Assembly (NCBI GenBank): GCA_014804675.1
Contig: JAAUZH010000005.1
Span: 6,887-70,886 of the forward strand
Origin: Lachnospiraceae bacterium
GTDB taxonomy: Bacteria; Bacillota; Clostridia; Lachnospirales; Lachnospiraceae
Direction of reading: 5' to 3'
DNA length: 64,000 bases
The first letter of the stretch is position 1. Every line of letters starts with the position of its first letter. Of this stretch, positions 1 through 64,000 are shown piece by piece. The position numbers and the translations under genes were made by a program. Below the pieces are notes generated by a model. It did no database searches and had not been told where the DNA came from. It saw nothing but the letters and a program-made list of their open reading frames with translations.

Positions 1-316
1 ATTGATCTCTTTTATCCTCTGGAAAATACCTGCTTTCTTTCATCCTAAGAAAAAATCCTGCATCCAATTTACACATTTCTTCTGCAAACAACTCCTGTAA
101 CAATTCAATCCTTTGCTTCCTTCTTTGGTTCCGTCTTCTTGAGCTTCTAAATATCCTCCTTTCTTCTGCGGTCTTTGCCATTTCAAATAAACGCACTCCC
201 CACAAAGCCTTTCCATTTGCCTTGCACAACTGATAGTCCTTGTCTGTAACCGCCCATCCAACTGACCCTGTTCCAATATCTACTCCCAAATAGTATCCTT
301 TTTGCTCTTTTCCCAT
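1..316 (-). CDS. cas9: CRISPR-associated endonuclease Cas9, N-terminal part (runs off left edge)
   Basis: RNA-guided DNA endonuclease of type II CRISPR-Cas; only the first 105 residues lie in the window. Reading from the ATG at 316, which has a strong AGGAGG site 6-7 bases upstream, residues 11-23 read GVDIGTGSVGWAV, the RuvC-I motif, with D13 in the catalytic aspartate position. An arginine-rich bridge helix follows (about residues 53-72, core RRIFRSSRRRNQRRKQR) with the usual LLQELF continuation. The nuclease lobes, HNH domain and PAM-interacting domain lie outside, so subtype is not decidable from protein alone. The divergent tracrRNA candidate at 415-528 fits a type II locus. The protein is not a closed reading frame here because it has no stop inside the window. 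Confidence 0.93.
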   Translation of the reverse strand, partial: MGKEQKGYYLGVDIGTGSVGWAVTDKDYQLCKANGKALWGVRLFEMAKTAEERRIFRSSRRRNQRRKQRIELLQELFAEEMCKLDAGFFLRMKESRYFPEDKRDQ

Positions 317-379
317 AGTTTTCCTCCTGATTCTTTTTATTGTATTTATCTCATTAGTTTTATTGGCTTTGATTATTTC

Positions 380-408
380 TTGACATTTTAATATTTATTA
401 TTTATAAT
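380..408 (+). promoter_or_regulatory. Consensus sigma-A promoter of the tracrRNA candidate
   Basis: TTGACA at 380-385 and TATAAT at 403-408 are separated by exactly 17 bases, a perfect vegetative promoter. It points away from cas9 into a stretch with no open reading frame that ends at a strong terminator, as expected for a small RNA gene. The predicted first transcribed base is near 415. Confidence 0.88.
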
Positions 409-414
409 GTTATC

Positions 415-528
415 ATAAATATGAATACCATACATATTTACATCATAAGTTCAAATAAAAATTTATTCAAACCGTCATACCAATGGCTCCACAGTGTGTG
501 GATTAAAACTCGCTTAGGCGAGTTTTTT
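415..528 (+). ncRNA. Candidate tracrRNA, divergent from cas9
   Basis: A non-coding transcription unit of about 110 bases lies between a consensus promoter and an intrinsic terminator, directly upstream of and divergent from cas9. In order: a 5' segment (about 420-452) in the position of an anti-repeat; an A/T stem AATAAA/TTTATT at 454-467 followed by CAAACCG, resembling the nexus region of Firmicutes type II tracrRNAs; a hairpin TCCACA/TGTGGA at 488-502; and the terminator hairpin at 506-525. The reverse complement of the 5' segment should resemble the CRISPR repeat of this locus, but no array is in the window to prove it. The call rests on position, architecture and the nexus-like motif. Confidence 0.8.
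506..528 (+). terminator. Intrinsic terminator of the tracrRNA candidate
   Basis: Perfect 8-bp stem AAACTCGC/GCGAGTTT with loop TTAG (514-517), running into six T residues at 523-528. Confidence 0.9.
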
Positions 529-555
529 AATATTATTATCTAATGTTTATAAATT

Positions 556-618
556 CCCCTTTATATTTAAACATTTATTTGCCTTCTGGTAAGTTTTGCA
601 TTTTGAATATACAAATTA
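556..618 (-). pseudogene. Decayed 5' fragment of a second ArsC/Spx-like gene
   Basis: The minus strand here aligns base by base with the first ~65 bases of the intact gene that starts at 989. The stretch around CCAGAAGGCAAA is identical, and the region of the CxxC motif is recognisable but mutated. It has a stop codon and no open frame. It lies 20 bases past the stop of the intact gene, so it looks like the remnant of a tandem duplication that kept only the start. Confidence 0.7.
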
Positions 619-638
619 TCAGCCTTTCTCCAGTATCC

Positions 639-989
639 TTATTCCACCTTCTCCTCCCACTCACTCTCCTTAAACCCAACCAAAACAATCTCATCTCCCA
701 CCAGAATCGGCCGCTTCACCAGCATCCCATCCGAAGCCAGAATTTGAAACTGCTCCTCCTCCGACATTCCGGAAAGCTTGTCCTTCAGCCCCATCTCCTT
801 ATACAAAGCTCCGCTTGTATTAAAAAACTTCTTTAATGGCAGCCCGCTCTTTTTATGCCACTCCTTTAACTCGGCAGCATCTGGATTCTGCACCTTTATA
901 TCCCTGTCCTCATATGAGATTCCCTTTTCATTCAACCATTTTTTTGCCTTCTGGCAGGTGCTGCATTTTGGATATTCTACAAATAACAT
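639..989 (-). CDS. ArsC/Spx-family thioredoxin-fold protein
   Basis: A 116-residue protein of the ArsC/Spx family. The N-terminus reads MLFVEYPKCSTCQKAKKWL, a beta-strand and CSTC motif typical of glutaredoxin-like arsenate reductase relatives, and the C-terminal half has the conserved RPILV segment (KRPILVGDEIVLVGF). Length matches the family (110-130). The start at 989 is chosen because GGAGGAG lies just upstream; a longer upstream reading lacks such a site. The CxxC pair could be redox active. True arsenate reductase, Spx-type RNA polymerase-binding regulator and uncharacterised YffB-like protein cannot be separated here, and no other arsenic gene is nearby. Confidence 0.85.
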   Translation of the reverse strand: MLFVEYPKCSTCQKAKKWLNEKGISYEDRDIKVQNPDAAELKEWHKKSGLPLKKFFNTSGALYKEMGLKDKLSGMSEEEQFQILASDGMLVKRPILVGDEIVLVGFKESEWEEKVE

Positions 990-1262
990 GTTTATCTCCT
1001 CCTTTGTTCCTAAACGGATAGCTGTCATAATGGACTTGGACAGCCATTCCAAAATCGAATGATATTTTATTGTATCATAATCATTGTCCTAAAAACAGTA
1101 CTAAACCATTGAAAATAAAAAAAAATTTATTTTTTGTCAAATATTATCCTTCCTTTACTAAATAATTTGAATATACAAACAAGTAAAACTGTATTTTACG
1201 TTTTTTATTCTGCACTCAGCTTACGATTTTTCACTAATCCCCATATCATCCTTTAATACAAA
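990..1262. other. Intergenic AT-rich stretch without a recognisable gene
   Basis: Between the ArsC/Spx-like gene and the toxin terminator. It contains A and T tracts but no convincing open frame. The promoter of the ArsC/Spx-like gene is presumably here, but I see no good -35/-10 pair. Confidence 0.5.
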
Positions 1263-1299
1263 AAGTACCATTCACAAACAATTTGTAAATGATACTTTC
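1263..1299 (-). terminator. Terminator of the toxin-antitoxin unit
   Basis: On the minus strand AAGTATCATTTACAAA pairs with TTTGTGAATGGTACTT around a short loop, with T residues after it. It lies 4 bases past the toxin stop. Confidence 0.75.
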
Positions 1300-1302
1300 T
1301 AC

Positions 1303-1562
1303 CTAATCCTCATAATGCCCTTTACATGATGCTATAATAACTGCTCCATCTTTTTCTTTATAGACAATTCGATTTACTTCATCAATTCTCCTACTCCACC
1401 AGCCGCTCATATTATTTTTAAGGGTTCCGGTTTTCCGATACCTTCATAGCAATCCCTTTGTATATCCTTAATGAGCATATTAATTCTTTTTAAAGTCTTC
1501 TTATCCTGTGTCTGCCATTCAAGGTACTCTTCCCAAGCTCGTTCATCCCAAAGTATCTTCAT
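1303..1562 (-). pseudogene. yoeB: YoeB/Txe-family mRNA interferase toxin, frameshifted
   Basis: The translation from the ATG at 1562 begins MKILWDERAWEEYLEWQ and reaches GIGKPEPLK, then hits a stop. In the next frame it continues NNMSGWWSRRIDEVNRIVY and ends IIASCKGHYED, the hallmark C-terminal half of YoeB, including the WSRRI segment and terminal HY. The break is in an A run on the minus strand (1415-1419): five As are present and six would restore one frame of 86-87 residues. YoeB cleaves mRNA at the ribosome A site. The gene follows its antitoxin directly. It is either an inactivated toxin, a sequencing error in a homopolymer, or a slippage site. Confidence 0.85.
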
Positions 1563-1565
1563 GCA

Positions 1566-1826
1566 CTAACCCCCAATCAGTTCGTGCTCCGTAAGTACAG
1601 CTTTCCCAGATTCAATATCCCCTATCACCTTATCCAAATGTGCCATATTACTTTCAGAATAAAATGGATCTATAGATACCTCAAACGGAATTCTTTTTTC
1701 TCTTGTCATTTTTTTCGCAAATATTGTAAATGCAGTTGTCATGCTCAATCCTAAATCTTTGCATGTTTCTTCCATATTTTTCTTTAGCTCTTCATCCATA
1801 CGAAAATTAATCATTGCTTGTGCCAT
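1566..1826 (-). CDS. RelB/DinJ-family antitoxin
   Basis: An 86-residue antitoxin. It starts MAQAMINFRMDEELKKNMEE, a ribbon-helix-helix DNA-binding N-terminus, followed by LGLSMTTAFTIFAKKMTREKRIPFEV, the typical RelB/DinJ helix and linker; the C-terminal ~30 residues should wrap the toxin. The start at 1826 is preceded by GGGAGTGGTG. The stop lies 3 bases before the toxin start, so the two genes are cotranscribed and probably autorepressed through the RHH domain. The toxin is frameshifted, so this may now be an orphan antitoxin. Confidence 0.88.
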   Translation of the reverse strand: MAQAMINFRMDEELKKNMEETCKDLGLSMTTAFTIFAKKMTREKRIPFEVSIDPFYSESNMAHLDKVIGDIESGKAVLTEHELIGG

Positions 1827-1948
1827 AATCACCACTCCCTTTCTGTAATTTAATTCTATCATGCCCTAAATTCTCTGTAAAGCATTTGTTATGATTTTGC
1901 TTTACAACATTATTATATTCAATGATTATGTATTTATCAAAACTTATC

Positions 1949-2317
1949 TTACCGCTTAGACTCCGATGAATATCCGATTTCTTTTGCGTCCATTATAATT
2001 TTCTGAACCATTTCCTCCCCAATCTTTTTTCCTCTGAATTGTGTTCTTACATAAAGGCGCTTCATTTCACAGTTCTGTTCATCAATTTTTCTTAGTCCGA
2101 TACAACCTGCCGCTTCCCCGTCGCAATAAGCAAGATACAACCGTCCGTATGGAACACCATATTTTGTTTCCAAATGCTTTACTTCTTCATCATAGCACTG
2201 AATATCAAGGTATTTCTGGAATGAACTATCATTAGCTATCAACATATTTGTGTATTCTGAAAATAACATGCTTATTTCTTGTGGATATTTATAGGCTGGA
2301 ACGATTTCAATATTCAT
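1949..2317 (-). pseudogene. GNAT acetyltransferase, 3'-truncated
   Basis: A 122-residue open frame covering the N-terminal two thirds of a GNAT fold. RLYLAYCDGEAAGCIGLRKI is the central strand pair and CEMKRLYVRTQFRGKKIGEEMV is motif A, where acetyl-CoA pyrophosphate binds (RGKKIG). The reading ends with IGYSSESKR just where the family continues into the final strand and helix; related proteins are about 155 residues. No continuation is visible in the other frames downstream, so the 3' part seems deleted. The start at 2317 has GAAAGG upstream. Probably inactive. Confidence 0.65.
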
Positions 2318-2552
2318 TACTTTTTCCTTTCAAAATCTAATTCATTCATACTTTTTATGGTTATCATAAGTTATTATAACTTTTTCAGTGCACAATTTGA
2401 AGATGCTAAACAAGCAAGACTTCTATTTCATTATTTTGTGAAATATTATTCTCTCTTTACGTGCCACAATAAACACTTAAAGATTTGGGATTTTTAATTA
2501 TGATTCTTAGGTGAATCTTAAACTTCACCTTAATAATAGTGCAAAGGAGACA

Positions 2553-2996
2553 ATGAATATGCAGTTATATCAATTTGAAAAAATCTATAATGAAATGGAA
2601 AAAGAATTCGGAAAAATTAAATCTGGCACCGAAGAGGCTCACACCATGATGTTCCTGCCGTTAGAAGGAAATGCCTTAAAAATACACCGAAGCTATCCGA
2701 CATCTAACAGCCGGAGACTACGTGAAGCTATTGCTTTGGTTCTATTCCGCCTTAAAGAAAACTATACCGAAGCCAGCTATGACACCAGCAAATTTCGTAA
2801 CGAAGACAATTGCAGATTGGAAACGGCCCTGCTAATGGCTTTTGATCCTTTTACCAATCCAGAAATAAAAGAAGCCATTGATATGTGGGAGAAACGCAAC
2901 GGAGCAAACGGATATTTTGATTTTATAGAACAATATATGGGTCAGCAGATAAACGGAGAAGAGATGAATTTTTCAGTATTGAAACCTCTATCATAA
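2553..2996 (+). CDS. Conserved hypothetical protein, 147 aa
   Basis: I do not recognise a family. The protein is soluble, charged and without a signal peptide or membrane segment. It has a central basic stretch (TSNSRRLREAIALVLFRLKENY) and an acidic C-terminal half. The start at 2553 is chosen because AAAGGAG lies just upstream; ATG at 2559 is an equally spaced alternative. It is the only plus-strand gene between the tracrRNA and 9790, and it is followed by a strong terminator two bases after the stop. Function unknown. Confidence 0.7.
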   Translation: MNMQLYQFEKIYNEMEKEFGKIKSGTEEAHTMMFLPLEGNALKIHRSYPTSNSRRLREAIALVLFRLKENYTEASYDTSKFRNEDNCRLETALLMAFDPFTNPEIKEAIDMWEKRNGANGYFDFIEQYMGQQINGEEMNFSVLKPLS

Positions 2997-2997
2997 A

Positions 2998-3038
2998 AAT
3001 AAGGTGCTTCCAACTAGTTTGGCAAGCACCTTATTTTT
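2998..3038. terminator. Strong terminator, usable on both strands
   Basis: AATAAGGTGCTT and AAGCACCTTATT pair perfectly around a short loop, with T residues at 3034-3038 on the plus strand and A residues before the stem that serve the minus strand. It separates the plus-strand gene ending at 2996 from the minus-strand gene ending at 3069. Confidence 0.88.
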
Positions 3039-3068
3039 ATTCATCCGTTTCCACACCATTGTCGAGCA

Positions 3069-3980
3069 CTATCTTTTATCAATTATTTTTCTCCCTCGTT
3101 CTAGTTCTTCATTCACTTTTCTAAGTTTTGCCTTGCTCCAAATCCTGCCACTATGCTTTCTACAGGAAACCCATTCCATAAAACAAATTCCAAGCATAAA
3201 AATTGTGAAGCCGCCTGCCATCACATAAATGATCCCATGCATACCGGAAAAACATAAAGACATACAACCTATAACACCATCCACAAACAGAAACAAAATC
3301 AAAAGATATTCTGCCATCTTATAATCACGCTGATGTTTAAATTCCTCTTCTAATCTTTTTCTAATTATTTGTTTTTCATCTTTACTTTCTACAAGATTTC
3401 TCACAGCCGTTTCTGGATTTTTTAAGGATTCTGTCCTTTCTTCCGCCTTCAGCTCTTCCTCATCAAACTCTAAATAAACATGATTCAATATATAAAATTC
3501 TTTATTGTAATAAACTACTGTGATTTTTTTACCATATAAGCCGACTAAATCATGTCCCAAAAGCCCTATATCATAGTTAAAATATCGTGTTTCTCTAACA
3601 ATCTTTTCATCTCCCATATGGTAAGAGATTTTTAAATACTTATCTATCGGAGAATACCTGCTGCCAGTATATTTGGTAATTACTTCATGCAACAATACCG
3701 TTTTTACTCGTATTTTCTCTTTTGTAATTCCCCTTTTCAAGTATCGCTCATCTTCATAATAATTCAAAACTACTACAAATACTGCCAAAAAACAAAATAT
3801 GCTTATACATATACCGAACCCTCCCGCTTTTGCGTTTATAAGGCCCATCACTATCGCCCCAAGAACTTCTAAAAAAGAAACCCATAATCTATGTCTGCTT
3901 TGTACCATTTTGCGGGTTTCTTCTTCTATCTCTCTCGGTGCCTCTGCCCATTTAAGCAATTCTTTATCAAGGTCTTCCAC
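3069..3980 (-). CDS. Hypothetical membrane protein, 303 aa
   Basis: No family recognised. Two hydrophobic hairpins are visible: one near residues 30-75 (FLEVLGAIVMGLI and ICISIFCFLAVFVVVL) and one near 225-270 (LLILFLFVDGVIGCMSLCF and IIYVMAGGFTIFMLGICF). They flank a soluble segment of about 145 residues rich in charged residues. The C-terminus is strongly basic. A GTG start at 3980 is preferred because AGAGGA lies 9 bases upstream; a TTG at 4013 is possible but has no good site. It lies 43 bases after the lipoprotein gene and is probably cotranscribed with it. Confidence 0.65.
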   Translation of the reverse strand: MEDLDKELLKWAEAPREIEEETRKMVQSRHRLWVSFLEVLGAIVMGLINAKAGGFGICISIFCFLAVFVVVLNYYEDERYLKRGITKEKIRVKTVLLHEVITKYTGSRYSPIDKYLKISYHMGDEKIVRETRYFNYDIGLLGHDLVGLYGKKITVVYYNKEFYILNHVYLEFDEEELKAEERTESLKNPETAVRNLVESKDEKQIIRKRLEEEFKHQRDYKMAEYLLILFLFVDGVIGCMSLCFSGMHGIIYVMAGGFTIFMLGICFMEWVSCRKHSGRIWSKAKLRKVNEELERGRKIIDKR

Positions 3981-4023
3981 TTTTAATATTCCTCTTATGC
4001 ATGAAATTATCAATTAACCTATT

Positions 4024-4773
4024 TTAGTTATAAGACTTTTCTATTAATTTTTCAAATTTAAATTCCGTAACAACAAGGCCGGCACTATCTTCCACTTCTT
4101 TACATGCGGCATCATATGCCTCTTGATCAAAATTTCCATCTGAATCATAAAAGTCATCTCCATCCGGCCGTGAAACTTCCTCCTTACCGGAATGCAAACC
4201 ATACATATAACTGCCCTGACGCCTTGTAATATATTCGCCAGTGGAACTTTCTAAAAATTTAGTTTTTTCATCCTCATCAAAAGCAATGCCAAGTTCTTCC
4301 AAGTGGGCTAAAAACTCAGATGGTTCTGTTTGAAAAATATCTTTTCCATTTACAGTAATGCTGACTTCATCCGAATTGCCAAGCCCGTCCGATACAGTCA
4401 TTTGGTATATCTTACAGTTTTCCAAAGGCTGGCTGGAAAGAGAATCATTGTAAACATATACAATCATACAAGAAGGTACTGCTTTCTTTCCATCACTTGT
4501 GGGGACACCGATATGCAGGCTTTCTAAACTGTAATTCCTTCCTTTCATTTCTTCACAGGAAGCCAAATCAACAATAGTGCCATCCGTTTCACACAGAACA
4601 AGACCATTGTCATATACTTTTTGTATTTTGCCATCCATGGGTACTTTGCAACCCGAAATTTCAATATCAAGCAGAATGCCTCTCATAGAGCTGCACCCCT
4701 GCAACAGTATGCTGCTAAAAAGTAATGCGCAAAGAGATATTATAATTGGTTTTTTTCTTTTTATCTGATTCAT
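4024..4773 (-). CDS. Predicted lipoprotein, 249 aa
   Basis: Starts with a basic N-terminus, a hydrophobic stretch (IIISLCALLFSSILL) and the lipobox LQGC near residues 24-27, so it is exported and lipid-anchored outside the membrane. The mature part is acidic, with no domain I recognise. ATG at 4773 has GAAAGGAAAG upstream. It is the first gene of a probable pair with the membrane protein ending at 3069, which suggests a joint envelope role, but nothing shows the substrate. Confidence 0.75.
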   Translation of the reverse strand: MNQIKRKKPIIISLCALLFSSILLQGCSSMRGILLDIEISGCKVPMDGKIQKVYDNGLVLCETDGTIVDLASCEEMKGRNYSLESLHIGVPTSDGKKAVPSCMIVYVYNDSLSSQPLENCKIYQMTVSDGLGNSDEVSITVNGKDIFQTEPSEFLAHLEELGIAFDEDEKTKFLESSTGEYITRRQGSYMYGLHSGKEEVSRPDGDDFYDSDGNFDQEAYDAACKEVEDSAGLVVTEFKFEKLIEKSYN

Positions 4774-4796
4774 TTAAACTTTCCTTTCAATACTAT

Positions 4797-5477
4797 CTAC
4801 TTCGACGGAACCATCCGAATAATCCTGCCCGCAAACTCATTAAAGTTCTGCGTCTGCAAAATAACCTTTCCGGGGCCCACCAGCTTGGTAAGGAATAACC
4901 CCTCTCCTCCAAGAAAAATATTTTTCAGCCCCTTCACTGTTTCAATCTCATAGGAGACGCTCTTCTCAAATCCAACCACGTTTCCAGTGTCTACCTTCAG
5001 TACTTCCCCCGGCGCTAAGTCCTTTACCACCTTATTGCCATCGACTTCCAGAAATACCATACCGCTTCCGGAAATATCCTGTAAGATAAATCCTTCTCCG
5101 CCAAATAATCCAGCTGAAAATCTTTTCGTAAATGTAATGGAAAGATTAACACTTTCCTGTGCACAGAGAAATGCCCCCTTCTGGCAGATCAGGCCGCCGT
5201 TTGGTCCAATATTTACAGGCATGATTTCTCCTGCTACGGTTGAAGCAAAAGCAATGGTAGTACCTGCTCTTTCCGCCTTATAAGTAGCCATGAACAGGGA
5301 TTCTCCCGCAAACATCCTTCCAATGCTTTTTCCAATTCCGCCTCTCATATTGGAATCCATGGAAATCCCTTCTGTCATCCATGCCATCCCTCCCGACTGA
5401 GTGTACATGGACTCTCCCGGCGCATCAAACGTAACTTCCACTGCCGGCATTGTATCACCTAAAATCCTATACTGCAT
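4797..5477 (-). CDS. TIGR00266 / AIM24-family protein
   Basis: A 226-residue all-beta, glycine-rich protein of the TIGR00266 (AIM24) family. Segments such as GGMAWMTEGISMDSN, GGLICQKGAFLCA, LFGGEGFILQDISGSG and FLGGEGLFLTKLVGPG are typical repeats of its beta-solenoid-like fold. No signal peptide or membrane segment. The start at 5477 has GGGGG upstream. Bacterial members have no settled biochemical function. The gene stands alone between the lipoprotein gene and ylmH, with 91 bases to ylmH. Confidence 0.85.
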   Translation of the reverse strand: MQYRILGDTMPAVEVTFDAPGESMYTQSGGMAWMTEGISMDSNMRGGIGKSIGRMFAGESLFMATYKAERAGTTIAFASTVAGEIMPVNIGPNGGLICQKGAFLCAQESVNLSITFTKRFSAGLFGGEGFILQDISGSGMVFLEVDGNKVVKDLAPGEVLKVDTGNVVGFEKSVSYEIETVKGLKNIFLGGEGLFLTKLVGPGKVILQTQNFNEFAGRIIRMVPSK

Positions 5478-5568
5478 ATAACTGCCCCCTAACTTCGTTT
5501 TTATTTTTCATTTTAACAAAAAAGATAGAATCAAACCAGCATTTTCTCACAAGACATTTTTCATATCT

Positions 5569-6330
5569 CTACACATACCTGCAGATTTTCACTGCACTCT
5601 TCCCCTTTTTGGTCTCATACTCTCTGCCCACATACAAAAATTTCCCAAAGCCCCGGACAGAAACCACCTCCCCGCTTTTTGGAACCCTGCTATTGTTCTC
5701 ACAAAGCCTGCCATCCACAAAAACCCTTTTTTCCCGGAAAATCTCCACCGCCTGACTTCTGGACAGATTATATGCCTTTGCAATAACTCCGTCTAACCGT
5801 TCCGAGCTTACAAGGATGGTTTCCTCCTTAAGCTCCGGCTTTACTTCTTCCGGTATCTCCTTGCTTCTAACACACCTTACATGGGTATGCTTTACCTTTG
5901 TAAGATTCTCCATAATAAAATCTGCCATGGAATCCATACAAAACAGGTAAGCCTTTGCTCCCTTTACCACAATATCCCCCAGAGTATTTCTCTCAATTCC
6001 AAGATTCATCAAGGCTCCTAAAAAATCCCGATGAGTCAGGGGCTCGGAAAACTTTTTCATAAGTGGCTCTACAATCAGGCAGATAATGGGAAACTCCTCC
6101 AGATATCCAAACATGCCTTCGCTGCCAAACCGGATCATTACCCGTTCCGCCTGTTCCACTCCTCCAGACAGCTCATAATTTATATAAGCAATCTGTCCTT
6201 CTATCTCATAAAAGGCATTCACTTCTCCGGGACTTAAAAATCCGCTAAAGGTATATTGATTCCTTTCATATGCCCTGTCCGCCAGCTCCAAAAGCCTCTT
6301 CTTCAATAATTCTTCTTCTGACTGTGCCAT
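5569..6330 (-). CDS. ylmH: YlmH-type RNA-binding protein with S4 domain
   Basis: A 253-residue YlmH homologue. The N-terminal ~170 residues form the YlmH-specific region (YTFSGFLSPGE, RVMIRFGSEGMFGYLEEFP, HRDFLGALMNLGIERNTLGDI). The C-terminal S4 RNA-binding domain spans about 180-240 (SSERLDGVIAKAYNLSRSQAVEIFREKRVFVDGRL and SGEVVSVRGFGKF). In Bacillus and Streptococcus ylmH sits near divisome genes; related S4 proteins act in ribosome rescue. Here it is away from the division cluster. Start ATG 6330 has GAGG upstream. Confidence 0.93.
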   Translation of the reverse strand: MAQSEEELLKKRLLELADRAYERNQYTFSGFLSPGEVNAFYEIEGQIAYINYELSGGVEQAERVMIRFGSEGMFGYLEEFPIICLIVEPLMKKFSEPLTHRDFLGALMNLGIERNTLGDIVVKGAKAYLFCMDSMADFIMENLTKVKHTHVRCVRSKEIPEEVKPELKEETILVSSERLDGVIAKAYNLSRSQAVEIFREKRVFVDGRLCENNSRVPKSGEVVSVRGFGKFLYVGREYETKKGKSAVKICRYV

Positions 6331-6432
6331 ATTTCAAGCCTCGCCTTTCATTCTGTCATTATCTGTTCTCTGCTCCAAACCAGTCCAGGCGCCTGCGAGA
6401 GTAGCGCCGGCTGGAAAGGGATTTCCCCAACA

Positions 6433-7053
6433 TCAGACCTTCGCCGAAACAAAAGGATTCCCCTTAATGGAAAACCTCCAGAGAAAGTCCTTTGCCTCCT
6501 CCGCATAATCAATATTGATTCTTTTTGAAGCAACGATTTCAAATGGCTCCTCTTCCTGCTCCGAACCTGTTTCCCTTCCTTTTTCCGGATACTCCACATA
6601 CAACTGATCTCCAAGCAGATCCAGCCCATAGCAGCTTCTGTCAATTCCCATTGCCTGGCAGAGCTTACCGGGTCCATTGCACAGGTTCTTAAGCTTATCC
6701 GTTTTTCTTCGTTTTTCCATCAGTTCTATGCCTTCTACCGGCTCAAGTGCCCTTAAAAATACACATTCCGGCACTTCCTTCTTTTCTGTTACGATATTCA
6801 TACAGCTATGCATTCCGTATATGAGATACACATAGGAAAATCCTCCCGGTCCGAACATGATTTCCGTCCTGTCTGTCCGAAGCCCGCCATAGGCATGAGC
6901 GCCCTTGTCACCCACTCCGCAGTAAGCCTCTACTTCCACGATTTTTCCCTTTGTAATTCCTTCCGGAGTTTCATGTACTAATATCTTACCCAGTAAGTCC
7001 TTGGCAACCTCCAGCGTGCTTCTTGTGTAAAAATCTCTAGGCAGCTTCTTCAT
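6433..7053 (-). CDS. 3-methyladenine DNA glycosylase (AAG/MPG family)
   Basis: Base-excision repair enzyme removing alkylated purines. The 206-residue sequence begins MKKLPRDFYTRSTLEVAKDLLGKIL and contains KGKIVEVEAYCG, where the glutamate is the general base, MFGPGGFSYVYLIYGMHSCMN with the intercalating tyrosine region, FLRALEPVEG and NGPGKLCQAMGI. All are diagnostic for the AAG fold. ATG at 7053 is preferred over the upstream one at 7074 because GGAAG lies 8 bases before it and the protein then starts as the family does. Monocistronic, behind the terminator at 7102-7131. Confidence 0.93.
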   Translation of the reverse strand: MKKLPRDFYTRSTLEVAKDLLGKILVHETPEGITKGKIVEVEAYCGVGDKGAHAYGGLRTDRTEIMFGPGGFSYVYLIYGMHSCMNIVTEKKEVPECVFLRALEPVEGIELMEKRRKTDKLKNLCNGPGKLCQAMGIDRSCYGLDLLGDQLYVEYPEKGRETGSEQEEEPFEIVASKRINIDYAEEAKDFLWRFSIKGNPFVSAKV

Positions 7054-7101
7054 TGTTTTTCTTCCATCCCTCATTATGAAATATAATAAACTTCAGAAAA
7101 G

Positions 7102-7131
7102 AAAAAGCAGATACTTTAGCATCTACTTTTT
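7102..7131 (-). terminator. Terminator of the lipoprotein/hydrolase operon
   Basis: On the minus strand AAAAAGTAGATGC pairs with GTATCTGCTTTTT (one wobble) around TAAA, ending in a T run. It lies just past the NlpC/P60 gene. Confidence 0.82.
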
Positions 7132-7148
7132 CAATATATCTATAATAT

Positions 7149-8390
7149 CTATACAATTCGTCTCACACTTAATATGGTACGGTATGTAGCATTTCCATAC
7201 TTGATGCCTGTACGTTCACTGCTGGCATGTACAATCTGCCCATTTCCTAAGTAAATGGCAACATGCCCCGCATAGCAGATAATATCTCCCGGCTGTGCAT
7301 TGGCATAATCCACCGCTCTTCCGGCGCTTCTCTGACTGGTGGAATCTCTTGGAATGACATAACCAAAATGCCTGTACACAGACTGGACGAAACCGGAACA
7401 GTCCGCACCATCCGTAAGGCTGGTACCTCCTGCCTTATAAGGATTGCCTACGAACTGGCAGGCATAGTTGGCAATCTGCTGTCCCATGGAGCTGTCTCCC
7501 GGGTCTGCTGGTGCACTTGGAGCTTCCTTTTCCGAATTACCGTCATCCCCTGTCGGTTCGTTTTGGGGTGCCGTATAATTAGCAGGATTGGAAGCAGCGA
7601 GAGTGCCCTTTGAGGGCTTCTTTTCCTGAGCAGCCAGCTGCGCCTGTATTGCCTCTTTCTCCTTCTGCTGTTCTTCTTCCAGCTTCTTAAGCTTTGCCGT
7701 CTGTTCTTTCAGCTGGCTCTTATAAGCTTCTGCCTGTTTTTTTGCACTGGCAAGCTTGCTGTCGAAATTTTGAATGGTATCCTTTTTTTCTGCAATCGCA
7801 GCTTCCAAAGCTTCCTGCTCCTGCTCCAGCTCATAATTGGATGCAAGCAGATCCGCTTCCTCTTCTTCCAGCTTCTCTTTTAAGGTCTTAACCGTTTCCC
7901 GTGTTTCCTTATACTCATCTAAAAGCTCTTTATCATAGGCATAGACCTTTTCCACATATTGAGCTTTGGTAAGCATATCCGCTATGCTTTTTGACTCCAG
8001 CAAAAGCTGCAGATAAGCACTTTCACCCTGTTCATAAAGGAACTTTAGCCGCATTCGCATGGCTTCATCCTGTTCCTCTTCTTTCACAATGACTGCTGCC
8101 AGCTCTTCCTTTGCCTGACCAATCTCCTTTTCTTTCGTGTCAATTTCTTCCTGACAGATACTGATGCTGGTCAAAATGTCAACCAGCTGGGTATCCATTT
8201 CTTCCACTTCGTTTGCCAGTGCAGCCTTTTGTCCCTCCAAAGAATCAATCTGACTGTTTACTGCATTTAAATTGCTTTCTGTTTTGCTTTTGGCATTCTT
8301 GGCATCTGAAATCGTAGTGGCCTGTACAGGTGTCACTACTGAAAATGTCAATAAAATTGCTAATCCAATGCAAATTCCTTTTTTGCGCAT
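7149..8390 (-). CDS. Secreted NlpC/P60 peptidoglycan endopeptidase with coiled coil
   Basis: A 413-residue exported cell-wall hydrolase. It has a signal peptide ending near VQATT, a long coiled-coil region (about residues 30-255, rich in E, K, Q and A), a low-complexity linker with P, E, S and D, and a C-terminal NlpC/P60 domain. The domain shows the catalytic cysteine in DGADCSGFVQ, the histidine in GHVAIYLG and a third polar site in IVHASS. This is the CwlO/PcsB layout, where the coiled coil controls the peptidase. Start at 8390 is favoured by GGGAG 5 bases upstream; ATG 8402 is poorly spaced. It follows the lipoprotein gene by 16 bases. Confidence 0.93.
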   Translation of the reverse strand: MRKKGICIGLAILLTFSVVTPVQATTISDAKNAKSKTESNLNAVNSQIDSLEGQKAALANEVEEMDTQLVDILTSISICQEEIDTKEKEIGQAKEELAAVIVKEEEQDEAMRMRLKFLYEQGESAYLQLLLESKSIADMLTKAQYVEKVYAYDKELLDEYKETRETVKTLKEKLEEEEADLLASNYELEQEQEALEAAIAEKKDTIQNFDSKLASAKKQAEAYKSQLKEQTAKLKKLEEEQQKEKEAIQAQLAAQEKKPSKGTLAASNPANYTAPQNEPTGDDGNSEKEAPSAPADPGDSSMGQQIANYACQFVGNPYKAGGTSLTDGADCSGFVQSVYRHFGYVIPRDSTSQRSAGRAVDYANAQPGDIICYAGHVAIYLGNGQIVHASSERTGIKYGNATYRTILSVRRIV

Positions 8391-8406
8391 CCGCACTCCC
8401 ATTCCT

Positions 8407-9603
8407 TTACTCTGCTGTGTTTTCACTTACCGCTTCCGAGGATTCTTCCTCCCCGCCGGCGCTGTTTTCACTTACTGTGCTTTCAGAAGTCTCCTGCTGC
8501 TTTTCCACCTGATGGACCGTTATAACGCTTTTTAAATATTCATCCACCTTTTCTGATAATAAGTAATCCTTATAAACTGCTTCGCCGCCTACTGCCTGGA
8601 TATAAGCATCGGCGCTTTCATAACTGTATTGGACATATTCTTCTTCTGCAGTCTCGGTAATCTGCTTTTTACTGATTTCTATTCCCTGCTGTTTTGCAAT
8701 GGCCCTCATAATCAGCTTATTCTTGGCAGATTCTACAGAAATATTCTCTGCTTCCGTTTCAAACTCCTCTTCCGTCATATTCATGTTGGTGGAGATAAAT
8801 TCGGAAAGCTCCACACCTGCCTGGGCAGCATAATTCTCTGCGTTCTTATAAACCCGGTCCTTAACCTCATCCACCATTTCTCTTGGAGGATCACTGACTT
8901 CACATGCATCATATACCGCCTGCCAGATAGCATCAGAGATAGCGGATTCATCCTGAATGGCATTCTGCTGTTCCATGTAGGATTTTACATCATCCCGATA
9001 CTCCTCCATACTGGAGAAGCCAAAATTCAGTTTTTGAATGAACTGGTCATTAAATTCTGGTGTGAATTTCTTTTCCGCATCATGGATACTATTGATCTTC
9101 ACATGGAAGACCACTTCTTTTCCCGCCATTTCCGTGGAAGTATAATCTTCCGGAAAAGTAAGGTTCAAATCCACCTCTTCACCTACGCTGTGTCCAATGA
9201 GTCCGGATTCAAATCCTTCAATGAAGGAACCGGAACCGATTTCCAGATAGGCTCCTTCTGCGGTGCCCCTATCAAAAGCAACCCCGTCTTTCTTCCCTTC
9301 ATAATCGATATTTACCATATCTCCTTCTTCTACTATTGTCTTATCGGGTATTTCCTCGTATTCGTATAAGTTTCCATACTCTACGTAATAATTCAGCTCG
9401 CTGGATATCTGCTGTTCAATCTGCTCGTCAGTAATCTGACCTGATACCTCAACCGTAACTTCAAGCCCTTCCAACTCTCCAAGCTTCACATAATCATCAG
9501 GATTTATGTTTTCACTGCTGCTTTGCGCATCCTTGTCCTTACCGCAGCCTGCAAGCAGCAGAGTCATTGCAACGACTAGCATCGTCAATACTTTTTTCTT
9601 CAT
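8407..9603 (-). CDS. Trigger-factor-like lipoprotein with FKBP-type isomerase domain
   Basis: A 398-residue lipoprotein: MKKKVLTMLVVAMTLLLAGC gives a signal peptide and lipobox with Cys20. Residues about 85-190 form an FKBP-type domain (VEEGDMVNIDYEGKKDGVAFDRGTA, FIEGFESGLIGHSVGEEV, LTFPEDY). The following helical part resembles the C-terminal chaperone domain of trigger factor, and the tail is Ser/Glu-rich. Likely an extracellular folding catalyst on the membrane surface, analogous in place to PrsA. GGAGA precedes ATG 9603. Cotranscription with the NlpC/P60 hydrolase 16 bases downstream suggests it may help fold that or other exported proteins. Confidence 0.9.
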   Translation of the reverse strand: MKKKVLTMLVVAMTLLLAGCGKDKDAQSSSENINPDDYVKLGELEGLEVTVEVSGQITDEQIEQQISSELNYYVEYGNLYEYEEIPDKTIVEEGDMVNIDYEGKKDGVAFDRGTAEGAYLEIGSGSFIEGFESGLIGHSVGEEVDLNLTFPEDYTSTEMAGKEVVFHVKINSIHDAEKKFTPEFNDQFIQKLNFGFSSMEEYRDDVKSYMEQQNAIQDESAISDAIWQAVYDACEVSDPPREMVDEVKDRVYKNAENYAAQAGVELSEFISTNMNMTEEEFETEAENISVESAKNKLIMRAIAKQQGIEISKKQITETAEEEYVQYSYESADAYIQAVGGEAVYKDYLLSEKVDEYLKSVITVHQVEKQQETSESTVSENSAGGEEESSEAVSENTAE

Positions 9604-9714
9604 AATCTTCTCCTTTAATCTTTTCAAAATTCCCTCATTGCTAAAAATTATATCATATTTATTTTTTAATAGAAAGCTCTTTCTTGGAAGTTCACAAATA
9701 TTACACAGCTTTTC

Positions 9715-9743
9715 TTGCACTTTAAATCAAACAATGGTACAAT
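9715..9743 (+). promoter_or_regulatory. Sigma-A-type promoter
   Basis: TTGCAC (9715-9720) and TACAAT (9738-9743) with a 17-base spacer, about 45 bases before the ATG at 9790. Confidence 0.75.
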
Positions 9744-9789
9744 ATTTGTTGCTGATTGCATTACTATATCATAGTTTCGGGAGGTTTAT

Positions 9790-10269
9790 ATGAATCATAC
9801 AGTACTCATAGTGCTGATTGTTATTTCCGTGATTCTTATCGCTGGAATCGCAGTACTATATTTTTTAGGAAAAAAAGCACAGAAAAGGCAGGCAGAACAA
9901 GAAGAGCAGATGGCCGCCAACAAACAGACGGTTTCCATGCTGATTATTGATAAAAAACGGATGAAGATAAAAGATTCCGGACTGCCCCAGGTAGTCATAG
10001 AACAGACCCCCAAGTTTTTCAGAGGCTCCAAGCTTCCCATTGTAAAAGCAAAGGTAGGACCTCAAATCATGTCTCTTGTATGCGACGAAAAGATTTTTGA
10101 CAAGGTTCCAGTAAAAAAAGAAGTCAAAGCAGTGGTAAGCGGTATCTACATTATGGATGTAAAAGGATTCCGGGGTGGAAATGCTCCTGTAGAGCAAAAG
10201 AAAAAGGGCCTTTTCAAGAGAGCTTTAGAAGCTGCTCAGGAAAAAGCCGGTGCGAAGCCAGTCAAATAA
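9790..10269 (+). CDS. Conserved hypothetical protein with one N-terminal membrane segment
   Basis: A 159-residue protein. Residues 5-27 (VLIVLIVISVILIAGIAVLYFLG) form one membrane span, then a basic/acidic stretch (KKAQKRQAEQEEQ) and a cytoplasmic-type domain with MLIIDKKRMKIKDSGLPQVV and VKAKVGPQIMSLVCDEKIFD. The middle looks like a small beta domain; the C-terminus is lysine/alanine-rich. I do not know a function. GGGAGG is 6 bases before the start and a consensus-like promoter precedes it. It is alone between two minus-strand units. Confidence 0.8.
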   Translation: MNHTVLIVLIVISVILIAGIAVLYFLGKKAQKRQAEQEEQMAANKQTVSMLIIDKKRMKIKDSGLPQVVIEQTPKFFRGSKLPIVKAKVGPQIMSLVCDEKIFDKVPVKKEVKAVVSGIYIMDVKGFRGGNAPVEQKKKGLFKRALEAAQEKAGAKPVK

Positions 10270-10274
10270 TGTCC

Positions 10275-10718
10275 CTAAAGGGAGAAGGATATTCCTTCTC
10301 TCTTTTCTTTTATATCAATGGTCAGGCTGCAGTCTGCCAAGTGCTCATAATTTATTTCCATAGCATACTCTACCCGTACCTGAATCTGCTGTTCTGACTC
10401 CTGAAGCTCCACACTTTTTGCATCAATTCCTATCATGATATCCCCGTAGGGAGTTACATAATTGGAAAGGTTCTTTTTCCTTTCCTCAAATATCATATTG
10501 GAAATAACCACTCCCTTTTTCTGGACGCTTAATTGTCCCTGGGAGAATTTTATCATGTTTTTTACAGGTGTCGAAAACCCCTCCATCACTTCTTCGTAAA
10601 ACAGATAATGGCAGTTATTTTTTTTATAGTAATTCCCGATTGTAATAGTCTCTGTCTTGTCCGCTTCCCCATTCTGATACTGAATTCCACACACGGACAC
10701 TAATACCTCTTTTGTCAT
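10275..10718 (-). CDS. DUF1934 (YwiB-like) beta-barrel protein
   Basis: A 147-residue DUF1934 protein. It opens MTKEVLVSVCGIQYQNGEAD and continues with short beta strands (HYLFYEEVMEG, NMIKFSQGQLSVQKKG, MIFEERKKNLSNYVTPYGDIMIGIDAKSVEL), then a C-terminal pair ending LTIDIKEK. The family forms a small calycin-like barrel of unknown function, often beside argS or regulatory genes in Firmicutes. The upstream gene overlaps its 5' end by 95 bases, which is unusual. The start at 10718 fits the family N-terminus. Confidence 0.82.
   Translation of the reverse strand: MTKEVLVSVCGIQYQNGEADKTETITIGNYYKKNNCHYLFYEEVMEGFSTPVKNMIKFSQGQLSVQKKGVVISNMIFEERKKNLSNYVTPYGDIMIGIDAKSVELQESEQQIQVRVEYAMEINYEHLADCSLTIDIKEKREGISFSL
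10282..10311 (+). terminator. Terminator after the membrane-anchored hypothetical gene
   Basis: GAGAAGGA/TCCTTCTC stem with a 3-base loop followed by a T-rich stretch. It overlaps the last codons of the convergent DUF1934 gene. Confidence 0.65.
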
Positions 10719-10965
10719 CTTCCCAATCCTCTATCAATTTTAAAATGCTTTCGTATAGCTTGCCTGATACTTTAATCTTGCTTCTATCCAGCTCATAGAC
10801 CGGTGCATGCAGCTCTTCCTCGCTTAGCCCTTCTACTGTTATCACACGATAACTTTCCCCGGTATAGATGTAGTCAGGATACATCGTACCGAAAACGAAC
10901 AGCAGCGCTGCAAACCCGCTCATCACTCCATAACATAATAATTCAAAATATGCTTTCCTTCTCAT
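10624..10965 (-). CDS. Small single-span membrane protein overlapping DUF1934 gene
   Basis: A 113-residue frame starting MRRKAYFELLCYG with AGGAGG upstream. Residues about 6-30 (FELLCYGVMSGFAALLFVFGTMY) form one membrane span, followed by an extracellular-type segment (YIYTGESYRVITVEGLSEEELHAPVYEL). The last ~30 residues (from about SVRVWNSV) lie within the 5' end of the DUF1934 gene in another frame and look less protein-like. The natural stop may have been lost by a small indel near 10718. No family recognised. It sits between the GntR regulator and DUF1934 genes, probably in one operon. Confidence 0.6.
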   Translation of the reverse strand: MRRKAYFELLCYGVMSGFAALLFVFGTMYPDYIYTGESYRVITVEGLSEEELHAPVYELDRSKIKVSGKLYESILKLIEDWEDDKRGISVRVWNSVSEWGSGQDRDYYNRELL

Positions 10966-11039
10966 GGAAATCCTCCTCCTAATTGCTTGCTTAGAAGAGT
11001 TATTCCCATTTTCCAACGCTTTATACAGCATCTATCCAT

Positions 11040-11714
11040 TTACTTTATGGCTCGAAGCTGCTCCTTTATGAATTTTTCCTGATTATCCACATGCATGCCT
11101 ACTGCTGCGGCTGCGGCCTCTTCATCCCGTTCCACAATGCTGTTGTAAATATTCCTGTGCTCCTCAATAAGCCTGTTATGGGATGTTTTATCTTTCACAT
11201 ATTCAAACCGGTAACGATATACCTGCTCTGCCAGATTATTTACAAGCTGGCTCAGCCTGTCATTTCCGGCAGATTTTAAAATGATATCATGAAATGCCAC
11301 ATCTGCCTTGGCAATGACCGTAGCATCTTTCGTCTCAACCGCCTTCTCAAAGGCTGCTGCCGCTTCCTTTAATTCAGCCCGCTGCTCCTCATCCATTCTC
11401 TGACAGGCCAGCTTTGCTGCAAAAGCATCTAACTCTCTTCTTACCTCCAACACATCCTGAAGGTTTTTCTCTGTAATCTGCGCTACCTCTGCTCCACGCC
11501 TGGGAATCATGGTTACAAGTCCCTCCAGCTCCAGCTTCCTTATAGCCTCCCTGATTGGAGTCCTGCTGACTCCCAAACGGTTAGCCAGATGAATCTCCAT
11601 CAGCCTTTCTCCCGGCTTTAATTCCCCTGTTAATATTCCCTGCCGCAAGGTTTTAAAAACCACGTCTCTAAGGGGCAGATACTCATCCATATTCTCCTGC
11701 AGCAAGTCTTTCAT
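11040..11714 (-). CDS. GntR/FadR-family transcriptional regulator with FCD domain
   Basis: A 224-residue regulator. The N-terminal winged helix spans about 15-80 (LRQGILTGELKPGERLMEIHLANRLGVSRTPIREAIRKLELEGLV). The C-terminal FCD helical domain carries likely metal/ligand residues in DVAFHDIILKSAGN and in EEHRNIYNSIVERDEEAA. FadR-type regulators bind organic acids or sugar acids. The effector is unknown because no catabolic genes lie beside it; it lies 69 bases after ispE and may be read with it. GGGAGG precedes ATG 11714. Confidence 0.9.
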   Translation of the reverse strand: MKDLLQENMDEYLPLRDVVFKTLRQGILTGELKPGERLMEIHLANRLGVSRTPIREAIRKLELEGLVTMIPRRGAEVAQITEKNLQDVLEVRRELDAFAAKLACQRMDEEQRAELKEAAAAFEKAVETKDATVIAKADVAFHDIILKSAGNDRLSQLVNNLAEQVYRYRFEYVKDKTSHNRLIEEHRNIYNSIVERDEEAAAAAVGMHVDNQEKFIKEQLRAIK

Positions 11715-11783
11715 AATATACCTCCCTTATTATTAACATTCCTGCCCCATCAGGCTTTATGGAGCAGTCAAAATCTTTTTTGA

Positions 11784-12650
11784 TTAAGAGTTTACAAACT
11801 CTGCCACAAACAGCTCTTTTACCAGGCCGATGCCGTCCAGCTCTTTTTTTGCTTTCTCAGCCAGCTCCTTTGAATCAAATACTCCAAAGACCGTTGGTCC
11901 GCTTCCGCTCATCAATGCATTAAGCGCTCCTGCCTTAAGCATAGCCTCCTTGATTTCTCCAATGACAGGATATCTTTGGATTGTTACCGTTTCCAGCACG
12001 TTTTCCATACGTTCTGTAATGCCTTCCAGGTCCTGCTCTTCAATTGCTCTTCTCATGCCATCAATATCCGGGTGCTGCTTTAGTGTATCCAGCTGAAGAT
12101 TTTCATAAACATATTTAGTAGACACATTGATATCCGGCTTTCCAATCAACAAACTGCAGGCAGGGGGAACAGGCAGGGGTGTCAACACTTCTCCAATGCC
12201 TTCTGACAATGCGGTTCCCTGCAGGATACAGTAAGGCACATCCGCACCGATTTTCACCGCCATCTCAAGCAATTCTTCCATAGGAATATTTCCTTCTAAC
12301 AGCTCATTTAAACCAAGGAGGGTGGCTGCCGCATCTGTGCTGCCTCCCGCCATTCCAGCTGCAATGGGGATATTCTTTTTTAAAGTAACGAAAATCCCCT
12401 GGCTGCTTCCTAACCGTTCCAGCATCTGCTTTGCCGCTTTATAAATCAGATTATCTTCATTGAGCGGCAATTCTTCTTTATCAGCAGCAATCCGAATCCC
12501 CGGTTCCGGAATTTTCCGAAAGGTAAGTTCATCATACACAGATACCATTTGCATGATCATCTTCACTTCATGATATCCATCCGGCCTTTTCCCTAATACA
12601 TCCAGCCCTAAATTGATTTTCCCATATGCCTTCTTTTTCAACTCTTCCAT
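11784..12650 (-). CDS. ispE: 4-diphosphocytidyl-2-C-methyl-D-erythritol kinase
   Basis: MEP-pathway kinase phosphorylating CDP-methylerythritol for isoprenoid synthesis. The 288-residue GHMP kinase begins AYGKINLGLDVLGKRPDGYHEVKMIMQ, with the catalytic lysine region and DGYHE motif. The ATP loop is PIAAGMAGGSTDAAATLLGLN, and the C-terminal GHMP motif is NALMSGSGPTVFGVF. Full length for the family. It shows this organism makes isoprenoids by the non-mevalonate route. It is the first gene of a likely operon with the GntR regulator. Confidence 0.96.
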   Translation of the reverse strand: MEELKKKAYGKINLGLDVLGKRPDGYHEVKMIMQMVSVYDELTFRKIPEPGIRIAADKEELPLNEDNLIYKAAKQMLERLGSSQGIFVTLKKNIPIAAGMAGGSTDAAATLLGLNELLEGNIPMEELLEMAVKIGADVPYCILQGTALSEGIGEVLTPLPVPPACSLLIGKPDINVSTKYVYENLQLDTLKQHPDIDGMRRAIEEQDLEGITERMENVLETVTIQRYPVIGEIKEAMLKAGALNALMSGSGPTVFGVFDSKELAEKAKKELDGIGLVKELFVAEFVNS

Positions 12651-12846
12651 TTTTATTCCCCTATTTCATCTATAATAAGTTTTTAAATATTACATTGTAC
12701 ACGGCATGTATTTTGTATACATTTAAGTAATTATAATAAATGGCAAAAAAAAAAGCAACATGGGTAAACATTTTTTTCCATTTGTCCGATATATGATTTG
12801 AAACTATTAATTATGTATAATTTTATTGACCAAGGAGGGTAAAAAC

Positions 12847-13458
12847 ATGAGTGTAAACGGAATTACAGGTACTCAGGCTGCTTATGCCGGTTATACCAGC
12901 ACCCAGTCCACAGCTGCCAGCGAAAAGACTTCTGAAGCTTCCAGCAGCAAAGATACTTCAGGTGTTGTTTATGAACCAACTAGTAAGACAACTGGTACCG
13001 CTGCCAATTCAACGAAAACTTACAAGCAGGATACAGCAACCATTGCAAAATTAAAAGCAGATGCCGAAGAGAGAACTTCCCAGTTAAGAAGCCTTGTAGA
13101 ACAGCTTATGAGCAAACAGGGAACTGCATACGGACAGGCTAATAATATGTGGAGCTTTTTAGCAGGTGGGAACTATACCGTAGATCCTGCTACCAGGGCA
13201 CAGGCACAAGCCGATATTGCAGAAGACGGCTATTGGGGTGTGACGCAGACCTCAGATCGTATTCTGGATTTTGCCAAAGCATTAACGGGCGGCGATCCTT
13301 CCAAGGCTGACGAAATGTTAGAAGCATTTAAGAAGGGCTATGAGCAGGCTGCAAAGAAATGGGGCGGTAATCTGCCTGACATTTCACAGCGCACATACGA
13401 TGCAGTCATTTCCAAGTTTGAACAATGGAAATCTAACGAAACTGGTACTACGAATTAA
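12847..13458 (+). CDS. Conserved hypothetical protein, 203 aa, Ser/Thr/Ala-rich N-terminus
   Basis: No family I can name with confidence. Residues 1-70 are a low-complexity Ser/Thr/Ala region without a signal peptide. The remainder is helical and conserved-looking: LRSLVEQLMSKQGTAYGQ, AQADIAEDGYWGVTQTSDRI and LDFAKALTGGDPSKADEMLEAFKKGYEQAAKKWGG. This layout resembles proteins exported without a cleaved signal or assembled on the cell surface, but that is inference. ATG 12847 has AAGGAGGG upstream. Monocistronic with its own terminator. Confidence 0.78.
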   Translation: MSVNGITGTQAAYAGYTSTQSTAASEKTSEASSSKDTSGVVYEPTSKTTGTAANSTKTYKQDTATIAKLKADAEERTSQLRSLVEQLMSKQGTAYGQANNMWSFLAGGNYTVDPATRAQAQADIAEDGYWGVTQTSDRILDFAKALTGGDPSKADEMLEAFKKGYEQAAKKWGGNLPDISQRTYDAVISKFEQWKSNETGTTN

Positions 13459-13474
13459 TATATTCCAATAAATT

Positions 13475-13507
13475 GCCCGGAGAAGTTCCCTATTCTCCGG
13501 GCTTTCT
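13475..13507 (+). terminator. Terminator of the Ser/Thr-rich hypothetical gene
   Basis: GCCCGGAGAA/TTCTCCGGGC perfect stem with an 8-base loop, followed by TTTCT. Confidence 0.88.
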
Positions 13508-13523
13508 AAATGTATGGGCAGCC

Positions 13524-15086
13524 TTATTTCTGCACTCCTTTTACAATGAAAAGCTTATCTCCTTCTTTTAAATCGTCTCCTGACAATCCGTTCAGCTCTT
13601 TGATCTTCTTTACGGAAACATAATATTTCTTTCCAATCTGCCAGAGGCTATCGTCTTTTCCAGCTACATGAATAGCCATGCTGGGCAAATTCTTTACTTT
13701 GTCCATATCCAGATCCTGTACTTGAATATCTGTTATCATATCTTCCTTCTGCTCACAAAATACAATTGCATGAACTCTTACTACCGCTTTTACTTCCAAT
13801 TCTTCACTGTCCAGCATAGTAACATTTAATTGCTCCACCGAAACAGCAACATTGCTGGTGCATTGGCTGTTGATACCGCTTACATCCATAACATAGGAAA
13901 AAGGCAGCATACCCTGAAGGGAAGAGTAAGGCATTTTATCATCCCCTGTTACATACAGACAATTTACAAGCAATGTACCGTTTAATTCCAGACCGTCTTC
14001 CACAATTTTTGTTTCATCCAGCACTGCCTCCGCTTCGCTGTGCATAAGCTGCAATATTTTTCCCGCACCCGGCTCAATTTTTAATTTATCTGCCACCCGG
14101 CATTTTCCCTCATTCTTAACCAGCAAACTTTTAAAGCTGCCCGGTAAGGTCACTGCCGTGATTTCCTTCGTTACCCCATACACATCCGATAAGATTTCTA
14201 CCCGTTCTTCTTCATACATCTTTATGTTTAAGTCTAACACGATTTCTAATGCAACAACTCTCTCTTCTCCGTCAAAATCCGGTCTTACTTCAAACTCCTT
14301 GTGAGAAATCTGCCAGGTAATATCCGGAATCATAGTTTCCCTACAGTCATTGCATTCAATTACGCCACTAAAAGGCATGGTTGTTTCATAAAAACGAACG
14401 GGACGATCTTCTCCCTCTCCTTCAAAAAGAAAAAATGCCTCCAGCTCTCCCTGCACCGATATTTTCCCATCCAATGCTTTGAAATCCAGATTTCCAATTC
14501 GTATGGAATTCCATATGATTTGTGCGATGTTGGGCATTCCTGCCGGAAATTCAATTTCCTGACGGATTCGATAAATATCCTTTTTACATATGGCTATTTC
14601 TGCAATATCCAGACATCTTTTCCGGTACTCTGCTTCCTCTTCCCCATAAAGCTCTGTTGCTGTTTCCTCATCGTAAAGCTCTCTTACACTCATTTTCAAT
14701 GTAATAATAGAACGGATACTAGCCTTTCTGGAATTGATCATGGAAACCGAAAAATCTTCTATTTCATAAGTATAGTCCACATTGTCTCCACTTTCCACTC
14801 CTTCTAAAAACACCGTTTCCTCAAAAGGCATCTCTTTTTCCACCCTTGCTAACTTCTCTCCGGAATCGGTAGAAGCATACAACAAAGAGGCAAGCAGCTT
14901 TCCTCTTACTGTTACATGATCCCCGCTTGCCTTCACCTCGTCAATTCTTACGTCTCCCTCTTTAAAAATAATTTTATCCATATCCGGTTTTACATCGGGC
15001 AGATTAAAATCTTCCTCTAAGGTAATCTGATTGGAAGCCTTGCTTTTCAAACAATCCATATGTATATTTTTTTTAATCAGATTCAT
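13524..15086 (-). CDS. SipL-like spore morphogenesis protein (DUF3794 repeats + LysM)
   Basis: A 520-residue protein with several DUF3794 modules (for example VLLYAS-like LLASLLYAS, EEERVEILSDVYGV and LLVNCLYVTGDDKMPYSS) and a C-terminal LysM domain (IHVAGKDDSLWQIGKKYYVS, IKELNGLSGDDLKEGDKLFIV). This matches Clostridioides SipL, which binds SpoIVA through its LysM domain and drives coat localisation around the forespore; length is also close. No signal peptide, as expected for a mother-cell coat protein. Start at 15086 is set by AGGAGG upstream and by MNLIKKNIHMDCL. It points to a spore-forming lineage, though no other spore gene is adjacent. Confidence 0.82.
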   Translation of the reverse strand: MNLIKKNIHMDCLKSKASNQITLEEDFNLPDVKPDMDKIIFKEGDVRIDEVKASGDHVTVRGKLLASLLYASTDSGEKLARVEKEMPFEETVFLEGVESGDNVDYTYEIEDFSVSMINSRKASIRSIITLKMSVRELYDEETATELYGEEEAEYRKRCLDIAEIAICKKDIYRIRQEIEFPAGMPNIAQIIWNSIRIGNLDFKALDGKISVQGELEAFFLFEGEGEDRPVRFYETTMPFSGVIECNDCRETMIPDITWQISHKEFEVRPDFDGEERVVALEIVLDLNIKMYEEERVEILSDVYGVTKEITAVTLPGSFKSLLVKNEGKCRVADKLKIEPGAGKILQLMHSEAEAVLDETKIVEDGLELNGTLLVNCLYVTGDDKMPYSSLQGMLPFSYVMDVSGINSQCTSNVAVSVEQLNVTMLDSEELEVKAVVRVHAIVFCEQKEDMITDIQVQDLDMDKVKNLPSMAIHVAGKDDSLWQIGKKYYVSVKKIKELNGLSGDDLKEGDKLFIVKGVQK

Positions 15087-15179
15087 AAAAAACCTCCTTC
15101 TTTCCTGTCTATACATTTCTACAATGTATGACGGAAAAAAGGAGGTTATGAATGTTTTCTTGCTTATTCTTACTATGTA

Positions 15180-15593
15180 TTAGATGCCGAAGCTTCCTGT
15201 TACTTCTTCATTGATTACATAGTATACCTGGCTCTCTTCTGGCTTTACATATAATTCAACCGTCTTGAAGTCAGATACTTTTTTCTTTAAGTCATATTTC
15301 CAAACATCTTTTGCAATTTTCACTAAATCTTCTGTTGTATAGGATCTTCCGGAAAACTGTAAATTTACTACTGCCTTTACTTCAGCTTTCTTTTCCGGAG
15401 CAGCTTTCTTTTCTTCTGCTTCCTTCTTTGCAGGTGCTTTTTTTGCAGTGGCTTTTTTTGCAGGTGCTTTTGCTGCTGCCTTAGCCGGTGCTGCCTTTGC
15501 TTCTGCTTTAGCTGATGTAGCTTCTACTGGTTTTGCTGCCGCTACAGCTTTTGCTACTGGTTTTGCGGTTACTGCTGCTTTTACGTCTGCCAT
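15180..15593 (-). CDS. DUF6465 family protein with Ala/Lys-rich N-terminus
   Basis: A 137-residue protein. The first ~80 residues are a histone-H1-like run of A, K, P and V (AKAAAKAPAKKATAKKAP). The C-terminal ~60 residues form a small conserved domain (VNLQFSGRSYTTEDLVKIAKDVW, TVELYVKPEESQVYYVINEE) of the DUF6465 type common in Lachnospiraceae. The basic tail suggests nucleic-acid or polyanion contact, as inference only. ATG 15593 has AAGGGAG 9 bases upstream. Confidence 0.8.
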   Translation of the reverse strand: MADVKAAVTAKPVAKAVAAAKPVEATSAKAEAKAAPAKAAAKAPAKKATAKKAPAKKEAEEKKAAPEKKAEVKAVVNLQFSGRSYTTEDLVKIAKDVWKYDLKKKVSDFKTVELYVKPEESQVYYVINEEVTGSFGI

Positions 15594-15794
15594 TTCATTT
15601 TCTCCCTTCACACGCTCTAATCGTGATCTATTATTTTTGCTTTCCTATATAGTGGACACTGCAATATCTCTTTGTCCTCTTGTGCAATAGTAACTCATTT
15701 TTTCCGGTATGTCAAATATTTTGTCATAATTCTTTGAAAAAATTTTTTATAATATTTTTAATCATCTATACCAATTGCGCTCTGTTAGTCTATG

Positions 15795-16634
15795 CTAACT
15801 CAGCCCCGGTGCTATAAGATAAAAATAAATAAGCACGATTATCCCTAATAGGATTCTGTAATATCCAAACACCTTGAAATCATGTTTTTTTATAAAATCC
15901 ATCAAAAAACGGATTACGATTACAGAGACCACAAATGCCACAATCATGCCCACTGCCAAAAGAACCAGCTCATTGCCGGAAAAGGCAAATCCATATTTTA
16001 CAATCTTTAACAGGCTTGCGCCAAACATTACCGGGATTGCCAAAAAGAATGTAAATTCAGCTGCCACTGTTCTGGAAACTCCTATCATAAGCGCACCTAC
16101 TATAGTAGCGCCGGAACGGGAGGTTCCCGGAAAGATAGCTGCAATTAACTGGAACACGCCAATAAGCATTGCTGTCGTATAGGTAATCTCCCCAAGAGAA
16201 TTTATTTTTGTGCGCTTATTTTTATTTGCATTCTCCACTATAAGGAATAAAATTCCAAAAACAATAAGAGCAAGAGCCACAGTCAGATAATTATAAAATA
16301 ATTCATTAAAAATATCATCAAAAAGAATTCCTATAATTGCTGCCGGGATACATGCCACCAGAATCTTGAACCACATAATCCATGTTTCCTTTACAAGAAA
16401 CGGTCCCTTTTGCCTGTTAAAATTAAAGGGAAAGATTTTGTTCCAAAACAATACCACTACTGCCATGATTGCTCCAAGCTGGATCACCACCAGAAACATT
16501 TCCAGAAATTCAGGGGAAACATCCAGAGCAACAAATTCATCCAATAAAATCATATGTCCGGTACTGCTGATGGGAAGCCATTCCGTAATCCCTTCCACAA
16601 TGCCAAATACTATTGCCTTTAAAATCTCAATCAT
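15795..16634 (-). CDS. uppP: Undecaprenyl-diphosphate phosphatase
   Basis: Integral membrane enzyme that recycles undecaprenyl pyrophosphate to the monophosphate lipid carrier for cell-wall synthesis; its loss raises bacitracin sensitivity. The 279-residue BacA-type protein has FGIVEGITEWLPISSTGHMIL near the N-terminus (Glu-rich motif and SSTGH) and the second signature FPGTSRSGATIVGALMIGVSR. Hydrophobic helices fill the rest. It is the last gene of a close run that starts with trxA, 19 bases after the patatin gene. GGGAG precedes ATG 16634. Confidence 0.96.
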   Translation of the reverse strand: MIEILKAIVFGIVEGITEWLPISSTGHMILLDEFVALDVSPEFLEMFLVVIQLGAIMAVVVLFWNKIFPFNFNRQKGPFLVKETWIMWFKILVACIPAAIIGILFDDIFNELFYNYLTVALALIVFGILFLIVENANKNKRTKINSLGEITYTTAMLIGVFQLIAAIFPGTSRSGATIVGALMIGVSRTVAAEFTFFLAIPVMFGASLLKIVKYGFAFSGNELVLLAVGMIVAFVVSVIVIRFLMDFIKKHDFKVFGYYRILLGIIVLIYFYLIAPGLS

Positions 16635-16653
16635 CTTTCTTCTCCCTAATTCT

Positions 16654-17520
16654 TTATTTCGATATGTTTTCCTTCCTTAAGTACTGCTTCATGGCCTCGT
16701 AAGACTGCTCCGCATCCTTATAACCCTGCTTATACAATGCTCTCAGCTTCCTCTTATCCTTTTCCAGTCTTCCAAGATGAGAATCATACTGGGGCCGGAT
16801 GACAAATATATTGCCCTTTTTTTCTTCCTCCTCCAGAAATTCCATTGTTTCATTATATGCCTCATGACGGTTCTTCATGTTTTCTATTACCATAGGATAT
16901 TTGTGGTAGCGCAGCTTTATAAGCCCCATATGGGAAGAGGGCTTGCGCACAAAGCCAGTATGCTTGGTCAGGACTACCACATTTTTTTTGTTACCGTCTT
17001 CTATGGATTTACGAATGGGAATAGAATCGGAAATTCCGCCGTCCAGATAGTAAGCGCCGTCAATTTCCACATTGTTTGACACCAGTGGAAGGGAACAGGA
17101 TGCCCTTACCCATTGAATATCCTTTCTCATGTCTAAAAGTCTGTGGTACTCGGGCTGTCCGGTCTCTATGTTGGTAACTACCGCATATGCTTTTCCCTTG
17201 TACTTTTCAAATTCTTCATAATTATATATATCAAGTTCGTTAGGTATCCGGTTATAGCAAAAATCCGCCCCAAACAAATCTCCTGTTTTCAACAGGCTAT
17301 AATAGCTGCAATAGTCCTTTTCCTTTAAATACTTTACTGCTATGCGGTAGGCTCTTTTTTTCTGCCTGGACAGATAGCTGCATGCATGGCATATTCCTGC
17401 CGACACTCCATAACAGTTTGAAAACTCTATTCCCTTATCTAAAAAGAAATCCAATACTCCTGCCGTATAAATCCCTTTCATTCCTCCGCCTTCCAATACA
17501 AGACTTGCCTGATACATCAT
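16654..17520 (-). CDS. Patatin-like phospholipase
   Basis: A 288-residue RssA/patatin-like lipid hydrolase. It starts YQASLVLEGGGMKGIYTAGVLDFFLD, the oxyanion glycine loop; the nucleophile elbow is GVSAG (Ser41) and the second half of the dyad is YLDGGISDSIPI (Asp). No signal peptide, so cytoplasmic or at the inner membrane face. The C-terminal ~60 residues are charged and helical. It lies 12 bases after the aminotransferase gene and 19 before uppP, suggesting a role in membrane lipid turnover, with no direct evidence for the substrate. Confidence 0.92.
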   Translation of the reverse strand: MMYQASLVLEGGGMKGIYTAGVLDFFLDKGIEFSNCYGVSAGICHACSYLSRQKKRAYRIAVKYLKEKDYCSYYSLLKTGDLFGADFCYNRIPNELDIYNYEEFEKYKGKAYAVVTNIETGQPEYHRLLDMRKDIQWVRASCSLPLVSNNVEIDGAYYLDGGISDSIPIRKSIEDGNKKNVVVLTKHTGFVRKPSSHMGLIKLRYHKYPMVIENMKNRHEAYNETMEFLEEEEKKGNIFVIRPQYDSHLGRLEKDKRKLRALYKQGYKDAEQSYEAMKQYLRKENISK

Positions 17521-17532
17521 ATTATCACTCTC

Positions 17533-18720
17533 CTAATTTTCATACTCTTTAGCCAGTTTACGAAATGCCTCCAAGGAACGTTCCACCTTCTCTGTAGGAA
17601 CACAATAAGCAATTCGGAAAAATCCCGGACATCCAAAACTGTCTCCCGGCACCAGCGCCAGGTCATATTTTCTTGCTTTCATGCAAAATTCTTTCGCATC
17701 CTCTTCCAATGCTTTTGGGAACATGTAAAAGGTTCCTCCGGGTTTTACGCAGGTAAATCCCAATTCTGTCAATTCTTTATATAGAATCTCCATATTTCTT
17801 TCGTAGACAGATAAATCCGCTGTATCCTCCAACAAATTAGCGACAACTAACTGAATCAAAGATGCCGGACAGTTATGGCCAATACCTCTGGATATCTGGG
17901 TACACATATGAATAATCAATTCGCCGTCCTTACAGCCCGGATTTACTGCCACATAGCCTAATCTTTCACCTGGAATGGAAATGGATTTACTGAAGGAATA
18001 ACACATAATTGTATTTTCATAATACCGGGATATAATGGGCGCATCTACGCTTTCAAATAAAATTTCCCTGTAAGGCTCGTCGGAAATAAGATAAATAGCA
18101 TGTCCATATTCCTGCTGCTTCTTTTTTAAAATATCCGTCAGCTTTTTTATTGTTTCGGCAGAGTACACGATTCCAGAAGGATTATTGGGAGTATTGATCA
18201 ATACCGCTCCTGTATTTTCAGAAAGCAGCTCTTCAAATCTTTCAAAATGAATCTGGAAGTTTTCCGTATCCGCCTCTACAATCTTCAGGTGTGCTCCGGT
18301 AGCTTCAATGTAAGGCATATATTCCGGAAAATAAGGGGCAAATACAATAATATCCTCTCCCGGTACCGTCACTGCCCGAAAAGCATGGGCCAAAGCGCCT
18401 GCTGCTCCTGATGCCATGAACACATGGTTGGCCGTATAGGGCAGACCAAACCGTTTCGACAGGGAAGCCGCCACAGCCTCTCTCACTTCCCAGATTCCAT
18501 GTCCTTCGCTATAGCCATGAAGAGCCAGCGGATCTTCTTCCTCCAACAGCCTGACAGCTGTTTCCCGAAACTTTTCCGGCACTGGAACAGAAGGATTTCC
18601 AAGGCTGTAATCAAATACATTTTCATATCCGATTTCTTTTCCTCTTTCCCTGGCATAAGCCGAAATTTCCCTGATTACAGATTTTTGATTTAGCATTTCT
18701 TTATACTTTGGTGAAATCAT
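17533..18720 (-). CDS. PLP-dependent class I/II aminotransferase
   Basis: A 395-residue fold-type I aminotransferase. Visible are the substrate/PLP segment SLGNPSVPVPEKF, ASGAAGALAHAFRAVTVPGED, the conserved NTPNNPSG, LISDEPYREI with the PLP-contacting Asp and Tyr, and CYSFSKSISIPGERLGYVAV with the Schiff-base lysine (SFSKS). It belongs to the aspartate-aminotransferase-like group, whose amino-acid preference is not readable. It is embedded between envelope genes, 3 bases after the SGNH gene, so it is cotranscribed with an acyl-transfer module. Confidence 0.92.
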   Translation of the reverse strand: MISPKYKEMLNQKSVIREISAYARERGKEIGYENVFDYSLGNPSVPVPEKFRETAVRLLEEEDPLALHGYSEGHGIWEVREAVAASLSKRFGLPYTANHVFMASGAAGALAHAFRAVTVPGEDIIVFAPYFPEYMPYIEATGAHLKIVEADTENFQIHFERFEELLSENTGAVLINTPNNPSGIVYSAETIKKLTDILKKKQQEYGHAIYLISDEPYREILFESVDAPIISRYYENTIMCYSFSKSISIPGERLGYVAVNPGCKDGELIIHMCTQISRGIGHNCPASLIQLVVANLLEDTADLSVYERNMEILYKELTELGFTCVKPGGTFYMFPKALEEDAKEFCMKARKYDLALVPGDSFGCPGFFRIAYCVPTEKVERSLEAFRKLAKEYEN

Positions 18721-18723
18721 ACT

Positions 18724-19656
18724 TTATTCCCTCTTATCTAAATAATTTTGTATGTCTTTTATTAACAGCTCTGTTCGTATTGTAGCCCCTTCGTTCGTTA
18801 AATGCAAATACGTATTATAAAATAAGTCAGGAGACATACAATATTCCGTATAGTCTGATATGACCGGGCAATCCACCTTCGACCTAAGCTCCTGCTCAAA
18901 TGCCGCATACTCTTCCTTTGCAGGGGCATTCTCATAATAGGCAATGGGATATGCCGCAATGACTAATGCAGCGCCTTTTCGGGTTACATATTCATTGAGC
19001 CCATTGACCCTTTCCACATATTCCTGGCTGATCTTGGGAACCTGCACTTCACTAAATTCCAATTCCGGAAGACTTTCCGGCCGGTCGCTGATATTATCTC
19101 CGTACTCATTATACATATTTCTCGTATATATACTGTCTTCTGTAAAGTTTCCTATACTGTTTGTCCAAAGTTCTATACATTTTTTTAAATAGGAAGGATA
19201 CGCCTTTACCATGTCCGGAATATCCTTCCACCTGATAAAGCGATAAAGTTCCAAATGATTTTCTATAGTAATCCATGCTAACTCCGGATTTTTAATCTTA
19301 TCATCATCATCAAAGCTGGAGGGACTTAGTATAATAATATCCCCCTCCTGTACGTTAATCCTTGCCGCTTGTTCATTAAATGCATTTCCTACTCCACCGT
19401 GAAGTCCCATATTGACTACGGGCATCTGAAGGGCTTCCTCTATATTCCCGGATACAATGCCAAAGGGCAGGTTAGAATTTCCCACCAATACAATTTTAGG
19501 ACCTTCCAGAGATTCTAACCGATGTACCTTGTCAATCAGAGATGCCTGATTATTCTGCAGATACTGGGGCATGATAATCACAAAACATAAAAGAAACAAT
19601 AGAACAATTAAAATTATGCACTTCATAAAAAACAGAAGCTCTTTTTTATATTTCAT
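18724..19656 (-). CDS. Membrane-anchored SGNH-hydrolase-like partner of MBOAT protein
   Basis: A 310-residue protein with one N-terminal membrane span (FFMKCIILIVLLFLLCFVIIM, residues 9-29) and an extracellular domain. IVLVGNSNLPFGI fits the SGNH nucleophile block, and LFYNTYLHLTNEGATIRTELL fits the C-terminal His block. Relatives paired with MBOAT acyltransferases usually show an Asp four residues before that His, but here it is Asn. Such pairs (as in AlgI/AlgJ or DltB/DltD) move acyl groups onto surface polymers. It follows the MBOAT gene by 62 bases. The family is inferred from motifs and context. Confidence 0.75.
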   Translation of the reverse strand: MKYKKELLFFMKCIILIVLLFLLCFVIIMPQYLQNNQASLIDKVHRLESLEGPKIVLVGNSNLPFGIVSGNIEEALQMPVVNMGLHGGVGNAFNEQAARINVQEGDIIILSPSSFDDDDKIKNPELAWITIENHLELYRFIRWKDIPDMVKAYPSYLKKCIELWTNSIGNFTEDSIYTRNMYNEYGDNISDRPESLPELEFSEVQVPKISQEYVERVNGLNEYVTRKGAALVIAAYPIAYYENAPAKEEYAAFEQELRSKVDCPVISDYTEYCMSPDLFYNTYLHLTNEGATIRTELLIKDIQNYLDKRE

Positions 19657-19718
19657 TTCTTTTCTGATTTCCTTTCTAAACAGTTACATATAGCCAGCTC
19701 AATCCATAGCCCGCCACA

Positions 19719-21200
19719 CTAGAATTGAAAATATATAAATTGGGTCTGCTCATATAAATTTCCATACACCCCAAAAAATAAAATCCCTAACAGCAGCCCT
19801 CCATAGATTACATAGCGCAGCCATGCCCCTTGGGAAAATACAAGCTCCACTACATCAATTCCCTTATATTTCATGCCATCTATCAAAAACAAAAGAAAAA
19901 CAGACAAAAGCACTACTACGGTTATCTGGGTGCTCATCCCCATACTGACAAAAGCCAATCCCGCAATTCTCTCCGGCGCCAGATAATCAATGCATTTCTT
20001 GATCATAAAAAATGCTTCGCCTATGCTGTTTGCTCTGAAGAACAGCCATGTAAAATTCACCAGTGCAAAGGTAATGAGCCTGGAAGACAGCCGGTAGCTA
20101 AATCTACTTGTGTCCACAGAGAACCTTATCCTAACCCTTTTCCTGAATCCAACCGTCAATTCTTCCAGAATCATAAAGATGCCATTCATAGCACCCCATA
20201 CAATGTAATTCCATGCAGCGCCATGCCATATGCCGCTTACAAAAAAAATAAGAAATTGATTAATGTATTTTCTTATGGTTCCCTTCCTGTTGCCCCCCAA
20301 GGGAATATACAGATAATCCCGAAACCAGCTTGTCAGGGAAATATGCCATCTCTTCCAAAACTCGGAAATGCTTGCTGCATAATAGGGGCTTTTGAAATTC
20401 TCCATTAACTGAAAATCCAGAATTTGGGCACTGCCGATGGCAATCAGGGAATACCCCCCGAAATCGCAATAAATCTGTATGCCAAACAGTATTACTGCCA
20501 ATATGATTTCAATACCGGAAAATCCATTATAATTCCCAAATACCAAATCCACTGTTGGAGCAATGTTATCCGAAATGACCATTTTCATAAACAATCCCCA
20601 TGCCATCATGAGAAGGCCTTTTCTGACATTGTCTACCTGAAATCTGTGCTCTCTGTCAAACTGCCCAAGGAGATTTTTTGACCGCTCAATGGGACCTGCC
20701 ACAAGCTGGGGAAAAAAAGAGACGAACAGGGCATATTTCACGATATTCCGGGTCGCTTTGATTTCTCCCCGGTATACATCCATGCTGTAGCTTAATGCCT
20801 GAAAGATATAAAAGGAGATACCCACCGGAAGAAGAATATCAAAATGGGTAAGATTTATCTCTGCACCTGCAGCCCCTGCTAACCGATTGATATTATCAAT
20901 AGCAAAATTTATGTACTTAAAGAAAAACAAAATAAGCAGGTTCAACAGGAACGTAAATCCTAAACAAGCCTTAGCAGGCACTTCCTTTCCCTGATTACGG
21001 AACCGTTCAATAAACAGTCCACCTACATAGGTAATAAAGGTAGAACCTGCTAACAATAAAGCATATTTTGCATTCCACTGCATATAGAAAAAATAACTGA
21101 CTACCAGAAGCCAAACATTTTTCAGCCGCTTGGGCATGAGAAAATAAAGGCATACCACAACAGGGAAAAACAGCAGGTAGTCTATCGAATTAAATATCAT
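19719..21200 (-). CDS. MBOAT-family membrane O-acyltransferase (AlgI/DltB type)
   Basis: A 493-residue polytopic membrane enzyme that passes acyl groups across the membrane to a surface acceptor. It opens MIFNSIDYLLFFPVVVCLYFLMP and contains LLPVGISFYIFQALSYSMDVYRGEI, FFPQLVAGPIERS, SEFWKRWHISLTSWFRDYLYIPLGGNRKG and the catalytic-histidine segment FFVSGIWHGAAWNYIVWGAMNG. All are diagnostic of the AlgI-like group. Its RBS GAGGAG overlaps the end of trxA. With the SGNH protein downstream it probably acylates or acetylates an exopolysaccharide or wall polymer; the acceptor is unknown. Confidence 0.94.
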   Translation of the reverse strand: MIFNSIDYLLFFPVVVCLYFLMPKRLKNVWLLVVSYFFYMQWNAKYALLLAGSTFITYVGGLFIERFRNQGKEVPAKACLGFTFLLNLLILFFFKYINFAIDNINRLAGAAGAEINLTHFDILLPVGISFYIFQALSYSMDVYRGEIKATRNIVKYALFVSFFPQLVAGPIERSKNLLGQFDREHRFQVDNVRKGLLMMAWGLFMKMVISDNIAPTVDLVFGNYNGFSGIEIILAVILFGIQIYCDFGGYSLIAIGSAQILDFQLMENFKSPYYAASISEFWKRWHISLTSWFRDYLYIPLGGNRKGTIRKYINQFLIFFVSGIWHGAAWNYIVWGAMNGIFMILEELTVGFRKRVRIRFSVDTSRFSYRLSSRLITFALVNFTWLFFRANSIGEAFFMIKKCIDYLAPERIAGLAFVSMGMSTQITVVVLLSVFLLFLIDGMKYKGIDVVELVFSQGAWLRYVIYGGLLLGILFFGVYGNLYEQTQFIYFQF

Positions 21201-21203
21201 AAA

Positions 21204-21512
21204 TTACTCCTCTAATAACTGCTTTAATTCCTCTTTTGTGGAAAACCCTACCCTTACAGCAGTCTTTTCTCCACTTTTTACCACAACCAAAGTAGGAATG
21301 CTCATGACCTTATATTTCATGGCAAGCTCCGGCTCTTCATCCACATTTACTTTTCCTACTAAAATATCCTGGTTTTCTTTGGAAAATTCTTCAATAACCG
21401 GCGTCTGCATCTGGCATGGGCCACACCATTCCGCCCAAAAGTCCAATAAAACCGGTTTACCGCTATTCATGACCTGCTCGTCAAAATTATCCGTTGTAAT
21501 CTTTACTGCCAT
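21204..21512 (-). CDS. trxA: Thioredoxin
   Basis: A 102-residue cytoplasmic thioredoxin with WAEWCGPCQMQTPVIEE, the CGPC active site near residues 31-34, and the cis-proline loop MSIPTLVV. It reduces protein disulfides with electrons from thioredoxin reductase; no reductase gene is adjacent. AGAGGAGTGAT precedes ATG 21512. It is the first gene of a six-gene close-spaced series continuing through the MBOAT protein to uppP, which is an unusual partnership. Confidence 0.95.
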   Translation of the reverse strand: MAVKITTDNFDEQVMNSGKPVLLDFWAEWCGPCQMQTPVIEEFSKENQDILVGKVNVDEEPELAMKYKVMSIPTLVVVKSGEKTAVRVGFSTKEELKQLLEE

Positions 21513-21639
21513 GTTATCACTCCTCTTCTTAAAATATGATGAAACTTTTTATTCTTTTCTATAATAGTAATACGCATTTTTCATGCAATCATACTATAAC
21601 ATATTTTTTTCATAAGCGATACTTTTTTGTATCTTTTAG

Positions 21640-21667
21640 AAAAAAGAGACTGCTTTACGCAGTCTCT
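21640..21667 (-). terminator. Terminator of the 606-residue MCP gene
   Basis: On the minus strand AGAGACTGC pairs with GCAGTCTCT around a short loop, followed by a T6 run. It starts about 20 bases past the stop. Confidence 0.9.
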
Positions 21668-21688
21668 CTATACCACAGACCTCTTCTC

Positions 21689-23509
21689 TTAGTTAATTAC
21701 TGCAAACCGGCTGATATGACTCAGCAATTCCTTAATTACTTGATTTACATCCTGTGATGCTGTTAATACCTCTTTCATACCGCCCACCAGCTCTGAGGTG
21801 TTACCTACCACACTGGTAATACCTTCTGTACTTTGCTGAACCGTTGTGGAGATTCCTTCATTGGCGCTTAACACCTTATTCATAACTTCCGTAAGCTTTT
21901 CTGCCGCACAGGACATCTGATACATCATATTGTTAATGGTGTCCGCATCCTGATAATACTGCTGCCCGGTTGCTTCCAAAGCATCATAGTCTGCCAATAC
22001 CGTATTCTTTACAAATTCCATAAGTCTGCTGGCATTTTCAGACAGCTCTTCCACGCTGGTTACCACTTCAGAACTGATATCCTGAATATTACTTGCAGTT
22101 TCCTTGGAATTATCTGCCAGCTGACGGATTTCATCTGCAACTACCGCAAATCCTCTGCCTGCTTCGCCAGCTCTTGCTGCTTCAATGGAAGCATTTAATG
22201 CAAGCAGATTGGTCTTATGGGCAATTCCCATAATCTCATTTGTAAGTCCGGTAATCCTATCTACTTCTCTTCCCTTCTCTAAGGAAACAGTAATTGCCGT
22301 ATCAATTTCTCCTACCATATTGCGGGCTTCGCTTTTACTTTGCTTTGCTTTCGTATCCAGCTCTTCCGCTCTTTCTTTAATATTTCCTGCATAAGAGGCG
22401 CCATCTTCCGCCTGTTTTGCAATATCACTTACAGAGCCCTCTACTTTTTTGGTCTCCTCATTTACCAGAGAAACACTGGAAGCCACTTCTTCCATGCCTG
22501 CCGCCAGCTCTTCTAATGTTGCAGAAGTATCATCTGCTCCTCTGCTGGCGCTCTCCACATTAGCCTCCACAATCTGCTGCCGCTTTGATAACCGTTCACA
22601 GGAAATGGAGATACTGGAAATAACCTCCTGAAGCATTTCCAAAAAGGAATTGATCCCTTTTGCCATCTTTCCAATTTCGTCCTTGGAATTTATCTGGATG
22701 CGGCAAGTCAAATCTCCCCTGCCTGCCTCGATTGCTTCCATAATCCTTCCCAGCTCCAACGTTACCTTCTTTAAAGGCCTTACTACTGTAAAATAGGTAA
22801 TGGCAATAATAACAAGGGCAGCTATTACCAAAAACGCACAGCACAGCACCACCACATACGGAACCCGCTCAGAATAAGCATTCGACTCTTCCCTTGCCGC
22901 TTCCATGTTTTCATTGCTGATTGCCAGCATTTGATCGATATATTCTTCTACATTATCATCGAAAATCGCAAAATGGCTGGTAGCCACACCTGCGGCCTGA
23001 TTCTTGTTTACCCGGCTGGACTGAAGGAGAGTTTCCACGATGCTTTTATAACTCTCATAATCCAACATGAAATTGTTGAAGATTTCCTTTCTCGGGTCTT
23101 CCTCTGTAAGACGCCCGTCCAAAGTGGCCACCTTTTCATCCAAAGACGCAAATCCTTCTGAAATTGTTGCCTCATACTGATCCATTTTATGTTCTTTGGT
23201 TGCGATGATATGAAGGAGCACCTTGCCGTTTATGTAGGAGAAATCCCTGGCAACTTCCGAAATCAGTTCAATATCGGTTACCTGGCTATTGATAATCCGC
23301 TCATTTACCTTACTCATGCTGGATAAAGTCCCTGCCAAATAAAAAATACCGCAAAGGGACACAATAACCAAAACGGAAACCAATCCATATATCTTCAGCC
23401 CTATTTTAGAAACAGCCAGCTCTCTTTTTGCCGGTTTGTTTTTATGTTTCTTTATGGCTTTTTTAGTACTTTTATTAGGGGTTTTCTTTCGTCTCTCTTT
23501 GTCTGCCAT
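21689..23509 (-). CDS. Methyl-accepting chemotaxis protein
   Basis: A 606-residue transmembrane sensor. The N-terminus is a Lys-rich cytoplasmic tail (residues 1-36), then a span near 38-60, a ligand-binding region of about 150 residues predicted as a four-helix bundle, a second span ([22 protein letters not shown]), a HAMP domain ([21 protein letters not shown]) and a long signalling coiled coil. The hairpin tip reads [44 protein letters not shown], which contacts CheA and CheW. No flagellar or chemotaxis genes are close. GGGAGG precedes ATG 23509. Ligand unknown. Confidence 0.95.
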
Positions 23510-23664
23510 AATATAGCCTCCCTGTCATTATTTCCTTTTGTTATATCCCCGTTTCTGCTAACCTCTAGCAAAGTATAATCATTTTACCATGTTTCTCACT
23601 TTTTTAAAAGCCCCAAACCGAGGAATTTGAATGCATGAATGGGAAAGAACTGTCTACCTTTTTA

Positions 23665-24942
23665 TTATCCCAGAGTTATCTGATTCCGCCCAAGGGCCTT
23701 GCCTTTGTAAAGACTATCATCTGCACGTTTTACCAGTCTTTCTATCGTTTCGTCTTTTTTATGCTCTGCTACTCCGAAAGTCATTGTAACGGAAACCACC
23801 TTTTCTCCATAGGTAACTCTCATGTTCTGAATACTGGTAAGAATCTTTTCCGTTTCCAAAAGAGCTTGATCCCTATGAAGACCTATGAATACTAAAAGAA
23901 ACTCTTCACCTCCCCATCGGATAGAATAACCATCACATTTTTGAAAATGCTGTTGGAAACATTCTGCTACTTTTTTCAAGACCACATCACCGCATTCATG
24001 GCCGTAATCATCATTGAACTTTTTAAAGAAGTCAATATCCCCTAATGCCACAGAAAATGTATCATCCGATTCTTTCGCATTCTTTTCCAGTTCTCTTAGT
24101 CTGCCTTCACCGCTCCGCCTATTGTACAAATCGGTAAGCCCGTCTTTTTCAATGAGCTGCCTTAAGGACCGCTGCACGGTTAATGCAAGCCTTCCCATTT
24201 CACCAATCTCATCATTGCGGGCAATCAGCCTTTCATCCTGCCTGGCAGACAAGTCCCCGCTTGCTACCTTTCTTAAAAACTCCATCATTCTATTTATAGA
24301 AGTTATGATGCTTTTTGTAAAGCAGACACTAAAGACAGCAGCCAGAATCAGGGCAATAAAACCGATGGCAATAATCTGGTTAATGACATGGGCAACCTTC
24401 CCATTTACCTCTTTTTGCTGTTTTCCTACAAATAACATGCCCACCACGGAATCATCGCTGTTTACAAGCGGCAGGTAGCATCCATAATATTTTTCATCAA
24501 AAATCGACAGTTCATTGGAAAAAAAAGCTTCTCCTCCGTCAAGCACATGTTCTACTACTACGTCAGAAACCAAGGTGCCTCCAATACGTTCATTGTCTTG
24601 ATTTCTTATGGTAGTAAGCATTCTTGTATTCCCGTAGAGCAGACTGACCTCGACTCCGGTTTCTTCTTTTATATGGTCAATCAATGAATAGTCATCATAC
24701 AGGGCATAATCTCCTTTTAGCACATGTCCATCCTGATTTATCCTATAATCACCGGGATATGCTGTTTCATAAGTTTCCATAATAGAAATGCCAAGATTTC
24801 TAAGAGCCTCTTCCACTTCTTCCTCCATGCTTGCCTTTAACGTTCTTGCTGAAAATCCCAATATGATTATCGCAAATCCCACTAAAGGAATCCATGTCAT
24901 CAAAATAAGGGAAAAGTATAAGCTTCCCTGAACCTTTTTCAT
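23665..24942 (-). CDS. Membrane diguanylate cyclase (Cache-like, HAMP, GGDEF)
   Basis: A 425-residue enzyme predicted to make cyclic di-GMP. Membrane spans lie near residues 8-30 and 185-210 and flank an extracellular region of about 150 residues (contains LLYGNTRMLTTIRNQDNERIGGTLVS, Cache-like). A HAMP linker follows, then a GGDEF domain with LTDLYNRRSGEGRL, DIDFFKKFNDDYGHECGD and the active-site motif GGEEF in IRWGGEEFLLVF. No clear RxxD inhibitory site was found. GGAGGAG precedes ATG 24942. Output may link the sensed ligand to surface or biofilm behaviour; no EAL partner is nearby. Confidence 0.93.
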   Translation of the reverse strand: MKKVQGSLYFSLILMTWIPLVGFAIIILGFSARTLKASMEEEVEEALRNLGISIMETYETAYPGDYRINQDGHVLKGDYALYDDYSLIDHIKEETGVEVSLLYGNTRMLTTIRNQDNERIGGTLVSDVVVEHVLDGGEAFFSNELSIFDEKYYGCYLPLVNSDDSVVGMLFVGKQQKEVNGKVAHVINQIIAIGFIALILAAVFSVCFTKSIITSINRMMEFLRKVASGDLSARQDERLIARNDEIGEMGRLALTVQRSLRQLIEKDGLTDLYNRRSGEGRLRELEKNAKESDDTFSVALGDIDFFKKFNDDYGHECGDVVLKKVAECFQQHFQKCDGYSIRWGGEEFLLVFIGLHRDQALLETEKILTSIQNMRVTYGEKVVSVTMTFGVAEHKKDETIERLVKRADDSLYKGKALGRNQITLG

Positions 24943-25075
24943 ATGGCTCCTCCTTATACATTATATGTAGTTTTAGTATAGCATTCTCCCGTTTAATTTT
25001 CAATGAAAACTATCGTCATTTTTGTATCTACCATTGCAAATCCTGCCTGCATAAAAAATACTAAAGCTGCACCCA

Positions 25076-25894
25076 TTAAATAAAATACCACTCCAATTGT
25101 TCATCTCCGATTTCTGCTGTCCCCTTACGAACAAGCCCACACTTTTCACAAATACGCACAGAAGGAAGATTTTCTTTATGAACAAATGCATTAAAGTGAC
25201 TAAAACCTATTTCTTCTTTTCCATATTGTATAATCGCCTTGCAGACTTCTGTAGCATAGCCTTGATTCTGATATGGCTTTCCTATGACATATCCCAGCTC
25301 CGGTTCGTGGTATTCTTCTCTGTGGCTGATGCCTGCCCGTCCGATAATCTGTCCCGTCAATTTTTCTTCTACAATCCACAACCCATGTCCATAAAAACCG
25401 TATACGCTTTTGATATAATCCTCTGTATATGCTGCTTCTTTTTCTCTGTCTTCATATAGCCCTTCCATATATCGGGTAATAGAAGGGTCCTCGTATATTT
25501 TGTACAAGTCATCCAAATCCTTCAGGGTCATTTCCCGGACTCTGCAGCGGGGTGTATCAAGTATATGCCAGGGAAGATGATGAAATCGCCTATAAACCTG
25601 TTCCAGGTATTTCATCTCTACCCCTTCTAAAGTCGTAATCCCATAAGCTGCCTTGGGAAATGATTTGGAATTATCCGAAGAATTTAAATATACTAAAAAT
25701 GCAATCTCGCTTTTCAGGGCTTCTTCATAAAAATCTTCTCTGTCAGTAATCACCAGCGCCTGCTCTTTGGCATATGCTGACAACTCTTCCTTTTTCTCCG
25801 CTTTTTTAATGAAACTTTTTTTCTCTTGTATAAAACATCTGATTTCTTCCTTAGAAACTTCAGAACTCAGTGCCAATATGATTTGCTTTACCAA
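25076..25894 (-). CDS. RimJ/RimL-type GNAT N-acetyltransferase with N-terminal extension
   Basis: A 272-residue protein. Residues about 110-270 form a GNAT domain of the RimJ/RimL group: RCRVREMTLKDLDDLYKIYEDPSITRYM, IIGRAGISHREEYHEPELGYVIG, acetyl-CoA loop KPYQNQGYATEVC and the tail IGFSHFNAFVHKENLPSVRICEKCGL. The N-terminal ~105 residues are not part of that domain; they resemble a small Rossmann-like region (AYAKEQALVITDREDFYEEAL, AYGITTLEG). The only start near the 5' end is TTG at 25894, with GGCGG upstream. Acceptor unknown. Confidence 0.85.
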   Translation of the reverse strand: MVKQIILALSSEVSKEEIRCFIQEKKSFIKKAEKKEELSAYAKEQALVITDREDFYEEALKSEIAFLVYLNSSDNSKSFPKAAYGITTLEGVEMKYLEQVYRRFHHLPWHILDTPRCRVREMTLKDLDDLYKIYEDPSITRYMEGLYEDREKEAAYTEDYIKSVYGFYGHGLWIVEEKLTGQIIGRAGISHREEYHEPELGYVIGKPYQNQGYATEVCKAIIQYGKEEIGFSHFNAFVHKENLPSVRICEKCGLVRKGTAEIGDEQLEWYFI

Positions 25895-26091
25895 AAGGAC
25901 CGCCTACTTTTCCGATTTATAATATAATTCTATTATAGCATTTTAAGTCATTATTTAAAAGAAATAGAATGTAAAATTTAATATTTCCATACTATTTGGT
26001 TTCTGCTCTTATTTGTATTTACTTGCTTTTTACATCCCGTTCTATTAAAATAAAAAAAACAATATTTCAAATAAGAAAAGGAGAAACTACT

Positions 26092-26625
26092 ATGGCTCAA
26101 AATCCAATTGTAACCATCACTATGGAAAGCGATGATGTAATAAAGGCAGAATTATATCCTGAAATCGCACCAATTTCTGTAAATAATTTTATCAGCCTGA
26201 TTCAAAAGAATTTTTATGACGGTCTTATTTTCCACCGTGTCATCAAAGGCTTTATGATCCAGGGAGGTTGTCCGGAAGGATCTGGCATGGGCGGTCCCGG
26301 CTACAGCATACGGGGAGAGTTTTCCTCTAACGGATATGAAAATAACTTAAAGCATACGGAAGGTGTGCTTTCCATGGCAAGGAGCATGCACCCCAATTCA
26401 GCAGGCAGCCAGTTCTTCATTATGCACAAAAACTCCCCGCATTTAGACGGTTCTTATGCAGCATTCGGTAAAGTAATCGAAGGCATGGAAGCAGTAAATA
26501 AAATTGCAGAAACAGCTACCGACTATTCCGACAGACCTTTAGAAGAACAGAAAATCAAATCTATGACTGTTGATACCTTTGGTGTGGACTATCCGGAGCC
26601 GGATAAAATTATGGCAGGATTATAA
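26092..26625 (+). CDS. Cyclophilin-type peptidyl-prolyl cis-trans isomerase
   Basis: A 177-residue cytoplasmic cyclophilin: NFISLIQKNFYDGLIFHRVIKGFMIQGGCPEGSGMGGPGY carries the catalytic Arg in FHRV and the GFMIQGG motif, SMARSMHPNSAGSQFFIM is the substrate groove, and GSYAAFGKVIEGME ends the core. No signal peptide. ATG 26092 is set by AAAAGGAG; the longer upstream frame lacks a site. Monocistronic, terminated at 26781-26818. Confidence 0.95.
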   Translation: MAQNPIVTITMESDDVIKAELYPEIAPISVNNFISLIQKNFYDGLIFHRVIKGFMIQGGCPEGSGMGGPGYSIRGEFSSNGYENNLKHTEGVLSMARSMHPNSAGSQFFIMHKNSPHLDGSYAAFGKVIEGMEAVNKIAETATDYSDRPLEEQKIKSMTVDTFGVDYPEPDKIMAGL

Positions 26626-26780
26626 AACGGTATGCTCCGTTCATTTTTTGTTCATATATAATTTAAAATCTCTTAATTTACATAACATGTTTTATCCAAA
26701 TCTCTTCCATATACTATGTATATATGATAAGTTCATAACAAATGAGATATTACTTTTTAAAAGACTTTTTCATAATAAAT

Positions 26781-26818
26781 GCCAAGTAATGAAGATTACT
26801 TGGCATCCTCCCTTTTTT
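26781..26818 (+). terminator. Terminator of the cyclophilin gene
   Basis: GCCAAGTAAT/ATTACTTGGC perfect 10-bp stem with loop GAAG, then a T run at 26812-26818. It lies 155 bases past the stop. Confidence 0.8.
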
Positions 26819-26842
26819 GGGAGCTTTTTTTCTTTTACCGAC

Positions 26843-26871
26843 AAAAAAGGAAGGCTGTCTGCGCAGCCTCC
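26843..26871 (-). terminator. Terminator of the aldolase gene
   Basis: On the minus strand GGAGGCTG pairs with CAGCCTTCC, followed by six Ts. It lies about 30 bases past the aldolase stop. Confidence 0.85.
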
Positions 26872-26899
26872 CAGCTTGTACCAATTAAAATTATAAAAA

Positions 26900-27763
26900 T
26901 TAAGCTTTTCCAACGGAACCGAATAATTCCATTTTTTCTTTTACGGTAGCTTTGATAGCTTCAGCGCCTGGTGCTAACAGCTTACGTGGATCAAAGCCTT
27001 TGCCTTCTTTATCCTTACCTGCTTCGATGTATTCGCGGGTAGCTGCTGCAAAGGATAACTGGCATTCTGTATTTACGTTAATCTTAGCAACTCCTAAGGA
27101 GATAGCTTTTTTAATCATATCAGCAGGGATACCTGTACCGCCATGAAGCACTAAAGGCATATCTCCTGTTAACTGCTGGATAGCATCCAATGTTTCAAAG
27201 GATAAACCTGCCCAGTTTTCAGGATATTTTCCATGAATGTTACCAATACCTGCTGCCAGGAAATCAATTCCTAAATCAGCAATTGCCTTACATTCCTTAG
27301 GGTCTGCACATTCTCCCATACCTACAACGCCGTCTTCTTCGCCGCCGATAGAGCCAACTTCCGCTTCAATAGAAATTCCTTTTGCATGTGCTGCTGCAAC
27401 TAACTCTTTTGTCTTAGCTACGTTCTCTTCAATGGGATAATGAGAACCATCAAACATGATGGAAGAGAAGCCTGCTTCTATACATTTATAGCAATGGTCA
27501 TAGCTGCCGTGGTCTAAGTGAAGAGCTACAGGAACAGTAATGTTCAGTTCTTCTAACATGCCGTTTACCATGCCCACAACAGTCTTATAACCTGTCATGT
27601 ATTTTCCTGCGCCTTCCGATACACCCAGGATAACAGGTGAATTGCATTCCTGAGCTGTTTGTAAGATAGCCTTTGTCCATTCCAAGTTGTTGATGTTGAA
27701 CTGACCAACTGCATAGTGGCCTGCTTTTGCTTTATCAAGCATTTCTTTTGCTGATACTAACAT
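26900..27763 (-). CDS. fba: Class II fructose-bisphosphate aldolase
   Basis: Zn-dependent glycolytic aldolase splitting fructose 1,6-bisphosphate. The 287-residue protein has AVGQFNINNLEWTKAILQTAQE, VALHLDHGSYDHCYKCIEAGFSSIMFDGSHYP (Asp and His metal/catalytic region), EAEVGSIGGEEDG, IGNIHGKYP, PLVLHGGTGIPADMIKKAI (third Zn histidine) and GVAKINVNTECQ. Start 27763 is set by GGAGG 7 bases upstream rather than the ATG at 27778. Single gene with its own terminator. Confidence 0.96.
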   Translation of the reverse strand: MLVSAKEMLDKAKAGHYAVGQFNINNLEWTKAILQTAQECNSPVILGVSEGAGKYMTGYKTVVGMVNGMLEELNITVPVALHLDHGSYDHCYKCIEAGFSSIMFDGSHYPIEENVAKTKELVAAAHAKGISIEAEVGSIGGEEDGVVGMGECADPKECKAIADLGIDFLAAGIGNIHGKYPENWAGLSFETLDAIQQLTGDMPLVLHGGTGIPADMIKKAISLGVAKINVNTECQLSFAAATREYIEAGKDKEGKGFDPRKLLAPGAEAIKATVKEKMELFGSVGKA

Positions 27764-27876
27764 TTTATTTACCTCCATTTGTTCAAACTTTGTCTTTTTC
27801 CCATTTATTATACCCTATCTTTTTTTAAAATGGAATAAGGATTAGGAAAAATGTTTCTAAAAATCCATTTTTTTCT

Positions 27877-28770
27877 TTAAGGAATAATAATTTCCAATGC
27901 CCGCTTTTCATTGGTGATTTGGACCTGGGAATGATAGCCCCCAAATTCTCCGTCTAAGGTCCATGGGATACTTTCCTCCGTTTCAATGGAGAGTTCGCTT
28001 GTTTTAAAGCAGTCCATATATTCTGTCACGATTTTTCTTCCTATCAGGGAAGTCAGAATCATGTTTAATTCAATCATGTTTTTTGGTTTTTTAATCAGAG
28101 TCACTTCAAAAAGTCCGTCATCCAGCTCTACTTTTTTTCCAGTAATCTTTCGAAATCCTCCCACGGAAAGGGAATTGGTTATCATGCCAAACATAAAATC
28201 GTCTTCTGTGTCTATTCCGTCATGGCTGTATTTCACATGATAGGAGGGAATGGAATTCATCCGTTTGGCCCCTTCCAGTATATATGCCATATGTCCCAGC
28301 ACGTTTTTTATCTGCTGGTCCGTAGCATAGGAAACATCGGTAAACAGTCCAAATGCTGCTATATAAACAAAAGTATCTTTGTTAAAGGAACCAATGTCGC
28401 ATGGAAAAAGCCTTCCGCTGACTATAGACTCTGTTGCCTTGATCATGCTGGAGGAAATGCCCAGACTCTTTGCAAAGTCATTGGTGGTTCCTGCGGGTAC
28501 ATAGCCAATGGGAATTTTTCTTTCACTTTCCATCATACCGGTTACTACTTCATCCAAAGTGCCATCCCCGCCACTGCATGTTAAAATCTCAAAATCTTCT
28601 GCTCTCTCCCTTGTTGCTTTTATAGCGTCTCCCTGCTGCTGGGTCGGATAAGCGGTCACTTCAAAGCCTGCTTTTGTAAAAATATCAATCATATCAAGCA
28701 GGTTGCTTCGGATGCTTGCCTTTCCTGCATGGGGATTGTATATAAAAAGCATTTTTTTCTTATCCATCAT
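27877..28770 (-). CDS. YegS/BmrU-family diacylglycerol kinase-like lipid kinase
   Basis: A 297-residue soluble lipid kinase. MLFIYNPHAGKASIRSNL begins the fold, LTCSGGDGTLDEVVTGMM carries the GGDGT nucleotide motif, and IPIGYVPAGTTNDFAKSLGI the second signature. The C-terminal half is a beta-sandwich, with LDDGLFEVTLI near its end. Members phosphorylate diacylglycerol or similar lipids, in Firmicutes often to return diacylglycerol to phospholipid synthesis. GGAGGCGAA precedes the paired ATGs; either may start. It is beyond the terminator of the crh operon, so likely a separate unit. Confidence 0.92.
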   Translation of the reverse strand: MMDKKKMLFIYNPHAGKASIRSNLLDMIDIFTKAGFEVTAYPTQQQGDAIKATRERAEDFEILTCSGGDGTLDEVVTGMMESERKIPIGYVPAGTTNDFAKSLGISSSMIKATESIVSGRLFPCDIGSFNKDTFVYIAAFGLFTDVSYATDQQIKNVLGHMAYILEGAKRMNSIPSYHVKYSHDGIDTEDDFMFGMITNSLSVGGFRKITGKKVELDDGLFEVTLIKKPKNMIELNMILTSLIGRKIVTEYMDCFKTSELSIETEESIPWTLDGEFGGYHSQVQITNEKRALEIIIP

Positions 28771-28806
28771 TTCGCCTCCTTCTTGCTGTATCTTTTATTT
28801 TATCAA

Positions 28807-28836
28807 AAAAGGAACACAAAATACAGTGTTCCTTTT
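28807..28836 (-). terminator. Terminator after crh
   Basis: AAAAGGAACAC/GTGTTCCTTTT perfect 11-bp stem, with more Ts following on the minus strand. It lies 12 bases past the crh stop. Confidence 0.88.
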
Positions 28837-28848
28837 GTTTATCCCTGA

Positions 28849-29112
28849 TTACTGTTTCTCATGTCCGCTTAAATATGCTTCAATGCTCTCCACTGCAGCA
28901 GATTCATCTTTTCCCTCTGCAATCACGGTAACTTCCTCGCCCATGTTAAGTCCAAGGCTCATCATACCCATAATGCTCTTTGCATTGACCTTTTTTCCTT
29001 CTGCCTGAATATAAACTGTGCTGTCGTACTGGCTTGCTTTTTGTACCAGCACCGCAACGGGCCTTGCCTCCAATCCGCTTGTCAATTGAATTGTCATAGA
29101 TCTTTGAATCAT
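28849..29112 (-). CDS. crh: Crh-like HPr paralogue lacking the phospho-histidine
   Basis: An 87-residue HPr-fold protein. The HPr signature that normally reads GxHARPA is SGLEARPVAV, with Glu15 exactly at the site of His15, so it cannot accept phosphate from PTS enzyme I. The regulatory serine is kept: NAKSIMGMMSLG puts Ser46 at the HPr kinase site. That is the hallmark of Crh, a catabolite-repression cofactor phosphorylated by HprK; in Bacillus the equivalent residue is Gln. It overlaps whiA by ATGA, as in the Bacillus yvcJ-whiA-crh order. Confidence 0.93.
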   Translation of the reverse strand: MIQRSMTIQLTSGLEARPVAVLVQKASQYDSTVYIQAEGKKVNAKSIMGMMSLGLNMGEEVTVIAEGKDESAAVESIEAYLSGHEKQ

Positions 29113-30041
29113 AATTTTTCCTCCTCCTGCGCCTTCAGCCGTTTGGCTATTTCTGCAAGCTTCCGAAGTCTGTGATTAACCCCTGACTTTCCTACTGGAG
29201 GGTCCAGCAGTTCTCCCAACTCCTTTAAAGCCGCATCCGGATTTTCCAAACGTACTTGTGCCATTTCCTGTAAGTTCTCCGGCAATTTCTTTAGTCCATA
29301 GCGTTCCTTAATAAATAGAATATCTTCCACCTGTCTGGATGCTGCATTTACTGTTTTTGTAATATTGGCCGCCTCACAATTGACCCTCCGGTTTACGGAA
29401 TTTCTTACTTCCTTTAATATCCGGAGATTTTCCAAATCCATCAAAGCCCTGTGAGCTTCCATAATATTCAATAAGTCCACTATTCCTTCTCCCTCTTTTA
29501 GATATACCACAAAGTATTTCTTTCGAAGGACAATTTTTCCATCCAGGGAAAAGTCTTTTAATATGGCAACCAGCTGCTCTGCCTGGGTTTCCTTTGTGCA
29601 CACATACTCCAGATGATAACCCTTTTCCGGTGCGCTCATGGAACCTGCCGCCAAATAAGCTCCTCTTAAAAAAGCTCTTTTACAGCAGCTGTTCTTTAAT
29701 AAAAGGGGGCTGATTGTTCCATCCCGGTGCTTAATGGATTTTAAGATGCCTTCTGCATCCTTATGCCCTGCCACTTCTAATACATAAATGAAATTTTTCC
29801 CCTGTCTGCCGTTCAGACGGACTAAGACATCAGAATATATATTAAATGCTTTTCTTAACAATGTAAAGTATTTTCTTGCTACAGTTTTATTTTCTGTTTG
29901 AATCCTGATTCTTATTCTGCCTTCTTCTTCCGCAATTTTACCGCAAAACTCAATAATTGCAGCTATTTCCGCAATCTGGCAATGACGGGAAGAGCTATGG
30001 ACATTTACCAGCTCTTCTTTGACGTTTCCGGAAAATGACAT
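29109..30041 (-). CDS. whiA: WhiA-family DNA-binding protein
   Basis: A 310-residue WhiA homologue with an N-terminal LAGLIDADG-like fold (GNVKEELVNVHSSSRHCQIAEIAAIIEFCG, then RAFLRGAYLAAGSMSAPEKGYHLEY) and a C-terminal helix-turn-helix (NCEAANITKTVNAASRQVEDI, PENLQEMAQVRLENPDAALKELGELLDPPVGKSGVNHRLRKL). The endonuclease residues are not kept in WhiA, which acts as a DNA-binding factor in sporulation, division and metabolism. It follows rapZ by 34 bases and overlaps crh. Confidence 0.95.
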   Translation of the reverse strand: MSFSGNVKEELVNVHSSSRHCQIAEIAAIIEFCGKIAEEEGRIRIRIQTENKTVARKYFTLLRKAFNIYSDVLVRLNGRQGKNFIYVLEVAGHKDAEGILKSIKHRDGTISPLLLKNSCCKRAFLRGAYLAAGSMSAPEKGYHLEYVCTKETQAEQLVAILKDFSLDGKIVLRKKYFVVYLKEGEGIVDLLNIMEAHRALMDLENLRILKEVRNSVNRRVNCEAANITKTVNAASRQVEDILFIKERYGLKKLPENLQEMAQVRLENPDAALKELGELLDPPVGKSGVNHRLRKLAEIAKRLKAQEEEKL

Positions 30042-30075
30042 ACTGCCTCCTGCCTGCTTATCCTGAATATTTCAC

Positions 30076-30930
30076 TCATACCGCATCTCTGTGATTTATG
30101 GATAAGCCATAATTTCCTTTATTTTTCAGTGCTTCGTAAAGGGCATTTGCTAAAGTAACGCTTCTATGTCTTCCGCCAGTGCAGCCAATGGCAATGACCA
30201 GACGGTGTTTTCCTTCTTTTACATAATTGGGGATAAGGAATTCAATCATGTCCGTCAGCTTTTTTAAAAATTCCCCTGCTTCCGAAAAGCTCATCACATA
30301 ATCCCTGACTTCTTTCTCATTACCAGTTTTTAATTTCAATTCGTCAATATAAAAAGGATTGGGCAGAAACCGTACATCAAATACTAAATCTGCATCTAAA
30401 GGAATGCCATGCTTGAACCCAAAGGACATTACATTTATCATAAGGCTATTATATTCTTCATTTTTCAAAAATATGCGGTCAAGCTCTTCCTTTAATTCCC
30501 TTGTAAGGAGACTGGTCGTATCTATGACATAATCCGCCCTGTCATGAATGGCTTTCAGCATTTTTCGTTCCTTTTTTATGCTTTCCTCAATGCTGCCGTT
30601 TCCATCTACCGGGTGAATGCGCCTTGTTTCTTTGTAGCGCTTTACCAGCACGCGGTCCTCTGCATCCATAAACAGAAGTTCAAAACTGTAGCCCTTATTC
30701 TTAAGCTCCTCCAATGCCTGATTCATTTGCAGAAAGGAACCTTTTGAACGCACATCCAGGCCAAGAGCCGCCTTTTCAATTTCACTTCCTGAAGGTGCAA
30801 TCAATTCTGTAAATGTGGCAATAAGGGATACCGGCAAATTATCCACGCAATAAAATCCCGCATCTTCCAGCATCTTCATGGCAGTGCTCTTTCCGCCTCC
30901 GCTCATACCCGTTACCACTACAAATTTCAT
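30076..30930 (-). CDS. rapZ: RapZ/YvcJ nucleotide-binding protein
   Basis: A 284-residue member. MKFVVVTGMSGGGKSTAMKMLEDAGFYCVDNLP holds the Walker A (GMSGGGKS) and LGLDVRSKG follows. The C-terminal half has MSFGFKHGIPLDADLVFDVRFLPNPFYIDELK and IAIGCTGGRHRSVTLANAL. In Enterobacteria it is an RNA adaptor sensing glucosamine-6-phosphate; in Firmicutes (YvcJ) it is a nucleotide-binding protein of the whiA-crh cluster. The yvcK gene that usually sits between it and whiA is absent here. Confidence 0.95.
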   Translation of the reverse strand: MKFVVVTGMSGGGKSTAMKMLEDAGFYCVDNLPVSLIATFTELIAPSGSEIEKAALGLDVRSKGSFLQMNQALEELKNKGYSFELLFMDAEDRVLVKRYKETRRIHPVDGNGSIEESIKKERKMLKAIHDRADYVIDTTSLLTRELKEELDRIFLKNEEYNSLMINVMSFGFKHGIPLDADLVFDVRFLPNPFYIDELKLKTGNEKEVRDYVMSFSEAGEFLKKLTDMIEFLIPNYVKEGKHRLVIAIGCTGGRHRSVTLANALYEALKNKGNYGLSINHRDAV

Positions 30931-30987
30931 ATTGCACCTCCTAATGTCATATAAGCTGCCTGTCGTTGCAAAAGCCTAAAAAGTATT

Positions 30988-31899
30988 TTAAAATTCTCCT
31001 AATTTAATAATCTCTGTTTCCAATGTCACTCCAAATTTATCTTTTACTCTTTCCGTTACTTCATCAATAACATCTGCTACATCCGTTGCAGTTGCATTTC
31101 CTTCATTGATGACAAAGCCACAGTGCTTTTCCGAGACTCTGGCTCCTCCGATGCGAAATCCCCGAAGCCCTGCATCCATAATCAGCTTTCCTGCAAAATA
31201 CCCTTCCGGACGTTTGAAGGTGCTTCCTGCACTGGGATAATTCAAGGGCTGCTTTTCCCGCCTTTTTTGATTCAGCTCCTCCATTCGGTTCTTTATCTGT
31301 TCCTTTTCTCCTTCCTTCAGCAAAAGAACAGCTTCCGTCACGATAAAAGGACGGTTTTTGATAATGCTGTTCCGATAGCCAAATTCCATGGTTTCGTTAT
31401 CCAGAATCATTATTTCACCCTGTTCGTCCATTACTGTAACACTTTCCACCACGTGCTTCATTTCTCCGTCATAGGCTCCCGCATTCATGACCACAGCTCC
31501 CCCTATGGTGCCTGGAATCCCGGCTGCAAACTCAAAGCCTGTCAGTCCCGCTTCGTAAGCTTTTGCAGCTACAGTAGAAAGGAGGGCACCAGCTTCTGCC
31601 GTAACCCTCTTATCTTTTATTTCTATGTTTTTAAGCCCTGCACTTAAATCTAATATGACACCTTCATATCCCTTATCGCTTACAAGAATATTGCTTCCGT
31701 TCCCTAATATAAAATACGGCTGTTCCGTTTTTCGCAAATAATCCATAACAGCAGTCAATTGAGACTTTTCCTGTATTTTAGCAAAATATTCCGCTTCTCC
31801 GCCTACACGAAAAGTAGTGTGCCTGCTCATAGGCTCTTTCCTTAACACGTTTTCGCTGCCAAGAACCTCTGTCAAATACTCATAAAGAGCTCCATTCAT
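30988..31899 (-). CDS. murB: UDP-N-acetylenolpyruvoylglucosamine reductase
   Basis: FAD enzyme of peptidoglycan precursor synthesis. The 303-residue sequence has SRHTTFRVGGEAEYF, FILGNGSNILVSDKGYEGVILDL, AGIPGTIGGAVVMNAGAYDGEM (FAD binding), GYRNSIIKNRPFIVTEAVLLL with the catalytic Arg and Tyr region, YPSAGSTFKRPEGYFAGKLIMDAGLRGFRIGGA and SEKHCGFVINEGNATA with the late Ser/His block. Start 31899 is preferred because GGGAGA lies about 7 bases upstream; the frame extends to a TTG at 31941. The gene lies in the hprK-glk-rapZ-whiA-crh cluster. Confidence 0.95.
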   Translation of the reverse strand: MNGALYEYLTEVLGSENVLRKEPMSRHTTFRVGGEAEYFAKIQEKSQLTAVMDYLRKTEQPYFILGNGSNILVSDKGYEGVILDLSAGLKNIEIKDKRVTAEAGALLSTVAAKAYEAGLTGFEFAAGIPGTIGGAVVMNAGAYDGEMKHVVESVTVMDEQGEIMILDNETMEFGYRNSIIKNRPFIVTEAVLLLKEGEKEQIKNRMEELNQKRREKQPLNYPSAGSTFKRPEGYFAGKLIMDAGLRGFRIGGARVSEKHCGFVINEGNATATDVADVIDEVTERVKDKFGVTLETEIIKLGEF

Positions 31900-31963
31900 T
31901 TCGATTCTCCCATCTTTACGCATTTCCATTCTTTTGTTCAAAGATATGTGAAAATCTGCTTTT

Positions 31964-32899
31964 CTATTCTAATACTAATTTGGCAGCTCCAAAAATTCCC
32001 GCATCGTTTTCCAATGTAGCAAGCTCGAATTTGGCATTACGGCTTCCATGGAAAACATACTCCTTATAACTTTCCTGAATATAGTCAATCAAAACCTTTC
32101 CTGCCTTTGACACACCTCCGCCGATTACGAATACTTCCGGATTTACTACAGCTGCAACAGCCGCAAGTCCTTTTCCCAGATACTTTCCAAAACGTTCCAC
32201 GATTTCTACTGCTACTTCATCTCCAAATTTGACAGCATCCCATACATCTTTTGCCGTTACGGTCTCTTTCTTTAATACAGTTACCTTATCCGTTCTTGCC
32301 AGTTCTCTTTTTGCCAGACGCACAATGCCTGTTGCTGAAGCATATTGCTCCAGGCAGCCATAATTCCCACAGCCGCATGGATCCAGTTCACCATCCTGTA
32401 TATGGATATGTCCAATCTCACCTCCAGCGCCGTTAGCGCCGGTTAAGATTTCACCGTCTATGATAATGCCTCCGCCTACACCGGTACCAAGAGTAACTAC
32501 CACAAGATTCTTGTAGCCTTGTCCCCCGCCTTTCCACATTTCGCCAAGGGCTGCCACATTTGCATCATTTCCACACTTAACCGGCATTTCCAAAAGCTCA
32601 CCTAATGTTTCATTTACATTAAACTGACCCCAGCCCAGATTAACACAATTATAAACAATGCCTCTTTTATCTACAGGTCCGGGAACTCCCATCCCCACGC
32701 CGATTACATCCTTTCTCTGGATGGATTTTTCCTTCAATTTGTCTTTAATGGTCTCTGCAATATCCGGCAGGATATTTTCCCCATTATTTTTCGTGCGGGT
32801 CTTAATTTCCCATTTATCAAGAACAGTGCCGCTATCATTAAAAAGCCCCAGCTTAATAGTAGTTCCGCCTACATCTACCCCAAAACAATATTGACTCAT
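31964..32899 (-). CDS. glk: ROK-family glucokinase
   Basis: A 311-residue ROK kinase that likely phosphorylates glucose with ATP. FGVDVGGTTIKLGLF is the phosphate-binding loop, CGNDANVAALGEMW holds the catalytic Asp, VVTLGTGVGGGIIIDG follows, and GEIGHIHI plus CGCGNYGCLEQYASA carry the His and Cys of the zinc site. Start 32899 is used because GAAGGAG is best spaced there; an in-frame ATG at 32905 would overlap the hprK stop. Its place directly behind hprK links glucose entry to catabolite control. Confidence 0.93.
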   Translation of the reverse strand: MSQYCFGVDVGGTTIKLGLFNDSGTVLDKWEIKTRTKNNGENILPDIAETIKDKLKEKSIQRKDVIGVGMGVPGPVDKRGIVYNCVNLGWGQFNVNETLGELLEMPVKCGNDANVAALGEMWKGGGQGYKNLVVVTLGTGVGGGIIIDGEILTGANGAGGEIGHIHIQDGELDPCGCGNYGCLEQYASATGIVRLAKRELARTDKVTVLKKETVTAKDVWDAVKFGDEVAVEIVERFGKYLGKGLAAVAAVVNPEVFVIGGGVSKAGKVLIDYIQESYKEYVFHGSRNAKFELATLENDAGIFGAAKLVLE

Positions 32900-32901
32900 A
32901 A

Positions 32902-33855
32902 TCATTCTCCTTCTTCGTCTTCATCTTCTTCTCTTCTTTTTGCCAATTGATTCTGGACACGAGTGTACAATTCCTGTGCTGCATTGTAACCCATCTTTTT
33001 CTGACGATGATTAACCGCTGCCGACTCACAGATAACAGCCAGGTTACGGCCAGGCCTGATGGGGATGCTGTGGCATACGATTTTATTTCCTAAATACTCC
33101 GTATACTCTTCCTCCAGTCCCAGACGGTCATACTCTTTGTCCCGGTTCCAGTCCTCTAAACGAATAACCAGATCAATAGACTGGGTATCTTTTACACTGG
33201 ATACACCAAACAGGGTTTTTACATCCACAATTCCGATTCCTCTTAATTCAATAAAGTGTTTGGTAATATCCGGTGCGGAACCAATCAAGGTTTCATCACT
33301 TACTTTTCTAATCTCCACAACGTCATCGGTTACAAGACGATGTCCTCTTTTTATCAGCTCCAGTGCGGCCTCTGATTTACCGATACCGCTTTCACCTGTT
33401 ATCAGGACGCCTTCACCATAAACGTCTACCAATACACCATGAACGGAAATACACGGAGCAAGCTTTACATTCAGCCAGCGGATAATTTCCCCCGCAAAGG
33501 CAGATGTGGCTTTTTTCGTCATAAGAAGCGGAACATTTTTTTCGTTGGCAATTTTTAAAAACAGGGGATCCGGCTTTAATTCCCGGCAAAAGATAATGAC
33601 CGGAATAGGGCAGGATAACAGCTTTTCAAAAATTTCTTTTTTCCGTTCCTCCTCCAGACATGCCATATAAGTATACTCTACAAAGCCTATGACCTGCAGC
33701 CTGGTTGCCTCGTAATGTTCAAAATATCCGGCCAGCTGAAGAGCCGGTCTGTTAATATCAGGCTGGGTAATCTTTACCTTTTTGATATCAATATCCGGTG
33801 TAAGATTTACCAGCTTGAATTCTTCAATAATCTTCTTTAATTTTACACTTGCCAT
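32902..33855 (-). CDS. hprK: HPr kinase/phosphorylase
   Basis: A 317-residue bifunctional enzyme that phosphorylates and dephosphorylates Ser46 of HPr and Crh. The N-terminal domain (1-125) is followed by the catalytic domain: SVHGVLVDVYGEGVLITGESGIGKSEAALELI with the P-loop at about 154-161 and a conserved His, HRLVTDDVVEI, ELRGIGIVDVKTLFG (K/P signature) and IRPGRNLAVICE. It is cotranscribed with glk and the Crh-like protein's operon, so its substrate is encoded a few genes away. AAGGAG precedes ATG 33855. Confidence 0.95.
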   Translation of the reverse strand: MASVKLKKIIEEFKLVNLTPDIDIKKVKITQPDINRPALQLAGYFEHYEATRLQVIGFVEYTYMACLEEERKKEIFEKLLSCPIPVIIFCRELKPDPLFLKIANEKNVPLLMTKKATSAFAGEIIRWLNVKLAPCISVHGVLVDVYGEGVLITGESGIGKSEAALELIKRGHRLVTDDVVEIRKVSDETLIGSAPDITKHFIELRGIGIVDVKTLFGVSSVKDTQSIDLVIRLEDWNRDKEYDRLGLEEEYTEYLGNKIVCHSIPIRPGRNLAVICESAAVNHRQKKMGYNAAQELYTRVQNQLAKRREEDEDEEGE

Positions 33856-34011
33856 CTACCTATCTCCTTGCCCGTTTATTTGTACCATCCATGATTATAT
33901 GCAAATATCCTTTTTATTATACTAATATCATGGTTTATTATGTTGAATTTATAATAAATATATTCTATCATAGAAAAAGAACAGCCGCAAGAAAATTAGG
34001 GAGATATTTCC

Positions 34012-34256
34012 TGCTGCTTGTAACAGTTCAGCCCGTCTGGGAGGGGAGTGCATTTGGAAGGCATAGAGCCGCCAGAGCATATAGTAGTCTGTCAGGCCTT
34101 GGCAAAGTCGCCAGCACTTACGCACCGTATTTGGGTGCGTTAGCACTGTTGCGTCTTTGCAGAGCGAGAGCGTGCCTGACAGACTACTATATGCTCTGGC
34201 GGCTCCATGCCTTCCAAATGCACTCCCCTCCCAGGCGGGCTGAACTGTTACTGCTG
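34012..34256. repeat. Foldback element A: ~85-bp inverted repeats around a 76-base core
   Basis: The left arm (34012-34097) and right arm (34174-34256) are near-perfect reverse complements, with only a few differences, around a core at 34098-34173. The core can itself fold further: GGTGCGTTA pairs with TACGCACC, and GCAAAG with CTTTGC. The same core, inverted and 94% identical (5 differences in 78 positions), occurs at 53017-53094, where the stems differ. Both have an AGACTACTA motif next to the core. The right arm contains the last codons and stop of uvrC. It may end uvrC transcription or be a small mobile element; no coding frame in it is credible. Confidence 0.85.
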
Positions 34257-36122
34257 CTCTTCTTCCTTTCGGAAAAACCGATATACTTCATTTGCAGACT
34301 TTTCATTCATTTCCGGCACTTGGCAAAGCTCCTGTACGGTTGCCGCTTTTATTTCTTCCAGAGATTTGAAATAACGCATCAGCCCTTTCCTTCTGGCAGG
34401 ACCGATGCCCGGTATATCCTCTAATACAGACTTTACGTTTGTCTTCCTTCTCAGGGAGCGATGGTATTCAATGGCAAACCGGTGGGCTTCATCCTGTATC
34501 CTTGTAATCAGCCGAAATCCTTCGGAAGACTTTTCTATATCAATCTCTTCATTGTTGTAGTACAGGCCTCTGGTACGGTGATTATCATCCTTTACCATGC
34601 CGCATACCGGAATATCAATGTGGAGTTCTGCCAGGACTTCTTCTGCGATATTCACCTGTCCTTTTCCGCCGTCCATAAACAGTAAATCCGGAAATCTGGA
34701 GAAACTCCCAAAATCATCCTCCATCTGCTTTTCCTTTAAATCCTTTTTTTCCGCAAGCCCATGAAGGAACCTTCTTGTAAGCACTTCTTTCATGGAACCA
34801 TAATCATCCGGCCCGGAAACAGATTTTATCTTAAATTTCCGATAATCGCTGCGTCTTGGCTTTCCTTTTTCATACACTACCATGGAGCCTACCGTTTCAA
34901 AACCGTTTATATTGGAAATGTCATAAGCTTCTATCCGGTTAATGGAAGGCATATCCAACAACGCTGCAATTTCCTTTACTGCACCAATAGTCCTGCCTTC
35001 CTCTCTCTTAATCCGTTCTTTATCCTGCCCCAGCACCAATGCCGCATTTTTTCCCGCAAGCTCTACCAGCTTTTCCTTTGTGCCCTTTTTGGGTACCAGC
35101 AGCCGCACCTTGCTTCCTTTTCTTCCCGAAATCCATTCCTCAATCAATTCTCTTTCCTGTATTTCATCTGACAGCATAATGGTTTTTGGAAGATAGGGAG
35201 TGCCTGCATAAAACTGTTTTATAAAACTGTTCAGTATTTCTCCATCGGTATTTTCCGACACATTTGTCATATAGAAATGTTCCCTGCCAATCAGTTTCCC
35301 ATCCCGCACAAAAAACACCTGCACCACTGCATCCATCTCATCTTTAGCCAGAGCAATGATATCTTTGTCCTCCCCGGTGCTTTCCGTAATCTTCTGCTTC
35401 TGCGCAACTGCCCTTACACTGTTTAACAAATCCCGAAATTGCGCTGCCTGCTCAAAATCCATTTCCTCGGATGCCTGCAGCATTTTTTCTTCCAGTTCTT
35501 TCAATATACTTTTATAATTACCGTTTAAAAACTCCAGGGCCTTATCTACCTGCTTTCTATATTCTTCCCCAGAAATCCCTCCTATACACGGCCCATCACA
35601 TTGATGCATATGAAAATTAAGACATGCCCGGTCTTTCCCCATATCTCTCGGAAGGTTCCGGCTGCATGTACGGAGATGATACAGCTTATTCATCAGATCA
35701 ATGGTATCCTTTACACTGCCAGCGCTTGTATAGGGTCCATAGTACTTGGATTTGTCTTTTTTCATATAACGTGAAAATAAAATCCTGGGAAATTCCTCTC
35801 CCATGGTTACCTTAATATAGGGATAGGTCTTATCGTCTTTCAGCATCGTATTGTATTTGGGACGGTGCTCTTTAATCAAATTGTTTTCCAAAACCAGCGC
35901 CTCTAATTCCGAATCGGTAACGATATATTCAAAATAGGCAATCAGGGAAACCATTCTTTGAATCTTTACTGTCTTACTGGTGCTTTCCCGAAAATAAGAA
36001 CGCACTCTGTTCCTTAGGTTGATTGCCTTCCCTACATAAATAATGGCATCTCTCTTGTCATGCATAATATAGACTCCGGGACTTGCCGGGAGCTTTTTCA
36101 ATTCTTCCTGTATATCAAACAT
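34248..36122 (-). CDS. uvrC: UvrABC system protein C
   Basis: Excision nuclease subunit making both incisions at damaged DNA. The 624-residue protein has an N-terminal GIY-YIG domain ([31 protein letters not shown]), a UVR/UvrB-interaction motif (about 200-235, [19 protein letters not shown]), the RNase H-like endonuclease ([50 protein letters not shown]) and tandem helix-hairpin-helix motifs at the end ([28 protein letters not shown]). ATG 36122 has GAGG upstream. The 3' end runs into foldback element A. Confidence 0.97.
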
Positions 36123-36210
36123 AGATAACCTCAACTAACTGCTGTTTTTTATTGTTGGCATTTTTTACTGTATTACTTTTAGTATACATGAAATATTCGC
36201 TCTGGGGAAC

Positions 36211-36256
36211 AAAAAAAGAACTCTGCCGCAAAATCCCACATCTTGCGGCAAAGTTC
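36211..36256 (-). terminator. Terminator of ftsH
   Basis: On the minus strand GAACTTTGCCGCAA pairs with TTGCGGCAGAGTTC around an 11-base loop, followed by seven Ts. It separates ftsH from uvrC. Confidence 0.92.
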
Positions 36257-36267
36257 GATTATAGGCA

Positions 36268-38316
36268 TTAGAACAGCCAATCTTCCTTCTCTTCATCCTT
36301 CTCCTGTTCCGGCTGGTCAGAATCTTCTTTCCCTTTATCTTCCTCTTCCGGCTCAGGGATTCCCTTTTCTTTCCGGAAGATTTGCATAAACTCTTTTCCG
36401 GTAATGGTTTCTTTTTCAATCAGGTGGGCTGCAATCTTATCCATAATATCCCTGTTTTCTTCTAACAGTTCTTTGGCTTTCTGATAGCTTTCTTTTAATA
36501 TGCGCATTACTTCCGTATCCACTTCTGCTGCGGTTACATCACTGCAGTTCATGGTAGCTGTGCCGTCTAAATATTTGCTTTCTACCGTAGCCAGACCGAT
36601 TAAGCCAAACTTTTCGCTCATACCATACTGGGTAACCATTGCCTTTGCCATATTAGTTGCCTTTTCAATGTCATTAGCAGCTCCTGTGGTTACTGTATCG
36701 AATACGATTTCTTCTGCAGCACGACCGCCTAAAAGACCTACCAGCATATCCCGAAGCTCTGCTTCTGTATTCAGGTACTTTTCTTCTTCAGGAACATGCA
36801 TAACATATCCTAAAGCGCCCATGGTCCTTGGAACAATTGTAATCTTCTGGACCGGCTCTGAGTTTTTCTGGAGAGCGCTTACCAGTGCATGACCAACCTC
36901 ATGATAGGAAACAATCTTTCGTTCTTCCTTGCTCATGATACGGTCTTTCTTTTCTTTACCCACAAGCACTACTTCTACCGCATCAAATAAATCCTTTTGA
37001 CAGACCGCTGTCCTTCCTTCTTTGACTGCATTTATGGCAGCTTCATTGATCATGTTGGCAAGATCGGAACCTACCGCTCCACTGGTTGCAAGGGCAATTG
37101 CTTCTAAATCCACACTGTCATCCATAAGCACATCTTTGGAATGCACTTTTAATACATCGGTTCTTCCTTTTAAATCCGGTTTATCCACGATAACCCGCCT
37201 GTCGAAGCGTCCCGGTCTTAAAAGAGCCTTATCTAAAATCTCCGGACGGTTGGTTGCCGCCAAAATCAGAATACCTTTTGAAGTATCAAATCCATCCATT
37301 TCGGAAAGGAGCTGGTTCAGAGTCTGTTCTCTTTCCTCATTTCCCCCGCCATACTTGGAATCACGGCTTCGCCCGATTGCATCAATCTCATCAATAAAAA
37401 CAATACAGGGGGCATTTTTCTGTGCTTCTCTGAACAGGTCCCTTACACGGGAAGCCCCAACACCAACATACAATTCAATAAAGTCGGAGCCTGCCAAGGA
37501 AAAGAAGGGCACTCCTGCTTCTCCAGCCACTGCTTTAGCCAAAAGAGTTTTTCCGGTTCCGGGAGGGCCTACTAACAGGGCACCCTTTGGAAGCTTTGCT
37601 CCAATTTTTGTATATTTGCCCGGATTGTGCAGAAAATCCACTACTTCCTGTAAGGATTCTTTTGCTTCATCCTGTCCTGCCACATCCTTAAAGGTAATGC
37701 CTGTTTCCTTTTGGACATATACTTTTGCCGTACTCTTACCTACGCTCATGGGACCGCCGCCGCTTGACATTTTTCGGAACAAAAAGCTTAGCGCAATCCA
37801 TAAAATGACAATGGGAAGAATGTATGTCAAAAGAATCGACAATAAAAATCCGGAATTATCCGGTATCTTTTCCTTGAAACTAACGTTGTGCTCTTTTAAA
37901 AATGCTGCAAGGGAATCGTCTTTTACGACGCCCGTATAATAGGTAGTGGTCTGGGTCTGGGGAGCAAATATGCTTTCCTCCTCTTCCTTCTTTTCCGTCT
38001 TTGGGGTAATGTTGATCTGATCCGAAGTAATAACGACACTTTCTACCGTCCCGGCCTCTACCATATCAAGGAACTCGTTGTAGGTAATTTCTTTACTGCT
38101 GCTGTCCGTCATCAAACGCATAATATAGCTCATCCCCAGTAATACAATCAAGGATGCAATCAGCAGAACCATAAGGCTTTGTCCCTTTTGGGGACCATTG
38201 CCGCCAGGTCCCTGACCGTTATTTCTGCCATTATTGCCAGACTTGTTTCCATCATTGTTATGGCCGCCAGAACCATTTATATTATTTCCATCATTCTGGT
38301 AATTTTGATTTTCCAT
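36268..38316 (-). CDS. ftsH: ATP-dependent zinc metalloprotease FtsH
   Basis: Membrane-bound AAA+ protease for quality control of membrane and soluble proteins. The 682-residue form has an unusual Asn/Gly-rich N-terminus (residues 1-44), two membrane spans (about 48-67 and 157-180) flanking an extracellular region, the AAA domain with Walker A GPPGTGKT at 250-257, Walker [15 protein letters not shown] motif RPGRFDRR, and the zinc site HEVGH at 472-476. The tail is acidic. GGAGGAG precedes ATG 38316. No tilS/hpt neighbours as in Bacillus. Confidence 0.97.
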
Positions 38317-38541
38317 GCTTCTCCTCCTAAAATCACTCTTCCATTATAGAGATTGTCAAATCATAAATCAATATAATTATTGTGAAATTTAAAACACAAA
38401 TATGAAAGAATTCTAAACTTTTTCAATAAGATAAGAAATTATACTTCCTTTTCCTCTACAGAATATGATATAATCATTATCGTATTTTATTTTTTCAACA
38501 TACCTTATCACACCTTTAACTTCAGACGGAGGAAAAAAGAA

Positions 38542-40146
38542 ATGCCAGTAAAATATGTGTTTGTGACAGGCGGCGTTGTTTCCGGTTTAGGAAAGGGAAT
38601 TACCGCTGCATCTTTAGGACGTCTTCTAAAAGCAAGAGGCTATAAAGTCACTATGCAGAAGTTTGATCCATATATCAATATAGATCCGGGCACTATGAAT
38701 CCAATCCAGCATGGTGAGGTATTCGTTACGGATGACGGTGCGGAAACCGATCTGGATCTGGGTCATTATGAAAGATTTATTGATGAAAGCCTGGATAAAA
38801 ATTCCAATGTGACAACAGGAAAAGTGTATTGGTCTGTTTTGCAAAAGGAAAGAAGAGGCGACTATGGCGGCGGAACCGTTCAGGTCATCCCCCATATAAC
38901 CAATGAAATCAAAAGCCGCTTCTATCGGAATTTTACCGATGAGGATACAAGAATTGCCATTATTGAGGTAGGAGGAACCGTAGGCGATATTGAAAGTCAG
39001 CCTTTTTTGGAGTCCATTCGTCAGTTCCAGCATGAAGTAGGACCGGAAAATGCTATCTTGATTCACGTTACTTTGATTCCTTATTTAAGCGCTTCTCAGG
39101 AAATGAAGACAAAACCTACCCAGGCTTCCGTAAAGGAGCTGCAGGGAATGGGTATCCAGCCAAATATTATTGTATGCAGAAGCGAGCATCCTTTAGACCA
39201 ACAATTGAAAGATAAGATTGCATTATTCTGTAACGTTCCTGCAGGACGTGTCCTGCAAAATCTGGATGTGGAATATTTATACGAAGCTCCCCTTGCCATG
39301 GAAGAGGAAAAGCTTGCCCAGGTTGCCTGTGAATGTTTACGATTGGATTGTCCGGAACCGGATCTTACCGATTGGAAGAACATGGTACAAAATCTCCGCA
39401 ATCCGGAACATGAGATTACCATCGCCCTGGTAGGGAAATACATTCAGCTGCACGATGCTTATATCAGTGTGGTAGAAGCATTAAAACATGGTGGAATTTT
39501 TATACATACTACTGTGAATATCAAGTGGGTGGATTCTGAAACAGTTACTTCTGAAAATGCGGCAGATATATTTAAGGATGTAGACGGCATATTAGTTCCC
39601 GGCGGCTTTGGAGACAGGGGAATTAACGGAAAACTCTATGCCATCACTTATGCAAGAGAACACCGCATTCCTTTCCTTGGACTTTGTCTTGGTATGCAGC
39701 TTGCCATCGTGGAATATGCAAGAAATGTGGTTGGTTATCGGGATGCCCACAGCATCGAATTGGATTCCAGTACAACCCACCCGGTCATTGCCCTTATGCC
39801 GGATCAAAATGGCGTAGAGGATATTGGAGGCACTTTACGGCTGGGTTCCTATCCCTGTGTATTGGACAAGCAGTCCAAGGCATATGAGCTGTATGGAGAA
39901 GAAACTATTTATGAAAGACATAGGCATCGTTACGAAGTCAATAATGATTATCGTAATGCTCTGATGGAGCATGGCTTGAAGTTATCCGGACTTTCTCCTG
40001 ACGGCCGCATCGTGGAAATGTGCGAGCTGCCGGAACACCCATTTTTTGTTGCAACCCAGAGTCATCCGGAATTAAAGAGCAGACCCAACAGGCCCCATCC
40101 TTTGTTCAAAGGTTTTGTAGAAGCTGCTTTGAAGAATAAGCAATAA
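38542..40146 (+). CDS. pyrG: CTP synthase
   Basis: Makes CTP from UTP with glutamine nitrogen. The 534-residue sequence has the N-terminal synthetase ([75 protein letters not shown]) and the C-terminal class I glutaminase with nucleophile Cys in [14 protein letters not shown] and the His/Glu pair in [20 protein letters not shown] precedes ATG 38542. A TATAAT near 38469 may be its -10, but the -35 is weak. Alone on the plus strand with its own terminator. Confidence 0.98.
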
Positions 40147-40161
40147 GAAATAAGAGGTAAC

Positions 40162-40205
40162 AAAAACATCCTTTCAGTTATAAACTAACTAAAAGGATGT
40201 TTTTA
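40162..40205 (+). terminator. Terminator of pyrG
   Basis: AAAAACATCCTTT and AAAGGATGTTTTT pair around a loop of about 18 bases; T-rich tail. It can also serve the convergent MCP gene. Confidence 0.82.
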
Positions 40206-40244
40206 TTATCTGCTATTTATTATCACTTACCGGATTCACCATAA

Positions 40245-41594
40245 TTAGTAAATTTGAAATGCATTCATCCTTCTTACTAATTCCTGTGAAGCAACATCCA
40301 GCCTCTTCACTTCTTCCATAATGGATTCAATGGTGGCAGCAAGTTCTTCTGTAGAAGCTGCTGTTTCCTGGGTAGAAGCCGCATTCTGCTCTGCAATGGC
40401 AGAAAGAGTTTCGATAGAAGATACCACCTGTCCTTTTGCCTGCTCTAACACATTCGTACTGCTTGAAATAGTTTCAATACCGTTTACGGTTACCAGTAAT
40501 CCATTGTTTACGCTGTCAAATACAGTCTTTGTGGTCTCAACCTTATCAGCCTGCAGGCCAATAATGGCATCTACTGTATTCATTGTCTTAACAGCCTGCT
40601 CAGACTGGGTCAGCAGGTGGGAAATAATGTCTTCGATTGTCTTTGCAGACTGATTGGACTGTTCTGCCAGATTTTTAATCTGTTCCGCAACAACCGCAAA
40701 GCCCCTGCCGCTTTCTCCTGCTCTTGCTGCCTCAATAGACGCATTTAACGCAAGCAGATTCGTCTCGTTTGCAATAGAGGCAATCAGTTCCGTTGCCTTA
40801 TGTATTTCCTGTGCAGATTCATTTGTTGTATTGGTCTGCTCGTAAATAATAGCAATCTGGGTTTTTACTTTTTCTGAAATAGCTTCCAATTCCTCTACGG
40901 AGTCCACACCGGCCGCTCCGGTTTTCTTCATCTGCTCCGCATTTTCCATCAGTTCTTTTACTGCCAGGGAGGTCTGCTCGATTCCGTCACCAATCTTGTG
41001 AACTGCCTCAGAAACCGCCTGGGTTTCAATTGCCTGCTGGGTAGCGCCATTTGCCATTTCTGTCATAGTCTGTGCAACACTTTCCGAAGAAGTGCTGGTA
41101 TCGGCAGTCATTTTATTCAGGCTCACAACCGAATCATGCACGGAATCCGTAGTAGTGCCTACATAGCCAATCAATTTCTTTAATTCCTTCAATACATCCG
41201 AAAGACCATTGGCTAATATTCCCATTTCATCCATTCTATCCAGATCTGCTTTTCCAACATCCTTAGTCAGATCCCCAGCTGCTGCCGCTTCCAGAATATC
41301 CATGGTGCGGTTTAAGGATTTTATCATATTCCCCACAACCAGCCTGGCCATAATGACTCCCACAATACAGGAAGCAACAGCGGTAATGACCATGCCTCTG
41401 ATAAGCCCCACCAATTCCGCTCCTTTAACTGCGGTTCCATGAAGCTTAATGTCAATAAGCGCTCCAATCATAACCAACACGGCTGATCCGATTATCAGAC
41501 CAATTATTTTTGCCTGCAAGGATGCCTTTCTCTTTTTTACCTCTTGCCTTACTTCAGCTGCCGCTTCTACAATGTTGTCCACTCTTTCTTCCAT
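40245..41594 (-). CDS. Methyl-accepting chemotaxis protein with minimal sensor region
   Basis: A 449-residue MCP. Two membrane spans lie close together (about residues 30-48 and 65-90) with only a ~17-residue outer loop, so it lacks a normal extracellular ligand domain and may sense through the membrane or from inside. A HAMP domain follows ([27 protein letters not shown]), then the signalling region with [46 protein letters not shown] 41594 is chosen over the upstream start because AGGTTAC and the residue run MEERVD fit. Monocistronic. Confidence 0.93.
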
Positions 41595-41681
41595 ATGTAA
41601 CCTCGCCTTCACTATTTTTTGCCTTACTGTTTTTTGCTTTCACCATTTTCTTTGCTCATTTTATCATATTTTCATATGATT

Positions 41682-42077
41682 TTAAAGGGATTTTATAAAA
41701 TTTCCATGGCTTTTCTCTTCCCCCGAAAACCAGTCCTTCAAAAGTACGGGAAGCTTCTCAAAATACTCTGAAATAACAATTTCCGGCGGCTCCTGATTTT
41801 TCTTTTTTCTATAAAGTTCCCTGAGCGCAGAAGGAATTTTTACAAGCTGTTCCTTTTCTTTCCTGCTAAGACTTTTAATAAAATATTCCAGTCTGCACGC
41901 TTCCGGCCAGCTGCTCGTTTCCCATAAAGCTTCCAGCTCCACTGCCTGCCTGCTCTTTGTGTATTTTGCTCCTTGCTTCTCCTTATAGAAATGCTGCTGC
42001 AGCCTCTTTTTTATGTCTTTTGTAATACCGGTATAGTAGCTTTCATCCTGGCATTTTATCATGTAAATGTAATTCAT
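41682..42077 (-). CDS. GIY-YIG nuclease-family protein
   Basis: A 131-residue protein with an N-terminal GIY-YIG domain: MNYIYMIKCQDESYYTGITKDIKKRLQQH, KYTKSRQAVELEALWE and ACRLEYFIKSLSRKEKEQL (the conserved Glu). It is of the small YhbQ/UPF0213 type, which is usually about 90 residues; here a C-terminal addition of ~35 residues (EPPEIVISEYFEKLPVLLKDWF) is seen. ATG 42077 is supported by GGAGAAA. Members are linked to DNA repair but the exact role is unsettled. It lies 66 bases after the amidohydrolase gene. Confidence 0.87.
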   Translation of the reverse strand: MNYIYMIKCQDESYYTGITKDIKKRLQQHFYKEKQGAKYTKSRQAVELEALWETSSWPEACRLEYFIKSLSRKEKEQLVKIPSALRELYRKKKNQEPPEIVISEYFEKLPVLLKDWFSGEEKSHGNFIKSL

Positions 42078-42143
42078 GCTTTCTCCAATACATTGCAATT
42101 CCGGTTTCACCGGCAAAGCCCTTTTATCATTTATGCAATTTTA

Positions 42144-43373
42144 TCATGATATTTTCCTGCTGTCATCTTCTTCGTCCTGCTTATGAGCATAAACAATCCT
42201 GCCATCAATTATGGTATACAGAGTCTGGGTAAAGGTTTCCATGGGATTTCCCGTAAATATAGCAATATCCGCATCCTTTCCCGGTTCCAGGCTTCCCACC
42301 CGATGCTCTACCCTGCATATTTTAGCGGCATTTATAGTAATTGCTTTCAGCCCTTCCTCCATAGGAAGGCCCTTTTTTACCGCAAGCCCGGCACAAATAG
42401 GCAGATATTGCAGAATGGATACAGGATGATCCGTAGTGATTGCCACCGTTACCCCAGCCTTACTTAAGACACCGCTTGTTTTAAAATCCATATTCTGTAC
42501 TTCTATTTTGGAGCGTGCTGTCAAGTCCGGCCCTACAATAGCAGGAAATCCGGATTCCGCAATTTCTTCTGCTATCAGATGCCCTTCCGTACAATGATCC
42601 AAAGTCATGTCCAACTGAAATTCCCTTGCAATGCGGATAGCCGTCAAAATATCATCCGTTCTGTGAACATGGGCCTTTAAAGGAATCTCCCTGTTTAATA
42701 CAGGCAGCCACGGCTCCATATTAAAGTCCTCTTTCTCTAAGCTTCCATTATCCTTTTGCTCCTTATATTGTTTTGCGCGAAACAGCTCCTCACGGAGCAG
42801 AGAGGCAATTGCCATTCTGCTTGCCGGCATTTTTCCCATGTCGCCATAATTTCTTTTGGGATTTTCTCCAAATGCCACTTTCATAGCCGCAGGCGCCTTT
42901 ATAATCATATCATCCATACATCTGCCCTGGGTCTTCATGAACACGAACTGTCCTCCTACCACATTGGCGCTGCCCGGTCCTGCCATGACCGATGTGATTC
43001 CCGCCTTTATTGCAGCATGAAATTCAGGGTCCATAGGGTTAATAGCATCTAACCCTCTCAGGGCAGGTGTAATTGGGTTTGTAATTTCATTGCCGTCATC
43101 TCCTACAGTTCCGTTTTTTTCTTCCGTAATGCCCACATGACAATGTGCTTCAATGATTCCCGGCATGACCCATGCTCCGTTTACATCCAGAATGTCTGCC
43201 ATCCTTGCATTTTCGCATTTTTTCTCCCGGTTTTCTTTTTGCACTTGGGAATGTATGTCTCCCAATTTCCTCATGCTTCCTATCTCCGTTATGCTCTTTC
43301 CTTCTATTTTTATATATCCCTGCTCTATGGTCTCTCCTGCCATAGTGTGAATGTTTCCATTGATAATAATCAT
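42144..43373 (-). CDS. Metal-dependent amidohydrolase (imidazolonepropionase-like)
   Basis: A 409-residue cytoplasmic amidohydrolase. PGIIEAHCHVGITEE holds the HxH metal site, PLKAHVHRTDDI and LTLDHCTEGH-like TLDHCTEGHLI the next metal histidines, and VAITTDHPVSILQ the catalytic Asp. The C-terminal return of the small domain reads VGSLEPGKDADIAIFTGNPME. The substrate is not readable; relatives include prolidase-like and imidazolonepropionase-like enzymes. Its RBS (AGAGG) lies within an inverted repeat that could mask it (43374-43452). Confidence 0.9.
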   Translation of the reverse strand: MIIINGNIHTMAGETIEQGYIKIEGKSITEIGSMRKLGDIHSQVQKENREKKCENARMADILDVNGAWVMPGIIEAHCHVGITEEKNGTVGDDGNEITNPITPALRGLDAINPMDPEFHAAIKAGITSVMAGPGSANVVGGQFVFMKTQGRCMDDMIIKAPAAMKVAFGENPKRNYGDMGKMPASRMAIASLLREELFRAKQYKEQKDNGSLEKEDFNMEPWLPVLNREIPLKAHVHRTDDILTAIRIAREFQLDMTLDHCTEGHLIAEEIAESGFPAIVGPDLTARSKIEVQNMDFKTSGVLSKAGVTVAITTDHPVSILQYLPICAGLAVKKGLPMEEGLKAITINAAKICRVEHRVGSLEPGKDADIAIFTGNPMETFTQTLYTIIDGRIVYAHKQDEEDDSRKIS

Positions 43374-43452
43374 AAAAGCCTCTTTTTCCTTTTTTCTATA
43401 TTATTTGTTTTATCTTTGAATTTATACGATGCCGACGAAAAAAGAGGCTTTT
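43374..43452 (-). promoter_or_regulatory. Inverted repeat that can sequester the amidohydrolase ribosome site
   Basis: AAAAGCCTCTTTTT (43374-43387) and AAAAAGAGGCTTTT (43439-43452) are perfect 14-base complements about 50 bases apart. In the minus-strand RNA the second arm contains the AGAGG ribosome site and abuts the ATG at 43373; the first arm starts 8 bases past the esterase stop. No T run follows, so it is a weak terminator and a plausible RBS mask. Confidence 0.6.
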
Positions 43453-43460
43453 TATTTGGA

Positions 43461-44420
43461 CTATATTTTGTTCTTTCTCTTTATCCATTCTGTGGAAGCA
43501 TCCATGGCTGCCCTGCAGGCTTCTGTCTGATCCAGAGAGTGGAGCATGACAAAATCATGTATGATTGCCTGAAAACGTAAAGCGGTTACCGGAACTCCTG
43601 CCTTCCGAAGCTTTTCAGCATAGGCTTCCCCCTCATCCCTGAGCACATCCGCTTCCCCATTTAATATCATTGCTTCCGGCAGTCCTGACAATTGTTCTAT
43701 GCTGGCACAAAGAGGAGATGCGGTAATCTGATCCCTTGCCCGTTCAGAGGTGGTATACTGATCCCAGAACCAGATCATTCCGTCCCGGTAAAGATAGTAA
43801 TCTTGTGCAAACCTGCAGTAGGATTCCGTATCAAAACAGGCATTGGTAACCGGATAATATAAAAGCTGTTTTTGTATATGGGGACCGTTTCTGTATTTCG
43901 ACATCATGGTCATGGCAATTGCCATATTACCTCCTACACTGTCTCCTGCTACTGTCAATGTTTTTTCATTCATTTCACAGCCCATACGGAAAAGCAGCTC
44001 CGGCAGCATGGAAAGTATGCTGTAGCATTGCTCCAGGGCAACGGGATAATGTGCTTCGGGAGAGCGGGTATATTCTGGAAAAATTACGATACAGCCTGTT
44101 CTTGCCGCCAGTTCCCGCACAAGCTTTTCGTGGGTATGGAAGCTTCCAAATACCCAGCCTGCTCCATGAATGTAAAATATTACATCTGCCGGATTATTTA
44201 AACACTCCGGTTTTACGATATAAACAGGGATTTCTCCCCATCGTCCTGTATCTGCTTTTATGCAGCTTATTTGTGCAGGATACAGGAATACAGGTGTATC
44301 CTGGGCTTTTTCCAATGCTTCTCTGCCTTCTTCTGGCGGCAATTGATAAATACGGGGCAGGGCTGCAGCGGCATTGCTTACTTCTACCGCTTCCTGTTCC
44401 AGTTGAACTGTTCGTCTCAT
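43461..44420 (-). CDS. HSL-family alpha/beta hydrolase (carboxylesterase)
   Basis: A 319-residue esterase of the hormone-sensitive lipase group. VIFYIHGAGWVFGSFHTH gives the HGGG-like oxyanion motif (here HGAG), TVAGDSVGGNMAIAMTM the nucleophile elbow with Ser, and the C-terminal segment the Asp (NGEADVLRDEGEAY) and His (IIHDFVMLHSL). No signal peptide. It acts on short acyl esters, but the natural substrate is unknown. Start ATG 44420 has AAGGAG upstream. Likely read into the amidohydrolase gene. Confidence 0.92.
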   Translation of the reverse strand: MRRTVQLEQEAVEVSNAAAALPRIYQLPPEEGREALEKAQDTPVFLYPAQISCIKADTGRWGEIPVYIVKPECLNNPADVIFYIHGAGWVFGSFHTHEKLVRELAARTGCIVIFPEYTRSPEAHYPVALEQCYSILSMLPELLFRMGCEMNEKTLTVAGDSVGGNMAIAMTMMSKYRNGPHIQKQLLYYPVTNACFDTESYCRFAQDYYLYRDGMIWFWDQYTTSERARDQITASPLCASIEQLSGLPEAMILNGEADVLRDEGEAYAEKLRKAGVPVTALRFQAIIHDFVMLHSLDQTEACRAAMDASTEWIKRKNKI

Positions 44421-44505
44421 AGATAAACTCCTTCTGATTTTCTTCTATATAAAATCATATTCTTTGAGATGGCGGTTCATTATTGAATTTTAATTCTCTA
44501 TATTC

Positions 44506-45108
44506 ATGTACCTGTAAGTCCAAGTGTATGCCGTTGCTCCGGTCGTATTTTTGACAGAAACCATGAATCAGATATTGATATTACCAATAATGAAGGACTG
44601 GTATATCAACTCTATGCCAGAAAACAGCAATCGCTCTCACGGATATGGAAGCCTGAATCTTGCCACCTTCGAGCCATTCCCTAAAAATCCTCCCATTTCC
44701 AAGGTGTTCCGAGAAATAGGTCTGGCAGATGAACTTGGCTCTGGCATGCGAAATACCTACAAATACACGAGATTATATTCCGGTGCGGAACCGGAATTTA
44801 AGGAAGGGGATATCTTTCGTACTGTCATTCCACTAAGTGAAGCTGCTACTGTTGGACCAAACAGCAACTTAGGTACGCAAGTAAGTACGCAAATCAAGCT
44901 TCCCGTCGATAAGTTAACAGCACTGATTGATTTCTGCTCCACACCAAGGAGCCGCAGAGAAATGCAAGCTTTCTGCGGAATTAAAACAGCAGAATATTTC
45001 AGAAAGCATATTATCAAACCAATGCTTCAAAATAATATGATTAAACAGACTATTCCCGATAAGCCAAATAGCCGTAATCAAAAATATAATGGGTGGTATT
45101 GTCATTGA
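44506..45108 (+). pseudogene. Remnant of an AlbA_2/RecG-like ATP-binding protein gene
   Basis: One frame from about 44506 reads RIFDRNHESDIDITNNEGLVYQLYARKQQS, the end of an AlbA_2-type N-terminal DNA-binding domain. The next frame continues from about 44620 with HGYGSLNLATFEPFPKNPPISKVFREIGLADELGSGMRN, the C-terminal ATPase part of the same family, and ends in a winged-helix-like tail. The middle of the gene is missing and the frame changes at the junction, so it is a decayed gene with lost 5' end and internal deletion. Intact members are often linked to mobile DNA or phage response. Confidence 0.75.
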
Positions 45109-45182
45109 TTTTCATAATGCGATTGAAAAAGGACAGTTATTGCACAATATTTATCAATAACCATCAATTGCACTTACAATTA

Positions 45183-45211
45183 TTGACAAAACGTTTCATT
45201 TAAAGTATATT
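45183..45211 (+). promoter_or_regulatory. Consensus promoter of the ABC transporter operon
   Basis: TTGACA (45183-45188) and TATATT (45206-45211) with a 17-base spacer, about 120 bases before the ATPase gene. Confidence 0.82.
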
Positions 45212-45224
45212 AAAATCCAAGTTA

Positions 45225-45284
45225 GCGGCTGCAAACCATATGGACAGCCGCATTTATTGAAATTATCAGTTAGCGTTGACTAAC
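45225..45284 (+). promoter_or_regulatory. Leader hairpin and GTTAG palindrome upstream of the ABC operon
   Basis: Downstream of the promoter are a stem GCGGCTG/CAGCCGC (45225-45251, 13-base loop) and then GTTAGCGTTGACTAAC (45269-45284), an inverted repeat of GTTAG with a 6-base centre. These may be a regulator site and RNA structure; no regulator gene is adjacent on this strand. Confidence 0.5.
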
Positions 45285-45327
45285 CGCTATAGAGTCAGCA
45301 GCAGAAATCTGAAACGGAGGCAGGAGC

Positions 45328-46044
45328 ATGTCGGAGGATGAAAGAAAATTTTTAGAAATTGTAGATTTAAAGAAGGGATTTGGCAGCGGAGAAACCCGTC
45401 AGGAAGTGCTCCGAGGGATGAATTTTTCCGTTGCAAAAGGAGAATTTTGTGTACTTTTGGGACCTTCCGGTTCCGGAAAGTCTACACTGCTTAACATAAT
45501 CGGCGGAATAGACAACGCTGATTCCGGATATATATCTATAAACGGCGATAAACTTGAGGATTTAGGTGAAAAGAAGCTGACCCAGTACCGTCGTAAGCAT
45601 TTGGGATACGTTTTTCAGATGTATAATTTAATCGGAAATCTGAATGTGAAGGAAAATATTGAGGTCGGTGCATATTTGTCGGATGATGCGCTTGATATTG
45701 ATGAGCTTTTAAATACACTGGGGCTTTATGAACACAGGTACAAGCTTCCAAACCAGTTGTCCGGAGGACAACAGCAACGTGTTTCCATTGGCCGTGCAAT
45801 TGTCAAAAATCCGGATATCTTACTTTGCGATGAGCCTACAGGCGCCCTAGACTATAACACGTCAAAGGAAATCCTGAAGCTGATTGAAGATGTGAATGTG
45901 AAATATGGTAATACCGTTATTATGGTCACACACAATGAGGCCATTAAAAACATGGCAGATCATATAATAAAGCTTCACGACGGAAATGTCCGCCGCAATG
46001 AAATCAATACAAACAAAATTTCAGCCGCAAATCTGGAGTGGTAA
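45328..46044 (+). CDS. ABC transporter ATP-binding protein (MacB/LolD type)
   Basis: A 238-residue ATPase. Walker A is [18 protein letters not shown], the ABC signature [15 protein letters not shown], Walker [13 protein letters not shown] and the H-loop [22 protein letters not shown] and the Q-loop [12 protein letters not shown] fit the MacB/LolD group that works with FtsX-like permeases rather than importers. It is the first gene of a two-gene operon with the 911-residue permease. The start at 45328 follows GGAGGCAGGAGC. Likely exports peptide or lipid or acts mechanically on the envelope. Confidence 0.94.
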
Positions 46045-46108
46045 GGAGCATCGCAAATTTGTGTTTGTATCCAAACTCCCGGGCGGAGAAAGGAACACGG
46101 TTATAAAA

Positions 46109-48844
46109 ATGAAGAAATATGAACAGAAAGTGAGAAATCCACTTTTGAAAAGAATTCCAAGAGAACTTTTGGGCGACTGGAAAAAGTATCTTTTGGTAAG
46201 CCTGTTTTTGATTCTTACTATTGGATTTGTATCCGGAATGTATGTTGCAAATGAAAGCATGATGACATCAGCAGACGAAGGTATCTCCAAATACAATCTG
46301 GAAAATGGACATTTTGAACTGAATCAGCAAGGGGACGGGGAACTGCTTTCCGCTATTGAGTCAGGAGATAAGGCAGATATTAAACAGTATTATCTGGATA
46401 AAGCGAAAAAAGAATTGGATGAGAAATTCCAAAAAGAATTTGAGAAGGAGTTTACGGAAAAATTTGATTTTGAGTTTGAGAAAGAATTTGAAACAGCACT
46501 TGAACTGCAGATAAAAGAGTCCTTACTGACACAAGGATTGAATGAGAGCGAAGCCGAAGCTATGCTTCCTGCAGCAGTTGAACAGGCAAAGCAGACAGAG
46601 GATTATCAGACCGGCTATGATACTGCATACGAAGAATCCTATCATGAAGCATATGATGAGGCATATACTCAGGCATATGATGAGGCGTTGAAGGATATTG
46701 AGGATGAAATAAACGAGAAATATGAGGATGCAAAAGAAAAATATGAATTAGATGATCCTGACTTTCAAGCCATTCCAGTGAAGGTGTATGAAAATTTTTA
46801 TAGAAATGAGGACGAGGATAATGATAATGACGGCATATCCGATGGAACTGTCCGGGTCTATGCAAAAAGCGAAGAGATAAATCTGGCATGCCTTATGGAA
46901 GGACACTTTCCCGACACAGAAGATGAAATTGCCATTGACCGTATGCATGCAGATAATTGTGGAATTAAAGTAGAAGATATCATTACAGTAGGAGGACAGT
47001 CCTTTAAAGTCGTTGGACTGATTGCATATGTGAACTATTCCACCCTTCATGAAAAAAATACAGATCTTATATTTGATGCTTTGAAGTTTAATGTGGCAAT
47101 GGTGACAGAAAGCGGTTTCAACCGCCTAAGCCAGACCATCCATTATACATACGCATGGAAATATGAAAAAGAACCAAAAGACGAAAAGGAAGAAAAGACT
47201 CTTTCGGACGATTTCTTAAAAGCTCTGCTTACACAAGCTGTTACAGCCGATAATGAAATTGAGGATTATATTCCCCGCTATGCCAATTCAGCAGTCAACT
47301 TTGCAACGGATGATATGGGATCTGACGAAGCAATGGGCGGAGTTCTTCTGGATATTTTAATTGTTATCATTGCCTTTATCTTTGCCATCACGATAAGCAA
47401 CACCATCACAAAAGAATCACAGACAATCGGTACGCTTCGCGCTTCCGGATACAGTAAAGGGGAACTGATCCTGCATTACTTGTCTATGCCCGTAATTGTA
47501 ACGTTGATTGCAGCAGGCATTGGTAATATACTTGGATATTCTATATTCAAGAATGTGGTCGTATCCATGTATTATAATAGTTACAGCCTTCCAACCTATG
47601 AGACAATATGGAATCCGGAAGCCTTTTTTAAGACCACCCTGATTCCCGTATTGCTGATGTTTATTGTAAATCTTGTCATTATTGTAAAAATGATGCAGCA
47701 TACTCCGTTGCAGTTTTTAAGGCATGATTTAAAGAAAACAAAACGCAAAAAAGCTATGCGCCTTCCCAGATGGAAATTTTTCAGCAGGTTTCGTCTGCGT
47801 ATTATATTCCAGAATATTCCAAATTACATCATCCTTTTTGTCGGTATTTTATTTATTTTGGTAATGCTTGCTATGGCAGTAGGAATGCCTGATACTCTTA
47901 AGTTTTATAAAGAAAATGCTACGGATATTATGTTTGCAAAATATCAGTATATATTAAAGTCATATGAAGATGAAGAAGGAAACCTGCTTGGTACAGGAAA
48001 TAAGGATGCGGAGAAATTCAGCATGCAGTCACTACAAAAAAAGAGTGATGTCTTGGATGAAGAGGTATCGGTATATGGAATTTTAGATGACAGCAGGTAT
48101 GTAAAAATCGCTGATTTGAAATCACTGGAAGAGGGAGAGGTTTATATCTCCGAATCCTTTCAGGATAAATACGGCCTGAATGTGGGAGATACTATTTCCT
48201 TGGATGAAAAGTATGAGAACAAGCAATATCAGTTTAAGGTGGCAGGCATCTATGATAAGTCCCAGAACATTACCGTTTTCATGTCAATTGAAAATTATCG
48301 CTCTATATTTGATTTAGATGAAGAGGAATTTGGCGGCTATATGTCTGATTCGAAAATCACAGATATTGAGGAAGAAAATATTGCCACGGTTATTACGGAA
48401 CAGGACATTACCAAGATGTGCGACCAACTGGATCATTCCATGGGATCTTATATGGAATATTTCCAGTTCCTGTGCATTCTTTTATCGGCAGTGTTGATTT
48501 ACCTTCTTACTAAGATTATTATAGAAAAAAACGAAAATGCCATATCCATGACCAAAATTTTAGGATATGAGAATCGGGAAATAGCAAGCCTGTACCTTTT
48601 TTCCACTACCATGATTCTCATTATTGCGGATGCCGTCTGTGTTGCTTTGGGAGCGCTGGTTATGAATGAAGCATGGAAAGCAATTATGCTCAGTTACAGT
48701 GGATGGTTTACATTCAAAATTCAACCGGTAGGATATGTGAAAATGTTTGCCTTTGTCTTAATCGGATATTTGATAGTCATGGTCTTCGACTTTAGGAGAA
48801 TTAAGAAGATTCCCATGGATGAAGCATTAAAGAATGTGGAGTAA
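46109..48844 (+). CDS. FtsX-like ABC transporter permease with large acidic/aromatic loop
   Basis: A 911-residue permease with one N-terminal span (KKYLLVSLFLILTIGFVSGMY), a large extracellular region, then FtsX domains with spans near residues 415-440, 460-490, 515-535, 595-620, 780-800, 830-860 and 880-900. The first loop is unusual: residues about 99-135 form a charged coil with repeated E-F-E-K-E-F units, and residues about 170-190 repeat YxEA (TAYEESYHEAYDEAYTQAYDEA). ATG 46109 is preferred, although the AAGGA lies 13 bases upstream; the reading frame also extends into the end of the ATPase gene. Paired with the ATPase, it resembles export or envelope-stress systems. Confidence 0.85.
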   Translation: MKKYEQKVRNPLLKRIPRELLGDWKKYLLVSLFLILTIGFVSGMYVANESMMTSADEGISKYNLENGHFELNQQGDGELLSAIESGDKADIKQYYLDKAKKELDEKFQKEFEKEFTEKFDFEFEKEFETALELQIKESLLTQGLNESEAEAMLPAAVEQAKQTEDYQTGYDTAYEESYHEAYDEAYTQAYDEALKDIEDEINEKYEDAKEKYELDDPDFQAIPVKVYENFYRNEDEDNDNDGISDGTVRVYAKSEEINLACLMEGHFPDTEDEIAIDRMHADNCGIKVEDIITVGGQSFKVVGLIAYVNYSTLHEKNTDLIFDALKFNVAMVTESGFNRLSQTIHYTYAWKYEKEPKDEKEEKTLSDDFLKALLTQAVTADNEIEDYIPRYANSAVNFATDDMGSDEAMGGVLLDILIVIIAFIFAITISNTITKESQTIGTLRASGYSKGELILHYLSMPVIVTLIAAGIGNILGYSIFKNVVVSMYYNSYSLPTYETIWNPEAFFKTTLIPVLLMFIVNLVIIVKMMQHTPLQFLRHDLKKTKRKKAMRLPRWKFFSRFRLRIIFQNIPNYIILFVGILFILVMLAMAVGMPDTLKFYKENATDIMFAKYQYILKSYEDEEGNLLGTGNKDAEKFSMQSLQKKSDVLDEEVSVYGILDDSRYVKIADLKSLEEGEVYISESFQDKYGLNVGDTISLDEKYENKQYQFKVAGIYDKSQNITVFMSIENYRSIFDLDEEEFGGYMSDSKITDIEEENIATVITEQDITKMCDQLDHSMGSYMEYFQFLCILLSAVLIYLLTKIIIEKNENAISMTKILGYENREIASLYLFSTTMILIIADAVCVALGALVMNEAWKAIMLSYSGWFTFKIQPVGYVKMFAFVLIGYLIVMVFDFRRIKKIPMDEALKNVE

Positions 48845-48870
48845 TTTTTATATCTTGTGGCTGTAGACTT

Positions 48871-49008
48871 TCATGGCAAGTGCCAGATTTTGCTGTCCCG
48901 TAATCTCCTATAAAGTTCTTTGGTCCATGCCTTTTGCTGCCATACGAGTACAGGCAGTATGTGGGTCTCTTCTATTTCATAAAAAACATAATAGTTTTTA
49001 TATGGCAT
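48871..49008 (-). pseudogene. Short fragment resembling a RelE/ParE toxin C-terminus
   Basis: A 45-residue frame reading MPYKNYYVFYEIEETHILPV then LVWQQKAWTKELYRRLRDS. The pattern 'PYKNYYVFYEI...ILPVLV' resembles the last strands of RelE/ParE-type toxins. Full toxins are about 90-110 residues and nothing upstream continues it. Weak call. Confidence 0.35.
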
Positions 49009-49020
49009 ACAATGGATTCC

Positions 49021-49317
49021 CTAATTGGAAAGAACCAAATCATCTACTAAGGCAAACCTATTAGGTAATTCTTGCAAAGTCGAGCTTCTATATGATGTAC
49101 CTGCAATCTGTTCTATCATTAAATATAGTATAAGTGATTTTTCATATAATAACAGGCTGATTGACTGAACGTTACAGGAGGCAGATGTATTTCCAACATT
49201 TACCTTTATAACTGCGCTTCCTACACCAACTGCTTTTACCGTACCATCACTTTCTATCACTGACACTTCCGTGTCTGTTGATTTCCATGTTACCAAGTCA
49301 GTAAAGCTAACAGGCAC
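49021..49317 (-). pseudogene. Fragment of a bacterial Ig-like (BIG2) domain protein
   Basis: The frame contains VTWKSTDTEVSVIESDGTVKAVGVGSAVIKVNVGNTSASC, a single BIG2 domain as found in large cell-surface proteins. There is no signal peptide or wall anchor, and the following ~40 residues do not look like a domain. Probably the rest of a deleted surface-protein gene. Confidence 0.6.
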
Positions 49318-49486
49318 TACTACAATAAATAATTTATGAAGTTTTACTGCGAAACAAATACTTGTATGCTTTAAAATTGCACAATGGCATCAGTATTAAT
49401 CACTGCAATGAATATATCTTACCAATCGCTTGCAGACAAACTAAGAGTAAAATTCGTACTTTCCTAATCACATATATAAAGTATGA

Positions 49487-49524
49487 GGGTGCTCCAAAAG
49501 CCATTTCAAGACTTTTAAGCACCC
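49487..49524 (-). terminator. Hairpin after the three-gene operon
   Basis: GGGTGCT/AGCACCC outer stem plus inner AAAAG/CTTTT on the minus strand, 9 bases past the stop of the 214-residue gene. The T run is poor, so termination is likely but not certain. Confidence 0.55.
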
Positions 49525-49532
49525 TTTCGCTA

Positions 49533-50177
49533 TTACTTCCTTTTGCTTTTTTTCTTATTTGTTGCATTTTTATTTTTTCCTTGCTTATGCACTGCTTCTG
49601 TCTGCAACGTGTGGATTTCCAATAGAAACAATATGTTTGCCAACGAAAGTACATTATAATTGTTCTCTTTTTTAGTATAATGCAATTCCGAAGCAAAATT
49701 ATTCCGATAGTCTCCATGATTACAATCTGGAAAAATTATGCCATCGTCTACTCTTTTCCCTAAACTTGCTTTTGTCGCTTCTGATAATTCCTCATTGCAG
49801 TTTATGCTTGATAAAACAAACGCACGTAATACTGACATTCCAACTGTTATCGCAAGATTCTCATTTAAGGCTAAATAACTTTGTTCGGTATCTGAATCTG
49901 CCAAACGACAACTTAATACATTTGCCTTAATAATTGCATACATATAACAAGCACATACCTTATGGCGATCTAATTTTCCACCTGCATCCCGCATATAAGT
50001 TAATTTAACATGTCTATTTAAATTTACATATTCCTGCCAAATAGCTTCTTTCGCATTATATGACACAACAATTTCCGAATAACGATTTTGATAGTCTTGA
50101 ATAGTTGGATTTATGACCACTTCCCATATCTTTTCATAGCTATTCTTATCTATAAAAATATTATCATCTTTGAGCAT
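49533..50177 (-). CDS. Hypothetical protein, 214 aa, third gene of an AT-rich membrane operon
   Basis: No family recognised. A soluble, mostly helical protein starting MLKDDNIFIDKNSYEKIWEV. The middle (KLTYMRDAGGKLDRHKVCACYMYAIIKANVL) has several Arg, His and Cys residues, followed by LNENLAITVGMSVLRAFVLSS and a motif-like stretch FPDCNHGDYRNNFASEL. The tail is strongly basic (KQGKNKNATNKKKSKRK). Start 50177 has AGGTGATGCG upstream, 5 bases after the preceding stop. With two membrane proteins it forms a compact operon, a layout seen in some membrane-effector defence systems, but this is only an analogy. Confidence 0.7.
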   Translation of the reverse strand: MLKDDNIFIDKNSYEKIWEVVINPTIQDYQNRYSEIVVSYNAKEAIWQEYVNLNRHVKLTYMRDAGGKLDRHKVCACYMYAIIKANVLSCRLADSDTEQSYLALNENLAITVGMSVLRAFVLSSINCNEELSEATKASLGKRVDDGIIFPDCNHGDYRNNFASELHYTKKENNYNVLSLANILFLLEIHTLQTEAVHKQGKNKNATNKKKSKRK

Positions 50178-50181
50178 CGCA

Positions 50182-50376
50182 TCACCTGTTCCACTCATTT
50201 GTAATTTTCAAATAAGTCATTGCATCACTAATTGATGCATCAGAATTTTCTAATCGCTGACCTACTAATTCAATGCTTTTATCACTATTTAATATTTTTG
50301 TTACTATAATCGCTAAAATGACTGAAGCAATTACTAAAACCCCAAAAATAATCACATAAATTAATCCCATTGCCAT
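50182..50376 (-). CDS. Small single-span membrane protein, 64 aa
   Basis: A membrane span near residues 4-28 (LIYVIIFGVLVIASVILAIIVTKIL) followed by an acidic/polar tail (SDKSIELVGQRLENSDASISDAMTYLKITNEW). ATG 50376 is used with AAAGG upstream; a GTG at 50385 with AGAGGA is also possible. It lies between a four-span protein gene and the 214-residue gene. No family recognised. Confidence 0.65.
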   Translation of the reverse strand: MAMGLIYVIIFGVLVIASVILAIIVTKILNSDKSIELVGQRLENSDASISDAMTYLKITNEWNR

Positions 50377-50404
50377 TTTTTGCACCTTTGACTTTCCTCT
50401 AGAT

Positions 50405-50818
50405 TCAACCAAACTGTTGTAATTTCTTCTTGGTGTAGCTTAATTTACAAATACAATAAACAAAATCTGCTATATCAATAAAACAAAATGCAATTGTCAT
50501 ACCCATCAAAATCCAGTTATATGTTATTGTATTTGAAACCCCGTTAGAAACATCTGTATTTGCAAATGCATAAAAACACATTGCAACAGCCAATATACCA
50601 ACTATAGCACCCACAATGTAGATAACATAAAAAATCTTCAATTGCCTTTCTATAATTTTGGAAACAAGCTCTATAAATTTTCCTAAAACATATACGCTAA
50701 CAGTAACATAGAAAGAAATATCTGTCAAATTGTATACCATTGGTAACATAATTACTAGTGCCACAATAGATAAAAGCATCTTAAACGCAGAAATCGTAAA
50801 ACCATCCTTTGTATTCAT
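50405..50818 (-). CDS. Four-span membrane protein, first gene of the operon
   Basis: A 137-residue protein that is almost all membrane: spans at about 12-30 (MLLSIVALVIMLPMVY), 36-56, 65-90 (IYIVGAIVGILAVAMCFYAF) and 104-126 (ILMGMTIAFCFIDIADFVYC), ending with a basic tail. No recognised family. ATG 50818 has GAGG upstream. The three genes are spaced within 30 bases of each other and are more AT-rich than the flanking metabolic genes, which suggests recent acquisition. Confidence 0.7.
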   Translation of the reverse strand: MNTKDGFTISAFKMLLSIVALVIMLPMVYNLTDISFYVTVSVYVLGKFIELVSKIIERQLKIFYVIYIVGAIVGILAVAMCFYAFANTDVSNGVSNTITYNWILMGMTIAFCFIDIADFVYCICKLSYTKKKLQQFG

Positions 50819-51006
50819 TGGCTTCCTCACGTAAACTTATAATGCAAATATCATAACACATACAAATTCAAATTACAATGCTTTTTTGGTTTTGCCATCC
50901 TTTTTATTTTTAATGGTTTTGTCCTATAAAAATTATTATTATCCTTTTTGATAATCATATGCACCTTCTAAGCTGACTGTACCATTAATCCATTTTACCT
51001 AATCAT

Positions 51007-51399
51007 TCACATTTCTATCGTCTTAAAATTAATATTCCCTTTCCCCGTAATAGAGAAGCTGTCCTGTTCTGCCACAGCCATAACCTCACCATCAAATCCC
51101 TTTATAATTGCATTTGAATCCGGCCAGTTAATATGATCTTTAAAATCCGGATTGTACTTTAAAACATCCTCAAAATATGTGACAATCAAAAGCGCTGAAT
51201 CTGTGCAAAATTCGCCTATTATTTTGCCCGTATCCACATCTAACACCTGGCATCCATACTCATCTCCCGGGGCTATATGGAGTACATTTTCAAATCCCAA
51301 TGCCTCCATATTTTTCCCCCACTGGCATAACTGCCAGTCTTCCTCACTTTTTACCACATTACATGGGTCAACGATGATAATATCCCCTTTAAACCGCAT
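51007..51399 (-). CDS. Conserved hypothetical protein, 130 aa
   Basis: The sequence reads GDIIIVDPCNVVKSEEDWQL, CQWGKNMEALGFENVLHIAPG, GEFCTDSALLIVTYFEDVLKYNPDF and ends VAEQDSFSITGKGNINFKTIE. It resembles a family of small soluble proteins seen in Clostridia and in phage-related contexts, whose function I cannot state. It has no membrane segment or signal peptide. AAAAGGAGT precedes ATG 51399. It sits between the AT-rich operon and trpB2 on the same strand. Confidence 0.68.
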   Translation of the reverse strand: MRFKGDIIIVDPCNVVKSEEDWQLCQWGKNMEALGFENVLHIAPGDEYGCQVLDVDTGKIIGEFCTDSALLIVTYFEDVLKYNPDFKDHINWPDSNAIIKGFDGEVMAVAEQDSFSITGKGNINFKTIEM

Positions 51400-51453
51400 A
51401 CTCCTTTTCCATTCCTTTTCTTTTGCACCAATTTACCAGTTCCTTGTCAAAAA

Positions 51454-52827
51454 TTATACTTCCACCTTCGGAAGCAGACTGATAGATTTTTCCAGATCAG
51501 CATCCGTAGGGATATAGTCATTCATTTCCCCATCATTATATTTCTGGTAAGCAACCATATCAAAATATCCCGTACCAGTCAGCCCAAATACGATATTCTT
51601 TTCTTCACCTGTTTCCTTACATTTCATAGCTTCATCAATAGCTGCCTTAATGGCATGGCTGCTTTCCGGAGCCGGAAGGATGCCTTCCACTCTGGCAAAG
51701 GTTTCTGCTGCCTTGAATACTTCTGTCTGTTCTACGCTTCTCGCCTCAAGCAGTCCTTGATCGTACAATTCGGAAACGATGGAACTCATGCCGTGATAGC
51801 GAAGCCCTCCCGCATGGTTGGCAGAAGGAATGAATCCGCTGCCAAGAGTATACATTTTAGCAAGAGGACAAACCTTTCCCGTATCACAGAAATCATATGC
51901 ATAAGTTCCTCTTGTAAGGCTTGGACAGGATGCAGGCTCTACCGCAATCATCTTATAATCTGCCTCTCCCCTTAAAACTTCCCCTGCAAAAGGAGAAATC
52001 AGTCCGCCAAGATTGGAGCCGCCTCCGGCACAGCCTATAATGGTATCCGCTTTAATATCGTACTTCTTTAATGCCGCCTGGGTTTCCAGACCGATAATGG
52101 ACTGGTGCAGCAATACCTGGGCAAGTACCGAACCTAATACATAACGGTAGCCTTCCTGACTTGTAGCCGCCTCAACAGCCTCGGAAATGGCACAGCCAAG
52201 GCTTCCGGTAGTTCCCGGGAATTCTTCGTTGATTTTACGTCCCACATTGGTATTCATGGAAGGGGACGGGGTTACCTGCGCGCCATAGGTGCGCATTACT
52301 TCCCGACGGAAAGGCTTCTGTTCATAGGAGCATTTTACCATATATACCTGACAATCCAGATCAAAGTAAGAACATGCCATGGAAAGCGCCGTTCCCCACT
52401 GTCCTGCGCCTGTCTCTGTAGTAACACCTTTCAGCCCCTGTTTCTTTGCATAATATGCCTGTGCAATAGCAGAATTCAATTTATGGCTTCCTGATGTATT
52501 ATTGCCTTCAAATTTATAATAAATGTGAGCCGGAGTCCCCAGCTTTTTCTCCAGACAGTATGCCCTTACAAGAGGTGACGGGCGGTACATCTTATAGAAA
52601 TCACGGATTTCCTGTGGGATGTCAAAATAAGGTGTTGTATCATCCAATTCCTGCTTTGCAAGTTCACGGCAGAAGATGCCGGCAAGTTCGTCCTCGGTAA
52701 CCGGCTGCAAGGTGCCCGGATTTAAAATAGGGGCTGGCTTCTTTTTCATGTCCGCACGCACGTTGTACCATTGCTTTGGCATTTCCTGTTCTTCTAAATA
52801 AATTTTGTAAGGGATTTTTTGATCCAT
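51454..52827 (-). CDS. TrpB2-type PLP-dependent tryptophan synthase beta chain
   Basis: A 457-residue enzyme of the TrpB2 subgroup. YRPSPLVRAYCLEKKLG, FEGNNTSGSHKLNSAIAQAYYAKKQG (PLP lysine in SHK), TETGAGQWGTALSMACSYF, IGCAGGGSNLGGLISPF (phosphate loop) and ESSHAIKAA are all visible. The longer length and the GSHKLNSA region separate it from TrpB1. It probably condenses indole with serine to tryptophan or salvages indole; no trpA or other trp gene is nearby. ATG 52827 has GAGGAAAG upstream. Confidence 0.9.
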   Translation of the reverse strand: MDQKIPYKIYLEEQEMPKQWYNVRADMKKKPAPILNPGTLQPVTEDELAGIFCRELAKQELDDTTPYFDIPQEIRDFYKMYRPSPLVRAYCLEKKLGTPAHIYYKFEGNNTSGSHKLNSAIAQAYYAKKQGLKGVTTETGAGQWGTALSMACSYFDLDCQVYMVKCSYEQKPFRREVMRTYGAQVTPSPSMNTNVGRKINEEFPGTTGSLGCAISEAVEAATSQEGYRYVLGSVLAQVLLHQSIIGLETQAALKKYDIKADTIIGCAGGGSNLGGLISPFAGEVLRGEADYKMIAVEPASCPSLTRGTYAYDFCDTGKVCPLAKMYTLGSGFIPSANHAGGLRYHGMSSIVSELYDQGLLEARSVEQTEVFKAAETFARVEGILPAPESSHAIKAAIDEAMKCKETGEEKNIVFGLTGTGYFDMVAYQKYNDGEMNDYIPTDADLEKSISLLPKVEV

Positions 52828-52981
52828 TTTCTTTCCTCGCTTCCTTTTTTGTTTCTTGTATGATAATTATGTTCTTATCCTTTGCGGTAAATCATTCCTT
52901 GGTTATTTTATCATAGATTTTCGTTTCTGAATAGGTTTTCGGGGCTGGTTTTTTAGCGGGTGGGGGATTGGATACGAGGAC

Positions 52982-53129
52982 GTAGGAGTTGGCATATTAT
53001 TTAGTAGTCTTCCGGGCACGCTCTCGCTCTGCAAAGACGCAGCGGTACTAACGCACCAAAATACGGTGCGTAAGTGCCGGCGACTTTGCCAAGGCCCGGA
53101 AGACTACTAAATAATATGCCAACTCCTAC
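52982..53129. repeat. Foldback element B, same core as element A
   Basis: Perfect 35-bp inverted repeats (52982-53016 and 53095-53129) around a 78-base core. The core, read on the minus strand, matches that of element A at 34098 onward with 5 differences. It contains GGTGCGT/ACGCACC and GCAAAG/CTTTGC inner stems. Stem sequence is mostly different from A except for AGACTACTA beside the core. No coding frame is credible. Confidence 0.88.
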
Positions 53130-53279
53130 TGGTTATCGAAAAGCCGGATGTTGCTCAAAAAAGCGTCTTTCATTGGTGGGAAGTGCTTTGAAAGGCTTTA
53201 AATATATAAACTAAGCATATAAATATACTTAGCGGCAGACAGCGCCTCATCATCAAAGAGTACAGGCTGAAACGAAACA

Positions 53280-53506
53280 GCAAAAGAGGGATGTGGGCGG
53301 ATTCCATGCATTGTTTTTGAGCGGGATTTTCCTTAACAGTCTGCTCTCTACCCAGGGTAAAATTGCCATGGACGGCAATTTTAGGCATATTGCGCCACGG
53401 ACGGCGCTATATGCCGCCCCGAACGGTACCAACACCTTAAATCAGACTGTTTAGGAAAATCCCGCTCAAAAACACCGCATGGAATCCGCCCACATCCCTC
53501 TTTTGC
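53280..53506. repeat. Foldback element C with 64-bp arms and a two-hairpin core
   Basis: Arms 53280-53343 and 53443-53506 are reverse complements with 3 differences. The 99-base core has two hairpins in tandem: AAAATTGCC/GGCAATTTT with loop ATGGAC (53359-53382), and GGCATAT..GCGCC/GGCGC..ATATGCC with loop ACGGAC (53384-53415), then a CGAACGG. The core is unrelated to A and B. Confidence 0.85.
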
Positions 53507-53534
53507 GTCCGTGTATCCAACGTCCGCGCATTCA

Positions 53535-54500
53535 TCACCCTCTACTTCTGATAAACCCTTCAATCTCCTCCCTCTCCGGCATTACCTTTAACGCCCCTTT
53601 TCTGGTAGTAATCATGGAGGCTCCCGCATTTGCAAACACAAGCAGTTCCCTCAGGTTATCCTGCGTCAATCCATCCAGTCCATGCTCCAGAATATACCCC
53701 AGTGCGCAGCCTGTAAAGGTATCTCCCGCACCTGTTGTCTCTATGGTATTCTCCTGCAGGAAAGGCTTTTCTTCTACTACAATATCCCCATAATATGCCC
53801 TGCTACCTTCTTTTCCAAGGGTGAGGAAAATCAATGGAATGGGGTATTGTCCACGAAGTATTTCGATGCCCTTCCCATAGTCCCTGGTACCCGTCATGAA
53901 TTCCAGCTCATTATCCGAAATCTTTAGGATATCACACTTAGAAAGGCCATATCGGATTTCTTCTTTTGCATGTTCCAGGGAATCCCAGAGAGGCTCTCTG
54001 AGATTTGGATCAAAGGATATGAGCAGACCATTCTCTTTTGCAACCTCTAAAGCATACCTTGTGGCCTGACGGACTCCTTCATGGGTAGAAGACAAGGTTC
54101 CGAAGTGAAATATTTTTCCGGCTTTTATGATGTCTTCTGAAACCTCTTCTTTTTTCAACATCATATCTGCTCCGGGATTTCTGTAGAAACTAAAATCCCG
54201 GTCGCCATTAGGCAGCTTGTGTACAAAGGCAAGAGTGGTGGGTATTTCCTTATCCATGAGCAGATTGGTCACATCCGTTCCGCTTTCCTCTACTGCTTTT
54301 CTAAGCTGCTGACCAAAAGAATCCTCACCAACTTTGCCGATAAAAGCTGTTTTCTTTCCCAGGCGGTTCAGCATTGCCAATACATTACATGGCGCTCCTC
54401 CCGGGTTTGCCTCCAATATGGGATTGCCCTGCTGGCTGATACCATTTTCCGTAAAATCTATCAATAATTCTCCCAGCGCTACTACATCAAATGCTTTCAC
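53535..54500 (-). CDS. scrK: Fructokinase (PfkB family)
   Basis: A 321-residue ribokinase-family sugar kinase. FDVVALGELLIDFTENG and NPGGAPCNVLAMLNRLG give the N-terminal signature, TLGKEGSRAYYGDI the ATP region, and TTGAGDTFTGCALGYILE the catalytic GAGD with Asp as base. Neighbouring GH32 and sugar importer genes point to fructose from sucrose or fructans as substrate, giving fructose-6-phosphate. The start is GTG at 54500, with GGAG 7 bases upstream. It is the last gene of the sugar operon. Confidence 0.93.
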   Translation of the reverse strand: MKAFDVVALGELLIDFTENGISQQGNPILEANPGGAPCNVLAMLNRLGKKTAFIGKVGEDSFGQQLRKAVEESGTDVTNLLMDKEIPTTLAFVHKLPNGDRDFSFYRNPGADMMLKKEEVSEDIIKAGKIFHFGTLSSTHEGVRQATRYALEVAKENGLLISFDPNLREPLWDSLEHAKEEIRYGLSKCDILKISDNELEFMTGTRDYGKGIEILRGQYPIPLIFLTLGKEGSRAYYGDIVVEEKPFLQENTIETTGAGDTFTGCALGYILEHGLDGLTQDNLRELLVFANAGASMITTRKGALKVMPEREEIEGFIRSRG

Positions 54501-54520
54501 CTTATACTCCTTTCCGCCCG

Positions 54521-55846
54521 TTATTCCGACTCATCAATAGTAAATAAAGAATATTCCGTTTCAGAATCCGTTTCTATTTCCTTACCCAATCCATACACAA
54601 CATTGCTGATTACATATTCGCCATCATTGACATATACTTCAATCATATTCCTGTCTACATAAATGTCAAGCTGAAAGCCTTCCTTTACCTCTGGAGTTTC
54701 AAATTCCATCCGGTATTCCTCTGATTTAACAAACACGTTTTGCCTGTCTGTATATATTTTTCCCTGTTTTCTTGAAATCCGGTACCCTCCCACTAAGATA
54801 GATTTTCCTTCTTCCAAATCAAGGTGAATGCAATATCCTGCCTCGTCTGCCTCTTTGGGAGATTCTATTTTTTTCTGGTAGGCTTTTTTCAAATTCGGGT
54901 GCAGCCGGAAATAAATATGCTCATTTTTTACCTCTACGATTCTTGGCATACAGAACATTCCGTTCCATTTATCATCCACTGCTTCCGGCATACGAAGCCA
55001 TGCGGTAATTATCCTTTGTCCCGTTTCATCTACTGTGCTCTGCGGCGCATAAAGATCCAGACCATAATCCAGAAACTGATAGGTATCGGGCATTTTCATG
55101 GCACATGTTTCCTCATCGAATTCCACAAGGCAGCATACCGCCTGATTTTCATAAAGCTTTCCGTCTTTCATAATTCCCATTGGAGAAAAGACCAGTACCT
55201 TTCCGTTTTTCGTTTCAAAATAATCAGGACATTCCCACATCCATCCAAGCTTATTGTCCTTTGATACCTGATTCACATATGTCCACTGAGACAGATCCTG
55301 GCTTCTGTAAAACAGGAGCTTTCCTCCTTCCTCCTTTGTGGCGCTCCCGATTACCATATACCAGGCATCCTTCCCGCGCCAGACCTTAGGATCTCTCGTA
55401 TGAGTCCTGTCACCTTTCTTTTTATCTGTTATAGCAGGAATTATCACCTGTTTTCCCTGAAAATTATCAAATCGGAATCCATCCTCCGAAGAGATCATAA
55501 GCTGTGAGGCTTCAAACTGCTCATTGCTGCACAGGTGAATATTTTCCGGGTCTGTCTCCATATAATGAACTCCCGTATAAAAAAGATGCATTTTCCCATC
55601 CTTTTCTACGGCGCTTCCGGAAAAGCACCCGTTCTGATCCTCGTACTTTGTTGGAAAAAGCGCAATTCCCTTATGCTCCCAGTTTACCAGGTCCTTGCTT
55701 ACCGCATGACCCCAGTGCATGGTGCCCCATTTTGGCGCATATGGAAAATATTGATAAAACAAATGGTAATTTCCTTTATAATAGATAAATCCATTTGGGT
55801 CATTAATCCAGTTGTCCGGCGCTTTTAAATGCAATTTCTGTATCAT
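54521..55846 (-). CDS. scrB: GH32 sucrose/sucrose-6-phosphate hydrolase
   Basis: A 441-residue beta-fructosidase. WINDPNG holds the nucleophile Asp, RDPKVWRGKDAWYMVIG the transition-state Asp, and WMWECPDYF the acid/base Glu. The five-bladed propeller is followed by the C-terminal beta-sandwich (LDIYVDRNMIEVYVNDGEYV). No signal peptide, so the sugar is cleaved after uptake. Start 55846 is set by AGGAG; longer starts are poorly spaced. With no PTS here, the substrate is more likely free sucrose or short fructans brought by the ABC importer. Confidence 0.92.
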   Translation of the reverse strand: MIQKLHLKAPDNWINDPNGFIYYKGNYHLFYQYFPYAPKWGTMHWGHAVSKDLVNWEHKGIALFPTKYEDQNGCFSGSAVEKDGKMHLFYTGVHYMETDPENIHLCSNEQFEASQLMISSEDGFRFDNFQGKQVIIPAITDKKKGDRTHTRDPKVWRGKDAWYMVIGSATKEEGGKLLFYRSQDLSQWTYVNQVSKDNKLGWMWECPDYFETKNGKVLVFSPMGIMKDGKLYENQAVCCLVEFDEETCAMKMPDTYQFLDYGLDLYAPQSTVDETGQRIITAWLRMPEAVDDKWNGMFCMPRIVEVKNEHIYFRLHPNLKKAYQKKIESPKEADEAGYCIHLDLEEGKSILVGGYRISRKQGKIYTDRQNVFVKSEEYRMEFETPEVKEGFQLDIYVDRNMIEVYVNDGEYVISNVVYGLGKEIETDSETEYSLFTIDESE

Positions 55847-55894
55847 ATCCATACTCCTATCTTCCATATCGAGTCTTTTATCAGTTAGCAACCG

Positions 55895-57004
55895 CTAATC
55901 ATTCTGTTTTTCAAGAATGCTTTCTTCTGTCTCCTTATCAAAGAAATGCATCTTAAGAGGTGAAAGCACAAAATCGATCTGATCCCCTATCTGGCTTATT
56001 TCATACTTGGAAACTCTTGCAACCGTCTGGCTTCCTCCAAAGGTAAAATAAAGATTATTTTCATTTCCCATAACCTCTGTATTTTCTATGACTGCCTGCT
56101 GTTTTTCCGATGCATACAGATCCAGATTCTGGCCATCCAGCTTAATATCTTCTCCTCTGATTCCCATAATCAGCTCACCCTGTCTGCCCTTCAGTTTCTC
56201 TGCTACTATATCCGGCAGCACTATCTTACTTCCGTCCTTGAATTTCATTTTGTTTCCTTTCACAGAGACATCAAAGAAATTCATCTGTGGAGAGCCGATA
56301 AAGCCTGCTACAAATTTGTTTACCGGGTGCTCGTAAAGCTCCATTGGCTTTCCAACCTGTTGAATGACTCCGTCCTTCATAATGACGATTCTATCTGCCA
56401 TCGTCATTGCTTCCACCTGGTCATGGGTAACGTAAATGGTTGTGCTCCCTAATTCACGGTGCAGCTTGCTTATTTCATTACGCATGCTGACACGCAGCTT
56501 TGCATCCAGATTAGACAGTGGTTCATCCATCAAAAAGACCTTCTGATTCTTCACAATGGCACGACCTAATGCGACTCTCTGCCTCTGTCCGCCGGACAGG
56601 TTCTTTGGCTTGCGGTAACGATATTCCTCCAATCCCAGAATATCAATTGCCCATTCTACTTTCTTTTTGATTTCTTCTGCCGGCACCTTCATGTTTTTTA
56701 ATCCATAAGCAATGTTTTTTTCCACTGTCATATGAGGATATAATGCATAGTTCTGGAATACCATGGCAATTCCTCTGTCTCTTGGAGCCACCTGATTCAC
56801 TTGCCTGCCATCAATAAATAATTCTCCAGAGGTGATTTCCTCAAAGCCTGCTACCATGCGCAGCGTCGTGGACTTGCCACATCCAGAAGGACCTACAAAA
56901 GCAATAAATTCCTTCTCTTCTATGGAAAGTGTAAAATCCGTAACCGAATTTTTGTCTGCCTTTTCGTATTTTTTACATATGTTTTTAAATTCTATAAAGC
57001 TCAT
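55895..57004 (-). CDS. msmK: Sugar ABC transporter ATPase (MsmK/UgpC type)
   Basis: A 369-residue ATPase energising the importer. Walker A FVGPSGCGKSTTLRMVAGFE, signature LSGGQRQRVALGRAIV, Walker B VFLMDEPLSNLDAKLRVSMR, H-loop YVTHDQVEAM, and a C-terminal TOBE/OB region (from about 245, LMGIRGEDIKL) typical of the multiple-sugar family. Start 57004 follows AAGGTGAAGAGT; the longer reading to 57046 would overlap the permease end. Its presence in the locus is notable because such ATPases are often encoded elsewhere and shared. Confidence 0.94.
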   Translation of the reverse strand: MSFIEFKNICKKYEKADKNSVTDFTLSIEEKEFIAFVGPSGCGKSTTLRMVAGFEEITSGELFIDGRQVNQVAPRDRGIAMVFQNYALYPHMTVEKNIAYGLKNMKVPAEEIKKKVEWAIDILGLEEYRYRKPKNLSGGQRQRVALGRAIVKNQKVFLMDEPLSNLDAKLRVSMRNEISKLHRELGSTTIYVTHDQVEAMTMADRIVIMKDGVIQQVGKPMELYEHPVNKFVAGFIGSPQMNFFDVSVKGNKMKFKDGSKIVLPDIVAEKLKGRQGELIMGIRGEDIKLDGQNLDLYASEKQQAVIENTEVMGNENNLYFTFGGSQTVARVSKYEISQIGDQIDFVLSPLKMHFFDKETEESILEKQND

Positions 57005-57014
57005 ACTCTTCACC

Positions 57015-57866
57015 TTAACCTTCCTTTGATCCTGTTGATGTGACACCTTCTACAATCTGTTTCGAGAACAGAGAATAAATGATAATAACCGGAATTGTTA
57101 CTAAAGTAATCACTGCAAGGGTCTGCCCCATTGTAGTATTCTCATTGGCTGTAATGGAATTTAGTCCTATCTGCGCTGTCAGCAGATCGCTGGAGGTAAA
57201 TACCAGAGAGGGCCAAAGATAATCATTCCACACACCAAGGAACGTAAACACGCTGACCGTTGCAACAACTGTCTTGGACATAGGCAGCACCATCGTAAAG
57301 AAATACTTAATAGGACTGCAGAAATCAAGCTGTGCTGCTTCGTACACATCATCCGGCAGACTTAAGAATACCTGACGGAATAAAAAGATATTAAAGGGAT
57401 TGACTATCATGGGAAGTATATAGCCAACTATGGTATTTAAAAGTCCTACCTTTGCTATCATTAAAAAGTGAATCGTAATAATCGTTTCCATTGGCACGAT
57501 TTGAAGCAGCAGAATCACCAATACCCATCGCTCTCTGAAAGGGAATTTTATTTTTGCAAGGGCATATCCTGCAAGACCATTTACCACAATTCCAAGAACA
57601 ATCAATATTGCCGCATAGAGCAGGGTATTTGTCATATATCGTAAGAAATTGGTATTTGTCAGTATGGAAACATAGTTTTCAAAAAAATTGCCGTTTAGTG
57701 CCGGTGGAATAAAAGCCGATACTGTATTCATGTCTGCCGTAATTGCCGCATCACCCTTAAAAGAGTTTGCAAGCATCCAGATAACCGGAAACAGAAAGAA
57801 CAGGGACAGTATCAAAAGAACTGCTGCTAATATAAAGTTAATTGTTTTTTGTCTTTTTGTTAACAT
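57015..57866 (-). CDS. Carbohydrate ABC transporter permease (MalG type)
   Basis: A 283-residue inner-membrane permease with six spans. The cytoplasmic EAA loop (VYEAAQLDFCSPIKYFFTMVLPMSKT) is the ATPase docking site. The N-terminal span follows LTKRQKTINFI. It starts 28 bases inside the end of the preceding permease gene, a sign of translational coupling, and GGAGGAG precedes ATG 57866. With the MalF-type partner it forms the translocation pore. Confidence 0.93.
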   Translation of the reverse strand: MLTKRQKTINFILAAVLLILSLFFLFPVIWMLANSFKGDAAITADMNTVSAFIPPALNGNFFENYVSILTNTNFLRYMTNTLLYAAILIVLGIVVNGLAGYALAKIKFPFRERWVLVILLLQIVPMETIITIHFLMIAKVGLLNTIVGYILPMIVNPFNIFLFRQVFLSLPDDVYEAAQLDFCSPIKYFFTMVLPMSKTVVATVSVFTFLGVWNDYLWPSLVFTSSDLLTAQIGLNSITANENTTMGQTLAVITLVTIPVIIIYSLFSKQIVEGVTSTGSKEG

Positions 57867-58743
57867 GCTTCTTCTCCTCCTTATCCCTTGTTAAGATTGA
57901 CTGGATCACGGTCAGTATCATAACAAAAATTGCAAATACGATTGCCATGGTGGACGCTATGCCGATTTCCCAGTTTACCGTACCTGTTTCATAGATGTTG
58001 TACACCATTGTATAAGTGGAATGGGATGGTCCTCCTCCCGTCATTACCATTGGCTGCACGATCATCCGGAATGCACCGATGGTAACGGTTATGAATACGA
58101 ATACACATAAAGGCTTCAGCTCCGGAAGTGTAATATCCTTGAACTTCTGCCAGCCGCTTGCATGGTCCATCTCAGCAGCTTCGTAAAGGGCCGGGTTAAT
58201 GGCCTGAAGACCTCCTAAGAAAATAATCATCTGATAACCTACGCCCTGCCATACGCTCATAAGGGCGATGGAAGGTAATGCCTGCTTTGCACTGTGTATA
58301 AATGGCTGGGCTTCTATTCCCAGATTGCCCAACAGGGTGTTCAATATTCCCTCCGGACTGTATATCTGCATCCATAATGTGGACACTACCGCAAGGGACA
58401 TGACAACCGGCACGAAAAAGGCAACCTTAAAATATTTCTTGCAAACCGTTACCCGGTTGATGAGCAATGCCAGCCCCAAAGCTCCAAGGCACTGGCAGGG
58501 TACAATAATCAACACAAACTTTATCGTATTGAAAAAGGACTGCAGGAATAATTCATCCTGAAAGATGTTGATATAATTTTCGAAACCTACAAAATGTGTC
58601 AGTCCCGGGTTCAATGCGAAAAAGTCGGTAAAGCTGAACACCAGTGTAAGAATCATAGGAATGAACAAAAATAGTGTCAGTAATACAAGCGCCGGACCAA
58701 AGAATGCCATGCCCAACAAGGAATTTGATTTTTTTCTTTTCAT
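57838..58743 (-). CDS. Carbohydrate ABC transporter permease (MalF type)
   Basis: A 301-residue permease with six spans; EAA loop YEAAEMDHASGWQKFKDITLPELKPL. GMAFFGPALVLLTLFLFIPMILTLVFSFTDF is the first span block. Start 58743 is chosen because AGGAG is 6 bases upstream and overlaps the end of the binding-protein gene. It is encoded between the binding protein and the MalG-type partner, the usual order. Confidence 0.93.
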   Translation of the reverse strand: MKRKKSNSLLGMAFFGPALVLLTLFLFIPMILTLVFSFTDFFALNPGLTHFVGFENYINIFQDELFLQSFFNTIKFVLIIVPCQCLGALGLALLINRVTVCKKYFKVAFFVPVVMSLAVVSTLWMQIYSPEGILNTLLGNLGIEAQPFIHSAKQALPSIALMSVWQGVGYQMIIFLGGLQAINPALYEAAEMDHASGWQKFKDITLPELKPLCVFVFITVTIGAFRMIVQPMVMTGGGPSHSTYTMVYNIYETGTVNWEIGIASTMAIVFAIFVMILTVIQSILTRDKEEKKHVNKKTKNN

Positions 58744-58745
58744 AC

Positions 58746-60065
58746 TCATCTCCTATAACGCTCCAGTTTTGCGTTAATCCTTTCTACAGATTTATCCAGT
58801 TCTGTCTGTGCATCCATTCCTCCCAATGCCACATTTTCAAGCACCTGCTGGAAGGATGTACTTACCTGCGGATATACAGGAGTTTTCGGTCTTGGATGGC
58901 CGTATGTGCTTAATTGATAATATAAGGCTTTGTAGTTTTCATCTTCTTCAAATATCTTGATCTGCTCAAAAGCACCGTAGGTAGAAGGAAGGCTGTTTGT
59001 TTTTTCAAACAGGAGCAGCCCGCTGTCCACACCGCTCATCCACTTTACCAATTCTGTAGCGCCTTCCAGATTCTGTGTTTTGGAAGAAGCTGCATATGCC
59101 CAGGAGCCTGTTGGCGTATATCTCTCTCCGTTCCATCCATCCCCTACAATATAGGGCGCAACTCCCAGCTCAATGTCCGGATAGCTTCCGTAAATGGTAT
59201 TTACCTCCCATGCCCCGTCAAACTTAAATGCTGCACGGCCGCTTTCAAAAAGCTTATCAATTGGTGTTGCGGACATATATGCATTTTCTACAAGAGATGT
59301 AAAATACCGGACAGTTTCCGCATTTTGCTCCGAATTAAAATAGCCGTCTACCAAAAGCCCCTCTTCATTTACCAGATTCCCTCCGTTAGCCCAGATAAAC
59401 GGAGCATAGTAATAAATCGTTGCTTCACCTACCGGGAAGGACATATCCAGTGGATATCCGTTTTTTTCCTTCATAACAGGCTTTAGCTGCTCTAAGATTT
59501 CCGCAAATTCCGTCCAGGTCCATGGGTGCTCTGCATCCGGCACTTCAATTCCCGCCTCCTTAAGAATTTCTTTGTTGTAATAAAGGCCTACACTGGATTC
59601 CATGGCGCCTAATGCATAAAGCTTATCATCATATGTGCCCTGCTCTAAAATAGATTCCAGATAAACACTTCTTTCCTCATCCGTCAGTTCCTTCAGCGGC
59701 TGTATGATATGATTGGCTGCATAGGCTGCAATATTAGGTCCATCCACTGTAAGCACATCCGGCAGGTCTCCTGACATAACGGATGCATTGATTTTATCCG
59801 AATATCCTCCACCGCTGTCATTTCTGGGAATAAATTCAATATCTGCAAAATACTGTCCGTCATATACTTCATTGAATCTGTTTACTGCTTCCTTGTATGC
59901 TTCTCCTTCGTCTGTGTCCTCTATGGTATGTACCCATATGGACAAGTACTCTTCCCCCTGATCATATCCTGCAATATCACCGGGAGATACTTCTTTTCTT
60001 CCACATCCTGTCAGGCTGCATATTGCAAGCAGCAATACGCCTGCCCCTGCAAATATTTTTCTCAT
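58746..60065 (-). CDS. Sugar ABC transporter substrate-binding lipoprotein
   Basis: A 439-residue lipoprotein, lipobox LTGC near residue 21 (LLLAICSLTGCGRKE). The mature part is a family 1 solute-binding protein (YLSIWVHTIEDTDEGEAYKEAVNRFNEVY, GDLPDVLTVDGPNIAAYAANHI, AFKFDGAWEVNTI, GSWAYAASSKTQNLEGATELVKWM). It captures the sugar outside the membrane for the two permeases. Context with GH32 and fructokinase suggests sucrose or fructo-oligosaccharides. It is the first gene of the operon, GGAGG before ATG 60065. Confidence 0.93.
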   Translation of the reverse strand: MRKIFAGAGVLLLAICSLTGCGRKEVSPGDIAGYDQGEEYLSIWVHTIEDTDEGEAYKEAVNRFNEVYDGQYFADIEFIPRNDSGGGYSDKINASVMSGDLPDVLTVDGPNIAAYAANHIIQPLKELTDEERSVYLESILEQGTYDDKLYALGAMESSVGLYYNKEILKEAGIEVPDAEHPWTWTEFAEILEQLKPVMKEKNGYPLDMSFPVGEATIYYYAPFIWANGGNLVNEEGLLVDGYFNSEQNAETVRYFTSLVENAYMSATPIDKLFESGRAAFKFDGAWEVNTIYGSYPDIELGVAPYIVGDGWNGERYTPTGSWAYAASSKTQNLEGATELVKWMSGVDSGLLLFEKTNSLPSTYGAFEQIKIFEEDENYKALYYQLSTYGHPRPKTPVYPQVSTSFQQVLENVALGGMDAQTELDKSVERINAKLERYRR

Positions 60066-60121
60066 GGCTGCCTCCTTTTTCTACATTTGCTCTTTCTTTT
60101 TTTGAATGGTTGCATAACCGG

Positions 60122-60177
60122 TAAAGTAACCGGTTACTTTATATGTATAAAGTATCACGATTTTTCCATCAGGTCAA
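60122..60177 (-). promoter_or_regulatory. Promoter and operator of the sugar operon
   Basis: On the minus strand TTGACC (60172-60177) and TACTTT (60149-60154) are 17 bases apart. The perfect palindrome AAAGTAACCGGTTACTTT (60123-60140) lies just downstream, where repressor binding would block transcription; an additional AACCGG half-site lies beside it near 60116-60121. The central CG and the position fit a LacI-family operator. Confidence 0.8.
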
Positions 60178-60240
60178 CTGTTTTTTACCATTTCATCATT
60201 TTGTCGAAATGTGCTTGTGCCAATTTGTTTATTTTGTACA

Positions 60241-60300
60241 TAACCAGTTACTTAACCGGTTATTTTTCTTATTGCCCTCCCAATCGGATTTTGCTATACT
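60241..60300 (+). promoter_or_regulatory. Promoter and operator of the LacI regulator gene
   Basis: TTGCCC (60272-60277) and TATACT (60295-60300) with 17-base spacing. Upstream of it is the palindrome TAACCGGTTA (60253-60262), preceded by the imperfect TAACCAGTTA (60241-60250), the same core as the operator at 60123-60140. The regulator may control both itself and the operon. Confidence 0.75.
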
Positions 60301-60338
60301 TATGCATAGAGGGCTTGTTTTTACGAAAGGAGGCTGCT

Positions 60339-61364
60339 ATGGCAAATAAAAATGTTACTTTTGCAGATATTGCAAAATATACGAACTTTTCAAAAACTAC
60401 CATTTCAAGATACTTTAATAATCCGGATTCCCTGACCCTGGAAAATCAACAGATTATTGCCGATGCCCTGGTGGCTTTAAATTATAAGGAAAATAAGGTT
60501 GCGCGTATTCTTGCTAACGGAAAGACGGAATTTGTAGGTATTATTATTCCCAATCTATATCTTCATTATTATGCACAGATTTTAAATGAGATTCTTTCCA
60601 CTTACGAAACCTTTGGATATAAATTTCTTGTGTTTACAGGAAATGATAAAGAGGATGTGGAGCGAAGATATTTGAAGGAGCTTCTTTCCTATAAGATTGA
60701 GGGAATGATCGTCCTTAGCCATACCATTTCTTCAAAGGAGCTTGCTTCCTACAACATTCCCCTTGTTACAATCGAAAGGGAGGATCAGTATACATGCAGT
60801 GTAAATTCCGATAATTATATGGGAGCAGTTCAGGCTACAAGCCTTTTGTATAAAAATGACTGTGATATCTTTATTCATATGAATGAAGATGTTGCTTCAA
60901 ATATTCCTGCCTATGGACGTATTCAGGGGTTTTTGGATATTTGTAAGGAGCATAAGCTGAATCATAAGCTGATTTTAAAGGAATGGGGGAACAACTATAA
61001 AGAAAATGCAGAAAGGATTCAGCCCGTATTGGAAGAAATCGAACAAACCTATGCAGGAAAAAGAAAGGGCATTTTCCTGTCCAATGATACATTGGCAAAT
61101 GTATTTTTAAATCTTCTCATAAAAAAATACGGTACTCTTCCGGATGATTACCGGATTGTAGGCTTTGACGGCTCTCCTATTTCCAGCGAGGCCATTATTC
61201 CCATCAGCACTGTGGGACAGCAGATTGATAAGATTGCTTATCAGGCTATGGAGCTGCTTGTGATGCAGATGAATGAGCGAAAGAAACGGAAGCCTATCCC
61301 CTTAGAAACTCCTATTCATAAGGTGATGACTCCCATACTGATACGGCGTGAAACAACGAGTTGA
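60339..61364 (+). CDS. scrR: LacI-family regulator of the sucrose/fructan locus
   Basis: A 341-residue repressor. The N-terminal helix-turn-helix is TFADIAKYTNFSKTTISRYFNNPDSLTLENQQIIADALVALNYKENKVARILANGKT (about 5-60), including the hinge helix. The ligand-binding domain follows, with VGIIIPNLYLHYYAQ and IVGFDGSPISSEAIIPISTVGQQI. AAAGGAGG precedes ATG 60339. It is divergent from the importer operon, with matching palindromes between them. The inducer is probably sucrose or a fructose derivative. Confidence 0.92.
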   Translation: MANKNVTFADIAKYTNFSKTTISRYFNNPDSLTLENQQIIADALVALNYKENKVARILANGKTEFVGIIIPNLYLHYYAQILNEILSTYETFGYKFLVFTGNDKEDVERRYLKELLSYKIEGMIVLSHTISSKELASYNIPLVTIEREDQYTCSVNSDNYMGAVQATSLLYKNDCDIFIHMNEDVASNIPAYGRIQGFLDICKEHKLNHKLILKEWGNNYKENAERIQPVLEEIEQTYAGKRKGIFLSNDTLANVFLNLLIKKYGTLPDDYRIVGFDGSPISSEAIIPISTVGQQIDKIAYQAMELLVMQMNERKKRKPIPLETPIHKVMTPILIRRETTS

Positions 61365-61422
61365 ATGGAATGGCTGTTTTCATAAATTTTTTAACAATTT
61401 ACAGCCATCCATTTTGCTTTTT
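61364..61422. terminator. Convergent terminator between the regulator and response-regulator genes
   Basis: AATGGAATGGCTGT/ACAGCCATCCATT (one mismatch) around an AT-rich loop, with a T-rich tail on the plus strand at 61412-61422 serving the LacI gene. Confidence 0.78.
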
Positions 61423-61430
61423 ATGTCCTG

Positions 61431-62051
61431 CTAACAAATCGGCGGTATATACCCCAATTGTATCGCCTTTGTCACCGCTTCTACCGCAGAAGAAACATCT
61501 AATTTTTCAAAAATATGCTGCAAGTGGTTAGAGAGCGTCCTCTCACTCATATATAACTCATCGGCAACATGCTTTCGTTTTTTTCCACTGCTGATAAGCT
61601 GCAATATTTTCTTTTCCGTATTTGTTAAATCCTCAATAATCATTTCATTGCTTTCGGGGGGAAAGCAGGTGCCTCCACGAGAAACATGGATTAAGGATGA
61701 TATTAAGTTATCCGGACTGATATTTTTATTGAGAAAACCGCTTATGCCTTTCTTCCTTGCCTCATGTCTGTATACAGGCAGGTCGTATCCTGTAAGGATA
61801 ATGATTTTCACTCCGGGATTTGATTTCAGTAAATCCGATGCGATTTCCAAACCATCCCCATCGCTTAGATTGCCCAGATTGATATCCATTAAAACGATAT
61901 CTATGTTTTTATCAACTATCATTTCATCTAAGCTTTGAATATCCCCTGCTACGTGGAAATGTTCGATTTCATTATACTCATCTAAAGCAACCGAAAGACT
62001 TTTTGCAAACAGTACATGATCATCAACTAACAAAATATTGATAAGAACCAT
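61431..62051 (-). CDS. NarL/LuxR-family response regulator
   Basis: A 206-residue regulator. The receiver domain has ILLVDDHVLFAKSL, the phospho-acceptor Asp in DIVLMDINLG, and ILTGYD and KKGISGFLNKNI (Thr and Lys switch sites). The C-terminal LuxR-type HTH is LTNTEKKILQLISSGKKRKHVADELYMSERTLSNHLQHIFEKLDVSSAVEAV. It overlaps the kinase gene end by 29 bases, so the two are coupled. ATG 62051 directly follows AAAGGAG. Confidence 0.93.
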   Translation of the reverse strand: MVLINILLVDDHVLFAKSLSVALDEYNEIEHFHVAGDIQSLDEMIVDKNIDIVLMDINLGNLSDGDGLEIASDLLKSNPGVKIIILTGYDLPVYRHEARKKGISGFLNKNISPDNLISSLIHVSRGGTCFPPESNEMIIEDLTNTEKKILQLISSGKKRKHVADELYMSERTLSNHLQHIFEKLDVSSAVEAVTKAIQLGYIPPIC

Positions 62052-63582
62052 CTCCTTTCATTGGTATCTTGATTTGTATAGTAACACCGTGGGGCATATT
62101 ATCCGAAATCAGGATTGAACCTTCCATATTGCTTACCTGCTCCGTAACGGAAACAAGCCCTTTATGCTTTGCTTTGTCTGCCGCCCTCAGGCAATCTGCA
62201 TTAGCGGTTCCGTCATCACTGACACACAATTCAATCATACCGTTTTCCTGCGCAAGCATGATCCGGGCCCGATTACCTTCAGAATGTTTAAAAATATTCG
62301 TAAGTAATTCTTTGAGCAATCGATATATCAACAAATTATATGGCTCCACCAAAAACAAAGTATCGGAGCAATGAAAAGTTACCTTGACTATCTTTTGTGG
62401 AAAAGACTGTGAAATAGCTTCAATCAGATTTTGATAGTTTTCCTTTGCTGTTAAATTTTTTAAAATAACAGGGTGATAGTCCTGCATCTGCTGACGAATA
62501 CGCGTATTCAGATTGTCAAGGGTTTCCATAATTATGTCCTGTATGTGGGGACGATGGGCTTTCGTCATCATGTTCTTCACAGAAAGAAGATCCTGGAGCA
62601 CATCATCATGAAGAAAATTGGCAAATTCTGTCTTTAGAAGTTCCTCCTGCCGTAACTGTTCAAGAGCCGCATGGTATTTACTTTCCTTGATGATTTTGCT
62701 TTCACCTCGTTTTAAGCTTATTTCCAAAATAATATTACAGATATAAATAAAAGCAAACCACGTATTTACCCCAATGAAAAAATGCTCATAGCCGCTGCCC
62801 GTCAACAGGATTATCAACCCGAAAACGCTAAGGGACAATCCCATAATAAGCACTGCCTGTTTCCTGCTAAAGACAGTGGAAAGCGGATAACTGCTGTGTT
62901 CCTTTCGTATAATGCCATGAATGCTCATAAAAAGCAAAAGCACAGGCAGATATATTCCAAAGTTAGAAGTATGGTTCTGCACGTCTATGGTAACAAGATA
63001 ATATACAAGAAAGGCTGCTGTTATGACCACAACAGAAAACACGATACATTTCCATTCGCTTTTCAAGACAAAAATAAGCCGTTTCCGGTGATAGAGGATA
63101 ATGAACAAAAAGCAGAATCCGCTTACCAGAAGCTGTATTCCGTACAGACTTGCAAAAACCCTGCCTGATATACCAATGCCCACAAGGGAGCCCATGCAGG
63201 TTAAAAACAGGATTCCATTAGCTGCCTTTCGAAATTTGTATCCGCTTCCCTGAAACAAAAACAGAAAAATGAACCTGATGGACACATACCACGTTATTGG
63301 GCTTAATGCGATAAAAATGAAATTATCTATCATGCCTTCTTCAAAAGACAGAAGTACATACCAACTGTCTAAAGCTAACAGCCCGCAAAACAGGGAAATG
63401 ACTTTATTTTCCCTGATATTGCAGGAACTGATATAGGTGATGTCTATTGACATCAGTGTGGATATAAGCAGTGGAATCGCAGTTTCTATGCCTGTTTGTC
63501 CTTCCTTTCCCTGCCAACTCATATAAAGGATAAGGAAAATATAATTTAGCCAAAACATTAGTTTCCATGCTATATGTTTCAT
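62023..63582 (-). CDS. Membrane sensor histidine kinase (HisKA_3 type)
   Basis: A 519-residue kinase. The N-terminal ~285 residues hold about seven membrane spans with short loops, so it senses within or near the membrane. The dimerisation/phosphorylation region reads FANFLHDDVLQDLLSVKNMM (phospho-His in LHDD), and the ATPase domain ends LLKELLTNIFKHSEGNRARI (N box) and ELCVSDDGTANADC with KHKGLVSVTEQVSNMEGSI. GGGAGG precedes ATG 63582. It is likely paired with the response regulator and near an FtsX-like permease gene. Confidence 0.92.
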   Translation of the reverse strand: MKHIAWKLMFWLNYIFLILYMSWQGKEGQTGIETAIPLLISTLMSIDITYISSCNIRENKVISLFCGLLALDSWYVLLSFEEGMIDNFIFIALSPITWYVSIRFIFLFLFQGSGYKFRKAANGILFLTCMGSLVGIGISGRVFASLYGIQLLVSGFCFLFIILYHRKRLIFVLKSEWKCIVFSVVVITAAFLVYYLVTIDVQNHTSNFGIYLPVLLLFMSIHGIIRKEHSSYPLSTVFSRKQAVLIMGLSLSVFGLIILLTGSGYEHFFIGVNTWFAFIYICNIILEISLKRGESKIIKESKYHAALEQLRQEELLKTEFANFLHDDVLQDLLSVKNMMTKAHRPHIQDIIMETLDNLNTRIRQQMQDYHPVILKNLTAKENYQNLIEAISQSFPQKIVKVTFHCSDTLFLVEPYNLLIYRLLKELLTNIFKHSEGNRARIMLAQENGMIELCVSDDGTANADCLRAADKAKHKGLVSVTEQVSNMEGSILISDNMPHGVTIQIKIPMKGDGSYQYFVS

Positions 63583-63621
63583 TTTCACCCTCCCTTTTGA
63601 GCTTTGCCTTTCTGATAACAG

Positions 63622-64000
63622 TTACTTTTTGCAAACTATTTTGCAGCAAGTACGAATCGTAAGAAAATAATATATCAAATAAATAAATGCTGTCAATGCT
63701 ATCGCAAGAACAACCGGCACATATTGTACAAGCGTGCTGCCAAGCAGGTTTTGCATTAACCCCGCCTTAAATACTACAGTGGCAAAAATGCAGTCCAGCG
63801 TTCCCATAGCAAAGGGTATGGCAAAAAAATCCAACACCTGCCTTCTGATTATTTTCTTAATACACCCGTTAGTATATCCCATTTTTATCAGGATTTGATA
63901 ATCAGATTTTGTATCGGAAACAGCAGACATATTGTTGAAATACAAAATGCTTCCTGTTGCGATGAAAAAAAGGACCACAAGAAAACCAATCAGCAGGAAA
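63622..64000 (-). CDS. FtsX-like ABC transporter permease, C-terminal part (runs off right edge)
   Basis: The last 126 residues of a permease with no start in the window. It carries a span, then MSAVSDTKSDYQILIKMGYTNGCIKKIIRRQVLDFFAIPF, the conserved 'KMGYT..IKKIIRRQ' cytoplasmic segment of BceB/YxdM-type FtsX permeases, and two more spans. It lies 40 bases before the kinase gene, the arrangement of peptide-antibiotic sensing and detoxification modules, but the kinase here is NarL-type rather than the usual BceS type. Confidence 0.82.
   Translation of the reverse strand, partial: FLLIGFLVVLFFIATGSILYFNNMSAVSDTKSDYQILIKMGYTNGCIKKIIRRQVLDFFAIPFAMGTLDCIFATVVFKAGLMQNLLGSTLVQYVPVVLAIALTAFIYLIYYFLTIRTCCKIVCKK

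Follow-up and report, generated by a model that had tools for sequence, protein, structure and literature searches.

In S. pyogenes SF370, the tracrRNA gene of the type II-A CRISPR–Cas9 locus lies upstream of cas9 and is divergent from it. For the FrCas9 locus, small-RNA sequencing shows that the tracrRNA and the cas genes are transcribed in opposite directions, with the crRNA following the cas genes (PMC8931148). Across Cas9 orthologs, the position and orientation of the tracrRNA vary greatly (PMC7606464), and in some II-A systems a long form, tracr-L, exists. On the array side, a II-A leader–repeat hairpin (Liao et al. 2022, as described in PMC13187072) is reported to block tracrRNA at the first repeat, which stops useless crRNA and favours the crRNA of the newest spacer.

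The locus described here belongs to this already known kind. The window, that is, the whole 64-kb stretch of DNA analysed (G000:C5:6887-70886), lies on contig 5 of a 43-contig, 3.44-Mb assembly. Its edge cuts through cas9, and the remainder of the locus lies upstream on the same contig; those parts are given in L002 numbering, which counts the contig from its first base and is converted to window positions by subtracting 6886. Cas9, cas1, cas2 and csn2, each scoring above its curated NCBIfam cut-off, run in one direction together with the array, and the tracrRNA gene leaves the cas9 start in the opposite direction. The cas genes are as follows.

L002:3144-7202, minus strand: cas9, 1352 aa (TIGR01865)
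L002:2272-3087, minus strand: cas1 (TIGR03639, 293 bits)
L002:1962-2312, minus strand: cas2 (TIGR01573, 73.5 bits)
L002:1291-1965, minus strand: csn2 (TIGR01866, 169 bits; cutoff 35)

The presence of csn2 makes the locus type II-A. Cas1, cas2, csn2, cas9 and the array sit together as in the II-A locus of Faecalibaculum rodentium FrCas9, which comes from a different species and for which the PAM NNTA has been established, and a divergent tracrRNA beside cas9 is a normal II-A layout. Taken as a whole, the best explanation, which we regard as almost certain, is a complete type II-A CRISPR–Cas9 locus in a Lachnospiraceae-like bacterium, with the RNA pathway proposed below. The named Cas9 proteins closest to it are mostly from Lachnospiraceae, and relatives of both the repeat and Cas9 fall largely within the genome's own family. 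Five members of the genus were sampled and none yielded a cas9; the distribution of the locus is therefore patchy. A comparison with congeners did not reveal an empty site: the spx-like flank was conserved, but the G003 contig stops 437 nt past this flank, and its end has no match in G000.

Past the tracrRNA terminator, a 63-nt stretch (window 548-610) shares 78% identity with the first part of the Spx/ArsC-like neighbour (window 913-975) and looks like what is left of a gene next to the CRISPR locus. Farther on, a RelB/DinJ-family antitoxin lies within window 1304-1862; the adjoining positions 1304-1561, where its partner would be expected, carry stop codons in the frame tried, and our guess is a decayed toxin gene. 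A TwoAYGGAY RNA motif (Rfam RF01731, 105 bits) occurs at window 53310-53476.

The features at the window edge are listed below in window positions; all RNA features are predicted.

2-316, minus strand: 5′ end of cas9 with RuvC-I and the bridge helix; the reading frame is open, without a stop, and continues past the window
322-327, minus strand: AGGAGG-like ribosome-binding site of cas9, 5 nt ahead of the ATG, read from the sequence
380-408, plus strand: tracrRNA promoter TTGACA-17-TATAAT, 12 of 12 consensus positions, sigma-A
415-528, plus strand: tracrRNA gene, its start predicted from the promoter and its end from the terminator
416-440, plus strand: 5′ hairpin with arms TAAATATG (416-423) and CATATTTA (433-440), the 3′ arm inside the anti-repeat
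421-457, plus strand: anti-repeat, pairing with GTTTGAGAATGATGTAAAAATGTATGGTACTCAAAC of the array at -32.5 kcal/mol
455-474, plus strand: nexus-like stem AAUAA...UUAUU and the linker after it (MFE fold)
474-487 and 488-502, plus strand: two 3′ hairpins (MFE fold; equivalents in relatives judged by eye)
505-526, plus strand: rho-independent terminator AAAACTCGC-TTAG-GCGAGTTTT with a T run, 0.1 expected in the region

An earlier note, made from the window's letters, had read a Cas9 start with RuvC-I and a bridge helix at its edge, and this reading is borne out: the frame at 2-316 matches TIGR01865 at 134 bits over model positions 1-89, with the RuvC-I motif DIGTGSVGWAV followed by the Arg-rich bridge helix at the N-terminus. 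The whole cas9 scores 828 bits and covers positions 1-1069 of 1070, and the catalytic motifs DIGTGSVGW, FIEMARE, the HNH H (HIYP) and HHAKDAYL are intact as read. Just outside the window, the middle of cas9 (L002:4324-6886) contains 104 single ambiguous bases, 80 of them at third codon positions, which look like two mixed alleles in the assembly and make the 1352-aa sequence provisional. One cas9 locus was found in the genome, and no second. The nearest solved Cas9 is PDB 9jwk (1372 aa, 872 bits), which we take to be FrCas9. The C-terminal (PAM-interacting) region of the Cas9 encoded here has no sequence match to SpCas9.

The array lies 5.7 kb past the window edge on the same contig and holds 18 full repeats and one cut by the contig end (thus at least 18), with spacers of 29-30 nt; repeats of about 36 nt, spacers of about 30 nt and adjoining cas genes are those of a type II-A array. 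At the contig end (L002:1-132), the two spacers farthest from the leader are identical, for which a duplication or an assembly effect are candidate explanations. The leader has a TTGACA-18-TATAAT promoter and ends with ATTTGAG against repeat 1. Both halves of repeat 1 find pairing partners in its predicted RNA (64 nt), at 29.4 expected pairs versus 3.9 when the leader is shuffled (none of 1000 shuffles as good), and such pairing recurs in seven of 13 other loci, where no more than 3 of 200 shuffles do as well. As in the hairpin of Liao et al. 2022, leader RNA and repeat 1 are thus expected to pair here, and blocking of tracrRNA is predicted; this known II-A feature appears to be present, and leader RNA folded onto repeat 1 would block useless crRNA and favour the newest spacer.

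That newest spacer (spacer 1, L002:1154-1183) matches G000:C9:232279-232308 at 30 of 30 bases. The matched site, whose 3′ flank is TAAAATCAAA, lies inside a phage DNA-methyltransferase gene adjoined by terminase, portal and minor head genes, which mark a resident prophage. A perfect match to a resident prophage implies either a target without a PAM or interference that is off or inhibited, and spacer 1 is a candidate for self-targeting, with an anti-CRISPR or a missing PAM as possible reasons. No protospacers were found in a phage collection, in a plasmid collection or by exact matching of the spacers against IMG/VR, which makes PAM inference impossible. Weak family-level array matches were considered as protospacers and rejected, none qualifying with 7 mismatches allowed.

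On the plus strand, the perfect promoter, the nexus-like stem and the terminator hairpin proposed in the earlier note were all recovered. The TTGACA-17-TATAAT promoter is the sole copy in the 64 kb, where 0.01 would be expected by chance, and in most close relatives a promoter matching 9-12 of 12 positions occupies the corresponding place. The 118-nt tracrRNA folds at -26.5 kcal/mol versus -13.2 kcal/mol in shuffles (z -4.7), and the MFE fold contains the stem at 455-474, which resembles a nexus by analogy. The core is conserved in an alignment of 14 loci and is near-invariant at this stem (AAGTTCAAATAA.AATTTATTC). The same note had expected the array repeat to pair with positions 420-452; it does so over the slightly longer stretch 421-457, and the refuting condition that the note had set for this pairing is not borne out. 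This duplex has the 3-nt bulge usual for II-A, and its -32.5 kcal/mol compares with -14.2 ± 2.7 kcal/mol for 500 shuffles (best -27.3) and with -23.7 kcal/mol at the next best repeat-pairing place in the window. When 14 tracrRNAs were crossed with 14 repeats, 13 of the 14, the window's included, paired best with their own repeat, with ties among L002, L049, L069 and L070, which share near-identical repeats.

An own promoter and terminator, a nexus-like stem and 3′ hairpins can thus be recognized, and the sequence supports a self-contained, divergent tracrRNA gene at about 415-528. Its module order (anti-repeat, bulge, nexus, hairpins, terminator) is that of S. pyogenes SF370, and its place upstream of cas9, opposed to the cas genes, as read from the sequence, is that of the FrCas9 tracrRNA, which is supported there by RNA sequencing. 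By the II-A pathway, the anti-repeat at 421-457 would anneal to every repeat of the array transcript, RNase III would cut the repeat:anti-repeat duplex, and the crRNA:tracrRNA pair would load Cas9 through the nexus and the 3′ hairpins.

One part of the locus may be new. At its predicted 5′ end the tracrRNA is complementary to the central part of its own anti-repeat, and the resulting 5′ hairpin, judged from the window alone, is weak (-3.5 kcal/mol; arm-shuffle p 0.02, dinucleotide-shuffle p 0.11). We assembled a set of 24 loci, the window's among them, with transcripts containing the upper anti-repeat; the unrelated tracrRNAs L089 and L090, both scored as non-members, were left out. Throughout this set a hairpin of 5-13 bp begins between +1 and +4, counted from the predicted start, and the 3′ arm stops 6-14 nt (mostly 10) ahead of the GTTCAAAT motif. 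The 24 loci have 24 different arm pairs, and own arms pair at a mean of -7.6 kcal/mol versus -2.9 kcal/mol when swapped, with 0 of 20,000 arm swaps as good, a figure that is not a strict probability as the loci are related. This permutation was used since the varying loop length rules out column-wise covariation in a MAFFT alignment of the 5′ ends. The hairpin is present too in seven hold-out loci (L105, L107, L108, L110, L112, L113 and L117), within which alone 5 of 20,000 arm swaps were as good, and most tracrRNAs that start inside the anti-repeat are without it.

In the seven loci with a known repeat, the upper anti-repeat departs from the exact complement of that repeat only where the hairpin gains. 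A single T-to-A in the window costs the crRNA duplex 3.7 kcal/mol and gains the hairpin 3.1 kcal/mol; in L021, L022, L052 and L074, one A-to-G leaves the energy of the crRNA duplex practically unchanged (G-U) and gives the hairpin a G-C pair. These comparisons make selection for the 5′ hairpin the simplest reading, and its existence is well supported by them.

The pairing could instead be a functionless relic of the palindromic repeat that gave rise to the anti-repeat, a reading suggested by the nearest clade, in which the arms and the outer anti-repeat overlap. We consider it unlikely, because reverting the upper anti-repeat to an exact complement of the repeat weakened the hairpin in all seven of these loci, the ACTCA and ATCTC types have their 5′ arm upstream of the anti-repeat, and the arms covary. 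The inverted repeat also sits exactly at +1 to about +27, where a DNA operator at the transcription start might lie, with no RNA hairpin involved; such an operator is improbable, as one binding protein would not recognize 24 arm sequences that all differ and enclose loops of 3 to 17 nt, and the sequence changes preserve RNA pairing.

For the selected RNA hairpin, we suggest the following role. The first ~25 nt of a fresh tracrRNA would fold and hide the middle of its own anti-repeat, which would protect the 5′ end against decay or mispairing. Left unpaired, the anti-repeat's 3′ half would remain available as a landing site, and crRNA pairing from there would open the hairpin, which is much weaker than the crRNA duplex and should therefore yield to it. 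Single-guide designs drop the hairpin segment and keep 16 nt of the repeat, which could explain why it has been passed over; in a search limited largely to openly accessible papers we found no description of a tracrRNA 5′ hairpin. The full proposal, which we hold to be about evenly balanced between right and wrong, is that in many II-A tracrRNAs the 5′ end forms a hairpin that is under selection and covaries, and that the central anti-repeat stays hidden in it until a crRNA, entering at the free 3′ half, unfolds it. Such a hairpin would be an overlooked module, probably missed as single-guide designs cut the segment off, that protects the free RNA and controls the meeting of crRNA and tracrRNA.

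The orientation of the tracrRNA gene differs among close relatives. Two Lachnospiraceae loci, L049 and L069, have a near-identical repeat, a Cas9 about 51-52% identical and the same tracrRNA core, but their cassette is inverted relative to the one here and points in the same direction as cas9; that of L050 is likewise turned round. In the Cas9 tree the nearest clade has both orientations, and well supported branches force at least two changes. Inversion need cost nothing to a cassette that carries both its promoter and its terminator, in keeping with the 'self-contained' tracrRNA gene of the earlier note.

The divergent genes share a short intergenic region, and tracr-L is known from some II-A systems, so that a long form might act here as a natural single guide repressing the cas promoter, as in S. 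pyogenes. To this we give only slight credence: positions 301-440 hold no repeated or inverted word of at least 9 nt to serve as guide and target, folds from upstream starts give the lower stem of the anti-repeat no repeat-like partner, and upstream there is no second good plus-strand promoter. An upstream extension with a guide matching the cas promoter was thus not found in 301-440, and unlike in S. pyogenes, no tracr-L-like natural single guide was found. That the plus-strand unit is no tracrRNA at all, and instead some other small RNA or a chance pairing of promoter and terminator, has next to no probability and is already contradicted, for although no Rfam family reached threshold in the tracrRNA region and its tracrRNA identity is read from sequence, 421-457 is the best repeat-pairing place in the 64 kb by 8.8 kcal/mol, most of the relatives examined keep the unit in the corresponding position, and the tracrRNA pairs best with its own array repeat.

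The locus offers a complete set of Cas9, crRNA and tracrRNA with the partner RNAs identified, so that its PAM and activity are directly assayable, and the genome, with a newest spacer that perfectly matches a resident prophage, is a candidate in which to look for anti-CRISPRs. Should the 5′ hairpin form in cells, it would be a tracrRNA module absent from the usual scheme of anti-repeat, nexus and hairpins, and the stability of free tracrRNA and its route to crRNA would become testable questions. If the proposal is true, the 5′ hairpin of the tracrRNA would mirror the leader hairpin on the array side.
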